Virus record (IMG/VR): IMGVR_UViG_3300009504_000946
Location: 1 to 64,000 of that record
Source of the DNA: a virus
Direction: 5' to 3' (one strand)
DNA length: 64,000 nucleotides
Each line of letters begins with the position of its first letter. The stretch's first letter is position 1. A program made the position numbers and the translations under genes. The notes beneath the pieces were generated by a model, which did not search any database, was not told the origin of the DNA, and saw only the letters and a program-made list of their open reading frames with translations. Positions 1-64,000 of the stretch are shown piece after piece.

Positions 1-221
1 AGATTTGTTATAAATGGAAATTGGGTGCCGACAAGATATTCATCTCTATCCACTCTTGCTCCAATATTTGTAACAACAGTTCTTAGACTATCCTCAGCAA
101 AGTCAACTGACAATTTTAACATCTTCTTGTTTATTCGCTCAACAGTCTTAATTGTTCCGTACTTTATTTCAAGCTTCTTCTCAATTTCAAGAAACTCTGT
201 AAATTCTATTTTTTCTTTCAT
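1..221 (-). CDS. tRNA-binding OB-fold protein (partial, runs off the left edge)
   Basis: The 73 visible residues start MKEKIEFTEFLEIE and contain a motif of the form LKLSVDF..DSLRTVVTNIG followed by YLVGTQ. This matches the EMAP-II/CsaA-type tRNA-binding OB fold, normally the C-terminal domain of MetRS or a free-standing relative. The start is a natural ATG that overlaps the upstream stop by 4 nt (ATGA). The MetRS at 50.3-51.8 kb lacks this domain, so this may be a trans-acting tRNA-binding partner (inference). The C-terminus is outside the window. Confidence 0.6.
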   Translation of the reverse strand, partial: MKEKIEFTEFLEIEKKLEIKYGTIKTVERINKKMLKLSVDFAEDSLRTVVTNIGARVDRDEYLVGTQFPFITN

Positions 222-511
222 TCTTCTATAATTCTATACATGTGATTATCTTCATCAACTTCAATTTTTTGACCAGGTTGAATTTTGATTGATGCAGAGC
301 TTAGAACCCACTCAAGATAGGTTGGACTACCATCTCTCATTCTACAATATTTCTCCTCTTCACTCATTAAGCTATATTCTTCGTCTACAGCCCTGTCAAG
401 CTCATCAATAGTAAATATAGATGATGATTCCTCAAGTCCATCTCTAAATTGTTGCCAAGATGGTTTTCTGTCATCTTCGTTCCATTCAATATCGTAAACA
501 ACCTTAGTCAT
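218..511 (-). CDS. conserved-looking hypothetical protein, 97 aa
   Basis: I do not recognise a family. The protein is acidic (many D/E residues), has no membrane segment and carries a central EEEKYCRMRDG stretch. It overlaps NADAR by 8 nt and the tRNA-binding gene by 4 nt, so the three are probably co-translated. Confidence 0.6.
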   Translation of the reverse strand: MTKVVYDIEWNEDDRKPSWQQFRDGLEESSSIFTIDELDRAVDEEYSLMSEEEKYCRMRDGSPTYLEWVLSSASIKIQPGQKIEVDEDNHMYRIIEE

Positions 512-1010
512 TAAACTTTATTTTTCCAGAGATTAAATCTTCACGAACTCTCTCGATTGCCTCGCCAAGCCAGTTGTCGCCTTGCCATGTACTTCTGTCT
601 TGTGCAAATGGATTATCTGCAGAAAGACCAATTCCCCATCTTCTATCAAGCGGAGATGCTTCAACAAGAGTTCTTCCCGCTGTGAACATAAGCTCATTGT
701 ACATATCCTTGTTCTGCGTGAACTTCGCAACATTTGCATCGTATACAATCTCTCTACAGTACTTGGTCCAGACATCATCCTTGAATCCCTTAACTTCTCT
801 TCCGAACTGCTTCTGCTCCTTCGGGTTTGAAGTTGCCATAATTTTCTTTGCAGCCTCATAGTCGTGGAACATGAGAGCTTTCTTATACATCATGTATTGC
901 TCGCAAGTTCCAAATTCTACTCCATCAATGATGAATTTTGACTTAGCCCAATTCGAAAAAGTGCCCCCCCAAAAGAACACAAAAACTTCTTTTTTATCTT
1001 TAATTTCCAT
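504..1010 (-). CDS. NADAR family protein (YbiA-like N-glycosidase)
   Basis: The 168-residue length and motifs fit NADAR/YbiA: F-F-W-G near the N-terminus, the FGTCEQYMMYKKA helix, and the terminal DRRWGIGL and NWLGEAIERVRE segments. Family members hydrolyse N-glycosidic bonds, either in riboflavin intermediates or in ADP-ribosylated substrates. With an NAD-consuming KptA, a macro domain and ART-like domains elsewhere in the window, an ADP-ribose-related role is plausible but inferred. It is the promoter-proximal gene of its run and diverges from the plus-strand cassette at 1060. Confidence 0.85.
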   Translation of the reverse strand: MEIKDKKEVFVFFWGGTFSNWAKSKFIIDGVEFGTCEQYMMYKKALMFHDYEAAKKIMATSNPKEQKQFGREVKGFKDDVWTKYCREIVYDANVAKFTQNKDMYNELMFTAGRTLVEASPLDRRWGIGLSADNPFAQDRSTWQGDNWLGEAIERVREDLISGKIKFND

Positions 1011-1059
1011 TTTTATTTTTTTATACTTATTTATCTACATACAAATATACATATTAATT

Positions 1060-1290
1060 ATGAAACAAAAAAGAAAATTATCATCATTTACACTAAGCAG
1101 TGATGCAATTGATAAATTGAGTTTAATATCTAACCAAGAGGGAGTTACTAAATCAAGGATTATTGAGAGTCTAATCAACAATTATAAGAGTGAGAAGAAT
1201 GTTATGCATATTGCAAATGCAGCTGGACCCATCGAGCTTCCATTGGATGAAATCGCACTAAGAGTTTCTAAAATTATAAAAGATGCCTAA
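1060..1290 (+). CDS. ribbon-helix-helix-like small protein
   Basis: The 76-residue product begins MKQKRKLSSFTLSSDAIDKL, then GVTKSRIIESLINNY, the strand-helix-helix pattern of RHH DNA-binding proteins. A longer upstream reading from 871 crosses the divergent NADAR gene, so I use the ATG at 1060. It overlaps the following nuclease by 8 nt, and these two are the only convincing plus-strand genes in the window. It may repress or guide expression of the nuclease (inference). Confidence 0.65.
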   Translation: MKQKRKLSSFTLSSDAIDKLSLISNQEGVTKSRIIESLINNYKSEKNVMHIANAAGPIELPLDEIALRVSKIIKDA

Positions 1291-1993
1291 AAAATTAACA
1301 GCAGAAGAATTTGTTGTCAAGGCCAATGAGATTCATAACAATAAATACGACTACTCCTCAGTAGAATATCTTACAAATAAAATTAAAGTGACTATAGTAT
1401 GTCCAGACTATGGAGAGTTCGAACAACCTCCTCATGGACACTTAAAAGGATATGGATGCATTAAATGCGGAAGAGTTGATATGGCTGATAAAATAAAAAT
1501 AACAGTCGATGATTTTATTGATAGGTCTAATAAAATTCATAATAACAAATTTGATTATTCTTTAGCAAGTTTCAATGGGGTGATGGAAAAAGTTGAAATA
1601 ATATGTCCAGAACATGGTATTTTTAAACAAGCTGTTAATGGCCATCTATCTGGTCGTGGCTGCAGAAAATGCAATCAATCAAAAGGAGAAAGAGAAATAT
1701 ATAAACTATTAAAAGAAAAAGGTGTACACTTTCTTACAGAGCATAAATTTGATGACTGCAGGAACATAAACCCGCTCCCATTTGATTTTTATCTACCAGA
1801 CCATAATGTGTGCATAGAATTTGATGGCAAGCAGCACTTTATATCCAATAGTTATTTTAAACATGAGAAGTTCGAAGATAGGCTTATTAGAGATAAAATA
1901 AAAAACGAATACTGCCATAACAACAATATTCGTTTAATAAGAATTTCTTATAAAGAAACTTCTAAAATAGAAAATATAATATCTGAAATTTAA
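1283..1993 (+). CDS. homing-type endonuclease with duplicated zinc-ribbon-like repeats
   Basis: 236 aa. Residues about 8-60 and 77-130 are two copies of a repeat containing IHNNKYDYS, CP..G.F.Q, HL.G.GC.KC (DUF723-like, predicted metal-binding DNA-recognition modules). Residues about 135-236 form a Vsr/PD-(D/E)xK-like nuclease with PFDFYLPDHNVCIEFDGKQH. Such proteins are common as free-standing homing endonucleases of large phages. Plus-strand orientation inside a minus-strand genome supports a mobile insertion. The first repeat has Y in place of the usual H in its CP-H-G motif (CPDYGEF versus CPEHGIF). Confidence 0.75.
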   Translation: MPKKLTAEEFVVKANEIHNNKYDYSSVEYLTNKIKVTIVCPDYGEFEQPPHGHLKGYGCIKCGRVDMADKIKITVDDFIDRSNKIHNNKFDYSLASFNGVMEKVEIICPEHGIFKQAVNGHLSGRGCRKCNQSKGEREIYKLLKEKGVHFLTEHKFDDCRNINPLPFDFYLPDHNVCIEFDGKQHFISNSYFKHEKFEDRLIRDKIKNEYCHNNNIRLIRISYKETSKIENIISEI

Positions 1994-1996
1994 TCT

Positions 1997-2227
1997 TTAT
2001 TTTGATTTTACTTTTCCTATAAATACCATAAGTTCTTCAATTGCTTTAGTTGGGTCAATTAACATCATAATATAATTATCAACAGCAAAATTTAAGTGCT
2101 CTTCATTTGAAAAATCTAAACCATCTACTATTGAAGCTTTTGATAAAAACTGTTTTTTTAATAATGATTTTAAAGCCTCTGTTTTCAATTCATCATTTAA
2201 AATTTCTAATAATTCTTTTGTTTCCAT
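1997..2227 (-). CDS. hypothetical protein, 76 aa
   Basis: Not recognised. It is a predominantly helical, Leu/Lys/Glu-rich small protein without membrane segments. It follows the 2237-2440 gene and converges with the plus-strand endonuclease gene, leaving only 3 nt between the two stop codons. Confidence 0.5.
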   Translation of the reverse strand: METKELLEILNDELKTEALKSLLKKQFLSKASIVDGLDFSNEEHLNFAVDNYIMMLIDPTKAIEELMVFIGKVKSK

Positions 2228-2236
2228 TTTTTTTAT

Positions 2237-2440
2237 TTAATTTTTTGGTTCTTCAATAATCATAAAGTGAGTGGCTTCTACAACTCTATTTCTACCTAAG
2301 TATGTGTCATCAATAAAATTATCACCATTCCAATAGTAAGAATCCCAGTGTTTATTATAATGCTTACAGTCTGGCACAAAACACATGTATCTACCTTTTT
2401 CAGAGGGTTTATTATCCTCGTCAATCTTAACCCACTCCAT
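2237..2440 (-). CDS. small DUF551-like protein
   Basis: 67 aa beginning MEWVKIDEDNKPSEKGRYMC and ending THFMIIEEP. This fits the short DUF551 pattern (opening W.., a GxY strand, closing THWM..PEPP-like motif), common in phages and of unknown function. Its start codon abuts the stop of the membrane-protein gene upstream. Confidence 0.5.
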   Translation of the reverse strand: MEWVKIDEDNKPSEKGRYMCFVPDCKHYNKHWDSYYWNGDNFIDDTYLGRNRVVEATHFMIIEEPKN

Positions 2441-2676
2441 TATCTTTTAAATCTTTCGTTTCTCCTTTTTTCCTGCTTATCTCTCATGTTCTTCTCTAAT
2501 AAGAACAAGAACACGATAATAATTACAGCAATTGATGCTGAAATCCAAATAGGACTCAATACCCACCACCATGACCAATCAATCTTACCAATCAACTTGA
2601 GGACAATAAAAACTATTGTCAATAGTCCAGCGAAACCTATTCCACCAGAGCTGCTGCTTGAACTACTATTTCCCAT
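2440..2676 (-). CDS. small two-helix membrane protein
   Basis: 78 aa: a Ser/Gly-rich N-terminus, hydrophobic helix at about 12-31, a WSWWWVLSPIWI motif around 34-45, a second helix to about 60, then a basic tail. The WSWWWVL motif recurs in small phage membrane proteins sometimes labelled Fragile-X-F-like. Function is unknown; it presumably sits in the host inner membrane. Confidence 0.6.
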   Translation of the reverse strand: MGNSSSSSSSGGIGFAGLLTIVFIVLKLIGKIDWSWWWVLSPIWISASIAVIIIVFLFLLEKNMRDKQEKRRNERFKR

Positions 2677-2905
2677 CTTCCTTATTTTTATCCATTAACT
2701 CATCAAACCTATCGAATTCATCAACTAATTTTGACAATGATTCTTTCAAATCTTTAAATCCACCTTCTTTTGAGATTTTTTGTTTTTCTTCATCAGATAA
2801 CCTCGATGTCTCTTTGATTAAATCAGCAATTCCATCATCAATCTTATTACTCAAAGACATAGCTTGGTCTAATAGCTCTTGTGGTGTTGGTTTTTCTTTA
2901 CTCAT
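2666..2905 (-). CDS. hypothetical charged helical protein, 79 aa
   Basis: I place the start at the ATG at 2905 (MSKEKPTPQELL). An upstream in-frame Met would extend deep into the phosphoesterase gene. It is highly charged and predicted helical or coiled coil. It overlaps both neighbours by about 8-11 nt. Confidence 0.55.
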   Translation of the reverse strand: MSKEKPTPQELLDQAMSLSNKIDDGIADLIKETSRLSDEEKQKISKEGGFKDLKESLSKLVDEFDRFDELMDKNKEDGK

Positions 2906-3629
2906 CTTCTTTTTTATTTTCGTGCAATTTACAAATTTCATCCCAGTCAACCACAACTGGCTCGTTGGCAACATAATACTGCAAGTTTAACACACTGCAG
3001 TTAATAAGTCTCATTATTTTTCCTGGCTTAGATTGGTCCTCAAAGTCCAAAATCTCCTTGTCATCAATTCCATAGGCCTCGTGAATATGTCCGAAGCTAC
3101 AAATCTTTGGCTGAATCTCTGTAAGTCTTCTTGCAAGGTCTGCACACCCAACCAAGTCTCCACCTCGACATCTCTCAAGATGAGTTCCAGCTGGAGGGCC
3201 ATGAACAACAACAATGTCCGTTCCCTCCTCAATAAGGTCCCAGTGCTTCTTAATATCCTCCCCACGCATTGCATTAAATGCCCATGAGTGAAACCATGGA
3301 GTCCAAGGACTTCCAAATATCTTTATTCCCTCGATTGTGATTGTCTCATCTTCAAGATAAATAATATTAGATGGAATTATCTCTCTTGGATTCTCACCTG
3401 GTCGAAGACTTCTATTTCTTACGTGACTTGGCTCAAACCAGAAGTCATGGTTACCAGGAATGAATATTTTATACTTATGAGGAAGAGCGCTGAACCAATC
3501 AAGAAATGACCGAACCTCAGACCTATCACCTTTCATTGAAATATCTCCACAGCAGATAGCCATGTCAGCATCGGGAATTGACAATTCATAATGAAACCCA
3601 TGTGGGTCAGAAAAAAATACTATTTTCAT
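2898..3629 (-). CDS. metallophosphoesterase (MPPED-like calcineurin-fold)
   Basis: 243 aa. The metal motifs are in the expected order: FFSDPHG near residue 5, CCGDIS near 26, IPGNHDFW near 56, VVVHGPP near 143, and FGHIHEAYG near 178. The layout resembles MPPED1/2-type cyclic-nucleotide or phosphoester hydrolases. The substrate is unknown. It overlaps coaD at its start by 4 nt. Confidence 0.85.
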   Translation of the reverse strand: MKIVFFSDPHGFHYELSIPDADMAICCGDISMKGDRSEVRSFLDWFSALPHKYKIFIPGNHDFWFEPSHVRNRSLRPGENPREIIPSNIIYLEDETITIEGIKIFGSPWTPWFHSWAFNAMRGEDIKKHWDLIEEGTDIVVVHGPPAGTHLERCRGGDLVGCADLARRLTEIQPKICSFGHIHEAYGIDDKEILDFEDQSKPGKIMRLINCSVLNLQYYVANEPVVVDWDEICKLHENKKEDE

Positions 3630-4138
3630 TTTTTAATCTCTTTAGCCAGGTATTTATGTCCTGAGCCTGGTTTAACTTTTTCAAGCGCCCTATAAGCACT
3701 TGAAGATACATGCATGTAAGCTGGGTCAGCAAATAAACAAATTATGTCAAGTTCTGGCATTTGGTCCCACATAAACCGAATCTGGTTATACTCATAGTCA
3801 AAATCATGTCCATTTCTAAGACCACGAATGACAACAACATTTTTTTCAGTTTCTTCTTTTTTTTGTCTGACATACTCAGTCAAAAAACCATAATAACCCT
3901 CAACTGGCCTTGATGGAATCTGTCTCCTTATGTTTTCAACCCTTAAATCATTATGGGGAACATAAACAGTTTGTCTAAGATTTCCAATCTCATAAGTTTC
4001 TGTTATCTTATCTGGATTAATACCAACAGCAACTATGACATTTCCCTTTCCAAATATTCTCTCAGCCTTGTCAATAATATTTTGATGACCTATTGTCATT
4101 GGATTGAAACTTCCTGGATATATTGCAATTGTTTTCAT
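3626..4138 (-). CDS. coaD: pantetheine-phosphate adenylyltransferase
   Basis: Adenylylates 4'-phosphopantetheine to dephospho-CoA, the penultimate CoA step. The Met at 4138 gives the classic start MKTIAIYPGSFNPMTIGHQ with the nucleotidyltransferase T/HxGH signature (TIGH). VIRGLRNGHDFDYE near the middle and SSSAYR near the C-terminus are CoaD hallmarks. 170 aa is slightly longer than a typical bacterial CoaD (about 160). Phage CoaD is unusual and probably supports host cofactor supply (inference). Confidence 0.85.
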   Translation of the reverse strand: MKTIAIYPGSFNPMTIGHQNIIDKAERIFGKGNVIVAVGINPDKITETYEIGNLRQTVYVPHNDLRVENIRRQIPSRPVEGYYGFLTEYVRQKKEETEKNVVVIRGLRNGHDFDYEYNQIRFMWDQMPELDIICLFADPAYMHVSSSAYRALEKVKPGSGHKYLAKEIKK

Positions 4139-4143
4139 AACTA

Positions 4144-4359
4144 TTATAATCCTGAACAAGCGCCTTCGCCAAGCACCTCTTCCATTCTGTTTTTAATTTT
4201 TTGCCTCACCTCTTTGAATTGTATGCACAATTGACGAAGCTCATCGTCTTCAATGTTCTCAAGAGTCATCCAACCATCAATGGCGTAGTCAAGGCCCTCA
4301 CTTATCATGACAGCCTTAACTTCTTCCATTGTATATTTTGAATCGTCAGAGAAACCCAT
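4144..4359 (-). CDS. hypothetical protein, 71 aa
   Basis: Not recognised. An acidic helical small protein between clpP and coaD, sharing one base with the clpP stop. No motifs or membrane segment seen. Confidence 0.5.
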   Translation of the reverse strand: MGFSDDSKYTMEEVKAVMISEGLDYAIDGWMTLENIEDDELRQLCIQFKEVRQKIKNRMEEVLGEGACSGL

Positions 4360-5057
4360 TATTTTTTGCCTCCAAAAAGAATTTGGTCAACACAACCGTA
4401 CTCCTTAGCTTCCTTAGCGGTCATCCAGAAATCTCTGTCACAATCTTTGTTGATTGTTTCATAATCTTTTCCAGTATGCTTTACAATGATTTCATAAAGC
4501 TCCTTCTTAAGCTTGTTTATTTCTCTAACTGTAATCTCCATGTCAGTTGCTTGACCATGAGCTCCACCAAGTGGTTGATGTTGCATATATCTTGCGTGAG
4601 GAAGAGATAACCTCTTTCCCTTGGTTCCAGAGCAAGCAAGAACATACGCCATTGAGGCGGCAATTCCAGTATTTACTGTTACGATGTCTGGTCCAACAAA
4701 CTGCATTACATCATAAATTCCAAGACCAGCATACACGCTTCCACCTGGACTGTTGAAGTAAATTGTAATATCTTTCTTTGCATCAATTGACTCAAGATAC
4801 AACAATTGTGCGTTCACAACATTTGCAACAGTGTCATCAATTCCCATTCCCAAGAAAATAATTCTATCCATCATCAATCTTGAGAAAACATCCATTGCCA
4901 CCGCATTTAACTGCCTCTCTTCAATAATGTTTGGAGTCATTGCTTGTGGAATCAAAATTCCATTTGCCGCTTTCTTGTAGTCACCCATTGTAGTGGTTCC
5001 AATCCCTTTGTCTCTTGCGAAAAGCTCAAAACCCTTTGCTGTACTTTCGATATTCAT
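4359..5057 (-). CDS. clpP: ClpP-like ATP-dependent protease proteolytic subunit
   Basis: 232 aa with the ClpP core: IYFNSPGGSVYAGLGIYD, the serine nucleophile in GIAASMAYV, the histidine in MQHQPLGG, and the acidic member in the CDRDFWMTAKEA segment. The N-terminus has an extra ~50 residues compared with host ClpP. No ClpX/ClpA partner is in this window, so it may dock on the host unfoldase or act as a prohead/host-takeover protease. It overlaps the following 71-aa gene by one base. Confidence 0.88.
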   Translation of the reverse strand: MNIESTAKGFELFARDKGIGTTTMGDYKKAANGILIPQAMTPNIIEERQLNAVAMDVFSRLMMDRIIFLGMGIDDTVANVVNAQLLYLESIDAKKDITIYFNSPGGSVYAGLGIYDVMQFVGPDIVTVNTGIAASMAYVLACSGTKGKRLSLPHARYMQHQPLGGAHGQATDMEITVREINKLKKELYEIIVKHTGKDYETINKDCDRDFWMTAKEAKEYGCVDQILFGGKK

Positions 5058-5077
5058 ATCTCTCTTTTTTTGTTTGT

Positions 5078-5635
5078 TTATTTAAAATTTGGCTCAACGA
5101 AATCAATTGACTTCAAAACCTTATTATCATTTTTTCTCTTAATAATCCAGTATTCACCAACCTTTTCATGGTAGCACTCAATTACATCTCCCATCTTATT
5201 TGGGTGTGTTCCCTTTGCATATGCTTCAACTGACTCTTGCGCTTGTTCTTCTGTGGAGCAAAACTTTGAGAAGTTTGAATCCATTACTTCACTGAAGTCT
5301 TCGTTAAACTTATCTTGTATTCCCGCAAAATGAATTAGATTACCCATAACCACTCTTAGGTCTGCACATGCATCTCTAAGTTCTGTTAAATCTCCTTCTT
5401 TTCTACCTCTTTCTTTTTCTTCTAATGAATTTATTATTTTAGAAGCGGCACTTTTCATTGTCAACGCAAAATCAAGAAGTTCTTCATCTGAACCAGATTC
5501 TGCTGCTTCAATTAATTCCTCAAGAACCAATCCAAGGGCAAGTTGAAACTTGTCACTCTCTGGAAACTTTGGCTCACTTGGAGCTTCTACTCCCGCAAGA
5601 GTTAGCCAGTCTGATATTCTTTTTTGTTCATTCAT
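5078..5635 (-). CDS. MazG/PRA-PH-like nucleotide pyrophosphohydrolase
   Basis: 185 aa with the all-alpha NTP-PPase signature: LVLEELIEAAE, then DLTELRDACADLRVVMGNLIHFAG. The C-terminal third carries a phosphoribosyl-ATP-hydrolase-like tail (HPNKMGDVIECYHE). The family hydrolyses NTPs or alarmone-like nucleotides and is frequent in phages. A second MazG-like gene is at 32896-33417. Confidence 0.75.
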   Translation of the reverse strand: MNEQKRISDWLTLAGVEAPSEPKFPESDKFQLALGLVLEELIEAAESGSDEELLDFALTMKSAASKIINSLEEKERGRKEGDLTELRDACADLRVVMGNLIHFAGIQDKFNEDFSEVMDSNFSKFCSTEEQAQESVEAYAKGTHPNKMGDVIECYHEKVGEYWIIKRKNDNKVLKSIDFVEPNFK

Positions 5636-5918
5636 ATTTTCTATCTATACTTAAAATTCTATGTTTTATTAATTCTGTAAACACCTTTTCAATTCCATAT
5701 TCAGATAAAATTTTACTCTTATTTTGTCCACTTATTTTGTCAAAAACATATGAACTTACAGAAGCTTTATAAGCTATCTTAACTTTGCAATCTGTAGTCA
5801 CTTCTTTATTATGATATATAGTATCAGAATACCAAGTATCAACTTCTGCAATCTCAAAATTATTAATCTCTAAGTAATTAATCATTTCATCTTCTGAAAA
5901 ATATAATTCTAATTTCAT
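5628..5918 (-). CDS. hypothetical protein, 96 aa
   Basis: Not recognised. Starts MKLELYFSEDEMINYL, alpha/beta composition, no membrane segment. It overlaps the MazG-like start by 8 nt and lies one nucleotide downstream of the preceding gene. Confidence 0.5.
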   Translation of the reverse strand: MKLELYFSEDEMINYLEINNFEIAEVDTWYSDTIYHNKEVTTDCKVKIAYKASVSSYVFDKISGQNKSKILSEYGIEKVFTELIKHRILSIDRKYE

Positions 5919-5919
5919 A

Positions 5920-6192
5920 TCAAAATCCTAAATAATAATCACTATGCTTAAGGTAAAACTTTGTTGCCTCAAATTTCTTCATGTCAAGCCACTGAGAAAA
6001 TGAAATCTGAGATGTCTTTATTCCTCCAACATCTTTTCTAAAATCTTCTCTATATCTAACCTGAGCTTCTCTCATGTCTACGTTAAATCCAAGTGAAACA
6101 AATTCGAAAGAACGCTGTTCTTCTTGCATTTCTCTCTTATATTTTTCTACTTCAGAGTTTAATTTTTGCTGATGTTCTAATCCTTCAATCAT
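5920..6192 (-). CDS. hypothetical coiled-coil-like protein, 90 aa
   Basis: Not recognised. The first ~35 residues are Gln/Glu/Lys-rich and likely coiled coil; the C-terminus is aromatic (FYLKHSDYYLGF). It overlaps the MBL-fold gene by 4 nt. Confidence 0.5.
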   Translation of the reverse strand: MIEGLEHQQKLNSEVEKYKREMQEEQRSFEFVSLGFNVDMREAQVRYREDFRKDVGGIKTSQISFSQWLDMKKFEATKFYLKHSDYYLGF

Positions 6193-7043
6193 ATGCCCCT
6201 CAATTCTTCGATTACAAAATTTTCACCTTGAATTATAAGTGATGTCAAAGCCATCTCAGGATTTGACTTATTAATTAAGGCAACTTGTTTTTCATCATGA
6301 TGATATGTGAACAAGTTATTAAAAACTTTCTGTACTGGCACCAATAATTCAAAATTAGTGTGAGGATTTTTCTCATGCACCAAAGATGTCATATCATGGA
6401 AAATAAAGACATTTTCTGGATTATTATACACAAATGAATAATCACTTGGGTCCATCAAACTTGTGATTGGAACATTGATGTCTCCACTATATATTAGTAC
6501 AGCATAATCTTCAGAATCATTACCCGTGTCGAAGTGAAAAATAAGTCCAGAGTTAGGGAAATCATTTACTGGCCAGTGATGCTTTGTGGTATCAATCTTG
6601 GTAACACTTATTGCATCTTCTTCAATATACAAATACTTCTCAGTGCTAATTTCATATTGTTCTTCTGGATGTCCGCAAATATCTAAGTAACCCTTAACTC
6701 TCTCGGCAACTTCTGGAGTACACTCAATTTGGGTTTTTTTTCCATGAATGAAGTATCTTTCATAAACCAAGGTACTCAAACCATTTATATGGTCTTCATG
6801 AGTATGAGTTATAAAAACAATGTCAATATCACCTATTAAATTAGATTTTCTAAGTTTAGAGTAGGCTGTATATCCACAATCTATTAAAAAGACCTTTCCA
6901 GCTCTTGTATTTAGAAGTGCGCTCGCAGTCCCCTCATCAACATCAAAAGCACCACCTATACCAAGGAATGTAATATCAACAAGGCTTTTTCCAGTTCCAC
7001 CAAGTGCGTGCTCAATCCCTTTTCTAATTTTAAATTTCGACAT
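6189..7043 (-). CDS. metallo-beta-lactamase-fold hydrolase
   Basis: 284 aa. Metal site HTHEDHINGL (HxHxDH) near residue 79, preceded by FLIDCGYTAYSKL. Later histidines occur in TTKHHWPV, and an acidic IYSGDIN strand follows. The layout resembles RNase Z/phosphodiesterase-like MBL enzymes more than beta-lactamases. RNase Z-type tRNA 3' processing would suit the tRNA-rich genome but is not proven by sequence. Confidence 0.75.
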   Translation of the reverse strand: MSKFKIRKGIEHALGGTGKSLVDITFLGIGGAFDVDEGTASALLNTRAGKVFLIDCGYTAYSKLRKSNLIGDIDIVFITHTHEDHINGLSTLVYERYFIHGKKTQIECTPEVAERVKGYLDICGHPEEQYEISTEKYLYIEEDAISVTKIDTTKHHWPVNDFPNSGLIFHFDTGNDSEDYAVLIYSGDINVPITSLMDPSDYSFVYNNPENVFIFHDMTSLVHEKNPHTNFELLVPVQKVFNNLFTYHHDEKQVALINKSNPEMALTSLIIQGENFVIEELRGI

Positions 7044-7095
7044 GTTTCTTAATTTAATTCAAAAGTATACAGAAAATATGATTTATGCAAATATT

Positions 7096-8277
7096 TTAAA
7101 CTTTATCTACTAAAAATAAACCAAGCTTTTTCATGCCAAGCTCAAGGTCTTCTTTTAAGTTACTGAACATAACCATATTTTCTGGGCTTCCTTCAATTCT
7201 GTGAGTCACATATAAACTGTTAATCATCTTGCAGTGTTCAACAAGAGCGTTGAAGAGGATGTTTGGTTGTAGATTATACAAAGACTTCATATACTTAAAT
7301 TGAAGCTCTGTACTATTAAATTTATCATCAATTTTCGCACCTATTGCTCCAGCACTTGTTAGTCGAGCAAGAGTGTAAGACAAATAAAGCCCAGGAGAGT
7401 TCTTTGGATTTTTCAACAAATCTAAGTCAATCTTTTTATCCTTAGTTGGCTCTATCTTCAATATAAATCCAGCAAGAACATTGTACACAAGATTCCAGTC
7501 ATTATTAAATTCCTTCAGACAATCTTCTATTAGGTCATTAAAATATATCACATTACCATCTCGACTTGACATCTTTTTCTTTAACTTGACAAGGCCCAAT
7601 CCGATATGATTGGTGTTCGGATAAAATTTCTTTAAATTCTTAAAGTGCCCATTCTGCTCATGACCAGTTAGGTAAAGAGTCGGGGCATCAAGAACAGCAG
7701 CAAGAGCTATGTCTTGATAAAAATAACTTGTGGAGCCATCGCTCTTAATCCCAACTATTTTTTCTTCTCCAGTATTAAAGACATTTGTTCCAGCATATTC
7801 TCCTTCACCATCCTCAAGTTTATCCCCTAAGTAAATCATGTGTGACGCATAAAACACTTGAGATACGTCAAGGTCAAAAGTTTCACAATATGTTTGATAC
7901 ATTTTATAGGCCTCTTGTTTCTCGACAGCACCCTCAAGAGTATCACCAAGTATAGATATGAACTCTTGACCCACATCCATCGACTGAAATGCTTTGGCAA
8001 GAATAAAGTTTGACATGTGACCAACGTGAAGGTGTTTGTTTAAGTTTGGACTAAATCCATCTACATATCTATATTGTGAGAACTTTTCAAAACACTCAGA
8101 AATATCATAGTTTTTTGGGACCAAGATGTTAGTATATCCACCTTTGCCTTCTTGGATTTTAAATCCCCAGCTATTTGCCCACTTTACTATTTTAACATCT
8201 GGAGTTCCGTAAACACAAAACCCAAATCCCAATTCTGAAGGAAGTGTTCGAACTTCGTTTATATTAATCTTTTCCAT
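7096..8277 (-). CDS. argS: arginyl-tRNA synthetase, short form
   Basis: Charges tRNA-Arg. Class I signatures are clear: HVGHMSN (HIGH box) near residue 86 and MSSRDGNVIYF (KMSKS box) near 236, the latter in the ArgRS-specific form. 393 aa is much shorter than the usual 550-600: the N-terminal Add-1 domain is reduced, and the DALR anticodon-binding region (LYLSYTLARL onward) looks trimmed. A tRNA-Arg(ACG) is encoded at 41879-41952. It abuts the 2H phosphoesterase gene. Confidence 0.82.
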   Translation of the reverse strand: MEKININEVRTLPSELGFGFCVYGTPDVKIVKWANSWGFKIQEGKGGYTNILVPKNYDISECFEKFSQYRYVDGFSPNLNKHLHVGHMSNFILAKAFQSMDVGQEFISILGDTLEGAVEKQEAYKMYQTYCETFDLDVSQVFYASHMIYLGDKLEDGEGEYAGTNVFNTGEEKIVGIKSDGSTSYFYQDIALAAVLDAPTLYLTGHEQNGHFKNLKKFYPNTNHIGLGLVKLKKKMSSRDGNVIYFNDLIEDCLKEFNNDWNLVYNVLAGFILKIEPTKDKKIDLDLLKNPKNSPGLYLSYTLARLTSAGAIGAKIDDKFNSTELQFKYMKSLYNLQPNILFNALVEHCKMINSLYVTHRIEGSPENMVMFSNLKEDLELGMKKLGLFLVDKV

Positions 8278-8893
8278 TAATTTGCTTTTTGTTGATATTC
8301 TGGCATTTCACCGAGATTTAATAAATCATTTTGAGCCATTTTTATTATGTACTCTGAACGTTCTTCATACATTCCAATAGCCTTTATGCCATTAACTCCC
8401 TTTTCAAGTTTTGGGTAGAAATTAACCGCTGTACCTATTGTCATGTGAAATCCGAAGTATGGCTTAGCTGGAAGACCGAGCTCCACTCTAATGGCACCAA
8501 GTTCATCTCGGTACTCATATGGAACGGTGAGCCACCAGTCAACATAATTTCCCATCCTATTCTTAATTCCAAGAAATGGGTCCACATGCAAGTAGATGTC
8601 AATTTCCTTCCCATCCCACTTAGCCTTAATTTCTTCCCACTTACCATTTGTATCTGATGCTCTATCATTGATAATAGTTACGTGAGCTCCTCTAATTGGT
8701 CTGTGAAGCGGCAAGTTAAATCTTTTCTTGAAAACCAAGCATAATAATCCGCAATGCCTTTTTCGCCCAAATTAAGGTCAGGCTCAAGAACAACCATAGC
8801 AAATTTCTTCCACTCAGATTGACGACTTTGCTTGTTGGTCACCTCCTCTGGGTCGAAAATTATTGTTCCTGATATTTTTATGCAATTTTTCAT
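8277..8893 (-). CDS. 2H phosphoesterase-like protein split by a 1-nt frameshift
   Basis: Two reading frames make one protein. 8678-8893 gives the N-terminal ~55 residues ending IADYYAWF. 8277 to about 8735 gives KKRFNLPLHRPIRGAHVTIIND and the rest. The downstream part has both HxTx motifs of the 2H superfamily (HVTI and HMTI) about 80 residues apart. It has no good start of its own; only a TTG lies at the frame entry. A -1 shift at the TTTT or AAAA run near 8720-8728 would join them. 2H enzymes open 2',3'-cyclic phosphates or Appr>p. It is either a sequencing indel, a mutation or programmed frameshifting. Confidence 0.65.
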
Positions 8894-8894
8894 A

Positions 8895-8924
8895 ATAAAA
8901 AATAGGGCTCAAAAAGCCCTATTT
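8895..8924 (-). terminator. intrinsic terminator after the secreted-protein gene
   Basis: Perfect 10-bp inverted repeat AAATAGGGCT / AGCCCTATTT with a 5-nt loop at 8900-8924. On the minus strand it is followed by a T-run. It ends the transcript carrying 8951-9418. Confidence 0.85.
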
Positions 8925-8950
8925 GTAATACCTATTTTAAAAAATATTAC

Positions 8951-9418
8951 TTAAGCTTTCTTGTATATGGTCCAAACCCCCTTACCCTCTGTATTGAATA
9001 CAGCGAAATTATCTTCAAACATTAATATGTGTCCTGTTATTAATGTGAAATCCATGTTAAATGTTTTTCCAATCACATTAAAAATAGCACCTTCTTCAGT
9101 TGGAATAATAACAATGTCAACTATAGTTGTTGTATCATTATTAAAAACAAGATTTCCCCCTAAATAATCACTCTTTTCGAGAAATATGCAGCTAATCCCA
9201 GCAATTCTTCTTCCATTTGGAAGAATAATAACTTCATCGGTAGAGCAGGTTCTCACTTCAATATCATATCCTGACACTAAACTTGAACCAACGATATATT
9301 GAACCTTCGGCTCTCCAGTGTAAGATGAATTTTTATTTGCTACATAAGACACAAGATTATCTTGTGAATAAGAAAGTGCTCCCAATAGCAAAAAGGCGAG
9401 TAATAAAATTGCTTTCAT
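8951..9418 (-). CDS. secreted protein with Sec signal peptide
   Basis: 155 aa. MKAILLLAFLLLGALSYSQD is a textbook signal peptide, and the cleavage context S-Y-S-Q is typical of Flavobacteria. The mature part is beta-rich, without recognised catalytic motifs. A periplasmic or surface role during infection is possible. The terminator at 8895-8924 closes its transcript. Confidence 0.65.
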   Translation of the reverse strand: MKAILLLAFLLLGALSYSQDNLVSYVANKNSSYTGEPKVQYIVGSSLVSGYDIEVRTCSTDEVIILPNGRRIAGISCIFLEKSDYLGGNLVFNNDTTTIVDIVIIPTEEGAIFNVIGKTFNMDFTLITGHILMFEDNFAVFNTEGKGVWTIYKKA

Positions 9419-9419
9419 T

Positions 9420-9839
9420 TTATATTAGATTTAATTGTTTCTCTGCTGTTTCTTTTACAAACTTCATATCAGCCTCAAGACCTTTGAAAGCTCCCATGAT
9501 TCTACCAATATTATTGGCACCACCATCAATAACCTCTTTGACTTTAACTTCAATTTCTCCCTCAGACATTTGAGCAGGGATGTATGAATTAAGAATTTCA
9601 ATTTCTCTATCAGATAGAGAAGAAACCACATCTATTCCCATCTGTCTCATTTTATCCATGCTCTCATCGTTTCTCTTTAGCATTGACTTACACTTAGAAA
9701 CGACCTCTTTATCATCTGGAGTCTTTGTGTTCTTTGTGAGCTCACCTCTTAGAAGACCCAAGAAATCTTTTGTTTCCATGTCCTTAGCCTTGTAGGCAGC
9801 CATGAAATCACTGTTTATTTTTTCAATTAAATTTGACAT
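9420..9839 (-). CDS. GatB/YqeY domain protein
   Basis: 139 aa. SDFMAAYKAKDMETKDFLGLLRGE at the N-terminus and YIPAQMSEGEIEVKV..VI with GRIMGAFK near the C-terminus match the YqeY family, which shares the tRNA-binding tail of the GatB amidotransferase subunit. No GatA or GatC is visible. It is 2 nt upstream of the secreted-protein gene. A tRNA-related accessory role is inferred. Confidence 0.8.
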   Translation of the reverse strand: MSNLIEKINSDFMAAYKAKDMETKDFLGLLRGELTKNTKTPDDKEVVSKCKSMLKRNDESMDKMRQMGIDVVSSLSDREIEILNSYIPAQMSEGEIEVKVKEVIDGGANNIGRIMGAFKGLEADMKFVKETAEKQLNLI

Positions 9840-9904
9840 AATAGTTTGATATTAGATAGCGAAATTAAAACAAAAAAAGTAATTAAGCAAATAAAAAATA
9901 AAAT

Positions 9905-11044
9905 TTATTCGTCATTCCAACAAAAACACCCAGATTCCGCATTATGACAAGAATTACAAAGTCCAATAAAAACATTTATTGCCTTTCTCATTTGCTTTTC
10001 ACTCATACTCGGAACCTCTTCCCTAAGCCTTTTAACAAGATACGGATATTCTAACACAATCTCACTCATGCTCATTTCTCCATCTGGAATGATTATCTCA
10101 TCAATAGAGTCATCATCCACAGACCACACAGCAATTTCACCATCACTCATGAACATCAGGTCCCTCTTATCAAGAGGTTCTTTTAAAATATGAGTCTTGA
10201 AGTACTTGAAAAATTTATTTCCAGGAACTTTAAATAGAAGTGTATATTTTTCAGACAAACCACCCATCTTAACTTGATACTGAGTCTGAACACACATTCC
10301 AGCTCCGATGCTCTCATTCTTAAAAACCTTGTAGTGAGTCCGCATGTTGATTGATTCATTCTGCACTATATTTCCAATAGCACTCAGCAAAATGTTTACT
10401 CTATTTACAGCAAGCTTGTGGTCTGGCCTAAGCTTAACAATAAATTCGTCATGTGAGATGAATACGAAGTCGGATTCTAAAAACCCATAGTCTGCAATTA
10501 ACTTATCAACAATAATTACAATGTTTTGATGTTGTGTCTTTTGAAGTCTCTTCGGATTTGTATTTCCAAAAACATATTGCCTAAATGATTTTGACTTAGC
10601 AAGGGTTTGGTGAATGTCGAGTGCAATGCATAACTCCTCCCAGCTCCCAAATAACTCACCACTATCATCATAAGTCTTTAGAGCGCTGTAGTTAGCTGCC
10701 TTAAAATCTATTGAGATAAGATAAGTATTATCATTATTTCTAAGCTCATCCTTGGTTCTAAGTTTAGAATCATTAAAAGTGGCCTTCTGAAGATTTTCAT
10801 AAGCAGCTGTATTCAATAAATAATCCCTCAACTTTGGCAGGGCGTAGTCAAGTTTATATGACTTTGCGCTGGCATATATACCACCAGCCTCAATATCCCT
10901 TTCATATTGCTCAAACTCCTTAATTACACCGCCAAATCCAGCATAAAACGGAGACCTCATCAAAGTCTCTGCATAATACTGGTGATGCTCCTCAACTGGA
11001 AAGTTCACCTTAAACAATTTTTCAAATTCCGCTATATCTTTCAT
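9905..11044 (-). CDS. minimal DNA polymerase A-like (palm) protein with C-terminal Cys cluster
   Basis: 379 aa. Three segments resemble family A polymerase motifs in the correct order: YLISIDFKAANYSALK (motif A, DYSxxExR-like) near residue 109; DIHQ..., then FRQYVFGNTNPKR (finger-helix/motif B-like) near 153; and FVFISHDEFIV (motif C, VHDE) near 195. The A-to-C distance is about 90 residues, roughly half that of Klenow polymerase, and there is no exonuclease domain. The tail CNSCHNAESGCFC may bind zinc. Polymerase activity is inferred; it could be a terminal transferase or an RNA-end enzyme working with the RlaP-like gene upstream. Confidence 0.5.
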   Translation of the reverse strand: MKDIAEFEKLFKVNFPVEEHHQYYAETLMRSPFYAGFGGVIKEFEQYERDIEAGGIYASAKSYKLDYALPKLRDYLLNTAAYENLQKATFNDSKLRTKDELRNNDNTYLISIDFKAANYSALKTYDDSGELFGSWEELCIALDIHQTLAKSKSFRQYVFGNTNPKRLQKTQHQNIVIIVDKLIADYGFLESDFVFISHDEFIVKLRPDHKLAVNRVNILLSAIGNIVQNESINMRTHYKVFKNESIGAGMCVQTQYQVKMGGLSEKYTLLFKVPGNKFFKYFKTHILKEPLDKRDLMFMSDGEIAVWSVDDDSIDEIIIPDGEMSMSEIVLEYPYLVKRLREEVPSMSEKQMRKAINVFIGLCNSCHNAESGCFCWNDE

Positions 11045-11049
11045 ATAAT

Positions 11050-12294
11050 TTATTTCTTATAAAATTCTTTTCTAATTTTGATAAGAGTTTCATCAATTAA
11101 TTTAGTTGGAACTTCATCTGGCAGACCACTATCATCAAATAGAACAATAAGGTCTTCCATTTCTTTCTCAGCCCAGGTAATAAGCTCTTCAAGCTTAACC
11201 CTACCTTTTCTGATGTCGAGAAGCTCTTCTCTATTAGGCCTTCTGATAGTCATAGTTCCAGTCTCTGCAATTTCTCTTGCAATCTGCAGCAATCTCTTGC
11301 AGTGCATAAGGTTCTTGCCATCATACTGTTGACCATGCTCCTTGTTATCAACCCATCGCTGCTCATTTCTGTTAACAAGCCAATCTTGATAAGAATTATA
11401 ATCTTTGCAATGAGCTGTATAGCCATCTTTGTTATAAACTATAATGGCCATAACTTCTTCTCCCTTTGGAATTGATGAAAGTCTAAGTTGATTTGACTCA
11501 GCTACATTTTCGCCAACACCCGTCTTAGCAATACCTTTATATCCAAGACCAACTGTTCCACCCCCTCTTTTATAGTGATTTTTATTAAACTCCCTATCGT
11601 CCTCACTTTCAAGTTCTGAAAAACAATAGTGAGCCTTGTGGTCATAAAATAAGGCATATACATCTCTGGCATTTGGAATCTTTGAGATACCACAAAACTT
11701 TTGTTCTCTCCCAGTTTCCTCAAGCCAAACTTTAATAGGCTTTGTGCCATAACCCTCGATTACATAACAGAAGTCGATAGGCTCCTTACGAGTAACTCTA
11801 TCTTTTTCCCAATTCTGCATCTTATCCATTCCTCTTGCCTTCTGAATTTGCTTGCGAGCATATCCAGCAAATGAACTCTTACACCTCTTTGTTAGAAGCT
11901 GGTCCCTCATGTCAATCGCATGTTGATATACTGGATGCTTTGTAATAATGCAATCCTCTGGACTGTAAAATAATTCTAAGACTGTTGGGTTATTGCTGTG
12001 AGCAAGCTCCAGGAACCTTCGAATTTCAAATCCAGTGTAATCTGCGTGAACTCTAATTTGGTCTTTATATTCAAAGTCAAGTCCATATAAGTATTCTTGA
12101 GGAAGTATATATACAAATGATTTATCTATATCTGACTCTGGAGTGTTTGTCCCATGTGCCTGAGAACCAGTAATAGCCTCAAATAAGATGCAATTATTAT
12201 CTTTAAGAAAATGATAAAACTCAAGGGCTTTTTGCTCCTTGAGTTTCATTTCATTTTCCTTATTTTTTAAATCTTGTTCAATTGCCTTTGTCAT
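11050..12294 (-). CDS. RlaP-like nucleotidyltransferase (DNA polymerase beta superfamily, RNA repair)
   Basis: 414 aa from the ATG at 12294. FEAITGSQAHGTNTPESDID near residue 40 is the NTase GSxxxGT..SDxD signature. Length and helical C-terminus match the RlaP family (PF10127), found in RNA-repair contexts. The ATG is only 5 nt downstream of the CGTATAA promoter box, so the message would be almost leaderless. It lies 5 nt upstream of the PolA-like gene. Confidence 0.78.
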   Translation of the reverse strand: MTKAIEQDLKNKENEMKLKEQKALEFYHFLKDNNCILFEAITGSQAHGTNTPESDIDKSFVYILPQEYLYGLDFEYKDQIRVHADYTGFEIRRFLELAHSNNPTVLELFYSPEDCIITKHPVYQHAIDMRDQLLTKRCKSSFAGYARKQIQKARGMDKMQNWEKDRVTRKEPIDFCYVIEGYGTKPIKVWLEETGREQKFCGISKIPNARDVYALFYDHKAHYCFSELESEDDREFNKNHYKRGGGTVGLGYKGIAKTGVGENVAESNQLRLSSIPKGEEVMAIIVYNKDGYTAHCKDYNSYQDWLVNRNEQRWVDNKEHGQQYDGKNLMHCKRLLQIAREIAETGTMTIRRPNREELLDIRKGRVKLEELITWAEKEMEDLIVLFDDSGLPDEVPTKLIDETLIKIRKEFYKK

Positions 12295-12299
12295 ACCAC

Positions 12300-12327
12300 T
12301 TATACGTAACAATTTAAAAAATGTTTC
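12300..12327 (-). promoter_or_regulatory. phage promoter motif GAAACA-N15-CGTATAA
   Basis: Upstream box GAAACA at 12327-12322 and CGTATAA at 12306-12300, with 15 nt between. It reads toward the RlaP-like gene, whose ATG begins at 12294. One of eleven copies sharing identical spacing. Confidence 0.8.
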
Positions 12328-12332
12328 ATGAA

Positions 12333-13775
12333 TTAATCTTGTTCTGGCACGTCTGGAGCAAAATCCTCACCGCTATCTCTATAGCTTTCGTCAGAAATTT
12401 TATCTCTATAATCCATTTCTTCCTTTGTATTCCAACCTAAGCCTTCTTCTGATTCACACTCTTCATCAATTGAATCTTCATCATCTTGGGAAATTGGAAC
12501 CAGACCAATTCTCTTCGAATTATCTTCTCCCTTAAGCGTGTTATCCTTAAGGTAGTGAGCATTTCTAATTGTGTTTACAGTCCTAAGCTCATGCTCAACT
12601 TCGTTGATAATCCAATCAACATCGTAATCTACAATATCAAGTGTGTCAACTTTTCTCATAATCATCTTAACAGATGCAAAAACATGAGAACCAGTTAATT
12701 TAGAATCATAGAAAAGGTCAATAATTTTGCTATCTGTAAAATTCTCAGCAGATTTATGAGTTTTTCCATATTGAAAATTATGTCTAAGAGACTTCAAGAT
12801 GATGTCTTTAATATTTTGCTTTGTAATTGTGTCGAAAGACATAATTTTATCAAAACGTCCTGGTCTTTGAGCTGCAAGGTCAAGAAGGTCGATTGAGTTT
12901 GTTGTTGCAATAATACCAACTCCAGGACTAATCTTATCAGTGCCATCAAGTGCATCAAGGAATGTTCCAAGTGAGCGTGAGAATCCACCCTTGTTTCTTG
13001 AACCAAGTGAAAGGTCAAGGTCATCAAATATAATTAAGCATGGAGAAAGAAGTTCTGCAAGCTCAATTTTCTCTTTTAGAGCATCACACACAACAGTCTT
13101 AATGATTGTAACACCATGACTCTTCAAAATGTTTGAAATAGCGAGAGTTGATTCTGTCTTACCAGTTCCTGGAGTACCTGCAAACAGGTATCTCATAATT
13201 TCACCCTTCTTCTCGAAAAGTCCAGTAAAAAGCTTAAGGTCTTCCATGATTTCCTTAGGAAGATATATGTCACCATAATCTCTCTTCTCAAGAGCTCTCT
13301 TATCCCATGCCAACTCATTATATGGCATTATGAAATAAGAACCCTTAAGGTTTGAGTGAGCAAGCGCTCCATAAACAATTTTTTTGTATATGAACTCTGA
13401 ATTCACATAGGATGACTTATTTGATGTAAATGAGATTGAGCTCACCCAGTTCCCATCAACCTGAAATCTTGATAAAACAACAAAGATAGAAAATTCATCT
13501 TTGTAATCTAAGTCAACCTTATAATTAATGCTTCCGTTAGCTCTCTCTGGAAGATTCTCAACATAATTGTTTCTTCCATCAACAAATCCACGAACTGTAA
13601 ACCCTTGTTCCTTCTGCATTTTTTTTCTATCATTTAACACATTGAAGTAGTCAAATATAATCTTCAACATCGGTGTGTTAATTTGTTGACTATGATTTAA
13701 TCTTGCAGAATAATCATTTTTTACTTCATGAAGAACATCCTTCTTAAGTTGTTCGAAATTCATTTTATCTTCCAT
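12333..13775 (-). CDS. AAA+ ATPase
   Basis: 480 aa. Walker A AGTPGTGKTES at about 199-209, Walker B LIIFDDLDL near 255, sensor-1 ATTNSIDLLD near 300, arginine-finger region QRPGRFDKI, and a C-terminal lid. The N-terminal 180 residues are unclassified beta-rich sequence. The C-terminal ~60 residues are very acidic. The Walker region is most like FtsH/BCS1/proteasomal ATPases. It may remodel a phage or host complex. Confidence 0.82.
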   Translation of the reverse strand: MEDKMNFEQLKKDVLHEVKNDYSARLNHSQQINTPMLKIIFDYFNVLNDRKKMQKEQGFTVRGFVDGRNNYVENLPERANGSINYKVDLDYKDEFSIFVVLSRFQVDGNWVSSISFTSNKSSYVNSEFIYKKIVYGALAHSNLKGSYFIMPYNELAWDKRALEKRDYGDIYLPKEIMEDLKLFTGLFEKKGEIMRYLFAGTPGTGKTESTLAISNILKSHGVTIIKTVVCDALKEKIELAELLSPCLIIFDDLDLSLGSRNKGGFSRSLGTFLDALDGTDKISPGVGIIATTNSIDLLDLAAQRPGRFDKIMSFDTITKQNIKDIILKSLRHNFQYGKTHKSAENFTDSKIIDLFYDSKLTGSHVFASVKMIMRKVDTLDIVDYDVDWIINEVEHELRTVNTIRNAHYLKDNTLKGEDNSKRIGLVPISQDDEDSIDEECESEEGLGWNTKEEMDYRDKISDESYRDSGEDFAPDVPEQD

Positions 13776-13826
13776 ACTTTTTTTGTTATTTATTTGTCGC
13801 TTAAACTCTCTAATACTTTTTTAATT

Positions 13827-14594
13827 TTATAAAACTTCAGCTTTAAATGTATCCATGTCAAGATTCATTCTATATGAAGCCCCACTCTTACCATTTCTGT
13901 TTTTTATAACCTTGACTGTAAAATTATTCTTTTTTCTCCAGAACAGCAAGAAATTTATCAATTTTTTCCAAAAACTTTCTCTTTCTCTCTGAACACCTAT
14001 GATATAGTCACTCTGCTCAACCAAAGACCTTGAGTTATTCATAAAATCAATCAAATTTTTGCTCATAAATTCATCAAGATATTTTTTGGCTTCCTGAGAA
14101 CTTTGTATTTCAATAGCTGGCATATCAACTTGCTTAATAATAATAGGTGTAATTTTTTGTGTAAGAGCAAGAATTCTTGCCGTGGAAACCACAAGCTCAT
14201 CGTCTCCTGGTCTGACCTTATTATTCTTAACGAATTCAATAATGTCAAAAAACACATAATTAAGAACACACTCATCCTTAACTTTCTTAATAGTATCTTC
14301 AACAAACTTTAACCAATCCATTTCTCCAGGAATTTGATGCGTGTCGATGACTGCAAAGTTTCCATTTATTTCACCTGGACTCTCCTCATGCTTAAGAGCA
14401 GATTGCATAAAGTCATAAATCTTAATAGAATCGTGTGAAAATGAAAAATATAATACATTTTCACCCTGCTTCATCAAATCAATCGCTTGAGCAACTGGGA
14501 ACATTATGCTTTCCTCCATAGGAAGGCATACAACAGTTACAACATCATTATTTTTTAAGGTCTCAGCTGTGTATAATTTTTTAAAATCATTCAT
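13827..14594 (-). CDS. DnaB/RecA-like protein lacking Walker A
   Basis: 255 aa aligning by eye with the replicative helicase C-terminal domain: GENVLYFSFSHDS (FSLEMS-like), LNYVFFDIIEF (Walker B-like), and the terminal VKVIKNRNGKSGASY (KNRNGPTG-like). Where DnaB has GxGKT this protein has LPMEESIMFPVAQ, so nucleotide binding is probably lost. The N-terminal primase-interaction domain is absent. It could be a regulatory or loader paralogue; no intact DnaB is in this window. Confidence 0.55.
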   Translation of the reverse strand: MNDFKKLYTAETLKNNDVVTVVCLPMEESIMFPVAQAIDLMKQGENVLYFSFSHDSIKIYDFMQSALKHEESPGEINGNFAVIDTHQIPGEMDWLKFVEDTIKKVKDECVLNYVFFDIIEFVKNNKVRPGDDELVVSTARILALTQKITPIIIKQVDMPAIEIQSSQEAKKYLDEFMSKNLIDFMNNSRSLVEQSDYIIGVQRERESFWKKLINFLLFWRKKNNFTVKVIKNRNGKSGASYRMNLDMDTFKAEVL

Positions 14595-15003
14595 TATTAT
14601 AAGGTTTACAAATTTCTACTACTCTCTTACAAGTTGGAACGTCAAACATTCCAATGTGTGTATCTTCAATTCTCAATCCAAGCTGTATTGAAAGCCAAAT
14701 ATAAGATTTTTTTCGATAAGTTGTATCTGGCATATATTTGTCAAACACACTCTTTATCTTTTTCTCTTTCCAAAGCACATCAAAATATTTATGTGCCTCT
14801 TTCTTCCAAAATCTAAGCTCATTATTAGCAAGCCTACCAAGTGGAGTTGTTGTTTCTGGGTGACATCCAACAAAACTATCGCAAAGAGGGAAGTTCTCAC
14901 ATGCATGTACTGGGCCGAAGTCTCTACCATTGTATATAAAGGCGCTACTCATGTGTAATTGCGACTTTCCTTGGCAATATGGACACACTAAAGAATTATT
15001 CAT
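14587..15003 (-). CDS. DUF3268-type zinc-finger protein
   Basis: 138 aa. CPYCQGKSQL and CENFPLCDSFVGCHPET form a four-cysteine zinc site, followed by PLGRLANNELRFWKKEAH, the signature of the DUF3268 family of phage and mobile-element proteins. Function unknown. It overlaps both neighbours. Confidence 0.8.
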   Translation of the reverse strand: MNNSLVCPYCQGKSQLHMSSAFIYNGRDFGPVHACENFPLCDSFVGCHPETTTPLGRLANNELRFWKKEAHKYFDVLWKEKKIKSVFDKYMPDTTYRKKSYIWLSIQLGLRIEDTHIGMFDVPTCKRVVEICKPYNNE

Positions 15004-16727
15004 TATTTTTTATTAAGTAAAACTATTTCATTACCCTCCCAGGCCAGTATTCCAGCATCACACTTGTACAATACGGTTTGAGAAGTAACAACACTGCAAT
15101 TCATCTCTCCAACTTTCTCAAAGTCATTGGTTCGATAGATTTCTATCTTGTCATCCACTGGAAGGAATATCATACCATCAGTTTCAGCTTTTCCTCTACT
15201 ATCAACATTAGGGAAAAATGCGAAGTTAGAAAATGAATCAATGTCACTACTTGATAATTTCATCTTAAGCCCATCAATCTTGAAAAACTTAAACCTAACC
15301 TTACCTTTTTCAATGTATTGAATAATTCCAACATTCTTATCCTGATACAAACCGTTTAGGTGAGCAATTGGGGATGATACAATTGATATGTTTCTTCCAG
15401 AGTTGTAGAATATATTCTGCTTTCCACCCGAATTGTGAATAAAGCCATTTTGATTATTGAAACCTTTTCCATATACACCAATATGCTCTGTTATTACGGT
15501 TCCAGCGCCAACTTGGTCGATAAACAATTTATACATGTCATCTGGACCTATGACAATTAATATGTCACCCATCTGAGTTATTATGTGTCTATCTGGAAAT
15601 GTGAAGTTCTTCAATACTTCGGTTGAGCCATCTTTCTTATACTGCCATAGCTCATTTCCTTTTTTCATTAGAATATTCTCATTTCCAATGAATACCTTAT
15701 CCCACTTTGACTTTTCTAATCTGTGCTTGAGAGATAAATATCCCTTATTGCTTGAGTCATAAATGATATATTCATTTTTTGTCTCGACAACACCTTGTTT
15801 ATTAAGAAAAAAGATGTTTACAACTTCTACTCCTTGATTTATCATTGTAATAATAAGGTCATCTTGTTCATATTTCTTAACAAGAGATGGTTTTGGCAAT
15901 GGACTTGTAGCTATTATAGAACTGTCAACACCTGTGAGAGATAATAAAAATCTTTCTCCACCAAGATAAAACTTCTTGAACTGGTCCATAAAGTTTTTAT
16001 CCTGTATTGGCTCGTAACACTTAGGTATTGTTATATCTGGGTCACCAATAAATACTGGCAACTTATGAATCATCCTGTCACCAATCTTCTTATACACCTT
16101 GTGCATTCCTTTAAATGGGTGCAGAAATGCAAGCATATTAAATGTTAATATGGACAAGGCGAAGTAATCACTTTCCTTCCCAACTCTTCCTTGATAGTAA
16201 TAATCCCTTACTTCATCAAGAAGAATGCGAGAATGTGGAAATCCTGGAGTCTCATAAGAATCTGTATCAATCAATTTTATTACACCCTTGTCGTTTACAA
16301 GAATGTTAAATGGATTTAAGTCTCCAATTATTACATTCTCATTATGAGCATACTTAACTGCAGCAATCAGTTTCTCAATGACTTTCATTTTTAATTTCTT
16401 GTCAATACCATGAGTCTTACAAAAATTTTTATTTGACAAATTTGCAAGTTGAAAAAAGCTTTGGTCAACATATTTCATCGTATATCCAATAACAACACCG
16501 CTGGTGTCATATAATAATTCAATTGGAGCAACAAAATAGTTTGGGTCAAGACCAGATAAGAATTGAAATTTCTTGATGTTTATGGGTTTAATTCCTGGGT
16601 GGTAAATTTTAGCAACCGTACTTGAATCTACCTCATACACAGTTCCTTCTCCTCCAGATGCAAGTTCCTTGCTTGTTTGAATATCAATAGGCTTACCGTG
16701 AATATTTTTACATTTAATTACCGACAT
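15003..16727 (-). CDS. protein kinase with C-terminal propeller-like region
   Basis: 574 aa. Glycine loop ELASGGEGTVYEV at about 21-33, lysine in TVAKIYHPG, catalytic loop IIGDLNPFNILVN at about 133-145 (HRD replaced by I-G-D, as in several atypical bacterial kinases), metal loop LIDTDSYE at about 152-159. Residues from ~290 onward are repeated short beta strands, probably a sensor domain. It sits in one run with a PP2C phosphatase and a vWA protein, the composition of the TerY-P triad. Confidence 0.8.
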   Translation of the reverse strand: MSVIKCKNIHGKPIDIQTSKELASGGEGTVYEVDSSTVAKIYHPGIKPINIKKFQFLSGLDPNYFVAPIELLYDTSGVVIGYTMKYVDQSFFQLANLSNKNFCKTHGIDKKLKMKVIEKLIAAVKYAHNENVIIGDLNPFNILVNDKGVIKLIDTDSYETPGFPHSRILLDEVRDYYYQGRVGKESDYFALSILTFNMLAFLHPFKGMHKVYKKIGDRMIHKLPVFIGDPDITIPKCYEPIQDKNFMDQFKKFYLGGERFLLSLTGVDSSIIATSPLPKPSLVKKYEQDDLIITMINQGVEVVNIFFLNKQGVVETKNEYIIYDSSNKGYLSLKHRLEKSKWDKVFIGNENILMKKGNELWQYKKDGSTEVLKNFTFPDRHIITQMGDILIVIGPDDMYKLFIDQVGAGTVITEHIGVYGKGFNNQNGFIHNSGGKQNIFYNSGRNISIVSSPIAHLNGLYQDKNVGIIQYIEKGKVRFKFFKIDGLKMKLSSSDIDSFSNFAFFPNVDSRGKAETDGMIFLPVDDKIEIYRTNDFEKVGEMNCSVVTSQTVLYKCDAGILAWEGNEIVLLNKK

Positions 16728-17052
16728 GTTTTTTATCTTTAATGTTATTAAACCATGAAATTACTTGATTTCTTTGATTGTTATAATCACCATCGCTTAA
16801 TTCAAATGGAAGGAAACCTTCAATGTTTTTTGTATACTTAAATCTATTTCTAACAAACAATGCAGTTTCGGTTATTTTACCAATTGGTATAATTTGATGC
16901 CAATTCTCTTCTTCATCACCCAGTACAAATAAAAAAAGAGTATATTTACCAATTTTAATATTTTTAACACCAAAGAAATCACTAATATTTTTAGCTTCTT
17001 CTTCATTGTTTATATATATGTCTGGATACAATCGTACAGGATATAATTCCAT
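16714..17052 (-). CDS. hypothetical protein, 112 aa, between kinase and phosphatase
   Basis: Not recognised. Alpha/beta composition, with a strand-rich centre (YTLFLFVLGD) and an aromatic C-terminus. It overlaps the kinase start by 14 nt and lies 2 nt after the PP2C gene, so it is likely part of the same signalling module. Confidence 0.5.
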   Translation of the reverse strand: MELYPVRLYPDIYINNEEEAKNISDFFGVKNIKIGKYTLFLFVLGDEEENWHQIIPIGKITETALFVRNRFKYTKNIEGFLPFELSDGDYNNQRNQVISWFNNIKDKKHVGN

Positions 17053-17054
17053 TT

Positions 17055-17816
17055 TTATTCTTCTTCTGATTTAAAAATCAATCTTATCATGCTGATGTCA
17101 TCTCTGTGGATTGTTTTGTACTTTGACTTAAGTACATTCACCTTCTTGGATAACATAATTTTATTATTGCACCACGTGTCATCTATCAATAAAAATTCCA
17201 CTGGGTCAACTTCCACTTCTGGTGTCTTAAAAGTAAGAATTCCATCTGTTGATATGCTTATGTCTTTTGGGTCAATGAATTTATTTACCTTAACATGCTC
17301 ATCATACCAGTGGTTGAAATAAGTTCTATCAAGTCCAAGGTCAACCAAGTCATAGGCGATGTAATCTGGCATATCCTTATATGTTGTTGGATGTGTGAAC
17401 TTAAACCTATCATTCTCCAATATGATTAAAGTTCCATCGCAATGAATTACTCCATCACCAACAGTTAGTGTTAGAGCCTCGCCATGAACCTTATCATATA
17501 TAAGCATTACAAAAGTAGCAAGCATGTCATTATCTTCCAGGTGAAGAGAAACTTTAATTTCGAATAACTTCTTAACAAAATTTTGAACAAAGTTCTTAGC
17601 TTTCTCCTCTATTGTATTTCCAGCCATTGCCCCCTCACCTATTATCTGCTTAAATATTTTTCCAAATAGTGATGATGCAAAGTGTGAGTCATTTCCTCCG
17701 CTGCACCCATCGAATACAACTCCAAGAAAATATCTACCTGAATCTCCAGTGTCTATGAAATCTTCACAGAAGATTGGGTGGTCTTCACCCTTACGAATAA
17801 CTGAATGAATTTTCAT
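17055..17816 (-). CDS. PP2C-type protein phosphatase
   Basis: 253 aa. Metal-binding motifs of PPM/PP2C phosphatases: FCEDF near residue 16, VVFDGCSGG near 33 (DGxxGG), LTVGDGV near 117, ISTDGI near 190, and HRDDISMI near the C-terminus. It should reverse phosphorylation by the neighbouring kinase. Confidence 0.85.
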   Translation of the reverse strand: MKIHSVIRKGEDHPIFCEDFIDTGDSGRYFLGVVFDGCSGGNDSHFASSLFGKIFKQIIGEGAMAGNTIEEKAKNFVQNFVKKLFEIKVSLHLEDNDMLATFVMLIYDKVHGEALTLTVGDGVIHCDGTLIILENDRFKFTHPTTYKDMPDYIAYDLVDLGLDRTYFNHWYDEHVKVNKFIDPKDISISTDGILTFKTPEVEVDPVEFLLIDDTWCNNKIMLSKKVNVLKSKYKTIHRDDISMIRLIFKSEEE

Positions 17817-18010
17817 CTTAAAACTTCATTTAAAAGATTAATTCCTATAGTTGCCCATGTACTTCTTCTTTCTCTAACTGGGATATAATGCGTTGAGTCA
17901 TTAATTCCAGGAACAAATAATAACATTCCAATTACAGTTAATACAAGAATTATAGATGCTACAATCCAAGCAAACAAAAGCCATGCTGCTTTTTCTTTAT
18001 TTTTATCCAT
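17813..18010 (-). CDS. small single-helix membrane protein
   Basis: 65 aa from the ATG at 18010. The helix WLLFAWIVASIILVLTVIGM spans about residues 10-30. Coupled by overlap to the PP2C gene, it may anchor the module at the membrane (inference). Confidence 0.55.
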   Translation of the reverse strand: MDKNKEKAAWLLFAWIVASIILVLTVIGMLLFVPGINDSTHYIPVRERRSTWATIGINLLNEVLR

Positions 18011-18215
18011 TATATTCAATATTTAATACCCACTGAAGAGTTTCGATTTCTTTCTTAAGAACTTCATACTCTGATTCTATTTTTAGAAAATCAGCCACAT
18101 AAACATCTTCTCCACTTTGCTTCTGCTCAATAGAAGAGAAATAGGCTTCCTCAGCCTGCTCAAACTCTGGAGTAAGCTCTGCAATTTTTTGTAATATTTC
18201 TTCTCTATTTTTCAT
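18003..18215 (-). CDS. small coiled-coil protein, 70 aa
   Basis: Not recognised. Glu/Gln-rich heptad-like sequence throughout. It begins just downstream of the terminator that closes the vWA transcript and overlaps the membrane-protein start. Confidence 0.5.
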   Translation of the reverse strand: MKNREEILQKIAELTPEFEQAEEAYFSSIEQKQSGEDVYVADFLKIESEYEVLKKEIETLQWVLNIEYNG

Positions 18216-18221
18216 TCTTCT

Positions 18222-18252
18222 AAAAAAAAGGAGGACTACACCGTCCTCCTTT
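18222..18252 (-). terminator. intrinsic terminator after the vWA gene
   Basis: 10-bp perfect inverted repeat AAAGGAGGAC / GTCCTCCTTT with a 6-nt loop, followed by eight T on the minus strand. Confidence 0.88.
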
Positions 18253-18276
18253 AGATATAGTACCTATAAAATTCTC

Positions 18277-18990
18277 TTAGAAGTTAGGGGTAGAGATAGC
18301 AGTGCCACCTCCACTTGCAGAAGATACAGAAGAAGAGATGAAATTAATCATTTTCTTGATGTCATCTGCACTATCAGCAATCGTTGCTACATTCTTAATC
18401 CCCATGTCTTCAGCAGCTTGCTTGAAGTATCCATCCATTCCTTGACCAATTCCAAAAAGAATTGCTTCAAAACTTGAGAAGTTTCTCTCCTCCTTAAGAA
18501 GATTTGTGATGATGTCCTTAACATCAGAAGGCCTGCATTTTGAGGCATTGTCATAACCATCAGTGATTACAAAAAGAAGAGTCTTGCAGTTTACACCTGC
18601 GCTCTCAAGACCATTTCTATAGTCAAGAGCATTTGTGAGAGCAACTTTTGTTCCTTCATAAAGAGCTGTCATTCCTCCGATAGATTTACTAAAATCAATG
18701 CTTGGAACCTGACTGATTGGTTGGAATCCACTTCTAACTTTTACATTAGATTCGAATTCAACAATTGATACGAATAATTTTTCAGAAACGTGAGACTTCT
18801 GCATTCTCTGCACAAACTCATTCATCCCCTTGTTTAATTCGTTTACATATCCACCCACTGAGCCTGATACATCAATGGCGAATACAGCATTAATTGTGTC
18901 TTCCACTTCTACATCCTCTGGATTAAAATTTCCGAAGTTGTAATCAAAGTCCACATTGTTATCGCTTTTATTTTGCGTAGCTGAGTCCAT
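18277..18990 (-). CDS. von Willebrand factor A domain protein (TerY-like)
   Basis: 237 aa. Complete MIDAS: VFAIDVSGSVGG (DxSxS) near residue 35, MTAL threonine near 95, and FVITDGYDNA aspartate near 135. C-terminal low-complexity Ser/Gly tail. With the adjacent kinase and PP2C this matches the TerY-P triad seen in tellurite-type stress clusters. It has its own terminator, so dosage may be controlled separately. Confidence 0.82.
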   Translation of the reverse strand: MDSATQNKSDNNVDFDYNFGNFNPEDVEVEDTINAVFAIDVSGSVGGYVNELNKGMNEFVQRMQKSHVSEKLFVSIVEFESNVKVRSGFQPISQVPSIDFSKSIGGMTALYEGTKVALTNALDYRNGLESAGVNCKTLLFVITDGYDNASKCRPSDVKDIITNLLKEERNFSSFEAILFGIGQGMDGYFKQAAEDMGIKNVATIADSADDIKKMINFISSSVSSASGGGTAISTPNF

Positions 18991-19015
18991 AATAATTTAT
19001 TTTTTTTGTTTATAT

Positions 19016-19044
19016 AAAAAACCTGGGGAACTATTCCCCAAGTT
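19016..19044 (-). terminator. intrinsic terminator after the nicotinamidase gene
   Basis: Stem TGGGGAA / TTCCCCA at 19024-19040 with a 3-nt loop, extended by AA/TT pairs after one mismatch. A T-run follows on the minus strand. Confidence 0.8.
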
Positions 19045-19051
19045 GATATTC

Positions 19052-19894
19052 TTATGCAGTAATTGGAGTACCTGACGTTACAGAAAGGTTTTCTTTAACT
19101 GTAGTTGAAAATCTAACCCCAAGAGCCTTAGCTTCATCATATATTGGTTGAGCAAGCTCACCAAATGTTGGAGTTGTCCCAGGTCCCATTGGCCCACCAG
19201 GAACGTCAGACATTGCATCAGTCAAGATAACAAACTTCTTAGCAAGGTTTGGAGCTTTTCTAACAACTTGCTTCAAAGTATTCGCAACACAATGTGATTG
19301 TGCTTGACCTGCAAGATAAACAACATCATACTTTTCAAGAGTTTGTTGAAGCTCAAGATTATACTGAGTCATCGGCATGTTTTTAATTGGAACCTGAGCC
19401 TCAAATGCACCGAAGTGTTCAGTATCTGGGTGTGTTCCCTTAGTTACGTAGCGAATTGAGTGACCCAATCTTGACCAAGTTTGAAGTGCTTGATTGATTT
19501 TGTCATCAATAGCATGACCAATTGTTCCAACAAGGCAGTGTTCTGGCCAAATTACGTGAACATACTCGCCTTCATCTTCAAGAGCTTGAAGATAGTCAAG
19601 GGCGTGCTGCGGTTTAACAGCACTCCACTTTCCACTATTTAAGTCAGCAACTGTGATTGCCGTAAATGGAGCTGGCCTGTTTCCGTCTTTATCTCTCCAG
19701 TATTCTGGATGAGCAATGTCATGGATTTGATGTGAGTCAAGAGTACAAGCAATGTAGTCAATTGACTTCTTGTTGTTCAAAATCCATTGAGATAATCTTT
19801 CGTTATCTTCTTGAGCTCCTGGTACGAATAAAGCGCCAGTTGGGCTGCAGAAGTCGTTTTGAGCATCAATAATCAAGAGTGCGATTTTTTTCAT
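19052..19894 (-). CDS. pncA: nicotinamidase / isochorismatase-family hydrolase
   Basis: 280 aa. Catalytic Asp in LLIIDAQNDFC near residue 10, metal-site histidine region DSHQIHDIAHPE near 53-62, and catalytic Cys in AGQAQSHCVAN near 203. The family deamidates nicotinamide to nicotinate for NAD salvage. It is longer than host PncA (about 210 aa). KptA and ART reactions elsewhere in the window release nicotinamide, so recycling is a sensible role (inference). Confidence 0.82.
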   Translation of the reverse strand: MKKIALLIIDAQNDFCSPTGALFVPGAQEDNERLSQWILNNKKSIDYIACTLDSHQIHDIAHPEYWRDKDGNRPAPFTAITVADLNSGKWSAVKPQHALDYLQALEDEGEYVHVIWPEHCLVGTIGHAIDDKINQALQTWSRLGHSIRYVTKGTHPDTEHFGAFEAQVPIKNMPMTQYNLELQQTLEKYDVVYLAGQAQSHCVANTLKQVVRKAPNLAKKFVILTDAMSDVPGGPMGPGTTPTFGELAQPIYDEAKALGVRFSTTVKENLSVTSGTPITA

Positions 19895-19931
19895 GATGTT
19901 TTATTTTATTTTATTTTACAAATTTACTTAC

Positions 19932-21014
19932 TTATTTTACCTTATCCAAATTTTTATTCTTCAAATCTCTTAATTGCTCAATTAATTTTTTTTCATCTTC
20001 CGAATATTCACCTGGAACTTCAAGAGCCAATTCTACTACATAATCTCCAAAAGCATTTTCATATCCAGGCCCTGGTTTTATTTGTGGAGGCAAGTTTAAA
20101 ATTGGCATACCACGACCCTTCATTCTATATGATTTTCCATTTTGAGTTCCTGGCTCAACCACAAAGGTAAGAAACTTACCCTCTACTGTTGGCACCTCTA
20201 TCTTTGTTCCAAGAACAAGGTCTTCATAGCTAATTTTATGTCTATGTAACAAAGAAGCGCCTCTTCTCTCAAATTTGTCATGCTTTAACTCTTCAATTAT
20301 AAAGACAACATCTCCACGGTCTGCTCCACTTACCCTTGAGTAATGTCCTTTCCCTTCTGCGGCTATACTTTGACCATGCTCAACCCCTCGTGGGAAGGTT
20401 ACGACAGCATTTTCATTTTCTATTTCCACCCCACTCCCATGACAAGTTGTGCAAGATTCAATAATCACCCTTCCAGTACCAGAACATTTACTACAAGTAG
20501 AAGTTCTTTGCATAAAGTGAGCACCAGCTCTCAGTATTTTAGTTTCCTGTCCACTACCACCGCAAGTTGTACACGTATGAAATGCTGTTCCATTTTTGGC
20601 TCCATTTCCAGTGCAACTTGAACAGATTTTCTGAACAGCATATGAAACCTCTTTGTCACATCCATTATAACACTCCTCAAGAGTTAGAGATATTTTTACG
20701 TGAGCGTTTTTTCCTTTTGCAGCCTGTCTGCCAAATTCATTCATAAAATGCTCATAGTGACTTCCAAATCCACCATAACCTCCAGAAGCAGCCTTATCCC
20801 AATCGTGGCCATATTTATTATACAGCTTTCTTTTTTCTGGGTCACTCAACACATCATTAGCCTCGTTGATTTCCTTAAACTTTTCTTCAGCCTCTTTATT
20901 GTCTGGATTTTTATCAGGATGATATTTCATAGCCATCTTACGATACGCCTTCTTGATTTCATCATCAGAAGCCCCACTTTGCAGTCCTAATATTTCGTAA
21001 TAATCTCTTTTCAT
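19932..21014 (-). CDS. dnaJ: DnaJ-type chaperone
   Basis: 360 aa with the full class A layout: J domain with HPD (YHPDKNPDN) at about 5-70, a short Gly-rich linker, four zinc-finger repeats ([32 protein letters not shown]) at about 132-195, then the substrate-binding C-terminus. Presumably recruits host DnaK. It overlaps the Pnkp stop by one base. Confidence 0.92.
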
Positions 21015-23698
21015 TATAATCTTGGGTCAAGTTCTTTTTCATTTCTCTCTTCAAGGACCATTTCTCCATAAGCCTGGATAAAATGCTCATTTTCCTTGTT
21101 AATTAAATTATATGGAATTTCAAGGATTCTCTTTCCTATTTCCCACTCCTTTACAGAAACCTCAAGTTTTCTCTTAATTCTCTTTCTTTGAATTAATTTT
21201 GTGAACTTGGATTCAATTTGATAATCTGGGCCATAAACAATGGTTAAGTATCTTGGGTTACGAACTTTAATTGAGGGGGCCACGCCTTTAACATAAACAG
21301 TTAGGGGCTTAAGCATAATTCCCTCCATCTCATCAATCAATGTGGTCTTGTCATAAAAAGTCTTAAGCAATTCTATGTCCTCCTGATTGTTAACGTCAAC
21401 AACAAGATAGTTATCTGAATTAATTCCCTTGTAGATGTCCTCGTTTGACTCATTGAAAAACAGTTTCTCTGTTCCATCCTCGAACACCTCTTTCAAAATA
21501 GAAAATGGTTTAAAGTAAACGTCTCCATCTGCACCATATAGCTCAATTTGACGTGAGTATATTTTTGTAAGGGCTTCAAGTTCATCAATACCTGGAAATT
21601 CTCTCACATAATCTTTTATACATCTAAACGTTCTCTCATTATTAGAGCCAATCAAATCGGATAAGTCTTTTTTTGAAGTCTTATTGGAGATTTTTTCAAA
21701 ATCACAATCCTTATATGGACCATTGTAAACATTTTCTAAAGCTTTATCAAACCCTGTTGTCTTCAAAAACTCTATTTCACTTGAGATAGCCTTGTCAACA
21801 GTTACGAAACTACTTTCAATTAACCCTCGCCCAATTGCTGACCAAGGAAGAAGTTCTGCATCTAAAATTATTAGCTCAGTATTCTTACTAAAAGCTTCCT
21901 TGATATATGGCAAGTCATATAGTGGCTTGTAAGCCTCTGTTAAGTCAACCTGTGTTTCCTTGATGATGTGGCCACCTCTTGATGTTGTATAATTCTTCTC
22001 TGGGTTCTTAAAAAGATATATATTGGCTCTTGAACCCATATACTTAGGTTGAGCAATAATTTTTTCAACACCCTTCCTTCTAAAATACTCTATACCTTGT
22101 TCGAGAGACTCAAGCTGACTATCAGCAAGTATAATATTCTTATCCTCATCCTTAGCTAATAATTTATCAGCTGGGCACACAGTTCCAGAAATAAAATTTA
22201 CCTTATTTTCTGCAGCCGTAAGTATTCTATCCCTTTCACGTCCCTCAAGTGTGTCAATAGATATTTTTGCTATTGGAGCCGCAAAAAACTCTTCAAGATT
22301 CTTCTTAACAATTTTTTCATTATCGTGAGCAGAAATCTTATTCACAAAATGACGACCACTGCTATTGATATTTATAGAGGTTAAGTGACCACCGCTAACA
22401 GCTCCAGAGTCAATGTTTATTTTATTGTACAGCTTGGACATTCCCTTGCTCGACACATGACCGAATAAGTGAATTGGCAGAGACCTGCTTGCTTGGTCTC
22501 TAAAAAACTTAAAGAATTTTGACTTAGCAGCCATATAATCTTGAGGATTGCCAAATTCTATTTCTTTTGGATATACGATTGTTCTCTGATTTCTTTCTGA
22601 TACTGAACCGAGTTTTCCAAGATACTTTTGGTCACAAGGCGCATGAGTAACAATAAAGTCTTCATGCTTTAAAAAAGGCTTCATAGATTCACAAACTACA
22701 AAGAATTTCTCTTTTAGCTCCTCATTAGATTCAAACAACTTGATGCTATCGAAATAAGTATCAATTACATCTTGTGGCGGAAGGTCCTTCGTGGGTATAT
22801 CGCCCTTGAGGTATCTGTATACGAAATTTTCATGATTACCCTTTACTACATAAAATAAGTCAAGGTTATTATAGACAAGCTCAATAACACCACCCACATC
22901 ATAACCTTTATCAACAAGGTCACCAACAAGGATAATTCTCTTATTTTCTTCTACGTGTGATATTTTCCCATCCTTAATCTCAAATCCATTTCTATCAAGA
23001 AGAGCCAAAAACTCTTCATAACAACCATGGATGTCACCGATGGTGGTATAATCAAATTCTGAACTTAACAAGCATTCTTGATATTGCTCGTGGTTAATAA
23101 CATTTATCTCATAGTCCTCAACATCATGAGACTTAACTCTGTAAATGTCCTGGAAGGTTTTCTTACTAATCTCACGCATTACAGTATCTCTCATATACTC
23201 AAGCTGGCGAGATGTAACAGCCTTACTTTCTTCATCACCAATAAATCGGTAATAAGGCTCCCTACCCTTGTAATCAAACATAATTACAACAAGATTGTAA
23301 TTATTATCATCTGCAATATTTTTAATGCTGTCACGAAATTCTTTGCTAAGACCAGTTGTGTCAACAATAACAAAATCAGTGTTGATTGGATATGAAGTCA
23401 GGGCCCTAACTCTTGCATCAAGAAGGTTAAAGGCTTGCTTGCTGGCATACATCATCTTTGGGTCTTTTTTAGATAGATTCATGTCACCAAGAAGTTCTCT
23501 TCTAATTTCATCAGAACTAACATGAGAAACAGATGCATTCCCAAGTGCATTAATAGATGGCAATATTCTGTTCTCAGCAAAATATGTCTTTCCACAGCCA
23601 CTTGGACCAACCATTAAAATAATAGTATGCAACCTTAAGTCAATTGTAACAATATCTTTCCCAGTTAAGGCTTCTTTATTTAAAGTTTGATTCTGCAT
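21014..23698 (-). CDS. pnkp: polynucleotide kinase-phosphatase-ligase (Pnkp), RNA repair
   Basis: 894 aa from the ATG at 23698. Kinase: P-loop [10 protein letters not shown] at about 31-40. Binuclear phosphatase: [11 protein letters not shown] near 225, [16 protein letters not shown]. Ligase/adenylyltransferase: motif [13 protein letters not shown] near 545 with later E/K motifs. This is the complete bacterial Pnkp that heals and seals broken tRNA with Hen1. The upstream TTG-initiated extension overlaps the promoter, so I reject it. The Hen1 gene precedes it. Confidence 0.9.
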
Positions 23699-23705
23699 AT
23701 AATTC

Positions 23706-23733
23706 TTATACGTTAATTTCAAAAAAATGTTTA
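23706..23733 (-). promoter_or_regulatory. phage promoter motif GAAACA-N15-CGTATAA (TAAACA variant)
   Basis: TAAACA at 23733-23728, 15 nt, then CGTATAA at 23712-23706. The pnkp ATG starts 7 nt further on. It gives pnkp its own transcript, separate from hen1. Confidence 0.75.
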
Positions 23734-25062
23734 ATTAAATTTGATAATAATTCCCTGACTCGGAGTAATGCCATCAACGACATCTCCAATGCCAAACCAT
23801 TGACTTGAATATTGCTTGCTACTTTTCCCAAGACAATCACTCATGAATTTTTGAAACTCAATGTTATCCCACTCGAAATCGTGGTCATCGTGACGCATTC
23901 CAGTCATGAAGTAATTTGCATTAAATCTCACATCAGGAGTTGTCACAATAAGGCTATTGATATTGGGAATTTTCAAAATAGCTTCAATTAATTCAGCAGC
24001 AGCTTCTGGTTGCATGTGCTCAATTACTTCAGTACACACAACATCAGTTGGGACCACTTCTTCTGTGGTAAATTTTTCTGATTGCAATAGTTCATCAATC
24101 GTCTTGAAAAAATGTACATTTTTCAAACCCTTATTCTTAACTCTACGCTCTGCATCAGCACGAACCTCATCATCAATATCAATGGCAAAATAGTCATTAC
24201 CCTTCATGTACTTACTAAATCTGGTAATATACTTTCCTTCACCACATCCAACATCAACTATGTCATTTTTGAAATCGAGTCTTTCCTCGATTGCCATCTG
24301 GCGAGCTTGCCATGTATCACCAAATGTCATCTCTATATTGGACTTTATATTCTTAGAAAGCTCATCCTTAATAACTCCAAAACCTTCAATATTTCTATTA
24401 AATGTGTTCATACCCCTAATGAATCGAATCTTAAATAGGTATCTCAAGAAATATGGAGCATCAATAACATTCATACATCGAATGTATTTAGCTATGTTGT
24501 CATCTCCAATGAAATTTGGCTCATTATTTACAATAGCATTAAATATTCCAAATAGGCTTGCAAAATTCAATAATTCAAATATTGTTTTATTTGTCGTTAT
24601 TGTGATTTGATAATTATTTCTGTTAATTAGCTTTGCATCAACTTTATATTCTGGGAAATAATCTTCAAAAGCAGCAATGTACCTTTCGTTCTTGATGTGA
24701 ATCATGTTAATAAAGAATGAGCTCATCTTTCCTTCTGATTCTTTTATATCCCCGTTTGGAGTCGAAAATTCAGGTGACTTAAATGCACTTCTGAACATTT
24801 CATCAATTGCACTAACAACAAATGACGCAGAATTATATCTGGTTTCATTTAGATATTCAAACTCTTCTCCTTCATATGCTGGAAAAGACACTTCGTCACT
24901 CCCATCTTTAAAAAAAATGTTGTATGAGCTTTCATCACCTTCTGTAAAGTATCCAAAAACAATACCCTTCCTAAGATTCTTAGCAGATAAACCACTCTTT
25001 GGATTCTTGCTTATGATATATGAGAACATTGGGTTCTCACTCTTAAGTTGTATAATACTCAT
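23731..25062 (-). CDS. hen1: Hen1 RNA 2'-O-methyltransferase (RNA repair partner of Pnkp)
   Basis: 443 aa. N-terminal ~220 residues match the Pnkp-ligase-associating Hen1 region. The C-terminal methyltransferase has DVGCGEGKYITRF near 273 (SAM site), CTEVIEHM near 350 and the RHDDHDFEW metal-binding motif near 397. Hen1 methylates the repair junction so that it cannot be re-cut by the same ribotoxin. It lies directly upstream of pnkp, as in bacterial Pnkp/Hen1 cassettes. Confidence 0.9.
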   Translation of the reverse strand: MSIIQLKSENPMFSYIISKNPKSGLSAKNLRKGIVFGYFTEGDESSYNIFFKDGSDEVSFPAYEGEEFEYLNETRYNSASFVVSAIDEMFRSAFKSPEFSTPNGDIKESEGKMSSFFINMIHIKNERYIAAFEDYFPEYKVDAKLINRNNYQITITTNKTIFELLNFASLFGIFNAIVNNEPNFIGDDNIAKYIRCMNVIDAPYFLRYLFKIRFIRGMNTFNRNIEGFGVIKDELSKNIKSNIEMTFGDTWQARQMAIEERLDFKNDIVDVGCGEGKYITRFSKYMKGNDYFAIDIDDEVRADAERRVKNKGLKNVHFFKTIDELLQSEKFTTEEVVPTDVVCTEVIEHMQPEAAAELIEAILKIPNINSLIVTTPDVRFNANYFMTGMRHDDHDFEWDNIEFQKFMSDCLGKSSKQYSSQWFGIGDVVDGITPSQGIIIKFN

Positions 25063-25544
25063 ATTTTACCTTGTTTAAAATTTTCTATTTGCTCTGACGT
25101 ATAATTAAATCTCCTAAGTACTGGCTCCCAGTATTCATAATAACCAGCCTCAAATTCATCAATTGTAATAAATTTTGGAAGGCCATTAGAATCAAAAACT
25201 TGTATGAGATGAAATGATTCATTTTTTGATAGGTCCCTAAGAATGCTTATTGTTGAGTCTTTGTCTTCTATGTTAAATGGTGCTTCTGGAATCAACTCTA
25301 TATATGTTGTTGACCTACTGACCTTTTTTTTAAAAGCCTGGTCATATAAGTTGAACATCTCTTCTGACTCCTTATCCATGAAATTGACTAAATATTCAAG
25401 CACCTGCTCAGTTGTCATGTCAGCAATTCCAGGTTGAGAAATTAAATTATTAATTTTAGCCCTCGTAATTCTGGCTGCAGATGAAAATGAAGCAATAGAT
25501 GTCATTGCTTTGTCAATCAGATAATCTTTTTCTATAGAGTCCAT
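25059..25544 (-). CDS. hypothetical protein, 161 aa, heads the RNA-repair operon
   Basis: Not recognised. Helical N-terminus with a TTEQVLEYLVNFMDKESEEM segment, acidic overall. It overlaps hen1 by 4 nt and starts 8 nt after the CGTATAA box, with GGGGTGAT between, which could serve as a short ribosome-binding site. Confidence 0.55.
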   Translation of the reverse strand: MDSIEKDYLIDKAMTSIASFSSAARITRAKINNLISQPGIADMTTEQVLEYLVNFMDKESEEMFNLYDQAFKKKVSRSTTYIELIPEAPFNIEDKDSTISILRDLSKNESFHLIQVFDSNGLPKFITIDEFEAGYYEYWEPVLRRFNYTSEQIENFKQGKI

Positions 25545-25552
25545 ATCACCCC

Positions 25553-25580
25553 TTATACGTATATTAGAATTAAATGTTAC
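25553..25580 (-). promoter_or_regulatory. phage promoter motif GAAACA-N15-CGTATAA (GTAACA variant)
   Basis: GTAACA at 25580-25575, 15 nt, CGTATAA at 25559-25553. Drives the 161-aa gene, hen1 and possibly pnkp. Confidence 0.78.
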
Positions 25581-25589
25581 AATGCCACA

Positions 25590-26348
25590 TCACTTAGATG
25601 GTGTTGTCTTGTTTATGATTCTTGTGACATTATTATGCAGGTCTACTTCACTATACATCTTATCAACATATTCGATGTTTTTTTCATGTTCTTTTTTAAA
25701 CTCTTCTCTGTTGTTATATTTTGGATTTTCCATGAGAGGAATAAAAGTCTTCTGAAGTATTCTCGCTATGTTATAGGCATCATCTCCGCCTCGATGAGCT
25801 GTTCCCTCAAAATCCATCCCAAGTTTATCGAGAGCTTGTGCAACCCCAAGGTCTGTCTTGATTCCAAATGCGAAGCTAAATAGCGGTTTCATATTTATGT
25901 GAGTTCTTCCAAATGGATTTCTAATCCCCTTCAACTCACAATTGGATGCAATGATATTTTTATCATACTCACCCCAACTTAACCAAATTCTATCTCTTGA
26001 CTTATACTTAGTTTCAAGTATCTCACACGCCTCAGCAAAAGAAACACCATGTTCATCAACAAATTCCTGGGTTATTGTTGTAAGTCCTGTACAAAAATCT
26101 GAAATCTCTGAAAAATCAGGCTTAACTATGATTGTGTCTCTAAGTCTAATTTCCTTTGTAACATAGTCAACACCAGATATTCCTATCTCAATAATTTCAT
26201 TGTGCATTCCATCTGGAGTCTTCTTATTCCAGCATGTAGCTTCGAAGTCAATAACCAAAGCAATGTCTCTGCTCATTTTCCCTCTCTTACTTGTTGTTTT
26301 TTTACCTCTTCTACTAAAGTGGTTTCTATTGTCTTTTTCTGTGTTCAT
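25590..26348 (-). CDS. DEDDh 3'-5' exonuclease (ERI1/KapD-like)
   Basis: 252 aa. Exo I VIDFEATCWN near residue 33, Exo II in WGEYDKNII near 125, Exo III HRGGDDAYN (H..D) near 190. The order and DFEATCW form resemble the ERI1/KapD RNA exonucleases rather than polymerase proofreading subunits. The first ~25 residues are basic and poorly conserved, and an alternative start lies at MSRDIALV. RNA 3'-end trimming before repair is an attractive guess. Confidence 0.8.
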   Translation of the reverse strand: MNTEKDNRNHFSRRGKKTTSKRGKMSRDIALVIDFEATCWNKKTPDGMHNEIIEIGISGVDYVTKEIRLRDTIIVKPDFSEISDFCTGLTTITQEFVDEHGVSFAEACEILETKYKSRDRIWLSWGEYDKNIIASNCELKGIRNPFGRTHINMKPLFSFAFGIKTDLGVAQALDKLGMDFEGTAHRGGDDAYNIARILQKTFIPLMENPKYNNREEFKKEHEKNIEYVDKMYSEVDLHNNVTRIINKTTPSK

Positions 26349-26505
26349 TTTTACTTGAATTAATTAGAGTATCAATGAATTTTGTATTCATTTTATTATC
26401 TTCCACTTCTATATCAACAGGTTTATTATAAAAAAAAGATAATATAAACAAAGTTGATATTCCGATTCCCATCATTACTAAAGAAAATATAATTACCTTT
26501 TTCAT
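26326..26505 (-). CDS. small membrane-anchored protein, 59 aa
   Basis: ATG at 26505 inside the kptA stop (ATGA overlap), stop TAG at 26326. Starts MKKVIIFSLVMMGIGISTLF, an N-terminal membrane helix, followed by an acidic-to-basic tail. It overlaps the exonuclease start by 23 nt. Coding status is supported by tight coupling and length without stops, but no family is recognised. Confidence 0.45.
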   Translation of the reverse strand: MKKVIIFSLVMMGIGISTLFILSFFYNKPVDIEVEDNKMNTKFIDTLINSSKNEHRKRQ

Positions 26506-27047
26506 TCTTGTTTTTTTATATATTTTACTGGAACCTCGTCTGTCAGATAAACTCCATTCTCTGACTTATAAATTTTATATCCATCAGCTCTCATCCTCAT
26601 GGCTTCGACCTCAAGTATTGTGAACTTACCCCTTCTTGAACCAACGATAGCCGCAGTCTCCTTATCTGGAGACAAATGTACGTGATGGCGTGACATTTTT
26701 TTGAGTCCTTCTCTCATTATTATGTCAACAACACCGACTGGAGCTCCATGATATAAAATCTGAGGAGGTATTACCTCATCAAGTTTAAGGTCAACCGAAA
26801 CTGAGTGTCCCTGGTTTGCTCTTATCATAATCAAGTCTTCGCTTATTGAAAACCTCTTCTTATCATTGTTGTTAACGACATATTTTAAGTCATCAAAATC
26901 AAAATCAATCTTAGACTTTGCATTTTCAATCAAAATGTCAATATTTGTCCACCCACCCTCATTTAGCTCAATTCCAATTTGTTCAGGATTGTGACGAAGC
27001 CAATACGAGAGTGACTTGCTAATTTTTTTTTCTCTATTTTCGTTCAT
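26502..27047 (-). CDS. kptA: RNA 2'-phosphotransferase KptA/Tpt1
   Basis: Removes a 2'-phosphate from a repaired RNA splice junction using NAD+, releasing nicotinamide and ADP-ribose 1'',2''-cyclic phosphate. 181 aa with the family sequence SKSLSYWLRHNPEQIGI (R-H catalytic) near residue 10, YHGAPVGVVDIIMREGL near 98 and HHVHLSPDKETA near 121. It sits next to a NadR-like gene and 1.4 kb from the Pnkp/Hen1 run. Confidence 0.9.
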   Translation of the reverse strand: MNENREKKISKSLSYWLRHNPEQIGIELNEGGWTNIDILIENAKSKIDFDFDDLKYVVNNNDKKRFSISEDLIMIRANQGHSVSVDLKLDEVIPPQILYHGAPVGVVDIIMREGLKKMSRHHVHLSPDKETAAIVGSRRGKFTILEVEAMRMRADGYKIYKSENGVYLTDEVPVKYIKKQE

Positions 27048-27582
27048 TTATTTTTTTCATTATTTCATCAACAATAAAATTCTTTACATCCACACCAATA
27101 CCAGAAACACCAGTAAACTCAATATCATTTTCAATTAAAAACTCTGATATTTCCCTATCCACTTCCTTAGCGCCTTCAGAATCTTGATACCTACCCTCTT
27201 GCTCATATGGAACCTCTTTATCTCTTAGTATAAAGTAATTCATGTTGTTGTACTTATTGTACTCAGACATTACAAGATTCTTCAACTCTTCATTTTTTGT
27301 CTTATCGTATATGCTGCAGAAAATGAATGGAGAATCAGTGACAATTACATCAACTTCATCTTTCATTGTGAACAACTGATATTGTTGCTTACCAAATATG
27401 TAAATTTGACTCTCAACAGCCTTCATCGCTCCTTCTCTTAGTTTTTTCTTGATGTATTCTGGAGATATTTCTGCAGAAACAAACCTTCTCTTAAGTTCTG
27501 AAAATATTTCAGAAGTAAGTATTGATTTTCCAACTCCTGGACCACCAATTAAATTTACTACTATCGCTTTGTTTTTATACAT
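27034..27582 (-). CDS. NadR-like P-loop ATPase (AAA_28)
   Basis: 182 aa. Walker A IGGPGVGKSIL near residue 12, VIVTDSPF near 78 (Walker B-like), RYQDSEGAKEVD lid region. Closest by eye to the NadR ribosylnicotinamide-kinase/AAA_28 group. An NAD-salvage or nucleoside-kinase role beside kptA and pncA is inferred. It overlaps kptA by 14 nt. Confidence 0.65.
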   Translation of the reverse strand: MYKNKAIVVNLIGGPGVGKSILTSEIFSELKRRFVSAEISPEYIKKKLREGAMKAVESQIYIFGKQQYQLFTMKDEVDVIVTDSPFIFCSIYDKTKNEELKNLVMSEYNKYNNMNYFILRDKEVPYEQEGRYQDSEGAKEVDREISEFLIENDIEFTGVSGIGVDVKNFIVDEIMKKINERK

Positions 27583-27594
27583 TTTTATTAAAAT

Positions 27595-27620
27595 AAAAAA
27601 GGTCTCATGAGAGACCCTTT
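27595..27620 (-). terminator. intrinsic terminator after 27682-28110
   Basis: Stem GGTCTC / GAGACC at 27601-27616 with a 4-nt loop, flanked by AAA/TTT pairs, then a T-rich tract on the minus strand. Confidence 0.8.
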
Positions 27621-27681
27621 GTTGTTTGTTTACTCTCGTGGAGCAAATATAGTGAAAATATATTATCTGACAAGTTCATTT

Positions 27682-28110
27682 TTATTTTTTATTTAGCCTA
27701 TCTCTAATTTCTGCAGCTTTTTCATAATTCTCGATATTGACAGCTCTTTCTAATTCAAACCTAAGCCACTCAGCATTATCCTTAAGGTTTTCTAAATTTA
27801 GAGACTTAAGCTCCTCAATATCTGTATCTGGAAAAAACCCTGCTATTGATTCTTCATTGACATTTCCAGTAAGCTCAATTAATAGATACCTTGAGTTTTT
27901 CATTTTCAATTTTTCTCTCACCTCAATAGAGCTCATCTTGGTTGTGAAGATAACTCCGTATCCAGAAACTCTCTCGGTCTTGTAAGCTATTGTATCCTTT
28001 ATAAATGCTTGCTTAACTGCAATATAACTATCAGTCAATTTTTTTCCACCCCCATCTTGAGGTAAAAACAGAAACATTTTCAACCCTTCCTCGCTCATAC
28101 TAACACTCAT
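27682..28110 (-). CDS. protein with C-terminal UVR-like motif
   Basis: 142 aa. The final 25 residues, AVNIENYEKAAEIRDRLNK, are a UvrB/UvrC-type helical hairpin used for protein contacts. The N-terminal ~100 residues are not recognised. A second UVR-tailed protein is at 36868-37287, so the motif may mark a phage interaction network. Confidence 0.55.
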   Translation of the reverse strand: MSVSMSEEGLKMFLFLPQDGGGKKLTDSYIAVKQAFIKDTIAYKTERVSGYGVIFTTKMSSIEVREKLKMKNSRYLLIELTGNVNEESIAGFFPDTDIEELKSLNLENLKDNAEWLRFELERAVNIENYEKAAEIRDRLNKK

Positions 28111-28591
28111 CTGATAAACTATAGTTACTAAATGGTTTTTGACCAGTTACCTCGCAAATAATTTCTTTTTTGATTTTCTCTGGAATTTCGATTTCTTGAT
28201 TAATGTCATCAAGCTCAACTTCAAGTGTGACCAAATTTATATCTTCATATATATCAATCTCCCATTTCAATCCACCATCACTATAGACTAATCTTTCTTT
28301 AATGATAAACCTATGCGGCTGCTTAGCCATTTTATTAAAAGTGTTTTCACTTACCTTTACCTCAATTTCTTCAAAAACGCCAGTTGATATTGGTTTTTTA
28401 ACACACTTAAAATATATTGTTTCATTATTTGGTCTTCTCAGGTCCTCAGTCATTCTAAATCGAGTAACTTGACCATCAATGTCTACATATACTTGGTGGA
28501 TTAAATATCTTTCCAAATCTTTTGCAAGAAATGCTGGAACTCTCTTAAGTAAGAACTTTCTCTCTATTTCCAAGTTATTTTTCGTACCCAT
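28100..28591 (-). CDS. CYTH-domain phosphohydrolase
   Basis: 163 aa with the EIERKFLLK opening motif of CYTH proteins and alternating charged strands (RFRMTED, IYFKCVKK, EEIEVKV, KWEIDIYE, LEVELDD) that line the triphosphate tunnel. Family members hydrolyse triphosphates or make cyclic AMP. PPK2 at 33.4 kb makes polyphosphate a possible substrate (inference). It overlaps the FMN protein gene. Confidence 0.8.
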   Translation of the reverse strand: MGTKNNLEIERKFLLKRVPAFLAKDLERYLIHQVYVDIDGQVTRFRMTEDLRRPNNETIYFKCVKKPISTGVFEEIEVKVSENTFNKMAKQPHRFIIKERLVYSDGGLKWEIDIYEDINLVTLEVELDDINQEIEIPEKIKKEIICEVTGQKPFSNYSLSDEC

Positions 28592-30023
28592 ATATTTCTT
28601 TTAACGTATTTCTGTTTGAATTATTTGTACACATCACAATGTCTTCCATTTTAAACTCAGATGGGTGATTATACCCACACGCATGTGCGGACTGTAAAAT
28701 ATCTTTTCTAAGAGTCTTTATAAATCTACCAACTCTCTCAGACTTTTCTTCAACATCAAAACCCTTCTCAAGCCACCACTTATGAGTTGCAATTCCAGCT
28801 GGACAATTGCCTACGTGACACTTTTGAGCTTGAATACATCCTGCTGAAATCATAACTTCTCTTGCTATGTTAATCATGTCAGCGCCCATAGCAAAAGCTA
28901 CAACAGCCTTGCTCGGAAGACCAAGCTTACCAGATGCAATCCAAGTAACCTTGCCAACATCATAGTAGTCCTTAAATATCTTATACACAGTGGTAAATGC
29001 CTCATAGAATGGTAGTGACATATTATCAGCAAACGATGCTGGAGCAGCTCCTGTTCCACCCTCACCCCCATCAATTGTGATGAAGTCTGGGCCATTCCCC
29101 TTAACTCTCATAGCACATGCAAGGTCAATCCAAAATTGACTCTTGCCAACCGCTGACTTAATACCAACTGGAAGACCCGTTGCCTTTGCAATTTCTTCAA
29201 CAAAACTAACTAAGCCATGAGCTGAATCGAAGGCGGAGTGATAGGATGGAGATATTACATCTTTACCCACTTCAATTCCTCTTATTTTTGCAATTTCTTT
29301 AGTAACTTTATCTCCAGGAAGAACACCTCCCTTACCTGGCTTTGCTCCCTGACTAAGTTTAACCTCAATCATCTTGATGTTTGGGTTTTCTTTAACCAAA
29401 CTCACAAGTTTGTCAAGGTCGAATGTTCTTGTGCCATCCTCATTTGTATAACCACAACCAAAATATGAAGTTCCAAGATTAAATACTACATCAGCTCCAT
29501 TTCCATGATAATCTGGAGAATAACCACCCTCACCAGTATTGTGATATGCGTGAGCTATTTTTGCTCCTTTGTTATTTGCTTCCGTAGCTCTCTTTCCGAG
29601 GGAGCCATAACTCATTCCAGAAATGTTTACAATTGAAGTTGGGTGATAGGGGTTTTTTCTACCTGGACCAATAATCTTAGTAGGTTTTAATTCACCTGAA
29701 ACACTTACCTCTCTAACTGGAAGAGCTGCTGTCTTGATAAAAAAATGACCAGGCTTATTAAAATCTGCATCCGAGCCAAATCCTATTAAGTTATTCTCAC
29801 CTTTTGATGATGCATATATGTAGCTTCTATCAACTCTGTTGAATGGTAATTCCTCTCGATTCCCAGCAACTAAGTACTGACGCATCTCAGGGCCTATGGA
29901 TTCTAAAAAATACCTAATTCTTCCGATTAGAGGGAAGTTGCTCCTTATTGTATGCTTCTTGCTAAATATGTCGTAAGCGACAATTAACAAGATAACTCCT
30001 AATATGTAAAAAGTAATATTCAT
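28575..30023 (-). CDS. FMN-binding glutamate synthase family protein, membrane-anchored
   Basis: 482 aa. N-terminal helix ITFYILGVILLIVAYDIF, then the glutamate synthase FMN/2-oxoglutarate barrel: NISGMSYGSLG near 133, HNTGEGGYS near 162, IEVKLSQGAKPGKGG near 215, TIDGGEGGTGAAP near 315, and Cys residues in IQAQKCHVGNCPAGIATH near 410. Bacteria carry such stand-alone GltB-like proteins of uncertain reaction. In a phage this would be an auxiliary metabolic gene; near-complete motifs argue for function. Confidence 0.85.
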   Translation of the reverse strand: MNITFYILGVILLIVAYDIFSKKHTIRSNFPLIGRIRYFLESIGPEMRQYLVAGNREELPFNRVDRSYIYASSKGENNLIGFGSDADFNKPGHFFIKTAALPVREVSVSGELKPTKIIGPGRKNPYHPTSIVNISGMSYGSLGKRATEANNKGAKIAHAYHNTGEGGYSPDYHGNGADVVFNLGTSYFGCGYTNEDGTRTFDLDKLVSLVKENPNIKMIEVKLSQGAKPGKGGVLPGDKVTKEIAKIRGIEVGKDVISPSYHSAFDSAHGLVSFVEEIAKATGLPVGIKSAVGKSQFWIDLACAMRVKGNGPDFITIDGGEGGTGAAPASFADNMSLPFYEAFTTVYKIFKDYYDVGKVTWIASGKLGLPSKAVVAFAMGADMINIAREVMISAGCIQAQKCHVGNCPAGIATHKWWLEKGFDVEEKSERVGRFIKTLRKDILQSAHACGYNHPSEFKMEDIVMCTNNSNRNTLKEIYGYEK

Positions 30024-30027
30024 AAAA

Positions 30028-30060
30028 AAGCCTATTTTCGTTGTTATACGAAAATAGGCT
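30028..30060 (-). terminator. intrinsic terminator overlapping a promoter
   Basis: 12-bp perfect inverted repeat AGCCTATTTTCG / CGAAAATAGGCT (30029-30040 and 30049-30060) with an 8-nt loop and a T-run on the minus strand. It ends the gltX transcript. The CGTATAA box of the next promoter lies across its loop. Confidence 0.85.
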
Positions 30061-30071
30061 CAAAATGTTTC
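30044..30071 (-). promoter_or_regulatory. phage promoter motif GAAACA-N15-CGTATAA
   Basis: GAAACA at 30071-30066, 15 nt, CGTATAA at 30050-30044. Start codon of the FMN protein is 20 nt downstream. The motif is embedded in the terminator hairpin, so readthrough from gltX and new initiation use the same DNA. Confidence 0.8.
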
Positions 30072-30078
30072 AATAAAA

Positions 30079-31647
30079 TTAGACTAATTCCTTAATTTTA
30101 CCAATAAGTGCGTCAACTCTATTTTTTGTTTCTATTGGGCCAATTACATACATAATTTCTGGCAGTTTAGGCCCCGAAACACCACCAGTTAAAGCAACTC
30201 TTAGCATTGGCATAATTTTTCCAACCTCAAAACCTAAGTTAGTTGAAATTGACTCAAGTACCATTTTTATGTGTTCAATTGTCCAATCTTTTTCATCAAA
30301 GTCAATCATGAAATCTTCTGAAACAAATATGTTCATAACTTTGATGAATTCATCAACATTCTTTGTCTTAATTTCACCACTTAAGTCAGGAGCATTCCAA
30401 AGATAACTCATTGCATCCTTAAGGTCACTTGCAAACACAACTCTCTCAACAGCCATCTTGGCAATTAGGTCCATTTTGGCATCATCAAGAGTAAACAAAA
30501 ATTCACCTGGCATTGATGTCATTCTTTCGAGGATGTAATCAGCGTGTCTATTTCTCAGATAGTGCGCATTAAAACTATCAAGCTTCTTAGGGTCGAACAT
30601 TGCTCCAGAATTATTAACTCTTTCAAGACTGAATAGTTCAAACATTTCACTCACTGTCATGAACTCAACATTTCCACCTGGATTCCACCCAAGAAGAGCA
30701 AGATAATTTATAAATGCATCTGACTCATATCCTGCCTCACGAAACCCCTTAACTTCAATAACTTCTCCTTCCGAGTTAGTATATGTCCAGTCAAGCATAA
30801 AGGCAGGTATTCCATATTTATTTCTCTTTCCAAACTTTTTTCCATCTGGACCAAGAATAAGAGGCAAGTGTGCAAATGTTGGAAGGTCCCAGCCAAATGC
30901 TTTATAAATTAAAATATGAAGCGGAGTAGATGATACCCACTCTTCACCACGAATGACGTGAGTAATTTCCATCAAATAATCATCAACAACATTTGCCATG
31001 TGATATGTTGGAAGTCCATTGCTTGATTTCCAAATGACTTTATCATCAAGGTCACTTGTATTAAATACAACCCACCCCCTAATTTCATCCTTAAATCTTA
31101 CATCTTCTGCTCTCGGCATTTTAAATCTTACAACATATGGGTCACCAGAATCAATCCTTGCCCTAACATCATCTGAAGACATACTCAATGAGTTTTTCAT
31201 TCTTTCCCTAACTACGCCAGAATATCCAGTAATCTTAACTTTAGAGGCAGTTAATTCATCCCTCATCTTATCAAGCTCCTCTTCGGTATCAAATGCATAG
31301 TAAGCATTGCCAGATTCAATAAGCATGTCAACGTATTTTTTATACAAATGACTTCTTTCCGATTGAGTGTAAGGACCAAAGCTTCCCCCTTTCTTAGAAG
31401 ACTCATCAAACTTAATTCCAAGCCAATTAAGACTATCATAAATATAGTCCACTGAGCCAGCGACCTCTCTCTTGGAGTCTGTGTCCTCAATTCTCAATAT
31501 AAAATCACCACCATGCTTCTTAGCAAAGAGATAATTAAATAGAGCTGTTCTAACTCCTCCAATATGTAAAGGCCCAGTTTACGTAGGGGAGGGCGCAAAG
31601 CGAACTCTTACCCTCCCCAAATTTCTTTTATCAATATTAATATTCAT
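30079..31647 (-). pseudogene. gltX: glutamyl-tRNA synthetase interrupted by an in-frame TAA
   Basis: The natural start is the ATG at 31647, giving 22 residues ending VRVRFAPSPT. A TAA codon follows (31579-31581), then the frame continues TGPLHIGGVRTALFNYLFA, the GluRS HIGH region, through KKFGKRNKYG (KMSKS-equivalent) to a complete C-terminus. Removing 6 bp (TAAACT or GTAAAC) restores the family sequence SPTGPLHIGG exactly. The first downstream Met (31497) lies past the HIGH motif and could not give an active enzyme. Either the gene is dead or the stop is read through or bypassed. Confidence 0.85.
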
Positions 31648-31655
31648 TTTTTTGA

Positions 31656-32162
31656 TTATAAATTATTAGTTAAATTCTTTTTTTGTCTCTCAAAAAATTT
31701 ATCAACAAAATCTTTTGAATCTTTAAGTCCCCAGCCAGTCTGCTCCTTTACATACTTAACTCCCATTAATAAGGCAGTTCCATCTTTAGAAGCCTCTACA
31801 AGACCTCTCTCAATTCTTCTTCTCTCATCATCATCTTCTATTGATGTAGTATTTTTGACTGGTAATGGAACCAAATAAGATTTAAAGCCATTTTTATTAA
31901 TAAACTCATGGAACATGGTGCTTCCGCTGGCATACATATTTACTCCACCAAAGTGTGGGTCTGGAGAGAAATGAATTGGAAAGCACTTTTTATATTCATT
32001 CTCAAGATTTTCAAATTCAAGCTTGTTAACTTGATGATTTGTCTTATATCGTCTCCAATCAATACCATTAGAACTTGCGGTTCGAGAATACTTTTTTTTT
32101 CCTAAAGATATAACTTCTTTTCTCGATTTTCCTTTTACAAATATTTCTTCAATTACTTTCAT
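31656..32162 (-). CDS. hypothetical protein with L7/L12 C-terminal-like segment
   Basis: 168 aa. The last 40 residues, including LLMGVKYVKEQTGWGLKDSK, resemble the ribosomal L7/L12 C-terminal domain (VIKVVREITGLGLKEAK). The N-terminal ~110 residues are not recognised. In L7/L12 this domain recruits translation factors, so a ribosome-directed role is possible (inference). Confidence 0.5.
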   Translation of the reverse strand: MKVIEEIFVKGKSRKEVISLGKKKYSRTASSNGIDWRRYKTNHQVNKLEFENLENEYKKCFPIHFSPDPHFGGVNMYASGSTMFHEFINKNGFKSYLVPLPVKNTTSIEDDDERRRIERGLVEASKDGTALLMGVKYVKEQTGWGLKDSKDFVDKFFERQKKNLTNNL

Positions 32163-32506
32163 TTTCCTTTAATTGTTACTTCGCCATTTTTTATTTCAAT
32201 TATAATTGCAATTTGACCTTTATATCGCCTCGGAGTAAAGTTAATTTCCTTTAGAGCCCTTTCTTTTTCATCACCCTCAAGACCTGGTAGGCATTCCTCT
32301 AAATATTCCTCCTTACTCATTTTTTCCATAAACTGAGCCTTGGTCATATTATATTTATACTCACGTTTTCCACCTACCTCTATTATTAGGTCAGTTCTAT
32401 CTCCGTTGGTTGGCGGAATGGATGTAACATCAGTTCTAACAATAATCTGCTCACCACAACGATAGTGGTCATTCATCTCCAGTGTCCACTTATTCTTTTG
32501 TTTCAT
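32159..32506 (-). CDS. hypothetical protein, 115 aa
   Basis: Not recognised. Beta-rich with a charged central helix (KMSKEEYLEECLPGLEGDEKE). Overlaps the neighbours on both sides. Confidence 0.5.
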   Translation of the reverse strand: MKQKNKWTLEMNDHYRCGEQIIVRTDVTSIPPTNGDRTDLIIEVGGKREYKYNMTKAQFMEKMSKEEYLEECLPGLEGDEKERALKEINFTPRRYKGQIAIIIEIKNGEVTIKGK

Positions 32507-32912
32507 GATTTTTTAAGTCAGTTAACAACTGTAGCTTACCAACAATTGGTTCACAATCCTCAACATAATTTGGTCCAACTGCAACAACTGTATAATTTTC
32601 TCCCTCAAGACCAAACAAGCCAGCATCCTTAATTAAAGAGGCATTGAGTCCAGCATCTTTTGCGGCATTATACACCTTTAGAAGTTGGTTCTCATTTTTA
32701 ACTTTTTTAGTAATCTTTGTAAATCTTCCATCAACCCACTCCAACTCCTCATCTGTCAAATGTAAAGTTCTCTCTGACCTATCAGTTGGCAATACAAACA
32801 TCTTATCAAAAAACACTTTCATACAAGCGTGAGCAGCTTGTGCGGCAAGTTTACCAGCATTCATTGGAAGGTCGGTCCTTACAATTATGTATTGCTTAAC
32901 TTCCTTTTCCAT
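32490..32912 (-). CDS. pth2: peptidyl-tRNA hydrolase, Pth2 (archaeal/eukaryotic) type
   Basis: 140 aa from the Met at 32912 (MEKEVKQYIIVRTDLPM). NAGKLAAQAAHACMKVF matches the Pth2 GKxAAQCxHA signature, and LIKDAGLFGLEGENYTVVAVGP matches the catalytic LIxDAG strand. It frees tRNA from stalled peptidyl-tRNA. Bacteria normally use the unrelated Pth1, so this type is noteworthy. It overlaps the MazG-like gene. Confidence 0.85.
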   Translation of the reverse strand: MEKEVKQYIIVRTDLPMNAGKLAAQAAHACMKVFFDKMFVLPTDRSERTLHLTDEELEWVDGRFTKITKKVKNENQLLKVYNAAKDAGLNASLIKDAGLFGLEGENYTVVAVGPNYVEDCEPIVGKLQLLTDLKNHETKE

Positions 32913-33417
32913 CTTCAATTCTCTTATTAACAATATTCTCCCACTTAATGTTCTTCTCAGAAATTTTAGCAACCACCTCAGACTCCTTAATATCGTAGTA
33001 AGCAGTTAAGCTAAGAACTTTAGAAATGCATCTATTGAATTGATAAATCAACTCTGGGTGATTTGTCTCAAACCTGTAAACAATACCACCAACATACTTA
33101 AATACTTTTGGTAATATGAACTCTGGCTTAGTACCATCTGGTTTATGTGAGCCATCAATAAACTGGTCCCTAAACACAGAGTAGTCAAGGTCATAGGTGT
33201 CAGCAAAAGATAGTAGACATTGAATTGTATCTGCAGCCTCCTCCTTAATTTCTTCAAGTATTTGCTCACTGGTAAGTGTTGTTGCTTTTCTTCCAAGCTT
33301 CATATTTACTGCACGAGCAAACTCGCCAACTTCCTCAAACAACTTACACAATCTCAACTCAGAAGAAGCTGGGTCAAGTCTATTGATTCTCTGAATTTCT
33401 TTATATGTGTTTTTCAT
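32896..33417 (-). CDS. MazG-like nucleotide pyrophosphohydrolase
   Basis: 173 aa. LCKLFEEVGEFARAVN near residue 25 and EEIKEEAADTIQCLLSFAD near 54 form the two metal-binding helices of MazG (EExxE, ExxD). Phage MazG often degrades alarmones or damaged NTPs. Located between pth2 and ppk2. Confidence 0.82.
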   Translation of the reverse strand: MKNTYKEIQRINRLDPASSELRLCKLFEEVGEFARAVNMKLGRKATTLTSEQILEEIKEEAADTIQCLLSFADTYDLDYSVFRDQFIDGSHKPDGTKPEFILPKVFKYVGGIVYRFETNHPELIYQFNRCISKVLSLTAYYDIKESEVVAKISEKNIKWENIVNKRIEDGKGS

Positions 33418-34211
33418 TTCAGTGTGTTTGGGTATTTCATATTTAATTTTTGTAATTCCTCCAAAATGATTATTGCAATCAAGTGGTCTCTATACCACTT
33501 CTGGTCAGCTGGGATAATGTTCCATTTAATTTTTGACTTATCAAATATCTCTTCATAGACTTCCATGTACTTGCTCCATAGCTTAGATTCTTTAAGGTCA
33601 TTTGAGCTATACTTCCACATTTTTTCAACATTCGTCTTACGCTCTTCAAATCTTCTTTGCTGCTCTTCTTTGGATATGTGAAGATAAAACTTGATTACAT
33701 GAGTTCCTCTATCTTTTAATAAATCTTCAAAGTTGTTAATGTGTTTATATCTTTTATCAATGACCTCTTTGCTGAATAAACCATGAACAGTTGGAACCAA
33801 TATGTCTTCATAATGTGACCTATTGAAAATACCTACGTGTCCAGATGGGGGAGCCAATTTATGAAGTCTCCACAAAAAATCTCTTGATGCTTCATCTTCA
33901 CTCGGAGCCTTAAAGGCATTTACCTCTGCTGCCATCGGATAAAGTCCATTATACAACTTGTCAATAGAACCGTCTTTACCAGCTGCATCAAGACCTTGAA
34001 ATACCAATAGCAAAGAGTGCTTATTCTCAGCCCTCATAGTTTTATGTAGTTCCTCAATTTGAACATACATTTGTGCTGTTGCTTTTTTTATTTCTCTTTT
34101 ATTCAGTTGCCCTGGAGCCTTTGTTGATATTTCACTTAAAATACCTTTCTTAGAATTTTTGATTGTATCACGAAGGATAACTTTATCAGACTTTGTTAAT
34201 GTTTTTTCCAT
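33414..34211 (-). CDS. ppk2: polyphosphate kinase 2
   Basis: 265 aa. Walker A LVFQGLDAAGKDGSI near residue 70, lid arginines in FNRSHYEDILV near 130, Walker B-like VIKFYLHISKEEQ near 175, and ERKTNVEKMWKYS. PPK2 regenerates nucleoside di/triphosphates from polyphosphate. Downstream of asnS in one run with MazG and Pth2. It could supply ATP/GTP late in infection (inference). Confidence 0.88.
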   Translation of the reverse strand: MEKTLTKSDKVILRDTIKNSKKGILSEISTKAPGQLNKREIKKATAQMYVQIEELHKTMRAENKHSLLLVFQGLDAAGKDGSIDKLYNGLYPMAAEVNAFKAPSEDEASRDFLWRLHKLAPPSGHVGIFNRSHYEDILVPTVHGLFSKEVIDKRYKHINNFEDLLKDRGTHVIKFYLHISKEEQQRRFEERKTNVEKMWKYSSNDLKESKLWSKYMEVYEEIFDKSKIKWNIIPADQKWYRDHLIAIIILEELQKLNMKYPNTLK

Positions 34212-34213
34212 AG

Positions 34214-35602
34214 TTATATATTTCCAGGTGTACGTGGATACAATATCACATCCCTGATGTTTTTCATTCCAGTTACAAATTGTACCAATCTTTCAAATCC
34301 AACTCCAAATCCACTATGTGGACATGTTCCAAATCTTCTTGTATCAAGATACCAACTCATTTCTTCGTGAGATATGCCAAAGGTAGTCATTTTTTCCTTA
34401 AGAACATCAAGCCTTTCTTCTCTTTGGCTTCCACCAACAATTTCACCAATTCCAGGAAAAAGTATATCCATCGCAGCAACAGTCTTTCCATCATCATTGT
34501 CACGCATGTAAAAAGCTTTTGAGCCTTTTGGATAATCATAAACAATCACTGGTTTTCCAAAATGTTTCTCAACAAGATACCTTTCATGCTCCGACTGAAG
34601 GTCCATCCCCCACTCTTCGACTGGGAAAACAAATTGCCCCTTCTTAGCAGGTTTTGAATCTTTTAGAATTGCAAATGCTTCAGTGTATGAAACCTTTTCA
34701 AAGTCGTTCATAACAATGTTAGCAAGCTTTTCAAGAAGAGGCTCACTCTGAAGTTCTTTTTTAATGTTCTTCTCATCATCTTCAATATATTTCTGAAGAT
34801 ATTGCAACTCTGGTTGACATCTGTGGTAAACATCTTTGATTACACTTCTAAGATAACCTTCTGCGATTGTCATGTTATATCCAAGGTCTACAAAAGACAT
34901 CTCTGGCTCAATCATCCAAAACTCAGACAAGTGTCTTGTGGTGTTGCTGTTCTCCGCTCTAAAAGTTGGACCGAATGTATATACTCTTCCAAGCCCAAGA
35001 GCTGCAGTTTCAGCTTCAAGTTGACCAGATACTGTCAACCCAGCTTCTCTACCAAAAAACTCACCCTCTATTTTAAACATCTCTCCAGCTCCCTCACAAT
35101 CTGAACCACTTATAATTGGTGTGTGTGCATATATGAAACTTCCCTTGTCAAAAAACTCATGAGTAGCCATTGCAAGACGATGACGAATTCTAAATATTGC
35201 TTGGAATAGTTGAGTTCTCATTCTAAGATTAGAGTGTTCTCTAAAAAATTCCATTGAGTGCTTCTTTGGTTGAATTGGATATTCTTCTCCAGCTTCACCA
35301 ACTACTTCAACAATTGTTGTGTTAAAGTCAACTGCTTGACCCTGACCCTTAGATTCAACTGGCTTACCTACAACCCTAATTGAGGTTCCAGATGTTATCT
35401 TGCTCAGGTCTAATCCGAGCTCCTTATCAACTACAACTTGTAGTGAGTCGAAAGTGGAGCCGTCATACAACACAATAAAAGAAACATTCTTACTGTCTCT
35501 AATTGTTCTAACCCAGCCAAACACCTCAACTTCCTCACCCCATTGCACAATAGGCAATAGGGAAGATGCAGATAATGCACCAAACACACTTGTTCTTTTC
35601 AT
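34214..35602 (-). CDS. asnS: asparaginyl-tRNA synthetase
   Basis: 462 aa, full length. Class II motifs: N-terminal OB domain (VEVFGWVRTIRDSKNVSF), motif 2 FGPTFRAENSNTTRHLSEFWMIEPE near 210-235, motif 3 GFGVGFERLVQFVTGMKNIRDV near 430. TRHLSEFWMIEPE fits AsnRS rather than AspRS. The ATG lies 6 nt after the promoter CGTATAA box. Confidence 0.93.
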   Translation of the reverse strand: MKRTSVFGALSASSLLPIVQWGEEVEVFGWVRTIRDSKNVSFIVLYDGSTFDSLQVVVDKELGLDLSKITSGTSIRVVGKPVESKGQGQAVDFNTTIVEVVGEAGEEYPIQPKKHSMEFFREHSNLRMRTQLFQAIFRIRHRLAMATHEFFDKGSFIYAHTPIISGSDCEGAGEMFKIEGEFFGREAGLTVSGQLEAETAALGLGRVYTFGPTFRAENSNTTRHLSEFWMIEPEMSFVDLGYNMTIAEGYLRSVIKDVYHRCQPELQYLQKYIEDDEKNIKKELQSEPLLEKLANIVMNDFEKVSYTEAFAILKDSKPAKKGQFVFPVEEWGMDLQSEHERYLVEKHFGKPVIVYDYPKGSKAFYMRDNDDGKTVAAMDILFPGIGEIVGGSQREERLDVLKEKMTTFGISHEEMSWYLDTRRFGTCPHSGFGVGFERLVQFVTGMKNIRDVILYPRTPGNI

Positions 35603-35608
35603 AAACTC

Positions 35609-35636
35609 TTATACGACAAAAATTAAAAAATGTTTC
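35609..35636 (-). promoter_or_regulatory. phage promoter motif GAAACA-N15-CGTATAA
   Basis: GAAACA at 35636-35631, 15 nt, CGTATAA at 35615-35609. The asnS ATG begins at 35602. Expected to drive asnS-ppk2-mazG-pth2. Confidence 0.8.
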
Positions 35637-35638
35637 TT

Positions 35639-35953
35639 TTATTTGGCAATTTCTCTAATAAACACTTTATTTATTTTTGAAGGTATGTTTGAGAATTCTG
35701 AAGGAATTCTGAAGTGATGATTTCTTATGAAGTAATTTTCGCCATAAGAATATGTATCAACAACACCTATATAATATCCAAGTCCATCATAGAATGTATT
35801 TTTTTCATATACACCTTCTGGTTCAATAATATTTACAACCTTTCTTTGAATGATGTTCTCAATTTCTTCAATAGTAAACTTATCATCTTTTCCACAATCT
35901 AAATTATGTTGTACTTGCAACATAATCAATCGGCTAACTTCCTTTAAGTCCAT
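35639..35953 (-). CDS. hypothetical protein, 104 aa
   Basis: Not recognised. Helical N-terminus then mixed strands rich in Tyr/Phe/Asn. It ends 3 nt before the asnS promoter. Confidence 0.5.
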   Translation of the reverse strand: MDLKEVSRLIMLQVQHNLDCGKDDKFTIEEIENIIQRKVVNIIEPEGVYEKNTFYDGLGYYIGVVDTYSYGENYFIRNHHFRIPSEFSNIPSKINKVFIREIAK

Positions 35954-35992
35954 TTCTTCTCTCTTTATTTTGTTCTTATAATTATTCTGCTG

Positions 35993-36295
35993 TCATTTTT
36001 TAAAAGCTCTATGAATTGATTCCAGGTTCTCAACCTTTGCCCACCCAAGAGCTCTAAATGAACCTTTAGCTCTTGGGTCAAGAAATAATCTTGCCCAAGT
36101 ATAGTCAACATCTGTCTTGCAATCCTTGAAACTATATGTCCTATTATTTGAATTAAGATGTAGAAGCTCTCCGTCTGATATTCTCTCAATCGTGAATGGA
36201 ACGTATCCAATATTAAACTCAACTACATCATCTGTCTCCCCATCCTTACAATCGTAAAGGAATTTGTCAAAAAATTCTTTATTTCTCTGTATCAT
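35993..36295 (-). CDS. hypothetical protein, 100 aa
   Basis: Not recognised. Beta-rich first half (FNIGYVPFTIERIS), then RLFLDPRAKGSFRALGWAKVE. Chosen over an overlapping 85-codon frame because its composition (Asp/Glu/Lys-rich) and spacing from the HAD gene match the neighbours. Confidence 0.5.
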   Translation of the reverse strand: MIQRNKEFFDKFLYDCKDGETDDVVEFNIGYVPFTIERISDGELLHLNSNNRTYSFKDCKTDVDYTWARLFLDPRAKGSFRALGWAKVENLESIHRAFKK

Positions 36296-36307
36296 AAAAC
36301 ATATATT

Positions 36308-36871
36308 TTACCCAAAAGTTTGAATCTTAGCATCCACTTCTTTTAGTTCGCCCCATGTACCGAGATATGTCACAGCTCGAACTTTTCTATTGTCAATCCA
36401 AACATATTCTTGTCCTTCTTTAATTCTTGGCTTATTCATAACCAGACCGTGGTATTGGAAACCATTTTCATGAAGCCACTTTTCGGTGACATATCTATCT
36501 TTTTCTTCTCTGGCAGTAAAAAAAGTAATTACATTTCCTTCATAATACCACTTGTTCAGCATCTCCTTTGCTCCAGGCAAAGCTTTTGCTTTAGCATAAA
36601 GATGGCTGTCCTCATTCTTGATGTCATCACAAACAGTTCCATCAATGTCAATCAAAAACACTTTGTTGCCAGCTCTTTTCGGATTGTGATGAGAAATTCT
36701 TTCTGCCAAATCCTTTATATTCCATTTAATCCTTAATATTTCAGGGCTTAACTCAATAAAGTCAGAGTCCTTTAGTCTCTCTCTTTCATCAACCAATCTT
36801 TTTTTCCAATATTCAATTGCCTCTTTTAGGCCTTTTAAATCCTTTGGCATTTCATCATCATCAATCATCAT
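36308..36871 (-). CDS. HAD-superfamily phosphatase with N-terminal helical region
   Basis: 187 aa. N-terminal ~65 residues helical. HAD motif I VFLIDIDGTVCDD near 72, motif II ITFFTAREEKDR near 115, and late acidic YVWIDNRKVRAV. Similar to the 3'-phosphatase halves of phage end-healing enzymes and to small HAD nucleotidases; substrate not determinable. Overlaps the UVR-tailed gene by 4 nt. Confidence 0.75.
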   Translation of the reverse strand: MMIDDDEMPKDLKGLKEAIEYWKKRLVDERERLKDSDFIELSPEILRIKWNIKDLAERISHHNPKRAGNKVFLIDIDGTVCDDIKNEDSHLYAKAKALPGAKEMLNKWYYEGNVITFFTAREEKDRYVTEKWLHENGFQYHGLVMNKPRIKEGQEYVWIDNRKVRAVTYLGTWGELKEVDAKIQTFG

Positions 36872-37287
36872 AACTCTCTTTTATCAATTTCATGTTTAAT
36901 CCTACTTGCCTCCTCATAATCCTCTATTTCAATCGCCTCATCGAGCTTTGAAACCAGCGAAGTGTCAGACATGCTCTCATATTTACTTTTTCTCTTAGCA
37001 TTAACAAGTGTAGTTGGGTCTATATAATGTGCCCAACCTTCTTCAAATTTATGAATTGGCAAGTCAATCAACCTACCCTTCTGAAGTATATATGTAAATG
37101 AATCCGTAGCTTCAAAGTAGGCGCACCCATTTGCTATTCCTATGAATATAAGCTTTTCTCCAATATAACTTGAATCATAACTCATTCCACCCATAAACAT
37201 ACTTTGACTTATAATAACAGACGGTTCAATTCTTGTAACTATATCTCCTGGACTAAATTCGTATATAGATTTTGGTTCTTGTTTCAT
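36868..37287 (-). CDS. UVR-tailed hypothetical protein
   Basis: 139 aa. The C-terminal LDEAIEIEDYEEASRIKHEI is a UVR helical hairpin, as in 27682-28110. The N-terminal 90 residues are beta-rich and unrecognised. A protein-protein adaptor role is plausible. Confidence 0.55.
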   Translation of the reverse strand: MKQEPKSIYEFSPGDIVTRIEPSVIISQSMFMGGMSYDSSYIGEKLIFIGIANGCAYFEATDSFTYILQKGRLIDLPIHKFEEGWAHYIDPTTLVNAKRKSKYESMSDTSLVSKLDEAIEIEDYEEASRIKHEIDKREL

Positions 37288-37751
37288 CCTCGATAATTTA
37301 TATTAAAAAATAAACAATTTTCCCTTGGAACTCTATACATCTGGTCTTTCCCATTTCTATCGTGAGTATCTATTGTCAAATCTTCAATATAATCATCCAA
37401 AAATATTTGTTCGGAATCACAACAGACTGCCCACTCAGTTTCGACACATATTATTATGTAATAAAATCCTTGCTTGATGTGAAGTCTTTTTTTCCTACCC
37501 AAAAAGCTAACAGTATTAAACTTATAGGTATTTTTATGTGTAAATGGATAATTTATTTTAACTTCTAATTCAAAGTAATATGTAACCCCGTCTTTTTCAG
37601 TTATTATGTCATGCTCATAATTTTCATGAGAACTCAAAACTTTATGACCCCTACTAACGATAAAATCTATAAACTTTTGTTTAGCATAACCATCATTGTT
37701 GTCATAAGAATTTTGATTAAACTCTCTTGCTTCATATTTAAACTCCGACAT
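37284..37751 (-). CDS. PD-(D/E)xK-like nuclease domain protein
   Basis: 155 aa. YEHDIITEKDGVTYYFELEVKI near residues 42-62 has the D...(E)xK arrangement (D48, ELEVK) of the restriction-nuclease fold, preceded by a helix with AKQKFIDFIVSRG. Short for an independent nuclease. It is the last gene after the tRNA-Gln array, behind a terminator at 37897. Confidence 0.55.
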   Translation of the reverse strand: MSEFKYEAREFNQNSYDNNDGYAKQKFIDFIVSRGHKVLSSHENYEHDIITEKDGVTYYFELEVKINYPFTHKNTYKFNTVSFLGRKKRLHIKQGFYYIIICVETEWAVCCDSEQIFLDDYIEDLTIDTHDRNGKDQMYRVPRENCLFFNINYRG

Positions 37752-37896
37752 TATTTGGCAATGTAAGTTATTTTTACATATTTCTCTTTATTAATTGAGA
37801 AAATTCTATTCACTATCATTAATTCTAAGTTTAGAACAAAGATATAAATTTAAAAGCAAGTAACCAAGTAATAGAATTAAATATTTCAAAGTACAT
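37752..37896. other. AT-rich intergenic stretch, no gene seen
   Basis: Between the nuclease-like gene and the terminator after the tRNA-Gln array. Probably holds the promoter for the 37284-37751 gene, but no clear motif of the GAAACA/CGTATAA type was found here. Confidence 0.4.
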
Positions 37897-37924
37897 AAAA
37901 AAAGTACCCTACTTTAGAGGATAC
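37897..37924 (-). terminator. intrinsic terminator after the tRNA-Gln array
   Basis: Six-pair stem GTATCC / GGGTAC (37904-37924) followed on the minus strand by seven T. It lies 7 nt past the last tRNA-Gln. Confidence 0.7.
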
Positions 37925-37930
37925 ATTTTG

Positions 37931-38003
37931 TTGCCCACCCAGGGCTCGAACCTGGACTCTTCTGTGTCAAAAACAGACGTGTTGCCAATTACACCAGCGG
38001 GCA
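37931..38003 (-). tRNA. tRNA-Gln (UUG), copy 1
   Basis: 73 nt cloverleaf. Acceptor TGCCCGC/GTGGGCA, anticodon stem TCTGT/ACAGA with loop TTTTGAC (anticodon UUG), T arm CCAGG-TTCGAGC-CCTGG, A73. Reads CAA. Near-identical copies are at 38148 and 38274. Confidence 0.9.
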
Positions 38004-38010
38004 ATATTTG

Positions 38011-38094
38011 TTGTGCAGGTAGGATTCGAACCTACAAAGGATTTCTCCATACTTGATTCAAAGTCAAGACGCTTGCCAGTTTGCATACTGCACA
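38011..38094 (-). tRNA. class II tRNA with UUG anticodon (Leu-like body)
   Basis: 84 nt. Perfect acceptor TGTGCAG/CTGCACA, anticodon stem CTTGA/TCAAG, loop CTTTGAA (UUG, a Gln anticodon). The variable region is about 16 nt, and the D arm (ATGCAAACTGGCAAGC) and A73 resemble tRNA-Leu. A long variable arm is unexpected for tRNA-Gln. It sits inside the tRNA-Gln array. Confidence 0.75.
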
Positions 38095-38147
38095 ATATTT
38101 GTTTCCCATATCTATTGCTTTACCTCACTTATGGGGAGTGAATTTTG

Positions 38148-38220
38148 TTGCCCACCCAGGGCTCGAACCTGGACTCTTCTGTGTCAAAAACAGACGTGTT
38201 GCCAATTACACCAGCGGACA
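38148..38220 (-). tRNA. tRNA-Gln (UUG), copy 2
   Basis: 73 nt, identical to copy 1 except near the acceptor 5' end (TGTCCGC, giving a T-G pair). Anticodon loop TTTTGAC. Part of a ~126-bp tandem duplication with copy 3. Confidence 0.9.
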
Positions 38221-38273
38221 ATATTTATTTCCCATATCTATTGCTTTACTTCACTTATGGGGAGTGAATTTTG

Positions 38274-38346
38274 TTGCCCACCCAGGGCTCGAACCTGGAC
38301 TCTTCTGTGTCAAAAACAGACGTGTTGCCAATTACACCAGCGGACA
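38274..38346 (-). tRNA. tRNA-Gln (UUG), copy 3
   Basis: 73 nt, same sequence as copy 2. First tRNA-Gln reached by transcription after the 84-aa gene and the attenuator. Confidence 0.9.
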
Positions 38347-38353
38347 ATATATC

Positions 38354-38608
38354 TTAATTCATTTTTTCTTTCCAAACTTCTTTTATCTCCTCATCTGAAA
38401 CTCCAACCTCAGACATTCTACTATGCATCATCATTAATTCAACACATAGACAAACATCGAGTCCCAACTCAAACCTCTCCACGGCTTTGTCAAAATATTT
38501 ATCAAATATTATGGGACCACCCCTTTCTAAAAGAGTTAGTGTATATCCCTCTTCACATTCTGAACAAAGTACTTTTTTACCTTTTATTATTATTTCTTTA
38601 ATTTCCAT
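38354..38608 (-). CDS. hypothetical protein, 84 aa, between attenuator and tRNA-Gln genes
   Basis: Not recognised. Starts MEIKEIIIKGKKVLCSECEEGY; one CxxC and a helical Met/Glu-rich C-terminus. It is the only protein gene controlled together with the tRNA-Gln array. Confidence 0.55.
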   Translation of the reverse strand: MEIKEIIIKGKKVLCSECEEGYTLTLLERGGPIIFDKYFDKAVERFELGLDVCLCVELMMMHSRMSEVGVSDEEIKEVWKEKMN

Positions 38609-38626
38609 TTTCTAAATTTTTGACAT

Positions 38627-38656
38627 AAAAAAAGCCTGAACTAATCAGTCCAGGCT
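38627..38656 (-). terminator. attenuator terminator behind the poly-Gln leader
   Basis: 10-bp stem AGCCTGGACT / AGTTCAGGCT (one G-U) with loop GATT, then seven T on the minus strand. Its 3' arm is perfectly complementary over 10 nt to GCCTGAACTA at the end of the leader ORF, an alternative pairing. Confidence 0.85.
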
Positions 38657-38685
38657 CTCAAATATTTTGTTTTTTAACAAATAGT

Positions 38686-38763
38686 TCAGGCAACACCAGG
38701 ACCGTCCTCTCTCGAAGATTGCTGCTGTTGTTGCTGAGCTGATATGTTAATTACGTTTTTCAT
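38686..38763 (-). CDS. poly-Gln leader peptide (25 aa)
   Basis: ATG at 38763, TGA at 38686. Peptide MKNVINISA, then six consecutive Gln (CAG CAA CAA CAG CAG CAA), then SSREDGPGVA. It lies 30 nt upstream of an intrinsic terminator, beyond which come an 84-aa gene and four UUG-anticodon tRNAs. A second leader at 44790-44891 begins with the related MKNINNIS and has the same arrangement. Too short for a normal gene; best explained as a stalling leader. Confidence 0.7.
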   Translation of the reverse strand: MKNVINISAQQQQQQSSREDGPGVA

Positions 38764-38848
38764 TTCTCTAATAAATAGTTTTATTTTTAATAAACTTGTT
38801 TTTGCAACAATAAACCTTGTTAGTTTATTGTGTACTTTTTACTTGTTG

Positions 38849-38930
38849 TGACCGAAGCGAGACTCGAACTCGCACGCCCTGCGGCAACGGCTTCTTAGAC
38901 CGCCTTGGCTACCAATTACAACACTCGGCC
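38849..38930 (-). tRNA. tRNA-Leu (AAG)
   Basis: 82 nt, class II. Acceptor GGCCGAG/TTCGGTC, A73, anticodon stem GCGGT/GCCGT with loop CTAAGAA (AAG, reads CUU), long variable arm. The 5' end lies 9 nt after the CGTATAA box. Confidence 0.85.
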
Positions 38931-38939
38931 ATTTTTATC

Positions 38940-38967
38940 TTATACGCAAATTTAGTTCTTTTGTTTC
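38940..38967 (-). promoter_or_regulatory. phage promoter motif GAAACA-N15-CGTATAA
   Basis: GAAACA at 38967-38962, 15 nt, CGTATAA at 38946-38940. Starts the tRNA-Leu / poly-Gln leader / tRNA-Gln unit. Confidence 0.82.
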
Positions 38968-38973
38968 AAATAA

Positions 38974-39273
38974 TCAAACTTTTTTTGCAAAAACTTTCTT
39001 TATTTTTTCTGATATTAATTCAATAGGGTTTATCTTAAGCAATACAAAAGAAAGTAAAAAGAATAGGGATGCCAATACATAAAATATATATGTTGTAATC
39101 CAATAGTCCCCTGACAATTTCATCACGAGAGCAAATAGTTCTGCATACCCGAATGGGTTCAGAAATGTTGCTATCATTAAGCAAAGAATCCCTATGTTCT
39201 TTCTGTTTCTCATAATCCCCTGTACTGTCTGATTCCATTTAATCAATTTTTGTTTAACAATAGAATATTGCAT
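38974..39273 (-). CDS. small membrane protein with two helices
   Basis: 99 aa. Hydrophobic segments at about 28-50 and 60-80, Lys-rich tail. Its ATG lies within a 10-bp perfect inverted repeat (39265-39290), which may restrict translation. Confidence 0.55.
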   Translation of the reverse strand: MQYSIVKQKLIKWNQTVQGIMRNRKNIGILCLMIATFLNPFGYAELFALVMKLSGDYWITTYIFYVLASLFFLLSFVLLKINPIELISEKIKKVFAKKV

Positions 39274-39329
39274 ATTGCGATATGCAATATTCCTCTTTTT
39301 TATAAATAGAAAGATAAACTTTATCTTTC
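39265..39329. repeat. two adjacent perfect inverted repeats
   Basis: ATATTGCATA / TATGCAATAT at 39265-39290 covers the start codon of the membrane protein. GAAAGATAAA / TTTATCTTTC at 39309-39329 covers the stop of the ATP-grasp gene. No strong T-run follows, so they look like RNA-processing or translation-control hairpins more than terminators. Confidence 0.6.
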
Positions 39330-40055
39330 AATATTTTTACATAATTCATTCCACCTTAAAATGGACATCCTCACATAATCTCTCCCATCTAAGCCATAAG
39401 TTCCTACGCCATATCCATCATTTACTTCTATGAGCATTGTTTCACATTTGTCTGTAACTCCAAAGTCAATTGCATATGCAATCGGCTGTGAAGTATAATT
39501 TTTTATCGTGTCATTTATAAAGTTAAAGTCTGGAATTACCTCATGATTCCCGCTATACTTTCTACAGTCAATCACTTTTCCTTCTGCAACAAAAACTCTA
39601 TATTCAGACACAAAATTAACAACAGATGAAGTCATTATATTAAACTCATCTCCTTGCACAGTCAAAGTAGATATATAATCCAACTCATCCTTATCTGGAA
39701 TGACAAGCCCAGTAAACAACTTCAACGTTGTCGGCTTAACAAATAAAGGAAAATTTCCATTATCCTTAAAGTGTCTTACCGTACCTATTTCTATATCCCT
39801 CATTGTATACTTATACAATTCTTTTGGAATGTCAATAGGCTCTGGAACAATTACTCCAAGACTACTTAATGCATGTCTTATTGGAGTAACTCCTCCGAAT
39901 ACAATTGTATTCTTTGTAATATCTAAGCTGTCAATTTCATCGTAATCAAATTTTTCAGTCTTTATTCTCAAGTGCTCACAACCCAGAAAAGCTACATAAG
40001 TTGCCTCAGTTGCAAATTCACCTTTAAATGTTTGAAGATATGCTTTTTCTATCAT
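39321..40055 (-). CDS. ATP-grasp domain protein (copy B)
   Basis: 244 aa. NFPLFVKPTTLKLFTG near 125 (ATP lysine strand), SEYRVFVAEGKVIDCRKY near 170, AYAIDFGVTDKCETMLIEVND near 205-225 (metal-binding D/E/N). Matches phage ATP-grasp proteins of the DUF4343 kind. Ligates a carboxylate to an amine or thiol; substrate unknown. A paralogue is immediately upstream. Confidence 0.75.
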   Translation of the reverse strand: MIEKAYLQTFKGEFATEATYVAFLGCEHLRIKTEKFDYDEIDSLDITKNTIVFGGVTPIRHALSSLGVIVPEPIDIPKELYKYTMRDIEIGTVRHFKDNGNFPLFVKPTTLKLFTGLVIPDKDELDYISTLTVQGDEFNIMTSSVVNFVSEYRVFVAEGKVIDCRKYSGNHEVIPDFNFINDTIKNYTSQPIAYAIDFGVTDKCETMLIEVNDGYGVGTYGLDGRDYVRMSILRWNELCKNIER

Positions 40056-40101
40056 GCTAAATTATAAGCATTTTTTTGCATAAATTCAAACACCTAAAAA
40101 A

Positions 40102-40863
40102 TTACATATCTTCGAGTGCCATAATTAACTTTTGCATGTCAGCATCGTAAAATCCAGCACAAGAAGTGCTTCCACACTCAACTATCTTCCATCCATTATC
40201 AGTAAGACAAACATCAATTACAAATGTATCAGCAAGTTGATATATGTCCACCATATCCTGAGCAAAATCTAAAGCATCTTGGTCAACTATGTTATCATAA
40301 ACCAAGAAACTACCACGCCTATAAGTACTCTGTGTTACTATTTTTCCTTTTACAACCCAACATCTAACTTCTTGCGTAATTCTCTTTGGAACCGCTACTT
40401 GAATCTTAGAATCAAACCTTAGCGTTGTATCCTCTTGATGTGAAAGCATTCTATCTTTAAATTTATCCCATTCAGTTTTTTCATATACCTTGCCAGTAAA
40501 AGATTTTGAATCAAGGCATGGTCTTATAAAATGCTGGTCGCACTTCCAATCAAAGTCATCTCCAAAATCAATAACCCTTGAGTCATAATTTAAAAGATTA
40601 TCCTTATAATATTTTGAATACACGTTGTAATCGTGATTTTCAGTTATTAATGCACCTGGAGTCCAAGAATATTTTTTTGACAATCTCGCCAACTTAAGAG
40701 AACCAAAAACAAATACATCTTTCCTATCTGTCTTAAATTCGACTTCTTCTACAAAAGGGAAAACTGTAACCAATTCATGACTTATGTCAAACTTATTAAG
40801 ACAGTTCATTAACTTAGCATGACCTTCTTCTCTAAATAAATTTTCTTGTACAATATAATGCAT
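40102..40863 (-). CDS. ATP-grasp domain protein (copy A)
   Basis: 253 aa from the Met at 40863 (MHYIVQENLF). The longer frame upstream runs through tRNA-Leu and is rejected. ATP-grasp strands FIRPCLDSKSFTG near 120, QEVRCWVVKGKIV near 175, FVIDVCLTDNGWKIVECG near 220. Weakly similar to copy B in layout; both may modify the same molecule. Confidence 0.72.
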   Translation of the reverse strand: MHYIVQENLFREEGHAKLMNCLNKFDISHELVTVFPFVEEVEFKTDRKDVFVFGSLKLARLSKKYSWTPGALITENHDYNVYSKYYKDNLLNYDSRVIDFGDDFDWKCDQHFIRPCLDSKSFTGKVYEKTEWDKFKDRMLSHQEDTTLRFDSKIQVAVPKRITQEVRCWVVKGKIVTQSTYRRGSFLVYDNIVDQDALDFAQDMVDIYQLADTFVIDVCLTDNGWKIVECGSTSCAGFYDADMQKLIMALEDM

Positions 40864-40879
40864 AATCTTTAATTTTTTG

Positions 40880-40962
40880 TAGCCCAGGCGAGAATCGAAC
40901 TCGCACTCCACAAGGGAACAGAATTTTAAGTCCTGCGTGTCTACCAGTTTCACCACTGGGCC
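40880..40962 (-). tRNA. tRNA-Leu (UAA), class II
   Basis: 83 nt. Acceptor GGCCCAG/CTGGGCT, A73, anticodon stem CAGGA/TTCTG with loop CTTAAAA (UAA), 14-nt variable arm. Ordinary tRNA-Leu form. It lies 16 nt before the ATP-grasp A start. Confidence 0.9.
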
Positions 40963-40974
40963 ATTTTTTAATAT

Positions 40975-41016
40975 GAGTGTTCATTATCCCAATCTATTCA
41001 CGTAATGTGAACACTC
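40975..41016. repeat. inverted repeat in tRNA spacer
   Basis: GAGTGTTCA / TGAACACTC, 9-bp perfect arms, between tRNA-Leu(UAA) and tRNA-Leu(CAA). Possibly a processing hairpin in the polycistronic tRNA precursor. Confidence 0.55.
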
Positions 41017-41036
41017 CAAAATAATGAACAATCTTG

Positions 41037-41117
41037 TACCGATGGAGAGAGTCGAACTCTCACGCCTTTAGGCACTGGGTTTTGAATCCAGCGTGTCTAC
41101 CATTCCACCACATCGGC
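41037..41117 (-). tRNA. tRNA-Leu (CAA)
   Basis: 81 nt, class II. Acceptor GCCGATG/CATCGGT, A73, anticodon stem CTGGA/CCCAG (one mismatch next to the loop), loop TTCAAAA (CAA, reads UUG), variable arm GCC..GGC. Confidence 0.88.
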
Positions 41118-41131
41118 ATATGCTGAGGCTT

Positions 41132-41683
41132 TCACTCAGCTGCTTTATATTTTCTAAAAGTCAAACTTACTCTCGGACCACAATCTCTATCATGCTTTGG
41201 AATCCTGTGTAAGTGTGTGTCTTGGAATCCTGGAGGCATGTAAAACAATGAGCCATTTTCTAACTTCCTTTTATTCTCATCTGGGACCATACCCTTTTCC
41301 CCTTTTTCTTTCCACCATATTTCTCTCTCTGCCCCAAATGACACAACTGCAATTCCATCATTGTGGTCAATTGAGTGAGAATCATCAGCGTGCCATCCTA
41401 ATCCATTTCTTGAGCTAACATACATGTTTAAGAAGCAAATATCCAAGCTTGTTCCTAACTTCTCATTCACCTTATCCATTATAGACTTAACTATAGGAAT
41501 CATTGGAGTTGACTTATAGGTAGGAGCTCCGCTGTGGTCTAAGTAAGAATATTCAATGTCAGAGTTTGCCATAAAGCACTCTCTTCTCATCTTTGTCTCA
41601 TCAACCCAACTTACTTCCTTCACTAATGTGTCAATAAAGTCTTCGTCAATTAACTTGTCTATGTAAACTAAATTTTTCATCAT
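41132..41683 (-). CDS. alkB: AlkB-like 2-oxoglutarate/Fe(II) dioxygenase
   Basis: 183 aa from MMKNLVYIDK; the earlier Met lies in tRNA DNA. Iron ligands: HxD in NGLGWHADDSHS near 110 and the distal H in HLHRIPKHDRDCGPRVSLTFR near 160, with R..S.TFR binding 2-oxoglutarate. Repairs methylated nucleic acid; in a tRNA operon, RNA demethylation is a reasonable guess. Flanked by tRNA genes on both sides. Confidence 0.85.
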   Translation of the reverse strand: MMKNLVYIDKLIDEDFIDTLVKEVSWVDETKMRRECFMANSDIEYSYLDHSGAPTYKSTPMIPIVKSIMDKVNEKLGTSLDICFLNMYVSSRNGLGWHADDSHSIDHNDGIAVVSFGAEREIWWKEKGEKGMVPDENKRKLENGSLFYMPPGFQDTHLHRIPKHDRDCGPRVSLTFRKYKAAE

Positions 41684-41694
41684 TTTTATTTTTG

Positions 41695-41768
41695 TGACCC
41701 CTATGGAATTCGAATCCATACTATACGCTGTTTAAGAACGTTGCCTCTGCCTATTGGGCTAAGGGGCC
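41695..41768 (-). tRNA. tRNA with UAA (Leu) anticodon on a class I body
   Basis: 74 nt. Acceptor GGCCCCT/AGGGGTC, A73, D stem GCC/GGC, anticodon stem ACGTT/AGCGT, loop CTTAAAC (UAA), variable region only 5 nt (ATAGT), T arm ATGGA-TTCGAAT-TCCAT. A well-formed tRNA whose Leu anticodon does not match the short variable arm expected for Leu. Confidence 0.85.
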
Positions 41769-41776
41769 AAATCTTG

Positions 41777-41874
41777 TGTGTTGAGCAGGATTCGAACCTA
41801 CAATAAGGAGATACTGCGCAATATCTTTATCCTCACGACTAAATCGCATGTCTAACCTCTTTCATCATCAACAC
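41777..41874 (-). tRNA. class II tRNA-like gene with extended variable arm, isotype uncertain
   Basis: 98 nt. Acceptor GTGTTGA/TCAACAC perfect, A73, D stem ATG/CAT, T arm GTAGG-TTCGAAT-CCTGC. The anticodon arm is TGCGA-TTTAG-TCGTG. If the A-T closing pair opens, the loop is ATTTAGT with U33, anticodon UUA and G37, which would read the ochre codon UAA. The variable arm is unusually long (about 28 nt, itself able to pair). Confidence 0.6.
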
Positions 41875-41878
41875 ATGG

Positions 41879-41952
41879 TACACCTGGAGGGAGTCGAACC
41901 CCCAACCTCACGAGTCGTAATCGTGTGCTCTATCCAGTTGAGCTACAGGTGC
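41879..41952 (-). tRNA. tRNA-Arg (ACG)
   Basis: 74 nt. Acceptor GCACCTG/CAGGTGT, A73, followed by an encoded CCA. Anticodon stem CACGA/TCGTG with loop TTACGAC (ACG). Pairs functionally with the phage ArgRS at 7.1-8.3 kb. Confidence 0.92.
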
Positions 41953-41962
41953 ATATTTCCGA

Positions 41963-42286
41963 TTACTCGGAAACTTTTATAAATTCACCAGACTTAATTG
42001 CCTTTCCAATCCATCTGTTAAGCTCAGAACCTCTCATCTCCGCTGAGAAAGTTGTTGTCCCAAGGTCTGCAGACAATGTTGTAACTACATCTGGTTCCTT
42101 AACTTCTGCACCAACTTCTAAAGTTGATACATGATGTGTAACTTCAACGTCAATAGTCGAAATAGGAAATTGATAAACTCCACCTTCCAACTTTACAGTG
42201 TAATATAAATTACCACTCACATAGTGACTAAGCTTAGCCATCTCTTTGCTTTTAAAAAGCTCTTTTTTTACTTCTAACTCGTTCAT
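41963..42286 (-). CDS. hypothetical protein, 107 aa
   Basis: Not recognised. Starts MNELEVKKELFKSKEMAKLS; beta-rich centre with repeated E-V-T strands. Sandwiched between tRNA-Val(GAC) and tRNA-Arg. Confidence 0.55.
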   Translation of the reverse strand: MNELEVKKELFKSKEMAKLSHYVSGNLYYTVKLEGGVYQFPISTIDVEVTHHVSTLEVGAEVKEPDVVTTLSADLGTTTFSAEMRGSELNRWIGKAIKSGEFIKVSE

Positions 42287-42302
42287 TTCTTATAAAGTTA
42301 TG

Positions 42303-42375
42303 TAGGACTTACAGGGCTTGAACCTGCGACCTCTTGCATGTCATACAAGCGCTCTACCAACTGAGCTAAAGTCCT
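42303..42375 (-). tRNA. tRNA-Val (GAC)
   Basis: 73 nt. Acceptor AGGACTT/AAGTCCT perfect, A73, anticodon stem CTTGT/GCAAG, loop ATGACAT (GAC). Its 5' end overlaps the last codons of leuS by 10 nt. Confidence 0.88.
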
Positions 42376-43655
42376 GTATTAAAATTTGGAGCAAAACACC
42401 TTACTATTTCTGTAAGTGCAGCAGCTGTGCTCCCTGTCAACTGCTTATTCTTATTTTTATTGTAGAATTCCATCAAAGTGCTTATTACCTTATTAAACTT
42501 GAAGGATTCTACATATCCATCAATAGTATATTGCAAATCAATTATATCTTTAGCGGTTACACCCTCACTTACACCCTCACTTACACCCTCAATCCATCTA
42601 TTCCATTTACCTAAAGCCCTTCTTATTCCACTAATCTTTGAGTCATCCCAATCTCCGCCTTCGAAGTAGTGTCCAATGAACATCAAGTACATTCTCAACT
42701 CATCTGGGTCGTAGTCATCTGGGTTTACAACATTCCCAATTGACTTTGACATCTTGACCCCATCTTTGGTAATCATTCCCTGGTGAATCAATTTCTTGAA
42801 TGGTTCCTCACATGTAACAATTCCTTGGTCATACAAGAACATATTAATAAATCTTGCATAAATCAAGTGCATGCATGCATGTTCATTTCCACCAACATAC
42901 AAGTCCACTTGTTTGTATTCATCCTTAGGCAAAAACTCACTATCACTATCTGTCAAATATCTCAAGTAGTAAAATGAGCTATCAACAAATGTATCCAAAG
43001 TATCAGTTTCTCCATCTACAGGAATTGGACATCCCCAACTCCTCTGTCTTGATACACACCAATCATTCAAATTCTCAAGCCAGTGTCTCTGTTGCTTCTT
43101 TGTCTTCTCTGGGTAGTCAATCCAATCCAAGTTTTTAATCAACCTGTCTTTATAATCTGTAATTTTAAAGAACCACTGATTCAACTCTCTTACCTCAACT
43201 TGCGACTTACATCTATCACACTTCTCCTCTTTTACCTGCTCATTTGCCAATACAGTTTCACAACTTGGGCAGTAATTTACTGGAGCAACTTTCTTATAAG
43301 CCAATCCAGCATCTTTCAACTTCAAGAACAACCACTGTGTCCATTTTTGATAGCTTGGGTCAGATGTAACCAATTTCTCTTCAAATTGAGTATTCATATT
43401 CTGCATCTGCCACCTAAATCTCTCAATGTTCTTATAGGTTATTCTCCTTGGGTCTCCACCTTCTTTCTTGGCCTGGTTTTCTGCAGGCAATCCGAATGAG
43501 TCATATCCAAAAGGTTGGAACACGCTTATTCCTTTAAAATTTTTCCATCTGCAGTAAGAATCAATTACCGCATAATTGTAAGCATGTCCAACATGCAAAC
43601 CATCACCTGAAGGATATGGAAACATTGTCAAGCAGTAAAAATCTTCCTCTTTCAT
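42366..43655 (-). CDS. leuS: leucyl-tRNA synthetase lacking the CP1 editing domain
   Basis: 429 aa from MKEEDFYCLTMFPYPSGDG. HIGH box DGLHVGHAYNY near 19-29, GYDSFGLPAENQA near 56, zinc site CPSCETVL..CDRC near 135-155, KMSKSIGNVVNPDDYD near 315. LeuRS normally has 800+ residues; here the sequence passes from RELNQWFFKITDY straight to ENLNDWCVSRQRSWGCPIP and on to LYVGGNEHACMHLIYARF, so the ~200-residue CP1 editing domain is missing and the C-terminal region is short. Frames extending upstream run through tRNAs and are rejected. The TAG stop lies inside tRNA-Val. Confidence 0.9.
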   Translation of the reverse strand: MKEEDFYCLTMFPYPSGDGLHVGHAYNYAVIDSYCRWKNFKGISVFQPFGYDSFGLPAENQAKKEGGDPRRITYKNIERFRWQMQNMNTQFEEKLVTSDPSYQKWTQWLFLKLKDAGLAYKKVAPVNYCPSCETVLANEQVKEEKCDRCKSQVEVRELNQWFFKITDYKDRLIKNLDWIDYPEKTKKQQRHWLENLNDWCVSRQRSWGCPIPVDGETDTLDTFVDSSFYYLRYLTDSDSEFLPKDEYKQVDLYVGGNEHACMHLIYARFINMFLYDQGIVTCEEPFKKLIHQGMITKDGVKMSKSIGNVVNPDDYDPDELRMYLMFIGHYFEGGDWDDSKISGIRRALGKWNRWIEGVSEGVSEGVTAKDIIDLQYTIDGYVESFKFNKVISTLMEFYNKNKNKQLTGSTAAALTEIVRCFAPNFNTGL

Positions 43656-43667
43656 AATCTTTTTTTT

Positions 43668-43698
43668 GCGCTTGCGCCAGTGAGCAAAGCGAGTTGTA
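43668..43698. repeat. 31-bp GC-rich repeat, copy 1
   Basis: Begins GCGCTTGCGCCAGTGAGC and ends at the 3' end of tRNA-Val(UAC). Recurs at 43778-43808 with one mismatch, spaced 110 bp. Contains GCGC/TTGCGC symmetry and is much more GC-rich than its surroundings. Confidence 0.85.
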
Positions 43699-43769
43699 GG
43701 ACAGGAGGGACTCGAACCCCCGACATCTTGCATGTAAAACAAGCGCTCTACCAGCTGAGCTACTATCCT
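43697..43769 (-). tRNA. tRNA-Val (UAC), copy 1
   Basis: 73 nt. Acceptor AGGATAG/CTGTCCT, A73, anticodon stem CTTGT/GCAAG, loop TTTACAT (UAC). Very similar to tRNA-Val(GAC) at 42303, suggesting duplication with anticodon change. Confidence 0.88.
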
Positions 43770-43777
43770 ATTTTTAT

Positions 43778-43808
43778 GCGCTTGCGCCAGTGAGCGAAGC
43801 GAGTTGTA
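43778..43808. repeat. 31-bp GC-rich repeat, copy 2
   Basis: Same element as 43668-43698 with A to G at one position, abutting the 3' end of the UAG-anticodon tRNA. Position just behind two tRNAs suggests a 3'-processing or recombination signal. Confidence 0.85.
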
Positions 43809-43880
43809 CCCTCTGTCAGATTCGAACTGACACTGTATGGCTTCTAAGGCCATCGCCTCTACCAATTGGGCTAAGAGGGC
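43807..43880 (-). tRNA. tRNA with UAG (Leu) anticodon on a class I body
   Basis: 74 nt. Acceptor GCCCTCT/AGAGGGT, A73, D stem GCC/GGC, anticodon stem ATGGC/GCCAT perfect, loop CTTAGAA (UAG, reads CUA), variable ACAGT only 5 nt, T stem GTCAG/CTGAC perfect. Shares the D-arm sequence TTAGCCCAAT with the tRNA at 41695. Confidence 0.88.
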
Positions 43881-43891
43881 ATTTCTATTGT

Positions 43892-43927
43892 TGGCCAAAT
43901 GTGGTATTTAACTTCTACATTTGGCCA
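43892..43927. repeat. inverted repeat in tRNA spacer
   Basis: TGGCCAAATGT / ACATTTGGCCA, 11-bp perfect arms with a 14-nt loop and no T-run, between two tRNAs. Likely a processing hairpin. Confidence 0.65.
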
Positions 43928-43933
43928 CTTTTG

Positions 43934-44008
43934 TACTCCCTGTTGGACTCGAACCAACGACCCTTGCCTTGTAAGGGCAATGCTCTGAACCAACTGAGCT
44001 AAGGAAGC
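43934..44008 (-). tRNA. tRNA-Val (UAC), copy 2
   Basis: 75 nt. Acceptor GCTTCCT/AGGGAGT with two G-U pairs, A73, anticodon stem TTGCC/GGCAA, loop CTTACAA (UAC). Confidence 0.88.
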
Positions 44009-44035
44009 ATTCTAAATTTATAATTTCGTCTTCAG

Positions 44036-44121
44036 CTTGCCAAGCAGGACTTGAACCTGCACGCCCTATTACGGGCAGCCCTTCTTACAGAGCCCATGTC
44101 TACCAATTCCATCATTGGCTC
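44036..44121 (-). tRNA. class II tRNA-like gene, possibly Tyr (GUA), degenerate
   Basis: 86 nt. D stem ATG/CAT, variable arm GCCC/GGGC, T arm GCAGG-TTCAAGT-CCTGC are good. The acceptor GAGCCAA/TTGGCAA has two mismatches at the end. The anticodon arm fits only as GCTCT-GTAAGA-AGGGC with a 6-nt loop containing GUA. May be decaying. Confidence 0.5.
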
Positions 44122-44177
44122 GCCTTAGACCAGAACTTCATAGAGTTTGCAACCTCTTATTCATTCTGACAATTGTG

Positions 44178-44250
44178 TGGTGATGGAGGGAATTGAACCC
44201 CCGACACATGGATTTTCAGTCCATTGCTCTACCAACTGAGCTACATCACC
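44178..44250 (-). tRNA. tRNA-Phe (GAA), copy 1
   Basis: 73 nt. Acceptor GGTGATG/CATCACC perfect, A73, anticodon stem ATGGA/TCCAT, loop CTGAAAA (GAA). Confidence 0.92.
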
Positions 44251-44310
44251 ATAAATTCCGAAAGACTGGTAAGACCTGCAAGCTCGGAAAAACACCTGCA
44301 GGTGTCTATG

Positions 44311-44387
44311 TGGTACGGACGAGAGTCGAACTCGTGACCTCTGGGGTTTCAAGCCAGCGCTCTACCAAAAAACTGAGCTACCATACC
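44311..44387 (-). tRNA. tRNA-Phe (GAA), copy 2, enlarged D loop
   Basis: 77 nt. Acceptor GGTATGG/CCGTACC, A73, anticodon stem CTGGC/CCCAG (one mismatch next to the loop), loop TTGAAAC (GAA). The D loop has a T6 run. Upstream spacer carries the 14-bp palindrome ACACCTGCAGGTGT (44292-44305). Confidence 0.78.
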
Positions 44388-44429
44388 ATAAAATTTAGGG
44401 GAAAGTTTGAGAGAGTGTAAACCCCTGAA

Positions 44430-44502
44430 GGGGCTCGACAGGACTTGAACCTGTAACAGTTTGTGTTTAAGACAAATGCGCTACCAATTGCGCAACGAAG
44501 TA
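44430..44502 (-). tRNA. tRNA-like with UAA anticodon, class I, defective acceptor stem
   Basis: 73 nt. D stem GCGC/GCGC, anticodon stem TTTGT/ACAAA with loop CTTAAAC (UAA), 5-nt variable region, T stem ACAGG/CCTGT. The acceptor TACTTCG/CGAGCCC pairs in only four of seven positions, and the expected 3' partner CGAAGTA is missing. Probably a decayed or edited tRNA. Confidence 0.55.
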
Positions 44503-44533
44503 ACTCTTACTCATCACCACCTAAATTTTTTTG

Positions 44534-44669
44534 TGGAGGGGGCTGGACTCGAACCAGCGACACGGTGCTTTCAATGCAAACGAAGTATCTCACATTCTCA
44601 CCACTAACAAAAGGGAAAACGAAGTAAGGTTTTTTTTCTAACCTGCTCTACCAACTGAGCTACCCCTCC
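44534..44669 (-). tRNA. tRNA-like gene with ~60-nt insertion in the anticodon arm
   Basis: 136 nt. Good acceptor GGAGGGG/CCCCTCC, D arm GCTC..GAGC and T arm GCTGG-TTCGAGT-CCAGC. Between D arm and 3' anticodon strand lies extra sequence holding two ACTTCGTT copies and a segment resembling the spacer and 5' end of the next tRNA (44430-44502). Removing it would give GGTGC/GCACC around ATTGAAA. An intron or a recombination scar; isotype (Ser UGA or Phe GAA) not settled. Confidence 0.5.
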
Positions 44670-44733
44670 AAAAATTTATTCTTAATATGTCAAATTTTCC
44701 TTTCGGAATTCCCTGGACGCTTCCAGTGGAAAC

Positions 44734-44763
44734 AAAAAAAGCCCGAACAGTAGTTCGGGCTTT
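44734..44763 (-). terminator. attenuator terminator behind the Leu/Val/Phe leader
   Basis: GCCCGAAC / GTTCGGGC, 8-bp perfect plus AAA/TTT, loop of 4, then seven T on the minus strand. The leader segment AGTTCGG (44812-44818) is complementary to CCGAACT of its 5' arm, giving a competing antiterminator. Confidence 0.9.
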
Positions 44764-44789
44764 CAAATATCTTTTATATGATTATAACA

Positions 44790-44891
44790 TCAACTTAAAG
44801 ACATATTACGTCCGAACTCTTGTCTACTAAAGACAAATAGTAATTGCACTTGCAATAAGAGTTGACGTGATATGTTGTTAATGTTTTTCAT
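44790..44891 (-). CDS. Leu/Val/Phe/Gln-rich leader peptide (33 aa)
   Basis: ATG at 44891, TGA at 44790. MKNINNISRQLLLQVQLL, then FVFSRQEFGRNMSLS. It follows the promoter at 44935 by about 45 nt and precedes a perfect terminator by 26 nt. The transcript then enters tRNAs for Phe, Val, Leu and Arg, plus leuS. Leu codons are CTC TTA TTG TTA CTA. N-terminus and layout match the poly-Gln leader at 38686-38763. Confidence 0.7.
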   Translation of the reverse strand: MKNINNISRQLLLQVQLLFVFSRQEFGRNMSLS

Positions 44892-44934
44892 TGTTATCTT
44901 TAAATATACAGAAAATTTATTTTTCCATTTTTAA

Positions 44935-44962
44935 TTATACGCAAATTTATAAATTATGTTTC
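44935..44962 (-). promoter_or_regulatory. phage promoter motif GAAACA-N15-CGTATAA
   Basis: GAAACA at 44962-44957, 15 nt, CGTATAA at 44941-44935. Starts the leader / attenuator / tRNA-leuS operon. Confidence 0.82.
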
Positions 44963-44963
44963 A

Positions 44964-45050
44964 ATAATCCAAGGCTTTTTTTAATTATTTTTAATAATAA
45001 TTTTTAAATAACTGATAATCAAATATTTATAATTAAAAATAATTTGAAAA
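44964..45050. other. AT-rich intergenic stretch, nothing further seen
   Basis: Long A/T runs between the tRNA-operon promoter and the terminator at 45053. No ORF or repeat stands out. Confidence 0.4.
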
Positions 45051-45052
45051 AT

Positions 45053-45083
45053 AAAAAACCTGAAGACTTTCTCCAGGTTTTTT
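45053..45083 (-). terminator. intrinsic terminator after 45088-45849
   Basis: AAAAAACCTG / CAGGTTTTTT, 10-bp arms around an 11-nt loop. The T arm is itself the T-run on the minus strand. Confidence 0.8.
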
Positions 45084-45087
45084 ATTT

Positions 45088-45849
45088 TTAGAACCACCAC
45101 TTTCCATAGTGCTTGTGTCGATATTTGAACTCATGCTGGTCATCGCACCAATCATAAATCCAACAACCCCAATCATCAGTAATGTCATCATACTTAGCAA
45201 AGGTAGCTCTCATATTTTTGCGAAGCGCATTCTTATTATAAGCTCTATCCCTTCTGTTTAAGCATTGTCTCCACCACTTTGAAGAACTGTGTCTTTCCCA
45301 GTACTTTCCTCTAACATCATAGAAGGTTGTCTCAAGTTGAGCATTAATTTCCGCTTCTTCTCTCAACAATTCTTCATCAATGACCTTGTAATGAGTCTTG
45401 TAGCTCTTTACAATCTTTCTCACAAGAAAGTGAGATGGGATGTTAACGGCATATACTGTGTATGATGCTCCCCCCCAGCGACTCTGCTTTTGATAAGAAT
45501 AAAAAAACTTCTGAGCCCACGCACTAAGATTATCATATCGCTTTTGGTCAATTTCTCTTAGCCCTGGGTTAACATCAACCATTTTTTTACAAGAACGGTC
45601 CCATTCTTTGAAATTCTTATCCTTACACCAAACAGTTGTACCAAAGTTATCAAGAATTTGCTGAAACTTATCAGCATCTTCTCTCCTTGCCACATCGTCT
45701 CTAAGGACCCAGTAGGAATCATACCCATGGTGGATTGGTTTTTCGAGAGGCTTGTATCCGAGTTTCCTCTGTGCCTCCCAGTTAGCATCATGCTCTCTCA
45801 TCTTACTGAGAAATGCCTTGTGCTTTTCTGCTTTCGCATTCCTTTTCAT
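45088..45849 (-). CDS. hypothetical Trp/Tyr/Lys-rich protein, 253 aa
   Basis: Not recognised. Strongly basic N-terminus (MKRNAKAEKHKAFLSKMREH) and many Trp, including SSKWWRQC and DWGCWIYDWC, and a GKWWF end. Composition suggests nucleic-acid binding. Monocistronic: own promoter (45934) and terminator (45053). Confidence 0.6.
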   Translation of the reverse strand: MKRNAKAEKHKAFLSKMREHDANWEAQRKLGYKPLEKPIHHGYDSYWVLRDDVARREDADKFQQILDNFGTTVWCKDKNFKEWDRSCKKMVDVNPGLREIDQKRYDNLSAWAQKFFYSYQKQSRWGGASYTVYAVNIPSHFLVRKIVKSYKTHYKVIDEELLREEAEINAQLETTFYDVRGKYWERHSSSKWWRQCLNRRDRAYNKNALRKNMRATFAKYDDITDDWGCWIYDWCDDQHEFKYRHKHYGKWWF

Positions 45850-45933
45850 GTTCTGTGTTTTTCTAAGTTAATACTTAGTACACAGAACCTTTTCTTGGAA
45901 TTTGATATTTGATTTGATTCGTCACTTAACTAT

Positions 45934-45961
45934 ATATACGTAAAAAAACAGAAAATGTTAC
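45934..45961 (-). promoter_or_regulatory. phage promoter motif GAAACA-N15-CGTATAA (GTAACA / CGTATAT variant)
   Basis: GTAACA at 45961-45956, 15 nt, CGTATAT at 45940-45934. Start codon 84 nt downstream, the longest leader among the protein-coding copies with a directly following gene. Confidence 0.7.
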
Positions 45962-45962
45962 T

Positions 45963-46154
45963 TTATTCCAGATAAATATTATACTGACTTATCATTTTTT
46001 CATTAAGAGAGTATCCTTTCATGAGCCAAAAGTCAAATTCAAATTCTGTCTTAGATTCCGAAAGTCTAACCACAATTAAGTCCGCATAATACTGAGCCCA
46101 CTTATGAATTATCATAAGCTTCCAAGCTTTGTATTTATTATAGTAATTTTTCAT
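45963..46154 (-). CDS. hypothetical protein, 63 aa
   Basis: Not recognised. Aromatic and basic N-terminus (MKNYYNKYKAWKLM). Overlaps the 46138-46749 gene by 17 nt. Confidence 0.45.
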   Translation of the reverse strand: MKNYYNKYKAWKLMIIHKWAQYYADLIVVRLSESKTEFEFDFWLMKGYSLNEKMISQYNIYLE

Positions 46155-46749
46155 ATTTTTTTCTTAATTTATTTTCAATTTTTTTTGCTACATATGCACA
46201 GAACTCAGCTTGAAGGTCAATTGGAATATAATCTTCATAGTCTTTTTTTAAAAAATATCCAAATTTTTTAAAATGACTATTTTTAAGTTCTCTATATGTT
46301 TTATGTGGCCTATTCATATGCCACTCATCCCCACTCTCTGGTAAAACAGTATCATAAAAATATACTATGGCAGACTCTTTTTTTTCTTTGATAGACATCC
46401 AAAGAACTGAATTAAATTCTTTTTTAATCATACCAAATATTTCTGGAACATGCTCATGAGCATCTTCAAATCCTGAGATTATTCTTCTGATAATTGGAAA
46501 AATCACAATACCAAACTCATTGTCTTCATGAGTAATTTCTCCTGTCATTTTATACTGCATGTCACACATCTTTTCTTCAGACAAAAGGATGAGCGCTGCT
46601 ATTTCAAAGCCAACAGCAACTTTTACAGCAACACCTGAATCAAGACCCTCAAGAAACCCTAAGTTCATGTATCTAATTAAAATATGGTCTAAAGAATTTT
46701 TATCTCTATCTGAGATACCAATTAAACCGCTCCTAAAAAGTTCTGACAT
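46138..46749 (-). CDS. hypothetical protein, 203 aa
   Basis: Not recognised. Helical; a moderately hydrophobic stretch near 40-60 (SGVAVKVAVGFEIAALILL) may be a buried helix rather than a membrane span. Basic C-terminus. Downstream of the macro-domain gene. Confidence 0.55.
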   Translation of the reverse strand: MSELFRSGLIGISDRDKNSLDHILIRYMNLGFLEGLDSGVAVKVAVGFEIAALILLSEEKMCDMQYKMTGEITHEDNEFGIVIFPIIRRIISGFEDAHEHVPEIFGMIKKEFNSVLWMSIKEKKESAIVYFYDTVLPESGDEWHMNRPHKTYRELKNSHFKKFGYFLKKDYEDYIPIDLQAEFCAYVAKKIENKLRKKYEKLL

Positions 46750-46764
46750 GCTATTTATTTTAAA

Positions 46765-47403
46765 TCATCTTGTTTCTTGAATTTGACCATCTCTATCTCC
46801 AGCATAGTACCAACTAATCGTCTTTGGCGGATTCATCACATGATATGTTGCAAGCGCCATTTGATTTGCGGCCTTATCATAAGGAATCCTCCCAGTTAAG
46901 GTTGCAAGCCCTGGAGTTACAAGGCAATTAATTCTCGTATCATCTGAGGCAATACCTGAGTCAACTAATTTATTATGAGACTGAACAGCAAGCAGGGCCG
47001 CCTTCATTGCTTTGTATGCATTATCACTTCCAGTTACTGACTGTGGAATTCTCATTGTCGGAGTGTGAGCGACATATTTATTTCTATCTCCTGGAATCTC
47101 ATTTCCACGAACAATGATAGAAGTCCCAACTGGTTGCTCACCAGCAAACTCCTGAATGATTCTACTTTGAACTCTGTGCATCATCTGAACGCCAAATAGG
47201 TCTGTGATACACTGGTCAACTCCACCATCCATGAGCCCAAAGCTATTTGCAGCACTAACAACACAATCGAAGTCAACATCCTCAAACCTACCTTGATGAC
47301 ACTCTACTTCTGGACCAAATCCAGAAAATGCTCTTACAAACTCATTATATAGCTGTTCATCGAATCCAGCAAGAACCAGTTTAAATCCTAATCTATTTTC
47401 CAT
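46765..47403 (-). CDS. macro-domain protein (ADP-ribose / Appr-1''-p processing)
   Basis: 212 aa. VDFDCVVSAANSFGLMDGGVDQ near 43-64 is the macro-domain ligand motif (VNAAN..GLMGGGVD). TIIV-like strand TSIIVRGNE near 118 and late CLVTPGLATLTGRI follow. It binds or hydrolyses ADP-ribose derivatives, such as the Appr-p formed after KptA action. Has the terminator of the 702-aa gene upstream. Confidence 0.82.
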   Translation of the reverse strand: MENRLGFKLVLAGFDEQLYNEFVRAFSGFGPEVECHQGRFEDVDFDCVVSAANSFGLMDGGVDQCITDLFGVQMMHRVQSRIIQEFAGEQPVGTSIIVRGNEIPGDRNKYVAHTPTMRIPQSVTGSDNAYKAMKAALLAVQSHNKLVDSGIASDDTRINCLVTPGLATLTGRIPYDKAANQMALATYHVMNPPKTISWYYAGDRDGQIQETR

Positions 47404-47435
47404 ATTAAAATATACAAAACAAAATTAATAAAATC

Positions 47436-47463
47436 AAAAAACCCTTCAGATATTTCTGAAGGG
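47436..47463 (-). terminator. intrinsic terminator after the 702-aa gene
   Basis: CCCTTCAGA / TCTGAAGGG, 9-bp perfect, 4-nt loop, T-run on the minus strand. Confidence 0.88.
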
Positions 47464-47516
47464 CTTTTCTTTTTAGGGCCGAAGCATCCACCAATTCAAG
47501 TCCAAGGACCTGAATA

Positions 47517-49625
47517 TTATGACAATAACTCTGACAGATTTAACTGTTTGAAGCTATTACTATCGTTTAGTGGCTTAAATACATAAGCACTTTTTTCGTC
47601 TTTAATTTCAATATCACTGTCATCATAAGTGATAACAACTCCATCTTCACTTTTTTGCACACCTTTAAATAAGTCGTATACACTTGGAAGTGAATTAAGG
47701 TACTCAACAAATGCTGGCATTGACTCTGCAAGAACTTTCTCATTCGCACTTGCAGTTCTCACATTTCCTCTAAAGTTTGCATCCATGTACACAAGAGTTC
47801 TATCCTTAATGTCAATGTATGCAATGTACTTTGTCAAAGAATCTCCCTCAAGTGGGAATGCAAGTTGACATCTGCTTGGCTCAAACAACTTACCCTTTTG
47901 TTTTTCTTCACCCCACTGAAGTGCAGCAAATACATCTGTTGCTTGACTGAATTTAACTCCAGAATAGCAAAGGATGTTCCACACGGCATATCTCACACCT
48001 GCCTCAGCAAGTTTATCAAGATAAAGGTCAATCATCTGACATGCCTTACCACTCATCTCCTTAGAGTTGGTTGGGTCACCAGAGAAAATTGCTGAGTTAT
48101 ATGCAAATGGGTTTCTATCCCATGAGCAAGTTCCCTTCACCTCCCAGTTCTCACCAAAGAAATTCCATCCATTATCAAACCAAGTGTTACCATTTGATTT
48201 ATTCTCCCAGTAACTTGCAGTCCTAATGAACTTAACGTTATCTGGAATTGGGAAGACAGTTCCTCTTCCATAGGGAGCAAGCTCTGAACCATTTGTCTGA
48301 AGCTTAACAAAATCAGCACTATCTTGAAGGTTCACTGAACCAACGATTGCGCCAACTCTTGTTGCAACTTCATTTCTAATCGCTGAAAGTAAGTTTTTCT
48401 TAATGTCAAGAGGCATCTTGGCACTGCTCTCAAGAACTTGAAGCTTTGTCCAATTTCCCTTAGGAGCAACAGTCGAATATATTCTTACATTTGCACTCTC
48501 AACATATTTTTCTATTTTTAGAAGTTGAGCCACAGTAAGCTTATCAAGAATGGAGACAAATGCATCTGCACCTTTTTTATCAAATACAGAAATGACCTTA
48601 TTAAGTCTTCTCATAAACTCACCTGGTCTTGACTTAAGTAGGTCAAGAACTGAGTCAAGCTTATTTAATATTCCAGATTCAACTTGACTATTAAATGTAA
48701 TTATTTTTCCATTGTAAAGAGCATTATATGCCTCACAAACTCCTGGGAACTGATTTGCATAGTCACCTGGGTGAAGAGCATACATAAGCCTTTTCCACTT
48801 GCCCTTGTATCTCATCATATCTTCAGCAAGATTTGTTGATGACTCCATCATTGCAAGCAACTGCTTCCTCTCACTTCTTGAGAATTTCTTGAACTTTGTC
48901 TTTGTAACAAAAGAAACGTCTCCATCAGAAAGTCCAGTGGCCAACCTAAGGATGTCTGTTGCTGAATTTAACTTAATCTCAATACCTTCTTCGAAGATAG
49001 CAGAAACAAGCTTAACCATATTTTCCTTAAATGGAATCTTCGTAATGTCCACAGAAAGGCTCTCTTGAGTAACAAGAAGATAAACACTATCATATTGAAT
49101 TGGTGTCCACTTTGCAGGAGACTTCAATAGCGTATTTAAAACATTTTGGATTGACCCATTTTTTACAAGGTGAAGCACTTTTAGATTAATACTCTCAAGT
49201 ATTGACTCTCTGACCTCTTCTTGCTCAGTAAAATACTCATTTGGAACACCCCAATACATACAGATTTGATTAAACCAATATTGAGCCTGAGACATATCAA
49301 GTACCTCTTGTGGGAAATTCTTGTAGACAACAAACTTATCCATGTTTTTGCTATCACCAGTATATTCCTTAAGGGTTGGCTCAAATCTTTTCCACCACTC
49401 CTTCAGAGAAGATTCATCAAGAGATGTAAGTACATCAAACGCCTCCTTAGAAAGCGTGAAACCATAATACACAAGATTTGCCACAATTGTAGCCAACATG
49501 TTTTTTGATGCTGGCCTTTGAGTATCCATTGATTGGATTTCAACCAGATTATTATCAATTAAAATGAAATCTTTGTTTACATTCAATTTAACTCTTGGCT
49601 TTTTTGCTGTTGCAGTTCTTGTCAT
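47517..49625 (-). CDS. large helical-repeat protein, 702 aa
   Basis: Segments such as ATDILRLATGLSDGDVSFV, FSRSERKQLLAMMES, WKRLMYALHPGDYANQFP, and SRPGEFMRRLNKVISVF resemble the repeat region of large bacterial proteins labelled MXAN_6230/SCO0854, which I recall only loosely. The C-terminal third is beta-rich (IAYIDIKDRTLVYMDANFRG). Its 5' leader is three tandem structured RNAs, so it may be an RNA-binding or RNA-regulated protein. Function unknown. Confidence 0.6.
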   Translation of the reverse strand: MTRTATAKKPRVKLNVNKDFILIDNNLVEIQSMDTQRPASKNMLATIVANLVYYGFTLSKEAFDVLTSLDESSLKEWWKRFEPTLKEYTGDSKNMDKFVVYKNFPQEVLDMSQAQYWFNQICMYWGVPNEYFTEQEEVRESILESINLKVLHLVKNGSIQNVLNTLLKSPAKWTPIQYDSVYLLVTQESLSVDITKIPFKENMVKLVSAIFEEGIEIKLNSATDILRLATGLSDGDVSFVTKTKFKKFSRSERKQLLAMMESSTNLAEDMMRYKGKWKRLMYALHPGDYANQFPGVCEAYNALYNGKIITFNSQVESGILNKLDSVLDLLKSRPGEFMRRLNKVISVFDKKGADAFVSILDKLTVAQLLKIEKYVESANVRIYSTVAPKGNWTKLQVLESSAKMPLDIKKNLLSAIRNEVATRVGAIVGSVNLQDSADFVKLQTNGSELAPYGRGTVFPIPDNVKFIRTASYWENKSNGNTWFDNGWNFFGENWEVKGTCSWDRNPFAYNSAIFSGDPTNSKEMSGKACQMIDLYLDKLAEAGVRYAVWNILCYSGVKFSQATDVFAALQWGEEKQKGKLFEPSRCQLAFPLEGDSLTKYIAYIDIKDRTLVYMDANFRGNVRTASANEKVLAESMPAFVEYLNSLPSVYDLFKGVQKSEDGVVITYDDSDIEIKDEKSAYVFKPLNDSNSFKQLNLSELLS

Positions 49626-49637
49626 GATTTTAAAATT

Positions 49638-49725
49638 AAAAAAAGGGAAAGTAATAAAGCTGGTTTTACGTGAGCATCGGGTTTCCCCGATAATTTTTTA
49701 GAAGGAAGCTTTATAAGTGGCCCTT
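49638..49725 (-). ncRNA. structured RNA unit 3 (tandem array)
   Basis: Minus-strand GGGCC, stem ATAAAGCT paired with AGCTTTAT, conserved loop start TCCTTCTAAA, an inner ATCGGG-GAAA-CCCGAT hairpin, closing CCC and seven T. Ends 13 nt before the 702-aa start codon. Confidence 0.6.
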
Positions 49726-49749
49726 AATATTTTGTTTTTATAAGTTCGT

Positions 49750-49816
49750 AAAAAAAGAAGAAAGTAAAAGCGCTGGTTACATTACAAGTTTAGAAGGAAG
49801 CGCCCTTGTAGCCTCT
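49750..49816 (-). ncRNA. structured RNA unit 2 (tandem array)
   Basis: Same architecture: GAGGCTAC, stem AAGGGCGCT paired with AGCGCTTTT (two G-U), loop TCCTTCTAAA, closing CTTC pairing with GAGG, then seven T. Stem bases differ from units 1 and 3 yet pairing is kept. Confidence 0.6.
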
Positions 49817-49837
49817 TATTTTTTAAGTGTCTTTAAT

Positions 49838-49910
49838 AAAAAAAGGGAAAGTAGTTGAGCTGAGTTTCCATTAAAAGTAGTTTTAGAAGGAAGCTCAACA
49901 GTAGCCCTCG
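49838..49910 (-). ncRNA. structured RNA unit 1 (tandem array)
   Basis: GGGCTACT, stem GTTGAGCT paired with AGCTCAAC, loop TCCTTCTAAA, CTACTTTCCC and seven T. Begins about 10 nt after the CGTATAA box, so it is the 5' end of the transcript. Confidence 0.6.
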
Positions 49911-49919
49911 TTTTTTTAT

Positions 49920-49947
49920 TTATACGCAAATCTAAGATAAATGTTTC
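49920..49947 (-). promoter_or_regulatory. phage promoter motif GAAACA-N15-CGTATAA
   Basis: GAAACA at 49947-49942, 15 nt, CGTATAA at 49926-49920. Drives the RNA array and the 702-aa gene. Confidence 0.82.
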
Positions 49948-49969
49948 AAACTTGCAAAAAAATTTTGTT

Positions 49970-50296
49970 TTATTTTTTAATTATACGCTCAATCTCTTCT
50001 ATTTCTTTCTTTATCCTATCAATTGAGGCTTTTTCTATGTCTTGGTGAGGATTAGTTTCTTTTCCATAAGTCTCAAAATTCTTCTCCCTATATTCTTTAT
50101 CATCAGGCCATCTATTTATTGATTTTTCACGAAACTTAAGTTGATGTCTAAGTTTTCTTAACTTTTCCTCATCACTTAGTGAGTTAAAATAACTTTCATA
50201 TTCAGACTGACTTATTACTTTTACACCAAAATGACGTTTCCTTAGCATGAATAAAATTAAAAAAACCAGAACAATAATGAAAATCAAGTAAATCAT
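49970..50296 (-). CDS. membrane-anchored helical protein, 108 aa
   Basis: N-terminal helix MIYLIFIIVLVFLILFML, then a long charged region ending in EIEEIERIIKK, likely coiled coil facing the cytoplasm. Overlaps the metS stop by 4 nt. Confidence 0.55.
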   Translation of the reverse strand: MIYLIFIIVLVFLILFMLRKRHFGVKVISQSEYESYFNSLSDEEKLRKLRHQLKFREKSINRWPDDKEYREKNFETYGKETNPHQDIEKASIDRIKKEIEEIERIIKK

Positions 50297-51834
50297 TTCA
50301 ATTCAATTTTGGGAAATAATTTTGATTTTACACACTCTTTAAGTGCTTTTCGAATTTCACCAACTTTACCAGGTATTACTGGATAATATAGTTCATTCAC
50401 TTTATTTACTGCATAGTGAACCTCAAGGATAGTAGCCCATCCTTCTTTGCCTTTTTTCCAGGGCTCCTCATCACCAAACTTTTTATTTAAGCTCTTAACA
50501 AGTTTGTTTGTCTCATCAAGTGCTTCAGAAATCTTGTAACTCTCCCAAAGCGGCTTAATTACACCATCAATTTGTTGGTCAAATAGCACGCAGAACTCAC
50601 CATCCTGAACATAACTGTAGTCAAGCTCTATACCTGAGTCATCCCCATAATCCTTAAGGAACTTTCCCGCAAGATGTCCAACTCTGGACACAAGATTACC
50701 AAAATCATCAGCAAGATGACTGTTATGAAGCTCTATAAGCTGATTTTCATCCCAACTGGAGTTACCATAAGTTCGAAGCCCAGCAAGCGCATAATACCTC
50801 ACTGCATCAACACCATATTTTTCAATTTGGTCAATAGGGTCAACAACATTTCCTACAGTCTTAGACATTTTCCTTCCATTAGCATCAAGGATGGTTCCAT
50901 GAACGAGCAGCTTGTCTGTATTTTTTATTCCAGCACTCAGCAATAGGCCCTGAAGTATTACAGCCTGGAACTTAAGGTTGTCTGGACCACAAATTTGAAC
51001 TACTTCACTGTCAGTCCAAATTTCATCAAAGTCAGAAGAGTGGCCAATCTGGTATTGTGCAGCAAAAATATAATTTAACAATGCATCAAACCACACATAT
51101 ATTGTCTGCTCATCATCCCCTGGAACTGGCACTCCCCATCTCACAATATTCTTAAGTCTTGAGATTGAAATATCCTCAACAGAGTCAATTATATTTAGAA
51201 ACTCACCTCTCTTAGATTTCGGCTCAATAAATTCTGTTGACTTGTATGCCCACGAATTAAGCCTATTCTTATACTTGGAAAGTCTGAAGAAGTAATTTTC
51301 TTCATTAGTGGTCTGAAGCTGTGTTGTAGGGTGGTCAGGACAAATAAAGTACTTGTGTGTTTGTAATTTTGGATTTTCCAAAGCTGGGTCAATGCCAGAT
51401 ATTAATTTTTCCTCAAGGTCTTTCTCAAGCTTAAATGATTCGCAACCAACGCAATAGGTTCCAGAGTATTCTTTCTTATAAATGTCTCCACGTTCAACAG
51501 CTTCATTCCAAAACTTTTGAACTCTTATAGCATGCTCACCATCTGAAGTTCTATAAAAACTATCTTGACTGAAGATTTGAAACTTAGTAATGAAATCTAC
51601 CCACTTCCCATGTAAACCATCTACATATTCACGAGGAGTGATTCCTTCTTTTTTAGCTGCTTGCTGAATTTTAAGACCATGCTCATCAAGACCAATGTTG
51701 AAAAATACATTATAACCATTGTATTTAAAATAGCGTGCCAGAGCATCTCCTATAATAAACTCGAATGCATGTCCAATGTGCGGCTTTGAATTCGCATATG
51801 GAAGCGTGGTTGTTATGTATTTGTTTTTGTTCAT
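50293..51834 (-). CDS. metG: methionyl-tRNA synthetase
   Basis: 513 aa from MNKNKYITTTLPYANSKPHIGHAF, with a literal HIGH box. Zinc-site cysteines YCVGCESFKLE near 125, KMSKTVGNVVDP near 325, anticodon-binding helices after 380 ending with KLFPKIELK. The C-terminal dimerisation/tRNA-binding OB domain is absent; a free-standing one begins at the left edge of this window. Confidence 0.92.
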   Translation of the reverse strand: MNKNKYITTTLPYANSKPHIGHAFEFIIGDALARYFKYNGYNVFFNIGLDEHGLKIQQAAKKEGITPREYVDGLHGKWVDFITKFQIFSQDSFYRTSDGEHAIRVQKFWNEAVERGDIYKKEYSGTYCVGCESFKLEKDLEEKLISGIDPALENPKLQTHKYFICPDHPTTQLQTTNEENYFFRLSKYKNRLNSWAYKSTEFIEPKSKRGEFLNIIDSVEDISISRLKNIVRWGVPVPGDDEQTIYVWFDALLNYIFAAQYQIGHSSDFDEIWTDSEVVQICGPDNLKFQAVILQGLLLSAGIKNTDKLLVHGTILDANGRKMSKTVGNVVDPIDQIEKYGVDAVRYYALAGLRTYGNSSWDENQLIELHNSHLADDFGNLVSRVGHLAGKFLKDYGDDSGIELDYSYVQDGEFCVLFDQQIDGVIKPLWESYKISEALDETNKLVKSLNKKFGDEEPWKKGKEGWATILEVHYAVNKVNELYYPVIPGKVGEIRKALKECVKSKLFPKIELK

Positions 51835-51872
51835 TTTCTTAAAATTCATAAAGCTTTAATCTAATTAAAATA

Positions 51873-51895
51873 GGTAATTATATACTTATTTAACC
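51873..51895. repeat. 23-bp inverted repeat, left copy
   Basis: GGTAATTATATACTTATTTAACC-type element, identical in inverse orientation to 52455-52477. The pair flanks the 171-aa gene. Flanking AAGCTTTA sequence is also similar on both sides. Confidence 0.85.
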
Positions 51896-51902
51896 ATAAA
51901 AA

Positions 51903-52418
51903 TCACAAGAGATATTTATTGTAATATTCTTTGTATTCTGTTAATTGTGATTTATAGTTATCATCAGTTAGTCTTGGTAGATTGGTTTCATTCTTTAGTG
52001 TTAAATGTTTTAAATTATATAGTTCACACCAAAAATTGTATTGACTTATATTTCCTCTCGATAGTGCATTTACTGCAAAGGTAAAATATTGAAGTATTTT
52101 CCAATCATCTCCATATAAATGTTCAACTTGAAGTCCACTATACATGGGTTTTATAAATGAGGTTTCTAATTCTTTTTTTGGCAATCCCCAGGATAAATGT
52201 TTACTCACATCTTCTATGTACATAATCTCACAAATTGTATTTACACCAGCTCCTCCATAGCTCTTATTTTTGTATGTATAGCCTTCGGTGTCTAACTCTA
52301 TTATTGTTTTTGGACTATCCAATGCTTTTAACATAAATTCAAACACATCTTTTCCAGTCATATTAACAAGTTTGTTATATAACTCTTTTATAGGGATTTG
52401 TATTTTATTATTTGCCAT
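51903..52418 (-). CDS. hypothetical protein between inverted repeats, 171 aa
   Basis: Not recognised. Contains TIIELDTEGYTYKNKSYGGAG and WKILQYFTFAVNALSRGN. More Asn/Tyr/Lys-rich than neighbouring genes. The 23-bp perfect inverted repeats immediately outside both ends suggest a cassette acquired as a unit. Confidence 0.55.
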   Translation of the reverse strand: MANNKIQIPIKELYNKLVNMTGKDVFEFMLKALDSPKTIIELDTEGYTYKNKSYGGAGVNTICEIMYIEDVSKHLSWGLPKKELETSFIKPMYSGLQVEHLYGDDWKILQYFTFAVNALSRGNISQYNFWCELYNLKHLTLKNETNLPRLTDDNYKSQLTEYKEYYNKYLL

Positions 52419-52454
52419 ATATGGTAGATTTTATGTAATTTTTAACCAAAGTTG

Positions 52455-52477
52455 GGTTAAATAAGTATATAATTACC
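52455..52477. repeat. 23-bp inverted repeat, right copy
   Basis: Perfect inverse of 51873-51895. Ends one base before the stop of the 52478 gene. Confidence 0.85.
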
Positions 52478-52753
52478 TTAAAATATAAAGCTTAAAATTG
52501 TACCCAATATAGATGCAATCGCTAAATTTATTAAAAAAACAACTGGAATTAATATGATTAACACAACCTTTCCAATTGATAATAATTTAGCAGCAATTTT
52601 AGTAAATACCCCATAATGCCTTGTCTTGTCGGCACCTGTAATCTTAGCGATACCCTTTCCAAGGTCAGCATATTCTTGAATCTCGCTGTATTTCCAATAA
52701 AATAACCCAGCCTCAACTGCGCAAAGCAGCAATAAAATAATAAGTGTGTACAT
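52478..52753 (-). CDS. membrane protein with two helices, 91 aa
   Basis: Helix 1 YTLIILLLLCAVEAGLFYW at the N-terminus, helix 2 from about 62 (VVLIILIPVVFLINLAIASI) to the C-terminus. Could be a holin-like or host-membrane protein; not assignable. Confidence 0.55.
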   Translation of the reverse strand: MYTLIILLLLCAVEAGLFYWKYSEIQEYADLGKGIAKITGADKTRHYGVFTKIAAKLLSIGKVVLIILIPVVFLINLAIASILGTILSFIF

Positions 52754-52763
52754 AATTGTTTTT

Positions 52764-53408
52764 TTATTCAGTTAAACTTCCAGTTTCCGCAAACTTCTGC
52801 AACAAAGGTAGTAATTTTTTTACATCTTCACGAGATAGATGCATTCTTGTTGATATTGAAACTTCTTTTGGAATCTCATACGGCATCCACCCGTTTTTCA
52901 CACTCTCTGTAATCCCAAGCCTACGAGCATCACTGACCATAATTTCTGGTTTAGGGTCATCAACCCCAAGCCAAATACAATCTCTCGTTGCAGCTGATGA
53001 CTTTTGAATTGAGCATTGACTTCCATATTGGTCTTTGAATTTTCCAATAGCAAACCCTCTTTGAGTAGATGTAATTTCAACTGGGGCTATTACGACAGTG
53101 GCAACACCTTCTGTTACATCAAAATCAAGCTCTTTTCCGTCATGATAATAATCCCACCAATCATTATCCATTGCTTCATCAACATTATCATGATTAAGCT
53201 CTAAGGTGGAGCCATCTTCAAGTCGAACCATGAACTCTTTTACATTTTCAAATAAGAAAACTGTCTCATCTGTTTCATGAACTTTAACACCATGTTCTTC
53301 TTCATATTCAATGCGGCCAAACCAAGCATTTTCTGCATCAAAAACAGGCCAACCCTCTTTATTGTATTTTTCTTTTCTAAGAGGTTGAAGTGTTATTCTT
53401 CCTTTCAT
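52764..53408 (-). CDS. hypothetical protein, 214 aa
   Basis: Beta-rich with a conserved-looking core QCSIQKSSAATRDCIWLGVD near 133-152 followed by RMHLSREDVKKLLPLLQKFA. I have seen this core in small uncharacterised bacterial and phage proteins, but no function is known. Confidence 0.6.
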   Translation of the reverse strand: MKGRITLQPLRKEKYNKEGWPVFDAENAWFGRIEYEEEHGVKVHETDETVFLFENVKEFMVRLEDGSTLELNHDNVDEAMDNDWWDYYHDGKELDFDVTEGVATVVIAPVEITSTQRGFAIGKFKDQYGSQCSIQKSSAATRDCIWLGVDDPKPEIMVSDARRLGITESVKNGWMPYEIPKEVSISTRMHLSREDVKKLLPLLQKFAETGSLTE

Positions 53409-53854
53409 GTCTTAATCATTTTTTCCATTTTTTCTTGGAGTTCCTTAATTATTTCGAGATTCTTTAACTGACAAATCTCAAGAGCCTCTGCATAGCTATC
53501 ATAATAAACATTTCGCTCAACTCCTTTTGATGTCAGAAAGTTTACATCAGTCTTTTTTTCCATGACAACCCTCTCAGGTCTCCATTCAAGAGCTTTATGA
53601 TTCTCATCATGAATGAAGCTGTAATGTTCTCTCCTTTGGACAATTTCCCACTTGCCCCTGACTGGCTCCTCCTTATATGGATTCCAAACAAAAGCTTCAA
53701 GTCCATTTTTTTCTATTAAAATAACAGCAGCCTTGGTTTTAAACTTCTGCGCATCTCTTAGTACTTGAGTCCACTCAAGTTCAATCAACTTAGACTCAAT
53801 GTTGAATGATGAGGATTTTAAAAAACCTTTTCCACTAACTATAAAATTATTCAT
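53405..53854 (-). CDS. hypothetical protein, 149 aa
   Basis: Not recognised. Aromatic strands in the middle (KWEIVQRREHYSFIHDE) and a helical C-terminus. Overlaps the next gene by 4 nt. Confidence 0.5.
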   Translation of the reverse strand: MNNFIVSGKGFLKSSSFNIESKLIELEWTQVLRDAQKFKTKAAVILIEKNGLEAFVWNPYKEEPVRGKWEIVQRREHYSFIHDENHKALEWRPERVVMEKKTDVNFLTSKGVERNVYYDSYAEALEICQLKNLEIIKELQEKMEKMIKT

Positions 53855-53913
53855 AATTTTTCACTTTTTTTAATAGCCAATTCTTTTTCTCACCTCTTTT
53901 TTGTTGCTCACGA

Positions 53914-54954
53914 TTACAAATTTGAGATTATTGCGTCAGTAAACTCCTGTGTCCCTGCAAATCCTCCAAGGTCACCAGTTACGTGCTTACCCTCCTTAAT
54001 TGTCTTGAAAATCGCTGCCTCAATTCGGTCAGCATTATCAAAGTCACTAATATTATTATCTCGAAGCATCATGCAGGCAGATAAAAGTAGGGATGTTGGA
54101 TTTGCAATACCTTTGCCAGCGATGTCTGGGGCAGTTCCATGAATCGCCTCGTACACCGCACAGTCATCACCAATATTTGCCCCAGGAGCAACCCCAAGTC
54201 CACCAACAAGAGCAGCACACAAGTCAGAAATAATGTCACCATGAAAATTAGGCGCAACAATTACATCAAAAGTTTCTGGACGCTGAATAAGTTGCATGCA
54301 CATGTTGTCAATGATTCTGTCATCCACAAAATACTTTCCACCATATTCTTTTTGATGAATATTGTTTATTGAATCCATGAACAACCCATCTGTAAATTTC
54401 ATGATATTTGCCTTGTGAACAATTGTCAATCTTTTTTTGGAGATTTCTTTGTTAGGACGATTTCTGCTCTTTAGCAATTCAAGAGCATATCTTCCAATGC
54501 GCTCGCTTGCTTTCCTTGTGATAATTCGAATTGTCTCAGCAGCATCACTGCCAACCATGTGTTCAACACCAGCATAAAGACACTCGGTATTCTCACGAAC
54601 AATCACCATGTCAATAACCTTATCACTCTTGAGTGGAGAATTAACACCCTCAATACTAACAATTGGCCGAACATTCGCATAGAGGTCAAGCTCCTTTCTG
54701 AGGGCAACATTTACGCTTCTAAATCCTTTTCCAACTGGAGTTGTCAGGGGTGCCTTGAGAGCAACCCTATTTTTTCTAATTGAATCGAGAACTTCTTCTG
54801 GCATAGGATTTCCGCCATTAGCACCCATCACTGTTATTCCAGCATTAATTTCTTCCCACTCAACCTGCACATCTGCAGCTTTAAATATTTGCTTTACAGA
54901 ATCGACAATCTCTGGTCCAATTCCATCTCCTGGTATAAGTGTTACTTTTTTCAT
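53914..54954 (-). CDS. icd: NAD-type isocitrate dehydrogenase
   Basis: 346 aa. VTLIPGDGIGPEI at the N-terminus, substrate arginines in FRSVNVALRKELDLYANVRP near 80-100, VIVRENTECLYAG near 118, KANIMKFTDGLF near 178, metal aspartates in PNFHGDIISDLCAALVGG near 237, and EAIHGTAPDIAGKG near 272 with NPTS. The ENTE..Y and short form fit NAD-isocitrate or homologous dehydrogenases. It would make 2-oxoglutarate, the co-substrate of AlkB and partner of glutamate synthase. Confidence 0.85.
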   Translation of the reverse strand: MKKVTLIPGDGIGPEIVDSVKQIFKAADVQVEWEEINAGITVMGANGGNPMPEEVLDSIRKNRVALKAPLTTPVGKGFRSVNVALRKELDLYANVRPIVSIEGVNSPLKSDKVIDMVIVRENTECLYAGVEHMVGSDAAETIRIITRKASERIGRYALELLKSRNRPNKEISKKRLTIVHKANIMKFTDGLFMDSINNIHQKEYGGKYFVDDRIIDNMCMQLIQRPETFDVIVAPNFHGDIISDLCAALVGGLGVAPGANIGDDCAVYEAIHGTAPDIAGKGIANPTSLLLSACMMLRDNNISDFDNADRIEAAIFKTIKEGKHVTGDLGGFAGTQEFTDAIISNL

Positions 54955-56483
54955 TTCTTCAACGTTATTTCACTATAAGTATTGTATCTGTTTGCTTTAT
55001 CCTTAAAAGCGCTGCTTCCATAGAGGTGTTTAACCACATACGTCCCTGGAGTCACCCTTGCAACAACATCTCCCTCTCCAGAGTGACCAGCATCTGTCAA
55101 TGTTTTCTTATCAGCACATTCCCAGCGCCAAACAGAAAGACTGATGTTTCCAAGATGTGTATACTCTTCTTCAAACTTCTTGTTAAATTTTTCATCAGCA
55201 GCTGTTGGCTTTTTATCAGAATAATCATTAGGCTCTTCTCCAAATATCAACTTATTTCCATCTTTGGATACAAACACATCCATGCTCATATTGCCCATTT
55301 GAGCATACCCAAGATTATGAGTCTTTGAAAGATAGTCTTGACGATTAAATCTTCCCTTCAGAGTTTGCAAAGAGTATTTATCTGAATATTCCTCATTCTC
55401 TGGAACACTAAATAGGCTTCCTCGACTTCCATCAACTGCACCAAAATAATTATCAATAACTACCTCTCCAGTTGGGAAATTAAGCTCGTATGTATGAACT
55501 CTTGATTTTTTATCAGACATCTCACAAACACCAGGAATATCAATTTTATGATTATAATTCTCTCCACGCTCCCACATAAAGTATTCAGCATTGTTTTCAT
55601 TTTTTACGTGAACTCCCAATTTGGCTCCGCAATAATAACAACCAGTTCCATCAAGATAGATTTTTTCTCCAATTAGCCTCTTTGCTAATTTTACATCAGC
55701 ACTTCCGCCATCTTCATCTCTTCTTTCGATTAGCTGATTTATTTCATCACAAGCACCTCTTCCATAGGGGGCATGACCATTGTATTCGGTCTTTAGAGTT
55801 TCTTCCTTTACGTTCTTAACTAAAGTTTCTTCAGCTTTCACGATATTTTTCTTATCCTCTTCTGAAGCCACTTTAACATTCAACTCAATTTTCTTTGCGA
55901 TGCTCATATAATGCTTTAACTCTTTTGTTTTTGATAATGTGATTTTTCTCCACATTAATGGCAATGATTTATATTTACCAACTATATTTAAAATCTCATC
56001 TTCGTCAAGCTCTTCATCAAATGCTCTTTCTGAAAAATCATTCTTTAACATATACTCCCAAGCAATCGTTTTAAATGCTGGTTTCTTTTTAAGCTTGCTA
56101 AGACTTGTTTCGTTGTACATGGATACGAGTTTCTCAAACATTGTAACAGTTCCATAGATGTCTCCAATTTCATTACAGAAGTCCTTCATCCACTTTCCAG
56201 TCCCCGATGTGGTACCTCTTAAGTTTATTACAGCTCTCTGAAGTGGTCTTCGCTCTTTACCATCTTTATCCTTGATTGTAACATCTTTTTCTTTCCAAAG
56301 TCTATCACTATCTTCTTTTGAAAGAATTTCAACTTCATCAAGACTCTTAATGTGTTCTAATTTTTCTTTGTCGAAATTTAGAAAAATATATGAATCATTA
56401 AAACCCCAACGCTGGATGGTTCCAAAATCTCCTTTTTTAAGAGCTGTTTTTCTGTGTACTGGTTTTGCTATTGCTTCTTCCAT
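54951..56483 (-). CDS. hypothetical protein, 510 aa
   Basis: Not recognised. A helical middle, then HAPYGRGACDEIN, CYYCGAKLG and a beta-rich C-terminus. The phrase APYGRG also occurs in the 702-aa protein (ELAPYGRGTVFP), hinting that the two share a domain or substrate. Overlaps icd by 4 nt. Confidence 0.55.
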   Translation of the reverse strand: MEEAIAKPVHRKTALKKGDFGTIQRWGFNDSYIFLNFDKEKLEHIKSLDEVEILSKEDSDRLWKEKDVTIKDKDGKERRPLQRAVINLRGTTSGTGKWMKDFCNEIGDIYGTVTMFEKLVSMYNETSLSKLKKKPAFKTIAWEYMLKNDFSERAFDEELDEDEILNIVGKYKSLPLMWRKITLSKTKELKHYMSIAKKIELNVKVASEEDKKNIVKAEETLVKNVKEETLKTEYNGHAPYGRGACDEINQLIERRDEDGGSADVKLAKRLIGEKIYLDGTGCYYCGAKLGVHVKNENNAEYFMWERGENYNHKIDIPGVCEMSDKKSRVHTYELNFPTGEVVIDNYFGAVDGSRGSLFSVPENEEYSDKYSLQTLKGRFNRQDYLSKTHNLGYAQMGNMSMDVFVSKDGNKLIFGEEPNDYSDKKPTAADEKFNKKFEEEYTHLGNISLSVWRWECADKKTLTDAGHSGEGDVVARVTPGTYVVKHLYGSSAFKDKANRYNTYSEITLKK

Positions 56484-56493
56484 CTTCTATTTT

Positions 56494-57162
56494 TTAAGCC
56501 ATTGCCATTCCTTCAAACTTATCCATAATAACTTCAATGGAGTTATTTAAAATAAATTCATCATAATTTTTCTTACTTCCAAATGAATACTTAAACTCAC
56601 CCATAACTTTCGTTAATAGAGATTTATCAAAGTCTGGAAACTTGCTCAAAACAACTCTTCCATTAAACTTTGTGACAATCTCTTTTTTGTTTTTTTCTTT
56701 TTGCTTTAAGGCTTCAAGGGCTTCAAAAAAATCAAATTCAACAAATGAGTCTATGTATTCAAATGTAATATTCTTACCTGGACTAACAATATTGTTATGC
56801 AATAGATAGCGTCTGAAATTATCAAATATTGGGTGTGTTAATTTTTTATCTGGGTCTGTAAACTCATCTGACTTTAAATAAGGAGATGATGCCACGAGGG
56901 CAAACATTTGCTCAACTGTTTCACACCCATTATAGAACAGGTTTGGGTCCATCTCAAGAAATTGAAACAACTCAAAAGCTTCATCTAATATTAGGATGTC
57001 TCCAACTTTGGATTGATGATTCTCAACGCTTAACTTTTCTTCGTAAACAACGCCTTCATCTGTTAGCTTTAACCCAGACCCCTTTATAATCTTTCCAATC
57101 AACATATTAATACCATATGCTGGGTCTTCTTTTGGGAGATAAAATGCTTCTGAAATTTTCAT
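56494..57162 (-). CDS. hypothetical protein, 222 aa
   Basis: Not recognised. Acidic, helical, no membrane segment. First gene after the promoter at 57187, with a 24-nt leader. Confidence 0.5.
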   Translation of the reverse strand: MKISEAFYLPKEDPAYGINMLIGKIIKGSGLKLTDEGVVYEEKLSVENHQSKVGDILILDEAFELFQFLEMDPNLFYNGCETVEQMFALVASSPYLKSDEFTDPDKKLTHPIFDNFRRYLLHNNIVSPGKNITFEYIDSFVEFDFFEALEALKQKEKNKKEIVTKFNGRVVLSKFPDFDKSLLTKVMGEFKYSFGSKKNYDEFILNNSIEVIMDKFEGMAMA

Positions 57163-57186
57163 AATAAAATTATTGATTCAATTTAT

Positions 57187-57214
57187 TTATACGAAAAAAA
57201 AAGAGGAATGTTTC
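57187..57214 (-). promoter_or_regulatory. phage promoter motif GAAACA-N15-CGTATAA
   Basis: GAAACA at 57214-57209, 15 nt, CGTATAA at 57193-57187. Overlaps the stop of the cupin gene. Drives 56494-57162, the 510-aa gene and icd. Confidence 0.82.
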
Positions 57215-57611
57215 AAATCCTCTTTTTGTTTTTATTTTTTCTATATGTAATGTGGTCAACAAATCGTCCATCAACCATATACCCCCACTCCTTAAAAGTT
57301 CTCCTTCCAACAATAGCCAGTGTATAGGTTGGAGACTTAATCATTTCCTTAATTTTATGGAAATCACTTAAATTCGCCTTAGCCATGTGACCAGACTTTC
57401 TGACCCTAAGCCTACCACTGTGAAGCTCCTCAACGTAGCCTCCGCTTAGAATCATTGTCCATATCTTCCAAGGATGGTTGTGCAAGTGGTCATCTTCATC
57501 TTTATGATAAATACCATGAATGTAAATATCAAACCAAGGAGTCTTCAATAGTCTCCATCGCTTAAAGTGAAGAACTCCTTCCTTACTCTTGATTTCTTTT
57601 ATTAATTTCAT
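57213..57611 (-). CDS. cupin-like protein
   Basis: 132 aa from MKLIKEIKSKEG. The strand DDHLHNHPWKIWTMILSGGYVEE near 40-62 carries the HxH...G metal site of cupins, with later GRRTFKEWGYMV. Likely a small metal-dependent protein; activity unknown. Confidence 0.65.
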   Translation of the reverse strand: MKLIKEIKSKEGVLHFKRWRLLKTPWFDIYIHGIYHKDEDDHLHNHPWKIWTMILSGGYVEELHSGRLRVRKSGHMAKANLSDFHKIKEMIKSPTYTLAIVGRRTFKEWGYMVDGRFVDHITYRKNKNKKRI

Positions 57612-57858
57612 TGATTTGTTTTTTAAGAAGTTCAACCTCAAGAAGTTCTTTTGTTTGATTTACCACAAATACTCCATGATAATTATGGTATACGTGAAAT
57701 TCCATATCATTTTTGTTAACAATATCCATCAACACATCTCCAGTATCATATTTATAATCATGAGGAGCTACTCTTTGACCAGCTGAAGCTTGTCTTGGTC
57801 CAACCTCACAACATACCATCAGCATTGTGAGCATTGTTAATCCTAAAATCTTTTTCAT
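57583..57858 (-). CDS. putative small lipoprotein
   Basis: 91 aa. MKKILGLTMLTMLMVCCEVG has a charged start, a hydrophobic core and a Cys at a lipobox-like position (LMVC). The remainder is polar. Start lies 27 nt downstream of the RNase P RNA. Overlaps the cupin start by 29 nt. Confidence 0.6.
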   Translation of the reverse strand: MKKILGLTMLTMLMVCCEVGPRQASAGQRVAPHDYKYDTGDVLMDIVNKNDMEFHVYHNYHGVFVVNQTKELLEVELLKKQINEINKRNQE

Positions 57859-57887
57859 AATTAATTGTTTTTACAAATGTAATAAAA

Positions 57888-58134
57888 AATAAGCAAAGAC
57901 TCATAACCAGGTTTCTGTCTTGGGTTATCATTTGTCTATTGTCCGCTACCCGAACCTCACTGGAGCAGCTCACCCTCCTAAGCTCTGTTTGCGTTTCACC
58001 TCGGCAGGAATTTCACTTATGGTGGTACTTATAATGCCATCTTTCGAAGGCTCCCACACCGCCTAAACTGTGGTGGCCTGAGTTTGTCCTCTCCTCTCAT
58101 TCGAGTCGGAGCGATAACCTCGTCTTTACTTATT
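57888..58134 (-). ncRNA. rnpB: RNase P RNA
   Basis: 247 nt, compact. Ends form a 13-bp P1 (AATAAGTAAAGAC with GTCTTTGCTTATT, one G-U). Signature segments occur in order: GAGGAGAGGAC (P4 5' region), GAGGTGAAACGC, GGGTGAGCTGCTCCAGTGAG, ATAGACAAATGATAACCC, and GACAGAAACCTGGTTATG (family form ACAGAACCCGGCUUAU). It would process tRNA 5' ends. The 5' strand overlaps the last codons of the 58126-59001 gene. A T-rich tract follows. Confidence 0.82.
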
Positions 58135-59001
58135 TTCGTTAATTTCCCTGATTAAATGTGAATACTTATTTTCAAATTCCTTATAATTTTTTGGCATGTC
58201 AACATAGTAGTCATGTCCAATGTATAGACTACATGGTCTCTCATGCTCCGTAATAGTTGTCTTCCCCTTATCAATACCCATTGATGGCGTTCTCTCTGTC
58301 GTGTACTTAATTACAATATTCTCATTTATCCACTGAGGTCTTGAGTGATGTGTAGTCTTTAACTCAAAACCAAGTGACTTCATCTGGTTTGACATAAATT
58401 CATTGGTCTCATAGTTTTCTATGACCTCTTTAACAATTTGCATATCCCTCTTTTCACCCCATCTTCCACCCTCCTTTTGCCAGATACATAATTCATGAAT
58501 TGGCCTAAGCTGTCTATCATTAAAATCTGGGTCTATTACAAATAGGCACCAACTTGCTTCTGAGCTTACAGAGCCAGACATTCTATCAGTATATGCTGAG
58601 TGTGAATCTACTTTAAATATGGCGTAGCAACCATCATCTGATACCCACTGAAGTTTCTTGTGGCTACTCCATGTAGTTCCAGAATAAAATGCCTTGAACA
58701 TTTTTATTAGCTCATCGTTATACTCCTTTGGGTCAAGTCCATCTTGAATTTTTCTCAATAAATCTCTTGAGTATGCAAGTTCTTCATTAGCAAATTTGAT
58801 GTCATCCTGAGCATTCTTACGGTACTCAACTTGAATTTGGTATTTTCTATTTTCAAGCTCAGCTTTCTTTTTTGATAATTCGTCAAGTTCCTCTTGAATC
58901 TTTTGATACTCAGGAATATGCCTATAGCCCTCTCTGGCATCAAGCAGTCGTTGCTCATCAGCCTTGATTAATTCCTTTATTTCTTTTTGAGTCATCGACA
59001 T
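58126..59001 (-). CDS. hypothetical coiled-coil protein, 291 aa
   Basis: N-terminal ~95 residues are a strong coiled coil (QKIQEELDELSKKKAELENR). The rest is mixed alpha/beta with a Trp-rich segment. No family recognised. The ATG is 6 nt after CGTATAA. Cotranscribed with the RNase P RNA. Confidence 0.6.
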   Translation of the reverse strand: MSMTQKEIKELIKADEQRLLDAREGYRHIPEYQKIQEELDELSKKKAELENRKYQIQVEYRKNAQDDIKFANEELAYSRDLLRKIQDGLDPKEYNDELIKMFKAFYSGTTWSSHKKLQWVSDDGCYAIFKVDSHSAYTDRMSGSVSSEASWCLFVIDPDFNDRQLRPIHELCIWQKEGGRWGEKRDMQIVKEVIENYETNEFMSNQMKSLGFELKTTHHSRPQWINENIVIKYTTERTPSMGIDKGKTTITEHERPCSLYIGHDYYVDMPKNYKEFENKYSHLIREINENK

Positions 59002-59007
59002 AATATA

Positions 59008-59035
59008 TTATACGTGACAAAAGGAAAAATGTTTC
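59008..59035 (-). promoter_or_regulatory. phage promoter motif GAAACA-N15-CGTATAA
   Basis: GAAACA at 59035-59030, 15 nt, CGTATAA at 59014-59008. Drives 58126-59001 and probably the RNase P RNA. Confidence 0.82.
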
Positions 59036-59047
59036 AAAAACTAAATT

Positions 59048-62000
59048 TTATGACATATACGCATTGTCAAAAAAATCAGAAGCAGAATCTATAACTTTTT
59101 GAATATCAAGACCGTTGTTAATATATTTATTTCCCTTCTCTTTTAGTTCATAATATTGACTATCGGGATTCATATAATAAATACTATTAAAGACATTGAG
59201 AGATTCTTTTTCAGTTTCTGACAAATCCATCCACCAAGACATTTTATCTTCATCATCTTCAAACTCACATTCATTACCATATAAAATATCACATCTAAAG
59301 CTATTGTCTAATAAATTAAGCACTTTCTTTTTTATATCACTTCTCTTATAGAATTTTTCCCAAACTCCAAAAGCCTTTTCTCTAACATCACCATCTCTTT
59401 GTGGCATTAAACCCTTTTTTTCTTGGAAAATGTGCATCATAGCAAGCTCATAAATAAATGGCCCAAAACCTTTTTCTGCAACAACTGCTGTAACATAATA
59501 AAAATCTTTTCCATAATAATCTCTGCTTACTATAGTTATTGTAGCATAAATACTTTTTTCTTTTGGATTATATAAGACAAAATCATAACCTTGATTTATT
59601 TCTCTAATAAATAAAGCCGTTGATTCTGGTAAATCTTTTTGTCTTAGGGCAGACTCCTCAATATTATTTTCTCTAAGTTGAGCTACCATATCATGAGCAT
59701 TTCCAAAGTCTTTAACTACCTCAAATCCATATCCACTGTAAAATTTAGATAGAGCATCAAGGCTAATTCTTGGTTCAAATCCAATTGGACTTGCTATTAG
59801 ATATAAGGTTTTATAATCCCTTGACTTTACATATTTTATAACAGCATCCATCAGTTCCTTTCCAAATCCAGATTCTCTAAATTTAGAATAAACCTCAATG
59901 TGCTCAAGTTTTGCAGCAAAATCCTCTGGAAAATGCTGCTCAATATCTTCATCACTAAATTTAGCTGGGTCATTATCATCCATGTAACCAAATTCTGACT
60001 CTGGATGCATGCCCATATCTAAAATAGCATAACCCACTTCTTCTCCTTTTTTATTTTTAGCAATTATCTTAACCCTATCCCAATATCCATCATCATCTCC
60101 AACATCTTTAAGTTCAATATCTTCTTTAATAGATTTTTTATTTAAAAATGCCATTCTCATGCCATCAAACTCATCTTCATAAAAATCAAATTTTTCAAGA
60201 ACACGCATCAACTTGTTATTAATAACAATAGCTGATATTTGCTCCGCTTCTGGGTCTTTATTGAATTTGTCAATTAAAGCCCTTATTAACACAGAAGAGT
60301 AACCTTTGTTTCTGTATCTCTTGTTAATTATTATGTCAAATCTATAATCCCAAGGCAAATAATCTTCTTCAAGAAGAATTGCTCCAATTAATTTATCACC
60401 ATCAAATAACCCAATAGTTGCTGTTCCATAACTTGGAAATTGATTTCCTATTAATTTATACACTTCATCATTATACGAAGAGTCTATTTCTTTTGTATAA
60501 ACTTCACTATCCGATGACTCATTAATAGTATTTTTAATAAAATCTTCTGTATTATTATGCGGATTGTCAAGGTCAAATGCGACAAGCTCACCCTTAGAAT
60601 TTCTACCAAATTGAGCAGCGTGAATATCCATCCAATCATAATGTTCTCCAACATTTCTAAGAACAACTAAAACTTCTGCAAGCGTTTCTATAACTGCTTT
60701 TGGATTTGGTATTTCTTCTTTTATGTAGTCAACAAACTTCCATAGTAGTTGCATGTTTTCCTTTTCCTCAAAAAGAATTCTCAAAGCAGGAAGTCCATCA
60801 TCTTTTCCTTCGCTCTTTAAAAATTCTTCAAAAGCCCATCTAACATCATCTACCTCATTTTCAATCTTAGAACTTGTATTTACCTTTTCCATTATGAGAT
60901 AGTACAATACGCCACTCTTATCAACGCCTATAGCACTGGCTCCAAAATCAACATAATTACCTCCAAAACCTTTTTTTAAGAATTTAACTGGAACATTTAT
61001 TTTTCCATGAGCATATGTCTTAGCTATTCCTGAAATATTTTTATTCATTACAGCCGTGCTGTCAAACATTTCATTTTTTGATATTTTTATTACCAGGTGA
61101 CCCATTTTAAAAACCTCACCAGTTTGTCCACCCCCTATTCTATCTCCAATATCTTTTCGAAGCTTCATTGATAGCCAGTCTAAAAAACTTTCATCACCAT
61201 GCTCGCTATATTCTTTTAACATAAAAGATTCACTCTGAATATCCTTTGAGAATAAGTCACTTTCTTTTTGTCTCCTGAAAACATGCCCTGGATATGTGAC
61301 ATTTGTTGTCAATATTCTCTCTGCAGCCTCATCATACTTTCCTTGCTTAACGAGTTGAATGAATTCTGACTTCCTGAAGTTTCCAATCCCCATATTGAAT
61401 ATCATAGATGTCATCGCATCATACATTGATTGACTTATCTCTACATTTATATTATTCTCTTTCCAGTCGTCAAGAATTTTATTAAGACCCCTCTCTGCTT
61501 CAGCTATGTCTGCCGCAAGTAACTCTTCAGCCTTTTCTCTTGTTATCTCCTGCCCAGGCTTAAACTTAGATTTATTAATTCTCTCCGCATGTCCCCATCC
61601 AACAGTAATCATACCATCTCCAAGTTTATATGCTTTCAGTACTGGCTCACCTTTTTCTTTTACAGAACCTTCTTCATGCTTAAGTATATCCACAAGAGAT
61701 TCAGAAGATTTTCTTGGCTCAAACTTCAATACACTACTTTCAGTTTCATTAGAATTTTGTTCATGGCTTGCTATTGCCATGTTAATTTCTTTATTTATTT
61801 CAGGAGCATATTCATACACAGCGCTTTTTACAGCATTATATCCAAGAAGTCCTATGAGTGATAGAGCAACATACTTTGCAATCCTTATTTTTATAGACTT
61901 TGGTAGTGACTTTATTTTCTCTAACAATCTAATTAGGTACTCATAAGCCTGCTCATCAGTTCTTACATATCTTTTGGAGTCATCAATCTTACTCTTAACA

Positions 62001-63073
62001 AAATCCCACTCAAATGTCGGAGAAGGCTCATCACTTTCATTTAGAAAATTTTGATTAATAAAAGCAAGTGCCTCATCTATTCTCAAATTTGATTCTGAGA
62101 TAATAAAATCTTTTTTCAAAACATCTCTAATGATTCTTCTTACCTCTTGAGGATTCTCCTCCAATACACCATCAGTTTCGTTTAATTTGATGTTGTAATC
62201 ATAATAATTAGAAAGCTGATTGTCATTCTCAAAATATAACACATCACCAGGTGTGAAATTTACCATTTCCCTACCTTTTATGACGATTCCATCATATCCA
62301 AGCTTCTGCATCTCATCTTCAATTGTTGTTACTGCATTGAAATCTCTCTTATCTGGAAACTCTTTTCCCTTCTCCTTTGAATATTTATAAACAAGTGTAT
62401 TATAAAACCAAATTTCCCACTCATTCAGGTTATTAAATACCTTCGGATTCTTAGGAATTGCTCCAACAACAAAATAAACCTTCCCATATTGCTTGGCCAA
62501 ATCTTTGTTTGATAAGGCTGCTGAGTAGAGTCCTCTACCAAGCATTGCTCCAGCATTATTTTCTTGACCAACTTCTTGAACCCCTCTTATGGTTACATTC
62601 TTTCTCTTCCAAGATTTATAATCCTTATCAAAAGCCTCTTTAATACTTTCTTTCAACACACCCCTAACAGTCTCTCTAATTATAGAGTGAGTCTTTATAA
62701 GTTCAGCAAGTTTATCAGATGCCTCAGAATCAAACTTAATTCCGTTCATATCCATATCTGGAGTAAAATATCTAATCGTCAACGCACCTTCTCTTGGATG
62801 TTCGTTTTTCACAAAGAAATTAAGCCAAGTCTTTGAGTTATTGTGCTCGCCATCATGGTCAAGTATTGTTCCAGAAGGAGTAATTACACCAAAATGTTCT
62901 GGTGCATCGTAATCCAAATTATAGATAACAACCATTGGATAACCCTCAAGCTTATTCAAAGCTTGAGCTAAAATTGCACAACCACCTGCACCCCAGTCGG
63001 AGCCAGCACAATTGCTGCTATCGAGAATATCAAAAGCAGCATCAGTTCTTACTATTTTCTTAAGATTTTTCAT
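59048..63073 (-). CDS. 1341-aa multi-enzyme protein (ART-like, lysozyme, kinase-like, GNAT repeats)
   Basis: Domains in order: 15-90, cysteine-peptidase-like fragment (SSNCAGSDWGAGGCA, EHFGV); 170-285, ART-like fold (GRGLYSAALSNKDLAKQYG, YDGIVIKG); 398-420, hydrophobic helix; 457-600, GH24 lysozyme with KHEEG, DGMITVGWGH (E-D-T) and FNMGIGNF; 640-835, protein-kinase-like (GGGQTGEVFKMG, VIKIS, HYDWMDIHAAQFG, FDLDNP); 885-970, GNAT (KRYRNKGYSSVLI); 1055-1120, GNAT (SKFRESGFGKELM); 1190-1240, GNAT-like. Linkers such as IIRETVRGVLKE and VRRIIRDVLKK recur. Probably a virion or injected protein delivering lysis and host-modifying enzymes. Confidence 0.75.
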   Translation of the reverse strand: MKNLKKIVRTDAAFDILDSSNCAGSDWGAGGCAILAQALNKLEGYPMVVIYNLDYDAPEHFGVITPSGTILDHDGEHNNSKTWLNFFVKNEHPREGALTIRYFTPDMDMNGIKFDSEASDKLAELIKTHSIIRETVRGVLKESIKEAFDKDYKSWKRKNVTIRGVQEVGQENNAGAMLGRGLYSAALSNKDLAKQYGKVYFVVGAIPKNPKVFNNLNEWEIWFYNTLVYKYSKEKGKEFPDKRDFNAVTTIEDEMQKLGYDGIVIKGREMVNFTPGDVLYFENDNQLSNYYDYNIKLNETDGVLEENPQEVRRIIRDVLKKDFIISESNLRIDEALAFINQNFLNESDEPSPTFEWDFVKSKIDDSKRYVRTDEQAYEYLIRLLEKIKSLPKSIKIRIAKYVALSLIGLLGYNAVKSAVYEYAPEINKEINMAIASHEQNSNETESSVLKFEPRKSSESLVDILKHEEGSVKEKGEPVLKAYKLGDGMITVGWGHAERINKSKFKPGQEITREKAEELLAADIAEAERGLNKILDDWKENNINVEISQSMYDAMTSMIFNMGIGNFRKSEFIQLVKQGKYDEAAERILTTNVTYPGHVFRRQKESDLFSKDIQSESFMLKEYSEHGDESFLDWLSMKLRKDIGDRIGGGQTGEVFKMGHLVIKISKNEMFDSTAVMNKNISGIAKTYAHGKINVPVKFLKKGFGGNYVDFGASAIGVDKSGVLYYLIMEKVNTSSKIENEVDDVRWAFEEFLKSEGKDDGLPALRILFEEKENMQLLWKFVDYIKEEIPNPKAVIETLAEVLVVLRNVGEHYDWMDIHAAQFGRNSKGELVAFDLDNPHNNTEDFIKNTINESSDSEVYTKEIDSSYNDEVYKLIGNQFPSYGTATIGLFDGDKLIGAILLEEDYLPWDYRFDIIINKRYRNKGYSSVLIRALIDKFNKDPEAEQISAIVINNKLMRVLEKFDFYEDEFDGMRMAFLNKKSIKEDIELKDVGDDDGYWDRVKIIAKNKKGEEVGYAILDMGMHPESEFGYMDDNDPAKFSDEDIEQHFPEDFAAKLEHIEVYSKFRESGFGKELMDAVIKYVKSRDYKTLYLIASPIGFEPRISLDALSKFYSGYGFEVVKDFGNAHDMVAQLRENNIEESALRQKDLPESTALFIREINQGYDFVLYNPKEKSIYATITIVSRDYYGKDFYYVTAVVAEKGFGPFIYELAMMHIFQEKKGLMPQRDGDVREKAFGVWEKFYKRSDIKKKVLNLLDNSFRCDILYGNECEFEDDEDKMSWWMDLSETEKESLNVFNSIYYMNPDSQYYELKEKGNKYINNGLDIQKVIDSASDFFDNAYMS

Positions 63074-63972
63074 TAAAATCCCTTATTTTTTTGCTTCAAA
63101 AAATCATCATACTTTACATAGTGAATATCAGTAATCATATCTTTTGAAATTGGCTGCCTAAGAGCATACCATTTAGATTTTTCAGACCTCTCATATGGTG
63201 GCCAAAAGTATGGATGGCCTTCCCACTTAGAATTGTCAATAGGAACATCAAACTCAAAAACAACCGCATCCTCACCATCTTCAGCTGTAGCATGAAATAG
63301 TGCGCTTTCAAAATCTGTAGATACCATGTACCAGCTCGCATTTTGATAGCCCATTGACTCAGAAGATTTCAATCCCTCATTTATAATGTTGACAGATTTT
63401 TTAATAGATGTTCCATGATATACCTTTTGTACCCTTCCCTCCCCACCTCTCTCAGAGATGAATTCAAACAAATTATTTTTTATGTGATTTATTTTGAAGC
63501 TGTCAAGATAACCTTTCTCAATAAGGTCATCTCCCCATTTTTGAAAGATTGGTATATGCGAATCTCTATCATCCCACATTTCTATTTCTCTAATACCTGG
63601 ATTATACTGGAGAGCCATCTCCATCTTGTGCTTCTTATCAGAACTTGTTTCTCCACCATCATTATAAAGATAGTCGTGAAACTTAAGTCCATGCATAGAA
63701 AGTATTTTTTCCACCTGTTTACTTAATTTTCCAACTCTCCCAGTCATCATAACAACAAGGTTATTAGGATTTGAGATTTCCTTCTTATAATCTGAAATTA
63801 CCCCTGAATTTGTCGGCATATCAAAAACATCTGTATCAAGTGATTCTGGAGTTCCCCACCAACCACCTGGCCATGGAGTTCCAGTTTTTCTCTCCCACTC
63901 TTGCTTGCCAGATTCTGGAGTTGGCGTGTTAACAAGTGTGCTATCAAAATCAAAAACAGAAAGTTTTGTCAT
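63073..63972 (-). CDS. HAD (SAK-type) phosphatase fused to ART-like domain
   Basis: 299 aa. N-terminal ~170 residues: SVFDFDSTLVNTPTP, then GWWGTPESLD, VMMTGRVGKLS and IEMWDDRDSHI, the HAD family of Swiss Army Knife RNA-repair proteins. C-terminal ~115 residues: KVYHGTSIKKSVNIINEGL, YMVSTDFESALFHA and AVVFEFDVP, an ADP-ribosyltransferase-like R/H-S-E fold. Overlaps the giant gene by one base. Suggests RNA-end processing combined with ADP-ribosyl transfer; activity unproven. Confidence 0.72.
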   Translation of the reverse strand: MTKLSVFDFDSTLVNTPTPESGKQEWERKTGTPWPGGWWGTPESLDTDVFDMPTNSGVISDYKKEISNPNNLVVMMTGRVGKLSKQVEKILSMHGLKFHDYLYNDGGETSSDKKHKMEMALQYNPGIREIEMWDDRDSHIPIFQKWGDDLIEKGYLDSFKINHIKNNLFEFISERGGEGRVQKVYHGTSIKKSVNIINEGLKSSESMGYQNASWYMVSTDFESALFHATAEDGEDAVVFEFDVPIDNSKWEGHPYFWPPYERSEKSKWYALRQPISKDMITDIHYVKYDDFLKQKNKGF

Positions 63973-64000
63973 ATTATCAATACCCTCAACCTCCCTACTC

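Follow-up and report, generated by a model that had tools for sequence, protein, structure and literature searches.

The glutamine unit and its relatives

The DNA analysed here, referred to as the window, comprises positions 1-64,000 of the 66.6-kb IMG/VR record IMGVR_UViG_3300009504_000946, which is apparently a fragment of a huge-phage genome. Nearly all gene-like long open reading frames (ORFs) are located on the minus strand, as are all window features whose coordinates are given below. At least 17 tRNA matches are present, together with synthetase genes for AsnRS, MetRS, GluRS and LeuRS and a gene for an ArgRS-like protein.

The Gln unit is preceded by a gene for tRNA-Leu with anticodon aag (38848..38930; ARAGORN and Rfam). 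Upstream of both, a motif search located TTTG-N20-TAAATTTG (38947..38978), a match to the Bacteroidetes-type promoter consensus TTTG-N17-22-TAnnTTTG. The same position and order of tRNA-Leu(AAG) relative to the leader (5342-5424) is seen in L036, a relative that was found through the window AsnRS (the two enzymes are 73% identical), and the ~50 bp surrounding the promoter match show 86% identity. Because it sits between promoter and Gln leader, the tRNA-Leu gene would in both be transcribed regardless of an attenuator.

The leader ORF (38763..38686) encodes MKNVINISAQQQQQQSSREDGPGVA in 25 codons, of which codons 10-15 form a run of six Gln codons, CAG CAA CAA CAG CAG CAA (38736..38719). These are the putative regulatory codons. 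A pattern search finds such a six-CAR run only once in the 66.6-kb record, and it appears in none of 200 sequences simulated for the window with a first-order Markov model, so that it is unexpected by chance. Immediately 3' of the run, predicted folds and alignment place a segment 1:2 hairpin (TCTTC-GAGA-GAGGA, 38718..38705) with a GNRA loop in window and L036 alike. The leader tail ACGGTCCTGGTG (38705..38694) forms segment 2, the putative antiterminator partner of the terminator 5' arm (38657..38646); the predicted duplex amounts to -13.8 kcal/mol and is kept in L036. The segment GCCTGAACTA (38691..38682) lies across the stop codon and is exactly complementary to the terminator 3' arm over 10 nt (-15.2 kcal/mol), of which 8 nt are retained in L036. 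The intrinsic terminator itself (38659..38630; L036 counterpart 5594-5620) is a stem of 13 pairs (-17.5 kcal/mol) formed by segments 3 (5' arm) and 4 (3' arm), with a U run behind it.

Beyond the terminator lie an 84-aa ORF (38608..38354) and four tRNA-Gln (UUG) genes at 38273..38346, 38147..38220, 38010..38094 and 37930..38003 (ARAGORN and Rfam), the third with a variable region 11 nt longer. A terminator-like site from the terminator scan (37904..37924) closes the array. No relatives of the 84-aa ORF were found among viral contigs or phages, nor any family match, and it is missing in L036; it is therefore dispensable for the arrangement. The preliminary description, made from the letters of the window, had already listed the 25-codon ORF with its six Gln codons, the 84-aa gene and four UUG tRNAs, and the exact complementarity between leader end and terminator 3' arm, and all of these are present. 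The intrinsic terminator is there as well, though its stem begins 26 nt beyond the stop codon rather than the 30 nt given.

The leader of L036 (MKTVININVQQQQQQQSSKEDSPGGA, 5484-5564) has seven Gln codons, one whole Gln codon more than that of the window, and is followed by the terminator and then directly by four tRNA-Gln genes. A nucleotide search with the window region among phage records returned matches of tRNA length only, and searches with the 155-aa neighbour ORF and the exact terminator pattern gave no matches. A whole-record search for the CAR x6 pattern revealed one site (two overlapping matches) in the 642-kb LR756502, located 5' of tRNA-Gln genes and then a GlnRS gene. The 634-kb LR745206 shows the same leader/tRNA-Gln/GlnRS order with leader MTTTQQIQQQQINQTD. 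Viral contigs were subsequently scanned with the GlnRS pair from these two records, and Gln-rich leaders were seen in L051, L053-L058, L060 and L072. Leader, terminator, tRNA-Gln and GlnRS are contiguous in nine huge-phage contigs (L051, L053, L054, L056, L057, L060, L072, and W01 and W02, which are the two LR records). In L055 the leader and tRNA-Gln are present with GlnRS ~0.75 kb further downstream, and L058 has the Gln leader and terminator without a tRNA. L059 encodes the same GlnRS type with neither tRNA nor leader near it, and no such leader was found at the bacterial-type GlnRS loci examined among L061-L071. The preliminary description had proposed leader-peptide attenuation of the tRNA-Gln array and had made conservation of the Gln run in homologous loci decisive for it. 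The run is conserved, and the comparison strongly supports the proposal, as run, terminator and order are kept in L036 and the nine GlnRS-bearing phages.

Three Pro/Asp leaders (L043 6959-7066, L044 6704-6799 and L060 3227-3316) also contain several Gln codons (PQPQ, DQDQPD) and are located upstream of the Gln unit. This suggests layered control via read-through.

Leaders and tRNA arrays across huge phages

The arrangement extends well beyond Gln. A short ORF and terminator before tRNA genes, which the preliminary description had proposed to look for in related phages, were found in 68 units across 14 huge-phage contigs. Each of these leaders employs the amino acids of the tRNAs downstream, and the gap from stop codon to terminator is mostly 18-37 nt. 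The earlier picture of a Gln-sensing system is thus right in that the Gln leader matches the Gln array, but the system is not Gln-specific, since other arrays have matching leaders. HKHFSKSNKWF, for example, precedes His/Lys/Phe/Trp tRNAs, and MTTNSTHKNFSKSHKWFSNQ.. precedes His Phe His Phe Trp Lys. The Arg Ser array is led by MKTINNTSKSSSRSSS.., Glu Tyr by MNTITNIASYESYYEE.., Ile Gly Ala by MKNLNNISIAVIGNGAGAI.., Asn Leu Val Ile Thr by MTTMNLNMTMNLTLNVVNITL.., and Pro Asp by ..APVNPQPQDQDP... In LR756501 (735 kb) and LR756504 (636 kb) the tRNAs are grouped otherwise and the leaders differ correspondingly: NMIQEQMQQIQ before Met/Gln/Ile/Glu, TPAPAVAFRRGTGTGTGT before Arg/Thr/Val/Ala/Gly/Pro, IAIVEIAVIGGAEEG before Glu/Ala/Ile/Val/Gly and IAMIIRMRII before Arg/Ile/Met. 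A permissive scan added three more, among them a KKKK leader in front of three tRNA-Lys genes. Some single tRNAs (Met, Cys, Arg) have no leaders, and the Cys unit of G001 is weak (3 Cys in 35).

The match was evaluated by shuffling arrays among the leaders of one genome, with the ORF picked blindly as the longest before each terminator. The true pairing is the single best permutation in nine of the ten genomes (rank 1/5040 in four, 1/720 in three and 1/24 in two). In the tenth it ranks 9/5040; here the longest-ORF rule picked the wrong frame for the Gln unit. Since the units of one genome are mostly non-homologous, this within-genome test is not inflated by shared descent, whereas comparisons between genomes partly are, homologous leaders not being independent events. 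In frame, 36.5% of leader codons specify cognate residues, compared to 15.9% and 12.2% for the two alternative frames. Together with the permutation result, this excess in one frame shows that the signal resides in the translated codons and not in base composition.

These tests bear directly on the simplest alternative, namely that the hairpin merely ends the upstream tRNA transcript while the short ORF is open by chance. A tRNA-Leu gene does lie just upstream of the Gln leader on the same strand, and terminators between operons are ordinary. Nonetheless, the permutation and frame tests already contradict this explanation: the leader residues fit the downstream arrays in every genome tested, and solely in the right frame. 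In addition, the regrouped arrays of W03 and W05 carry recoded leaders, and leader and terminator arm co-vary (see below). We consider a chance frame extremely improbable.

The window holds a second unit, retrieved by the unit scan. Its leader ORF MKNINNISRQLLLQVQLLFVFSRQEFGRNMSLS (44891..44790; conserved in L036 at 1312-1416) is of the Leu/Val/Phe/Arg type, and the leader tail GAGTTCGGA pairs with the 5' arm of the terminator at 44764..44737 (duplex z -2.9). The array behind it (40879..44250; ARAGORN) reads tRNA-Phe, Val, Leu, Val, Val, Arg, Leu, Leu, Leu and includes a LeuRS gene (42366-43853, longest ATG frame; profile match). Two further elements were observed near the start of this array. 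A tRNA-like sequence (GGAGGGG...CCCCTCCA, 44533-44667) has a long insert in the anticodon-arm region and could possibly be an intron-bearing or broken tRNA; the motif ACTTCGT recurs within it and in the next tRNA. The tRNA at 44311-44387 is matched by Rfam and not by ARAGORN, its anticodon is apparently TGA, and it lacks the long variable arm that a tRNA-Ser normally has.

According to profile matches, synthetase genes cognate to the leader are found in several of the operons. GlnRS occurs in the Gln units, LeuRS in the Leu units of the window and W05, GlyRS and AlaRS in the Ile/Gly/Ala unit of W01, AsnRS in the Asn/Leu/Thr/Val/Ile unit of W01, SerRS in the Ser/Arg unit of G003 and ThrRS in the Thr/Asn/Arg unit of W03. 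Class II enzymes of the D/K/N or G/H/P/S/T group accompany the His/Lys/Phe/Trp, Asp/Pro and Glu/Tyr/Gly units. As a side observation, the phage LeuRS proteins are short, with ~500 aa or less (window 42366-43853; L109 7456-8979), and that of W05 aligns to the LeuRS profile in two segments separated by a large gap, as if lacking the editing domain. A Thg1-like gene (tRNA-His guanylyltransferase family; L048 7377-8189) stands right after the Ile/Gly/Ala operon of LR745206.

The Bacteroidetes-type promoter motif is present at most 250 nt 5' of the leader in 36 of the 68 units against 0.043 expected, a frequency that fits Bacteroidetes hosts, as judged from the motif. Of 2.9 million viral contigs, 11 contain the peptide HKHFSKSxKWFS, which is absent from the 84,980 prokaryote genomes searched; in all ten contigs with enough downstream sequence the His/Phe/Lys/Trp array comes next.

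Pairing between leader and terminator

Leader tails pair better with their own terminator than with others. Over 60 units the mean predicted energy of the tail with its own 5' arm is -12.4 kcal/mol, against -7.8 with the arms of other units, and compared to shuffles the duplex reaches a mean z of -2.8. Considered on its own, the window Gln unit has a 2:3 duplex that does not exceed shuffles of its GC-rich tail (z -1.1), and the case for pairing in the Gln unit consequently rests on L036 and the family. The Pro/Asp unit of L072 fails the duplex test (z 0.3): its stem is shifted, and inspection by eye suggests partial pairing of the leader tail with the loop. As the MAFFT alignments of the leaders are too indel-rich for column-wise pair counts, co-variation was assessed by swapping arms within leader families. 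The own arm outdoes homologous arms in 62 of the 68 units, which amounts to co-variation; in L058, for instance, AGGTTGAATG stands opposite CATTCGACCT where others have AGATTGA opposite TCAATCT.

Another possibility is that the leader works as a peptide, through nascent-chain arrest or as a small regulator, and not via codon-specific stalling. Peptides are indeed kept within a family, as with HKHFSKSxKWFS. Across families, however, only the array-matching composition is held in common, and the leader tails track their RNA pairing partner, which makes a role of the peptide itself very improbable.

Similarly, the RNA might be untranslated and structured (a riboswitch, a T-box-like element or a small RNA), sensing tRNA or amino acid directly. 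Relative to shuffled sequences, the Gln leader region has a much more stable predicted fold (z -4.6 in the window, -3.6 in L036), and T-boxes are generally known to regulate synthetases in other bacteria. Yet Rfam shows no regulatory family at gathering score, and its T-box and glutamine riboswitch models have no match at that score or among the weak matches. The signal is confined to one reading frame and consists of whole codons of several amino acids, and the Gln run differs between window and L036 by one whole codon. Direct sensing by the RNA is judged highly unlikely. Sub-threshold Rfam leader matches (Thr_leader, trpB) were taken as chance; otherwise Rfam gave tRNAs only.

To model the states of a ribosome-mediated attenuator, the RNA beneath the ribosome was blocked at the cognate codons or at the stop codon. 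Before the 3' arm is made, the predicted probability of sequestration of the 5' arm is 0.75 with the ribosome on the cognate codons and 0.08 with the ribosome at the stop. With a shuffled upstream region the value is 0.43, and the observed value is higher than the shuffled one in all 68 units. Without any ribosome it is predicted at 0.63, which would allow a possible basal read-through in the absence of translation. For the full-length RNA at equilibrium the terminator is favoured in every ribosome state (0.82-0.96), so the switch must be kinetic; known attenuators also decide kinetically.

The preliminary description had taken the pairing of the leader end with the 3' arm as a possible alternative fold. 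This pairing exists and is partly conserved, but the general antiterminator is the leader tail with the terminator 5' arm, to which the GCCTGAACTA/3'-arm pairing may add. The latter is unlikely on its own to pre-empt the terminator, because the 3' arm is synthesised last; it could hold an already opened terminator open.

Attenuation as the probable control of phage tRNA supply

Taken together, we are confident that the locus is a ribosome-mediated transcription attenuator of phage tRNA genes, one of a set over most tRNA arrays of these huge phages. We infer that the leader is translated, that ribosomes stall on it and that stalling operates the switch, along the following lines. RNA polymerase would start upstream, and the short leader would be transcribed and immediately translated. 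With abundant charged tRNAs for the leader codons (here Gln), the ribosome would reach the stop codon and cover segment 2; terminator 3:4 would then form and the array would be off. If the cognate tRNAs are scarce, the ribosome would stall on the cognate codons, covering segment 1 and leaving segment 2 free to form 2:3 with the terminator 5' arm ahead of synthesis of the 3' arm. Polymerase would then transcribe the tRNA genes and, in many of the relatives, a cognate synthetase gene as well. As mixed arrays have mixed-codon leaders, one leader could monitor several amino acids.

The design resembles the trp, his, leu and thr leaders of enterobacteria, with a short leader ORF containing many regulatory codons, alternative 1:2, 2:3 and 3:4 pairings, an intrinsic terminator, and a stop codon near or within segment 2. 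Here, however, the setting is phages and the targets are tRNA arrays and synthetases; many leaders hold codons for two to six amino acids, and the units of a genome cover most of its tRNA arrays. In pheM-pheST of E. coli a cognate-codon leader peptide likewise controls a synthetase (phenylalanyl-tRNA synthetase), but this concerns a single amino acid and a cellular operon in which tRNA genes are not the target. The T-box, mostly of Gram-positive bacteria, also induces a cognate synthetase by antitermination when charged tRNA is low, but it binds the tRNA directly without translation, and no T-box match is present at this locus. T5, KVP40, XacN1 and other large phages share the tRNA clusters for many amino acids and differ in the control: in T5, KVP40, XacN1 and one 485-kb phage no cognate leader and terminator units were found before the arrays at the standard or permissive threshold.

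A survey of huge phages reported tRNAs and synthetases in such genomes, including one of 735 kb (PMC7162821); "leader" and "attenuat-" are absent from its main text, and a review of jumbo phages (PMC7824862) contains neither "attenuat-" nor "leader peptide". No report of leader peptides or attenuation with phage tRNAs was found in the open-access literature outside bioRxiv, so an unseen report is possible. The parts are those of classical ribosome-mediated attenuation, whereas the targets, the multi-amino-acid leaders, the genome-wide use and the phage setting appear to be new.

What the attenuators respond to would be low charged tRNA, probably arising from cleavage or decay of host tRNAs during infection; a host defence may cause this depletion. 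The same attenuator might instead serve amino-acid economy, sensing a low amino acid and not replacing a lost tRNA. Sensing of charged tRNA cannot separate the two causes, and classical attenuators are generally known to sense amino acid supply. On the other hand, the controlled genes are tRNAs and synthetases and not those of amino-acid synthesis, and the window also encodes proteins for RNA repair and ribosome rescue: Pnkp-like (PNKP ligase/phosphatase, 21014-23722), Hen1-like (23731-25062), KptA (26502-27047), an RlaP-like nucleotidyltransferase (11050-12312) and Pth2 (32490-32972). To judge from these assignments, the genes would suit a phage facing tRNA cleavage, as a tRNA-repair and ribosome-rescue set. 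An economy role is in our estimate rather unlikely. It is plausible, and is put forward tentatively, that the multi-amino-acid set forms a tRNA-damage response: host anticodon nucleases or host shut-off would remove particular tRNAs, ribosomes would stall on the matching leader, and only that group of replacement tRNAs and its synthetase would be induced, beside RNA repair of the Pnkp/Hen1/KptA/RlaP type.

Phage tRNAs are usually viewed as a fixed codon-usage supplement or as replacements for cleaved host tRNAs. The units described here suggest that the phage carries a dedicated sensor for each tRNA group, with the leader codons stating what is sensed. The purpose of phage tRNAs thereby becomes testable by moving a single 150-bp leader before a reporter, and the leader rule offers a way to recognise regulated tRNA operons of uncultured phages computationally. 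Overall, this suggests a translation supply under feedback control in the largest phages.
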